A stretch of DNA of 5,363 bases, taken from contig NZ_PIZH01000140.1 in NCBI RefSeq assembly GCF_002835825.1, forward strand, positions 1-5,363, in the 5' to 3' direction. Origin of the DNA: Methanoregula sp. (GTDB taxonomy: Archaea > Halobacteriota > Methanomicrobia > Methanomicrobiales > Methanospirillaceae). The notes below the pieces were generated by a model that was not told the origin of the DNA, made no database searches, and saw only the letters and a list, made by a program, of their open reading frames with translations. The position numbers were made by a program, and so were the translations under genes. Positions 1 to 5,363 of the stretch are shown here, piece after piece (the stretch's first letter is position 1; each line of letters starts with the position of its first letter).

Positions 1-1
1 A

Positions 2-316
2 CCCGGCGCGGTCCCGTCAGACATTTACCGGGCTGTCATGGCGAGCCTTGAGCCGGCGTTCCTCGAGAACTTCATGGGATACGGCGGGAAGCAGGTGAAG
101 TTCCTCGGCCACGGGATCGGGCTCTGGATCGACGAGACCCCGGTCATCGCGGAGGGCTTTGACGAGCCGCTCGAAGAAGGAATGGTCTTTGCTCTCGAGC
201 CCAAGAAGGGAATTCCGGATGTCGGGCTTGTCGGGATTGAGAACACGTTCGCCGTCAGCCCGCAGGGCGGCCGGTCGCTGACCGGGAAAAGCAAAGGATT
301 AATCGAAGTATTCTGA
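2..316 (+). CDS. M24-family metallopeptidase (Xaa-Pro aminopeptidase/dipeptidase type), C-terminal part
   Basis: The frame is open from the left edge (first whole codon at base 2), so this is the last 104 residues of a longer protein; the first ATG, at 38, is probably internal. The pita-bread fold signature is clear. GHGIGL carries the metal-ligand His (codon 110-112), GMVFALEPK carries the first metal-ligand Glu (197-199), and GIENTF carries the second (239-241). In M24 enzymes these residues join two upstream Asp ligands, which lie outside the window, to hold a di-metal centre that hydrolyses peptide bonds next to proline. The protein ends in the usual place for the family, so the C-terminus looks intact. 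The family also contains creatinase-like and inactive members, so the substrate is not certain. It is convergent with the methyltransferase gene, 42 bases away. Confidence 0.88.
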
Positions 317-325
317 TTCGCGTCG

Positions 326-351
326 GGGACTATCCCTAATAACGCTTTTTT
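326..351 (+). terminator. Probable terminator of the peptidase gene
   Basis: A short hairpin (GGGA/TCCC arms at 326-329 and 333-336, loop CTA) lies ten bases after the stop codon. A run of six T follows at 346-351. T-runs are the main termination signal in archaea. The run ends eight bases before the stop codon of the convergent methyltransferase gene. No matching T-run is seen for that gene in the opposite direction. Confidence 0.5.
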
Positions 352-358
352 GTAACCG

Positions 359-1198
359 TTACCCCTCTTTTGTCCCTCGTACGAGATACCCGGTGTAGCC
401 TGCGGAAAACCCCCCTTTTCTCCCCGTGCGGATGAGTTCCTCCCAGATAACGGCGGTCTCGCCCGGTTCAAGGTTCCCGGCCCGGACCATCCGCTCCAGC
501 AGGTCCGGCAGGTCGAAGACCTGTTTTGCTGTCGCAAGGTCGGTGAGCACGAGCTCGCGGGGCTCTGAACGGACAGCCGTGATCCCGCAGGTCTCAAACA
601 GCGAGGGGAGGTCCTTCCCCACTCGTCCCGACGCGAAACTGTCATGCCAGGCATGGCGGATCCGGGCAGCGATCTCCTGGTCGCCAAGGCTGATCGAGAA
701 CGTCTCCCAGTCATTGTCGAATGCAACCAGAACACCGCCCGGTTTCAGTACCCGGGCCAGTTCACGGATTGTCACCTCCGGCTCACGAAGGTGCTGGAGC
801 ACCCGGTCGATCCGGCAGGCATCGAACGCATCACTCCGGAAGGGATTTTGGGTAATGTCACCACGGACAAGGAAGCACCGTTCCCGGCAGCTGGCTGTCC
901 GCGCCGCTGCACGAGAAAGGAGCGCATCGCTTGCGTCCAGACCGACAAGCCTGCATTCCGGGGAGAGCCGGGCTGCAAGCGTGACGAGGTCGGCTCCCGC
1001 GCCACAGCCGGCATCAAGCACCCGTAAGGGATTTGTATCGGCAATGATCCGGAAGCTCTCTTCCTTTACGTCACGGAAAAAAGGGATGCCGGCAATCAGG
1101 TCGAGGCACCGGTGGCACGCGTCAGTGTCTCCGGATGAATCGACATTCCGGAACCCGGTGGCGAGCGACTGGCGCGAAGGGATGGCAGGCGGGGTCAT
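359..1198 (-). CDS. Class I SAM-dependent methyltransferase (UbiE/Methyltransf_11-like), substrate unknown
   Basis: A 279-residue protein with the Rossmann-type methyltransferase core at about residues 55-165. Motif I is VLDAGCGAGAD (60-70). The acidic end of strand 2 is GLDAS (D88, expected to bind the ribose of SAM). GDI lies at 113-115, the motif IV-like segment DRVLQHL at 131-137, and VLKPGGVLV at 150-158. About 110 further residues follow, probably a substrate-binding cap, with no motif I recognise. The N-terminal 50 residues include two Cys in CHRC (28-31) of unknown relevance. An in-frame TGA lies upstream (1226-1228), and this is the only ATG after it. There is no close Shine-Dalgarno; GAGAGGT at about 1217-1223 is roughly 18 bases away. 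The gene seems to be transcribed alone. It could modify a lipid, quinone, small molecule or metal(loid); the sequence does not say which. Confidence 0.85.
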   Translation of the reverse strand: MTPPAIPSRQSLATGFRNVDSSGDTDACHRCLDLIAGIPFFRDVKEESFRIIADTNPLRVLDAGCGAGADLVTLAARLSPECRLVGLDASDALLSRAAARTASCRERCFLVRGDITQNPFRSDAFDACRIDRVLQHLREPEVTIRELARVLKPGGVLVAFDNDWETFSISLGDQEIAARIRHAWHDSFASGRVGKDLPSLFETCGITAVRSEPRELVLTDLATAKQVFDLPDLLERMVRAGNLEPGETAVIWEELIRTGRKGGFSAGYTGYLVRGTKEG

Positions 1199-1280
1199 GA
1201 GAGCGGGTGTTGGATACCTCTCTTTTCAACGGCGGAGGATGTAAGGGTTTTTCTCCGGGTTTGTGGGAACGGTCAGGGTG

Positions 1281-1312
1281 GGTGCAGGGGTCGGACGGTG
1301 TACAAATATTTG
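1281..1312 (+). repeat. G-rich repeat, copy A (diverged)
   Basis: The motif reads GGT, seven mostly-G bases, TCGGACGGTGTAC, then an AT-rich tail AAATATTTG. It matches copies B and C except for a few substitutions (GCAGGGG in place of the G-run, A for G in the middle, A for T after GTAC). It has the same orientation as copy C. Confidence 0.6.
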
Positions 1313-1314
1313 CC
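1300..1314 (-). promoter_or_regulatory. Possible TATA element for the methyltransferase gene
   Basis: CAAATATTTG (1303-1312) is a perfect ten-base palindrome and the most TATA-like stretch upstream of the methyltransferase start. If used, transcription would begin near 1280 and leave a leader of about 80 bases, which is long for an archaeal gene. The element abuts copy A of the G-rich repeat, so it may instead belong to that repeat. Confidence 0.25.
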
Positions 1315-1384
1315 GGACCCTGCGGGTGGCGAGGGGCCTCTCCCGAAAAATCCGGAGTTTTCATTACAGGAACCTGGCCTGAAT

Positions 1385-1512
1385 CAATTAGTACACCGCC
1401 CGACCCCCCCACCTGATTCCCCATTTTCTGGAAAGATCGGATAACCTTCCGTCGGCAAAGTGCTGGATCCCAATACGGACGGGTGGTGGGGGTCGGGCGG
1501 TGTACTAAATTG
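1385..1512. repeat. Inverted-repeat element with 28-29 base arms (MITE-like)
   Basis: The left arm (copy B, 1385-1413) reads CAATTAGTACACCGCCCGAC, then six further C and ACC. The right arm (copy C, 1485-1512) is its reverse complement except that it carries one extra T in the AT-rich end and two fewer G in the G-run. The interior is 71 bases with no gene. The whole is about 128 bases, the size and shape of a miniature inverted-repeat element; a large stem in RNA or an operator pair are alternatives. I see no clear target-site duplication immediately outside the arms. Copy A lies 72 bases to the left as a possible solo end. Confidence 0.6.
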
Positions 1513-1543
1513 TGACAGAATATCCAAGTGGGTGAGAATCATA

Positions 1544-1604
1544 GGAGGATGGGAGGATGTTCATCAGAACATCTTTGATGAACGAAGCCCCGGGAGCGTT
1601 ATAA
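1544..1604 (+). other. Two mutually exclusive hairpins with a 15-codon micro-ORF
   Basis: GATGTTC (1556-1562) pairs with GAACATC (1567-1573), and TTCATCA (1560-1566) pairs with TGATGAA (1576-1582). Both stems have seven base pairs and they share bases, so only one can form at a time. On the plus strand an ATG at 1557 is preceded by GGAGG at 1544-1548 (eight-base spacing) and opens a 15-codon frame ending in TAA at 1602-1604. No plus-strand gene follows, so an attenuator role has no obvious target. The hairpins could also act in the 3' region of the minus-strand RPA operon, although they lie beyond its T-run. Function unknown. Confidence 0.25.
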
Positions 1605-1612
1605 AAAAAGAA
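1603..1612 (-). terminator. T-run terminator of the RPA operon
   Basis: On the minus strand the sequence reads TTCTTTTTTT (seven uninterrupted T at 1609-1603), about 50 bases after the stop codon of the RPA-associated gene. This is the standard archaeal termination signal, and no other T-run of this length lies between the stop and this point. Confidence 0.55.
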
Positions 1613-1658
1613 TTGCAGATTGTTAGTTGTTCTTTGGGTTTGATAACTCCTCAAATTC

Positions 1659-2261
1659 TCACATCTTGATCTGCGCTAGCGCATCGTACGCGATCTTCCG
1701 GAAGAGCGAGGGGTCGATCGTGGGGTACTGCTCTTTTGCCTTCAGGATGTCGGGCGTCGGCTCTTTTGCGAATGCATCGACCCGGTCCAGCGTGTGCATT
1801 GCGGCGTCAAGCACCCAGAGGTCGCGGGTGTCCTTGTCCACCACGGTGATCGACTCGACCCGGACGGAGACGAGAGGAGCACTTGCAGGGTCTTTCTGGT
1901 AGATAGAGGCTTTTCCGATCACCGCAACGAACTGCGGCGGCTCGATCTTGGCGAGCTGCTGCATTGCCTCCGGCTGGTAACTGCCGGCCATCACAAAGAA
2001 CGTCCCCGTAGGGTCGACCACGCGGCCCCGGTAGAACATGTTCTGTTCGCCCTGCCGGGTCTTCTCGGTCAGGGTACCGACAATGAAGATCCTGTTCGAG
2101 CGCTCACCGCTCGGCAGCAGGACGAACGTCGGGCTTTTCTCGTCCTCGCCATCCTTGAACTGGTACCGGCACTCCCGGAGCTCGGCGGCAAAGACCCGTC
2201 GTGCGGGTTCGCGCTCGAACTGCCCCTCACGGCGGGGCATATCGCGTGCGTTCGTGCTCAT
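1659..2261 (-). CDS. RPA-associated OB-fold protein (COG3390 family, RPA32-like)
   Basis: A 200-residue protein, second gene of the RPA operon. Known members of this family (for example haloarchaeal rpa-associated proteins) are encoded next to an RPA gene and bind its product, acting as the small subunit of the single-stranded DNA-binding complex. The visible core is an OB-fold-like segment at about residues 54-130 (RIFIVGTLTEKT, then YRGRVVDPTGTFFV and FVAVIGKASIY). An acidic/basic N-terminal tail precedes it and a C-terminal helical region of about 50 residues (LDAAMHTLDRVDAF onward) follows. The frame continues 23 codons upstream inside the RPA gene. The ATG at 2261-2259 is chosen because it overlaps the RPA stop as ATGA and leaves a protein starting MSTNARDMPRR; the upstream codons do not look like this family. 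The Shine-Dalgarno is weak (only a G-run), so translation is probably coupled to the gene before it. A T-run terminator follows. Confidence 0.87.
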   Translation of the reverse strand: MSTNARDMPRREGQFEREPARRVFAAELRECRYQFKDGEDEKSPTFVLLPSGERSNRIFIVGTLTEKTRQGEQNMFYRGRVVDPTGTFFVMAGSYQPEAMQQLAKIEPPQFVAVIGKASIYQKDPASAPLVSVRVESITVVDKDTRDLWVLDAAMHTLDRVDAFAKEPTPDILKAKEQYPTIDPSLFRKIAYDALAQIKM

Positions 2262-3520
2262 GAGGGTGCCCCCCCGGCACGATTCAGTAAAGCGGTATGG
2301 TCCCCCGTGCTGAACGCAACCTTCTCGCACTTGTTGACCAGCAGGCGGCCATCGATCTCGCGGCCATGGCAGGTGATGTACCGGCCGAGCACGGCGTCCC
2401 GCATCTGGAGGAAGACCTCGTCCATCCCGAGCGGGTTGTTCTCCGCGATCTCCTGCGCCTTTGCAAGAGAGATCCCGGTCAGGGCCTCGACAACATCGCG
2501 CTGGATCAGGACATTGTGGGTCTTCTCGCCGTCGTCAAGCCATCCTTTGATCCGAAGGTCGTATACGAACTTCGGCTGGATCTCGTGGACCGGGCAGTAG
2601 TTCTGCCTTGATAAGGCACGGTTGCAGCCCTCCACCGGGCAGCGCTTGATGATACCGGATCCCGGTGCAATGTGGACGATGGCGCCGGTGAAGGCGGCCT
2701 CCCCGCCGCTCACCGCGATCTCGCCTTCCTCCTGAAGGATGGTTGCCGCGTTCAGGTTCAGCGAGAGCCGGCCATTGAACTCGTCCACCTGTGCGTAAAA
2801 GATGTTGTACACGGCACCGGGCACGAGTTTTTCCTTGCCCGGCTCCTTCCAGATTACGAACTTGATGGTGCCGGTCTCGTCGCCTAAGAGGCCGGACTGG
2901 AGCATCCGTTCGTGGTTCGCCTCCCACTCCTGCACGAACTTGGCCCGCACCCCGCCAATGCCGGGCCGCAGGTCTTTTATGGGTGTCGGGGTCGGAATGA
3001 GCGACCGGTCCTCCGCGATCTCCTTAATGGTCGTTCCTGAGTGGACCTTGAGGTTCGCTACACCCTTGTACTCGTCCATGACTGCCGACTCGATCCGGTA
3101 CCATGATCCCTCGGCCATGGCAGGGGCATTGGACTTTGCCCAGACAACGAACCGGATCGCGCCGGAGTCGTCGGCGATGATGCCGCTCTGGGCAATTGAC
3201 GCTGAAGCTGGTGCCGAGAGTGCCACGATCTTTCCTTCAATGGTCACCCATTCACCGGGCACTCCTTCGGCGATCTTCTTCTCCTGCGTGCCGCCGCCCG
3301 AGCCACCCGCACCGGAACTTCCACCGGAACCCGGTGCCGGGAGGTTGTACTCCTTTGCGAGTTCGCTCGTCACGCTGCGTTCCGCCTCGGAGGGCTGGAC
3401 ACCGAATTCGTCCACGAGCCGCCGGAGTTTGCCTTCGATCTTCGTCACATCGGGCGTCTGCCCGCCCTGGGCAAATTTTCGGGAGATTCGGTTTGCTGCT
3501 TCGGAATAATCCATTTTCAT
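2258..3520 (-). CDS. Archaeal replication protein A (RPA41/RPA70-like) single-stranded DNA-binding protein with zinc finger
   Basis: A 420-residue protein that coats single-stranded DNA in replication, repair and recombination. Domains in order: a helical N-terminal region (about 1-60); a Gly/Ser/Pro linker (62-78); OB fold 1 (about 86-170, with SGIIADDSGAIRFVVWAK); OB fold 2 (about 185-265, with SGLLGDETGTIKFVIWKEP); and a C-terminal OB fold (about 275-405) with an inserted zinc motif C294-x4-C299-x9-C309-x2-H312. The repeated "G(I/L)(I/L)xDxxGxI(R/K)FV(V/I)W" strands are typical of RPA DNA-binding domains, and the zinc motif matches that of RPA70 DBD-C and archaeal RPA41. The start at 3520 has GGAGA at 3528-3524 upstream; a second ATG two codons later (3514) is also possible. 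The frame extends 31 codons further upstream, but those codons are AT-rich leader sequence. It overlaps the next gene by four bases (ATGA). Confidence 0.92.
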   Translation of the reverse strand: MKMDYSEAANRISRKFAQGGQTPDVTKIEGKLRRLVDEFGVQPSEAERSVTSELAKEYNLPAPGSGGSSGAGGSGGGTQEKKIAEGVPGEWVTIEGKIVALSAPASASIAQSGIIADDSGAIRFVVWAKSNAPAMAEGSWYRIESAVMDEYKGVANLKVHSGTTIKEIAEDRSLIPTPTPIKDLRPGIGGVRAKFVQEWEANHERMLQSGLLGDETGTIKFVIWKEPGKEKLVPGAVYNIFYAQVDEFNGRLSLNLNAATILQEEGEIAVSGGEAAFTGAIVHIAPGSGIIKRCPVEGCNRALSRQNYCPVHEIQPKFVYDLRIKGWLDDGEKTHNVLIQRDVVEALTGISLAKAQEIAENNPLGMDEVFLQMRDAVLGRYITCHGREIDGRLLVNKCEKVAFSTGDHTALLNRAGGAPS

Positions 3521-3523
3521 ACA

Positions 3524-3563
3524 TCTCCAGTTATAAAATTCAGAATGCTGTGCAGATAAGTAT
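3524..3563 (-). promoter_or_regulatory. Probable promoter and ribosome binding site of the RPA operon
   Basis: On the minus strand, ATACTTATC (3563-3555) is a TATA-like element that would place the transcription start near 3533. The leader would be about 13 bases and would contain the Shine-Dalgarno GGAGA (3528-3524). A second AT-rich stretch, AATTTTATAA (3540-3531), is too close to the start codon to be the TATA box of this gene unless a downstream start is used. Confidence 0.4.
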
Positions 3564-3632
3564 GTCACCATGCGTAGTGAAAGTGTTGCTTTGTATCGCA
3601 CTTCCCCCGGCAAAGGAGTCGGGTAGTATCGC

Positions 3633-3644
3633 GAGATTTATCTC
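3633..3644 (+). promoter_or_regulatory. Probable TATA element / palindrome upstream of the DUF1858 gene
   Basis: GAGAT-TT-ATCTC is a perfect inverted repeat with a TATA-like centre (ATTTATCT, 3636-3643). A start about 25 bases downstream would fall near 3665, only six bases before the ATG. That fits the absence of a Shine-Dalgarno and suggests an almost leaderless transcript. The palindrome might also be bound by a dimeric repressor acting on either divergent gene; this is inference. Confidence 0.4.
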
Positions 3645-3670
3645 ACGAAAGAGCTGAACTTAGAGTTACT

Positions 3671-3865
3671 ATGTCTGAGATAACCGCTGACAGCACGATC
3701 TATGAACTCCTCAAGGCAAAGCCTGAGGCAACCGAGGCTCTCTTCAAGTTCGGCATGGGCTGTGTCGGCTGCGCAATCGCCCGCGGCGAAACCATCCGGC
3801 AGGCTGCCGAGGCACACGGCATCCCGCTCCCCGAGCTCCTCAACGCGCTTGGCATAAAAGAGTGA
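3671..3865 (+). CDS. DUF1858 / TIGR03980 hybrid-cluster-protein-associated redox disulfide domain protein
   Basis: A 64-residue single-domain protein, close to the family's normal size. It opens with the usual TADSTIYELL segment (residues 5-14, the "vdemlk"-like opening of this family). It then has the hallmark FGMGCVGCAIARGETI, with C31-x2-C34 in a Gly-rich turn, and an amphipathic helix (QAAEAHGIPLPELLNAL). The CxxC pair is thought to act as a redox-active disulfide or a metal/cluster ligand; the family is often found near hybrid cluster protein genes, but none is visible here. There are no signal or membrane segments, so it is cytoplasmic. It is divergent from the RPA operon and convergent with cbiZ. 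Its last four codons and stop lie inside the first copy of the downstream direct repeat, and the stop sits in a ten-base-pair stem. Confidence 0.9.
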   Translation: MSEITADSTIYELLKAKPEATEALFKFGMGCVGCAIARGETIRQAAEAHGIPLPELLNALGIKE

Positions 3866-3910
3866 GCCCACTCTTTTAGTCGGGCAATAAAATTACCCAA
3901 GCATCAAGGA
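3851..3910 (+). repeat. Sixty-base direct repeat, copy 1
   Basis: This aligns without gaps to 4003-4062, with 49 of 60 bases identical by hand count. It starts at GGCATAAAAGAG, inside the end of the DUF1858 coding sequence (GIKE-stop), and ends in CAAGCATCAAGGA. It contains two stem-loops (3855-3878 and 3882-3898). Several differences fall in loops or leave the stems pairable, as expected if the RNA or DNA fold is kept. Confidence 0.75.
3855..3878 (+). terminator. Stem-loop over the DUF1858 stop codon, probable terminator
   Basis: TAAAAGAGTG (3855-3864) pairs with CACTCTTTTA (3869-3878): ten perfect pairs with loop AGCC. The stop codon TGA (3863-3865) lies at the top of the stem. The 3' arm holds four T, so the hairpin resembles an intrinsic terminator, but the T-run is inside the stem and short. 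It is the first hairpin of the array and may have a stability role instead. Confidence 0.45.
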
Positions 3911-4002
3911 ATAATTGTATTATTCCTCTCAATGAACTCCCGGCGGAGTTCACCATCAAAGAGTGATTGAGATCACTCTTCTCATCGTGCGGTGAACCGC
4001 AC

Positions 4003-4062
4003 GACATAAAAGAGTCAACCCACTCTTTACGTCGGGCCAAACAATCGCCCAAGCATAAAGGA
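4003..4062 (+). repeat. Sixty-base direct repeat, copy 2
   Basis: Partner of 3851-3910 at a 152-base offset. It keeps the AAAGAGT hairpin, the TCGGGC...CCC hairpin and the CCAAGCAT linker. Where copy 1 encodes GIKE-stop, copy 2 has the same ATAAAAGAG but TCA instead of the stop and lies outside any recognised gene. Beyond the 60 bases the copies diverge into different hairpins (AGGAATAAT in copy 1, GAGG/CCTC in copy 2). Confidence 0.75.
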
Positions 4063-4085
4063 GGAAGGCCTCTTTTTCATTGGGC

Positions 4086-4110
4086 AAAAGAATCCCTTAT
4101 GCAAAAGGGA
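4086..4110 (-). terminator. Terminator of the nrdD-cbiZ operon
   Basis: Read on the minus strand, TCCCTT (4110-4105) pairs with AAGGGA (4098-4093) across a six-base loop. It is followed directly by TTCTTTT (4092-4086), a classic hairpin plus T-tract about 40 bases after the cbiZ stop. It is the last member of the stem-loop array. In the opposite direction, plus-strand T-runs at 4125-4142 could stop readthrough from the DUF1858 side. Confidence 0.5.
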
Positions 4111-4151
4111 CCAAACAAACTGCGTTTTTCTTTTCCGTTTTTAAAAGGTGA

Positions 4152-5042
4152 TTATTGTTTCTGCGTCTGCTGTTCTGCGTACTGCATCAGCTCTTCGCGT
4201 GAGGCATTCGGGAATTTTCTGAAATAGGTGGCAACAGCCGGCTCGTGCAGGAGCGTGCAGGCAGCACAGTTCCAGACCTTTCCCCCGCCCGAACTTGTCA
4301 CCCACTGCCCGAGACGTTCGTCTTTGCACGGGTAGAACGGGCAGTAACAGAAGGCGCAGGACTGCCCTGCGAAATGGCAGGGGTAATACGGGCATTCCTT
4401 ACCGGGTGTCCACTCCGCCCAGTGGCCGCCTTGGAACCGGCTGTAGACGAAGAAGGCCGGGCGGCTGGACTGCGTGCCGGTGTCATGCCTTTGGAGAGCC
4501 TCGGGGACCCCGTGGAGGACGGCCTCCCGGACCCGCAGGCCGGCCGGCGTGATGCGGCCGGCAAACCGGTGGAAGGTCTCACCTTCCGAGGCTGCGATAA
4601 CGGCATCGGTGGGCGTGCCGGTTGCCGGGAGGTCGAGCCCGAGCAGCGCCTCGGCCTTTGCCTCGGTCGCGACCATGATGGTCTCGAGCAGGGCAGCGTC
4701 CTCCATCCCTTCGCTGCTGCAGATGATGATGTTGATCGTGCCGGCCGTTGACGGGGGCTCCCGCCGGGTCCCGGCTGTAACAAAGACCGTTATGAAATCG
4801 TACTGGAGGATGCAGGCCTGCTGCACCGGGACAGAAGTCAGGAGGCCGAAGAGATCGGATCCAATCCCCTCTGCGGCAGCGACCCGCTCGATCTCTTTTT
4901 CCGGATCATCATGGTGCCAGTCTTGAGGGACGGTATGGTTGATGAGGGAAGAGACCGAACGGATGCCCCCGAGAATCCCGGTGCTGGCGGCGCGGAACGA
5001 CCCGCGGATAAAAAGCGTGGATTTACCGAGGTAATATCTCAT
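4152..5042 (-). CDS. cbiZ: Adenosylcobinamide amidohydrolase CbiZ with C-terminal cysteine-rich domain
   Basis: A 296-residue protein. The CbiZ part (about 5-190) has STLFIRGSFRAASTGILGGI near the start and GTINIIICSSEGMEDAALLETIMVATEAK in the middle (100-130), the conserved core of the family. Its reaction cleaves the aminopropanol tail of adenosylcobinamide to give adenosylcobyric acid, which lets archaea salvage incomplete corrinoids for B12-type cofactors. The C-terminal part (about 195-280) is a cysteine-rich small domain (PF04071 type) with eight Cys: C217, C222, C229, C232, C234, C239, C259 and C262. It probably binds zinc or an iron-sulfur cluster. The frame runs 39 codons further upstream, but the ATG at 5042-5040 overlaps the upstream stop as ATGA and gives the normal family N-terminus. 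There is no Shine-Dalgarno, so translation is likely coupled to nrdD. Confidence 0.9.
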   Translation of the reverse strand: MRYYLGKSTLFIRGSFRAASTGILGGIRSVSSLINHTVPQDWHHDDPEKEIERVAAAEGIGSDLFGLLTSVPVQQACILQYDFITVFVTAGTRREPPSTAGTINIIICSSEGMEDAALLETIMVATEAKAEALLGLDLPATGTPTDAVIAASEGETFHRFAGRITPAGLRVREAVLHGVPEALQRHDTGTQSSRPAFFVYSRFQGGHWAEWTPGKECPYYPCHFAGQSCAFCYCPFYPCKDERLGQWVTSSGGGKVWNCAACTLLHEPAVATYFRKFPNASREELMQYAEQQTQKQ

Positions 5043-5363
5043 GCAACAGAATAGCGGGTGCGGTCTTTGAGCTCCTGCTGCTTGCCGGCATTCCAGCCGG
5101 AGACGTCCTGGAGGTATCCTGTGACCCTGCTGATCTGGGTGACGTCGTGTGAGCCGCACTCGGGGCAGACCGCCTGGCCGCAGAGCGGGCAGTATTCGAT
5201 GCCCGCGATCACTTCATGGGTGCAGTTGCAGTGGTCGAGGGGGCACATGAGCTCGAGGTGTGTCTCGCCGCAGTTCGGACACGGGTTCTCCTCGACAATG
5301 AGGTGGCAGGTGTGGCACTTGTATTTACGGTCATGCTCGGGAATGTCGGATAGTGTCTTGTAG
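5039..5363 (-). CDS. nrdD: Anaerobic (class III) ribonucleoside-triphosphate reductase, C-terminal end
   Basis: The last 107 residues of a protein whose frame stays open to the window edge. The end matches NrdD: a zinc ribbon CPLC-x4-CPEC (visible residues 58-69), then ISRVTGYL with the expected glycyl-radical glycine (G82) and WNAGKQQELKDRTRY before the stop. The enzyme reduces ribonucleotides to deoxyribonucleotides with a glycyl radical installed by the activase NrdG. Before this there is a second cysteine pair set, CHTC-x8-CPNC (16-31), plus C40, C45 and C47, so the tail holds more metal-binding motifs than the single Cys4 site of bacterial NrdD. It may be the end of a full-length reductase or a shorter stand-alone radical-domain protein; the window cannot tell. 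It is followed by cbiZ with an ATGA overlap. Confidence 0.85.
   Translation of the reverse strand, partial: YKTLSDIPEHDRKYKCHTCHLIVEENPCPNCGETHLELMCPLDHCNCTHEVIAGIEYCPLCGQAVCPECGSHDVTQISRVTGYLQDVSGWNAGKQQELKDRTRYSVA

Follow-up and report, generated by a model that had tools for sequence, protein, structure and literature searches.

Short palindromic repeats of the REP/BIME type are often located downstream of coding regions, occur in tandem clusters together with flanking DNA, and plausibly act as RNA, and they include the super-families GTAG and CGTC (passages of PMC3733652). Archaeal transcription termination uses U-rich tracts for which a hairpin is not required, and Term-seq in three archaea is described as recovering U-rich ends with no hairpin before them (passages of PMC7515710); a single hairpin in Haloferax caused termination of 59% of reporter transcripts (a passage of PMC7237163).

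The array described here, at positions 3855 to 4110 of the window (the whole stretch of DNA that was analyzed, 5,363 nt), is a variant of the palindromic-repeat kind and consists of real, organized, tandem, gene-end-derived two-hairpin units. It shares with REP/BIME sequences, as those passages describe them, the short palindromes, the location downstream of a coding region, the tandem clustering with flanking DNA, and a plausible action as RNA. It differs from them in that 3855 to 4110 contains no GTAG, CTAC, or GACG and a single stray CGTC (4030), in that its unit is not dispersed (a 45-mer from the first unit, with up to 3 mismatches allowed, had one occurrence in the window's genome), and in that its units carry a version of the end of the adjacent gene. 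No Y1 transposase (PF01797) was found in this genome (2.6 Mb in 814 contigs, 90% complete), and membership in REP/BIME was rejected, as tetranucleotide tag, dispersed copies, and Y1 transposase were all absent. Consecutive archaeal terminators and alternative 3' untranslated regions likewise provide a single gene with several potential 3' ends, but those signals are U-rich tracts without a required hairpin (passages of PMC7515710 and PMC7237163). Palindromic repeats also accumulate in the organelle DNA of green algae, where they are not known to derive from a gene 3' end.

A CRISPR array was rejected, since the units are diverged, the sequences between the first hairpins of successive units are palindromes and not unrelated spacers, and Tandem Repeats Finder returned 0 rows for the array, even at score 30, because the units are too diverged. 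An Rfam search of 3500 to 4300 at a relaxed threshold gave nothing credible (best match, 14 bits, E = 1.4, against a gathering threshold of 88.5). The original prediction had offered four readings; the palindromic repeat family came closest. A cassette of tandem terminators of the bacterial type did not hold up, as no GC-rich stem with a T run behind it was found between 3600 and 4300 (0.9 expected). No description of the array, or of the dispersed repeat reported below as family 2, was found among the titles retrieved from one open-access library.

Two-hairpin units at the end of the DUF1858 gene

The array lies between two convergent genes. The upstream gene (3671 to 3865, + strand) encodes 64 amino acids and was annotated from its ORF as a DUF1858 protein, a hybrid-cluster-protein-associated redox disulfide domain (PF08984, E = 7.4e-19; TIGR03980, E = 1.9e-21). 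The opposing CbiZ gene (4152 to 5042, - strand; start codon picked by the authors in an open frame that extends further) encodes an adenosylcobinamide amidohydrolase with a C-terminal Cys-rich domain (PF01955, E = 4.3e-35; PF04071, E = 3.2e-26). Its nearest named records are Methanoregula MAGs, in keeping with a Methanoregula-like archaeon as host. A relative of CbiZ was encoded in 57 of 60 genomes (the window's genome counted), and among 66 loci that matched CbiZ, counting duplicates, 64 also had DUF1858 on the opposite strand. The long gap adjoining a methyltransferase gene in the window holds a perfect 21-bp inverted repeat (1388 to 1408 and 1488 to 1508, 79 nt between the arms) that looks like a small mobile element.

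Folding of 3850 to 4115 was compared with that of dinucleotide shuffles. The + strand folded at -97.8 kcal/mol (shuffle mean, -58.7; z = -8.36) and the - strand at -116.9 kcal/mol (shuffle mean, -71.5; z = -9.56); on neither strand did any of 200 shuffles reach so low an energy. Six nonoverlapping perfect stems of ≥7 bp (7 to 10 bp) were found in 3855 to 4110 (shuffle mean, 0.09; 0 of 1,000 shuffles reached 6), as were seven of ≥6 bp (shuffle mean, 0.39; 0 of 1,000 reached 7); the maximum in any other part of the window was 2 per 256 bp. The original prediction of a hairpin-rich gap, which had been staked on folding better than shuffled sequence, was thus borne out on both strands and by the stem count. 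The three stems that it had described with AAGAGT/ACTCTT arms are at 3855 to 3878, 3959 to 3980, and 4009 to 4028. Its count of ten hairpins captured a long series, but the + strand optimum has 9 hairpin loops, and the region is best described as five units of two hairpins. That nearly every base belongs to a hairpin was an overstatement, with 62% of array bases paired and 79% inside local hairpins when loops are included.

The five tandem units of about 50 bp start at 3853, 3902, 3954, 4005, and 4054 on the + strand, and this regular series agrees with the organized element that had been proposed. Each contains a predicted hairpin A, which holds a gene-end stretch in its 5' half, followed by a predicted hairpin B. 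Every unit opens with ATHAARGARTRA, which reads Ile-Lys-Glu-stop and is exact in units U1, U2, and U3 and has one mismatch in U4 and U5. When both strands of the window were searched for ATHAARGARTRA with ≤1 mismatch, 5 matches were found, all on the + strand within the array and spaced 49, 52, 51, and 49 nt apart (0.14 expected in the window; maximum of 2 in 200 shuffles). All differences among the exact versions are synonymous (ATA/ATC, AAA/AAG, GAG/GAA, and TGA/TAA), and all five units are in register with the last codons of the gene at ≤1 mismatch to the degenerate pattern, as tandem duplication of a gene 3' end predicts. That the unit openings are versions of the last DUF1858 codons, with the first unit being the gene's end, had been missed; the recurrence of CAT had been recorded correctly, and CAT recurs because it opens each unit.

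U1 (3853 to 3901) is the DUF1858 gene's own end and comprises A1 (3855 to 3878, 10 bp) and an imperfect B1 (3882 to 3898). The last codons of the gene, ATA AAA GAG TGA (stop codon, 3863 to 3865), form the 5' arm of A1; the element, which had been placed between the two genes, begins inside the DUF1858 gene. U2 (3902 to 3953) contains A2 (3907 to 3927, 9 bp) and B2 (3933 to 3952, 8 bp). U3 (3954 to 4004) opens with ATC AAA GAG TGA and contains A3 (3959 to 3980, 9 bp) and B3 (3985 to 4004, 9 bp). U4 (4005 to 4053), in which the opening is a gene-end version with the stop lost (TCA), contains A4 (4009 to 4028, 7 bp) and B4 (4034 to 4050, 4 bp). U5 (4054 to 4110) is the most degenerate, with A5 at about 4057 to 4076 and a last hairpin at 4093 to 4110 (6 bp). 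Six of the stems are strong, and B1, B4, A5, and the last hairpin are weak or imperfect. The stems had been called unrelated in sequence; perfect stems of 8 to 10 bp are present, but not all are unrelated, given the register of the five units. A MAFFT alignment of the units yielded no consensus structure because the stems vary in length, so the covariance model built from it (R1) contained no pairs and was discarded.

Clusters this dense were rare in the sequence sampled (400 kb of a relative, G033; 134 kb of the window's genome; 127 kb of Methanoregula loci; and 146 kb of other Methanomicrobiales loci). Only two stretches had ≥4 perfect stems of ≥7 bp per 266 bp, namely, another array of G033 (L080) and the homologue of the window's array in a second relative, G030 (L046). 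The homologous array of G033 (L078, inside the 400-kb sample) had fewer than 4 such stems in 266 bp, and hairpin density was thus not retained in G033. A general hairpin excess across the sampled genomes was mild: compared with one shuffle, stems of ≥7 bp numbered 300 versus 171 in G033 and 74 versus 68 in the sample of the window's genome, and stems of ≥9 bp numbered 37 versus 12 and 4 versus 3, respectively.

Homologous arrays and gene-end hairpins in relatives

A search of 60 genomes (the window's included) with the array DNA, which is blind to strongly diverged arrays, gave matches in 7 at E ≤ 0.01, and arrays were present only in the window's genome, G033 (E = 5.8e-53), and G030 (E = 2.6e-31). 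The matches in the other four genomes (G013, G035, G028, and G018) were 22 to 37 nt long and were rejected as arrays, and nothing besides the array itself fell below E = 1 in the window's genome. Presence in 3 of 60 genomes indicates that the array is dispensable. On the DUF1858 strand, both homologous arrays folded below their shuffles (z = -7.8 for G030 and -5.0 for G033).

In both relatives, the DUF1858 gene ends in ATC AAG GAA TAA, which is the sequence that opens U2 in the window; by the authors' division into units, the window's array has one unit more than either, U1 at the gene end. A 51-nt stretch that holds U1 (3852 to 3902) is identical to part of the G030 array (L010:1597-1647). 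The next longest run shared with G030 is 25 nt (the same repeat), followed by one of 16 nt; the aligned part of the two arrays differs at 27 of 141 ungapped sites, and the CbiZ proteins of the two genomes are about 86% identical. The 51-nt identity is likely to reflect recent exchange or copying of a unit.

Pairing was largely kept in both relatives, contrary to the absence of conserved pairing that would have counted against the original prediction, and some pairs were broken. The window and G033 differed at 5 of 88 stem sites and 13 of 53 nonstem sites, and the window and G030 differed at 11 of 88 and 16 of 53. Between G033 and G030, the differences (15 of 88 stem and 9 of 53 nonstem sites) were not slower in stems. 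Three pairs are broken in U3 of G033 and one in U4 of G030, which also carries a different hairpin where B3 would be; B2 is perfect in all three species, with a differing loop. No stem pair changed on both sides among the three orthologous arrays. Two G033 changes produce pairs that read G-U in the + strand, where the - strand would have A-C, and these two retained pairs hint weakly at the + transcript as the conserved one. A structured RNA is possible, since stems change less than the rest in the comparison with G033.

Pairing of the gene end with downstream sequence was assessed in 50 distinct orthologous DUF1858 gene ends, of which 34 were followed by a gap of <45 bp and 16 by a gap of ≥45 bp. 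Among the 16 with long gaps, the mean stem between the gene's tail and the sequence downstream was 5.44 bp, compared with 4.05 bp for mispaired combinations (0 of 2,000 permutations as good), with some of these ends pairing over just 2 to 4 bp. The 34 with short gaps had no excess pairing (3.35 versus 3.36 bp; 1,089 of 2,000 permutations). The arms of these gene-end hairpins vary by species (for example, TAAAAGAGTG, AAAAGAAT, and GAGAAC); as the arms differ yet pair, the hairpin has been retained through changes in its sequence.

The best downstream copy of the window's DUF1858 gene end matches 13 of its last 15 bases, and two further copies match 11 to 12. For the 324 gene ends within the 400 kb of G033, no downstream copy reached 13 of 15, and the best was 12; there were 4 copies at 12 of 15 (1.5 expected from mispaired controls) and 19 at 11 of 15 (10.5 expected). 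Gene-end duplication as a general habit was not supported by this mild excess, and among the sampled loci, repetition this strong is peculiar to the one described here. At three other loci (L024, L047, and L058), a former gene end appears, on visual inspection, to lie behind the present one.

A dispersed twin-hairpin repeat in Methanomicrobiales

The second G033 array (L080:1756-2068) led to a dispersed repeat of Methanomicrobiales, here called family 2, which reaches dozens of copies in some genomes of Methanoregula and of other members of the order, with twin hairpins, a GA/GA internal loop in the first hairpin, and AUCA-type loops (further examples include L131:1501-1553, L174, L180, and L225). 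A scan of the fetched loci for the order stem, GA, stem, loop, stem, GA, stem returned 61 distinct candidates, 44 of them with GAAG no more than 5 bases after and 29 with the loop ATCA. A covariance model (R2) was built from 10 of 38 retained units, 2 of the 10 having shifted ends. In a selection of 55 loci, some of which overlap, it matched 120 times at E ≤ 1e-4. The 99 distinct rows, in an alignment fitted to the model, which favors covariation, had 95.9% standard pairs (77.5% shuffled) and both-sided changes in 16 of 18 pairs (11.1 shuffled) and in 297 cells (83 shuffled), a signal that was lost when partners were slid. A second set, likewise fitted to the model, of 34 matches (26 distinct) at 12 loci from other genera or families had 96.0% standard pairs and both-sided changes in 15 of 18. 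The consensus on the RNA strand is tccGAnnggTcaTCAgAccnngAgganGAGAAGAacnCntcaGngtTCTTCGA, in which the GA steps that face each other may form tandem sheared G-A pairs.

At E ≤ 0.01, family 2 was present in 43 of 90 genomes (the window's included) and was not found in the other 47, among them 13 of the 39 of the same genus. With 64 candidate stretches scored per genome, counts were at least 40 in 8 genomes and reached at least 68. The repeat forms tandem arrays with periods of 47 to 70 bp. In a genome from another family of the order (G082), L243:538-1554 is a 1-kb satellite in which a 47-bp twin-hairpin unit is repeated 21.7 times at 99% match. Rfam searches gave no match to family 2 (seven loci at the gathering threshold and one locus at E ≤ 5); the family is apparently undescribed and is probably of wider interest than the array itself. 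Its 111 distinct ORF settings comprised 32 tandem, 28 convergent, and 13 divergent positions, 20 inside ORFs of ≥130 amino acids (some probably spurious), and 18 without flanks, and this mixture did not support a strictly 3'-untranslated-region element. As in the window's array, a long ORF at L091:14657-14711 has its stop codon within the second-hairpin loop of a family-2 element on the antisense strand; a few other overlaps of stop codons with family 2, in putative ORFs, resemble it.

Origin and possible function of the array

The explanation that we consider best, and narrowly probable as a whole, is that the array arose through repeated duplication of the DUF1858 3' end and would work as a structured 3' barrier to read-through and decay for both convergent transcripts. 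An origin by serial duplication is well supported. Repeated duplication of the 3' end would have produced the five two-hairpin units, with newer units becoming the gene end and older ends pushed downstream, as suggested by U2, whose sequence ends the gene in both G033 and G030 but which sits behind U1 here. Units may also have been exchanged between lineages, given the 51 nucleotides identical between U1 and the G030 unit. As a 3' structure serving both genes, a role proposed from sequence, the region would limit read-through and decay on both sides.

A tentative alternative is that the array belongs to family 2 as a local, diverged copy, antisense to DUF1858, in which a hairpin arm became the last codons of the gene. 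On the - strand, U3 was matched by R2 (22.4 bits, 3956 to 4002, E = 5e-5) and by a further model, R3 (22.0 bits, 3956 to 4004, E = 4e-5), these E values being rough and computed for the 5.4-kb window. An unfiltered scan of 57 kb from 13 further loci, including 10 DUF1858-CbiZ loci, gave 5 matches at E ≤ 1, of which 4 fell in DUF1858 gene-end hairpins, all antisense to DUF1858 (two units of L010, one of L009, and the gene end of L058). Family 2, too, forms tandem arrays (periods of 47 to 70 bp). U3, however, was the only one of the five units with a significant match; R3 gave 8.0 bits on U2 (E = 0.28), and U1, U4, and U5 were unmatched at E ≤ 1. In the R2 and R3 alignments, U3 resembles family 2 in its two adjacent hairpins and tandem arrangement but lacks the GA/GA internal loop, the lower stem, and the AUCA loops. 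Its match is mainly one purine-rich hairpin, so convergence is possible, and an Ile-Lys-Glu-stop gene end also occurs in relatives without any array. With four of five units below significance and no GA/GA loop in U3, a link between array and family 2 is no more than tentative. Weak matches elsewhere in the window (1533 to 1578, +, R3, 14.4 bits, with R2 giving 16.2 bits at 1523 to 1578; and 1623 to 1655, -, R3, 12.8 bits) are possible degenerate family-2 copies.

A speculative extension is that Methanomicrobiales carry an unrecognized, tandem-prone class of twin-hairpin RNA, with dozens in some genomes, and that one of these here became the end of a protein gene, its arm encoding the last codons and stop, with each new unit displacing the old end downstream to leave a fossil record of gene ends. 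Serial duplication at this locus would illustrate how gene ends and their 3' structures can be renewed in a simple way: a stop-codon hairpin is duplicated, the gene then ends in the new copy, and the former ends survive as hairpins. The array has also led to a strongly covarying methanogen repeat without an Rfam match, which opens direct tests of 3' structures in archaea and of dispersed repeats and how they move.

It is rather unlikely, but consistent with several observations, that the palindromes are a mutational by-product without function, formed as replication slippage and hairpin template switching perfected inverted repeats in a noncoding gap. The perfection of B2 in three species despite loop differences, the additional unit in the window by the authors' division, and the lack of an array in 57 of 60 genomes speak for such a process. 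The conservation of stems relative to G033 (5 of 88 versus 13 of 53) and the species-specific pairing of coding tails suggest selection instead, although template switching can mimic both.

Serial duplication with a structured 3' barrier also differs from a strict bidirectional terminator cassette in which every hairpin ends transcripts, a reading that we regard as improbable. The position between convergent genes, the T4 and T5 in the 3' arms of the A hairpins of U1 and U5, and the Haloferax hairpin with 59% termination in a reporter (a passage of PMC7237163) are compatible with a cassette, but the region contains 0 sites with a hairpin plus a T run, and the U-rich Term-seq ends of three archaea are described as lacking preceding hairpins (passages of PMC7515710). 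T runs of 5 occur on the + strand at 4073 (the only one inside the array), 4125, and 4138 and nowhere on the - strand of the array. The T-rich tract behind the array (4125 to 4142, +, T runs of 5, 4, and 5) would be the likelier site for the + transcript to end in the archaeal manner.

An independent structured noncoding RNA from the gap, most plausibly on the - strand, is very improbable, since there is no credible Rfam match and the array is found in just 3 of 60 genomes, despite the very stable predicted folds of the two strands (the - strand having the lower energy) and a TTTAWA-type box placed where a - strand promoter could sit, which raised the odds slightly. That TATA-like box, on the - strand at 4145 and about 35 nt beyond the end of the array, lies within a T-rich/A-rich stretch and may be a chance occurrence.
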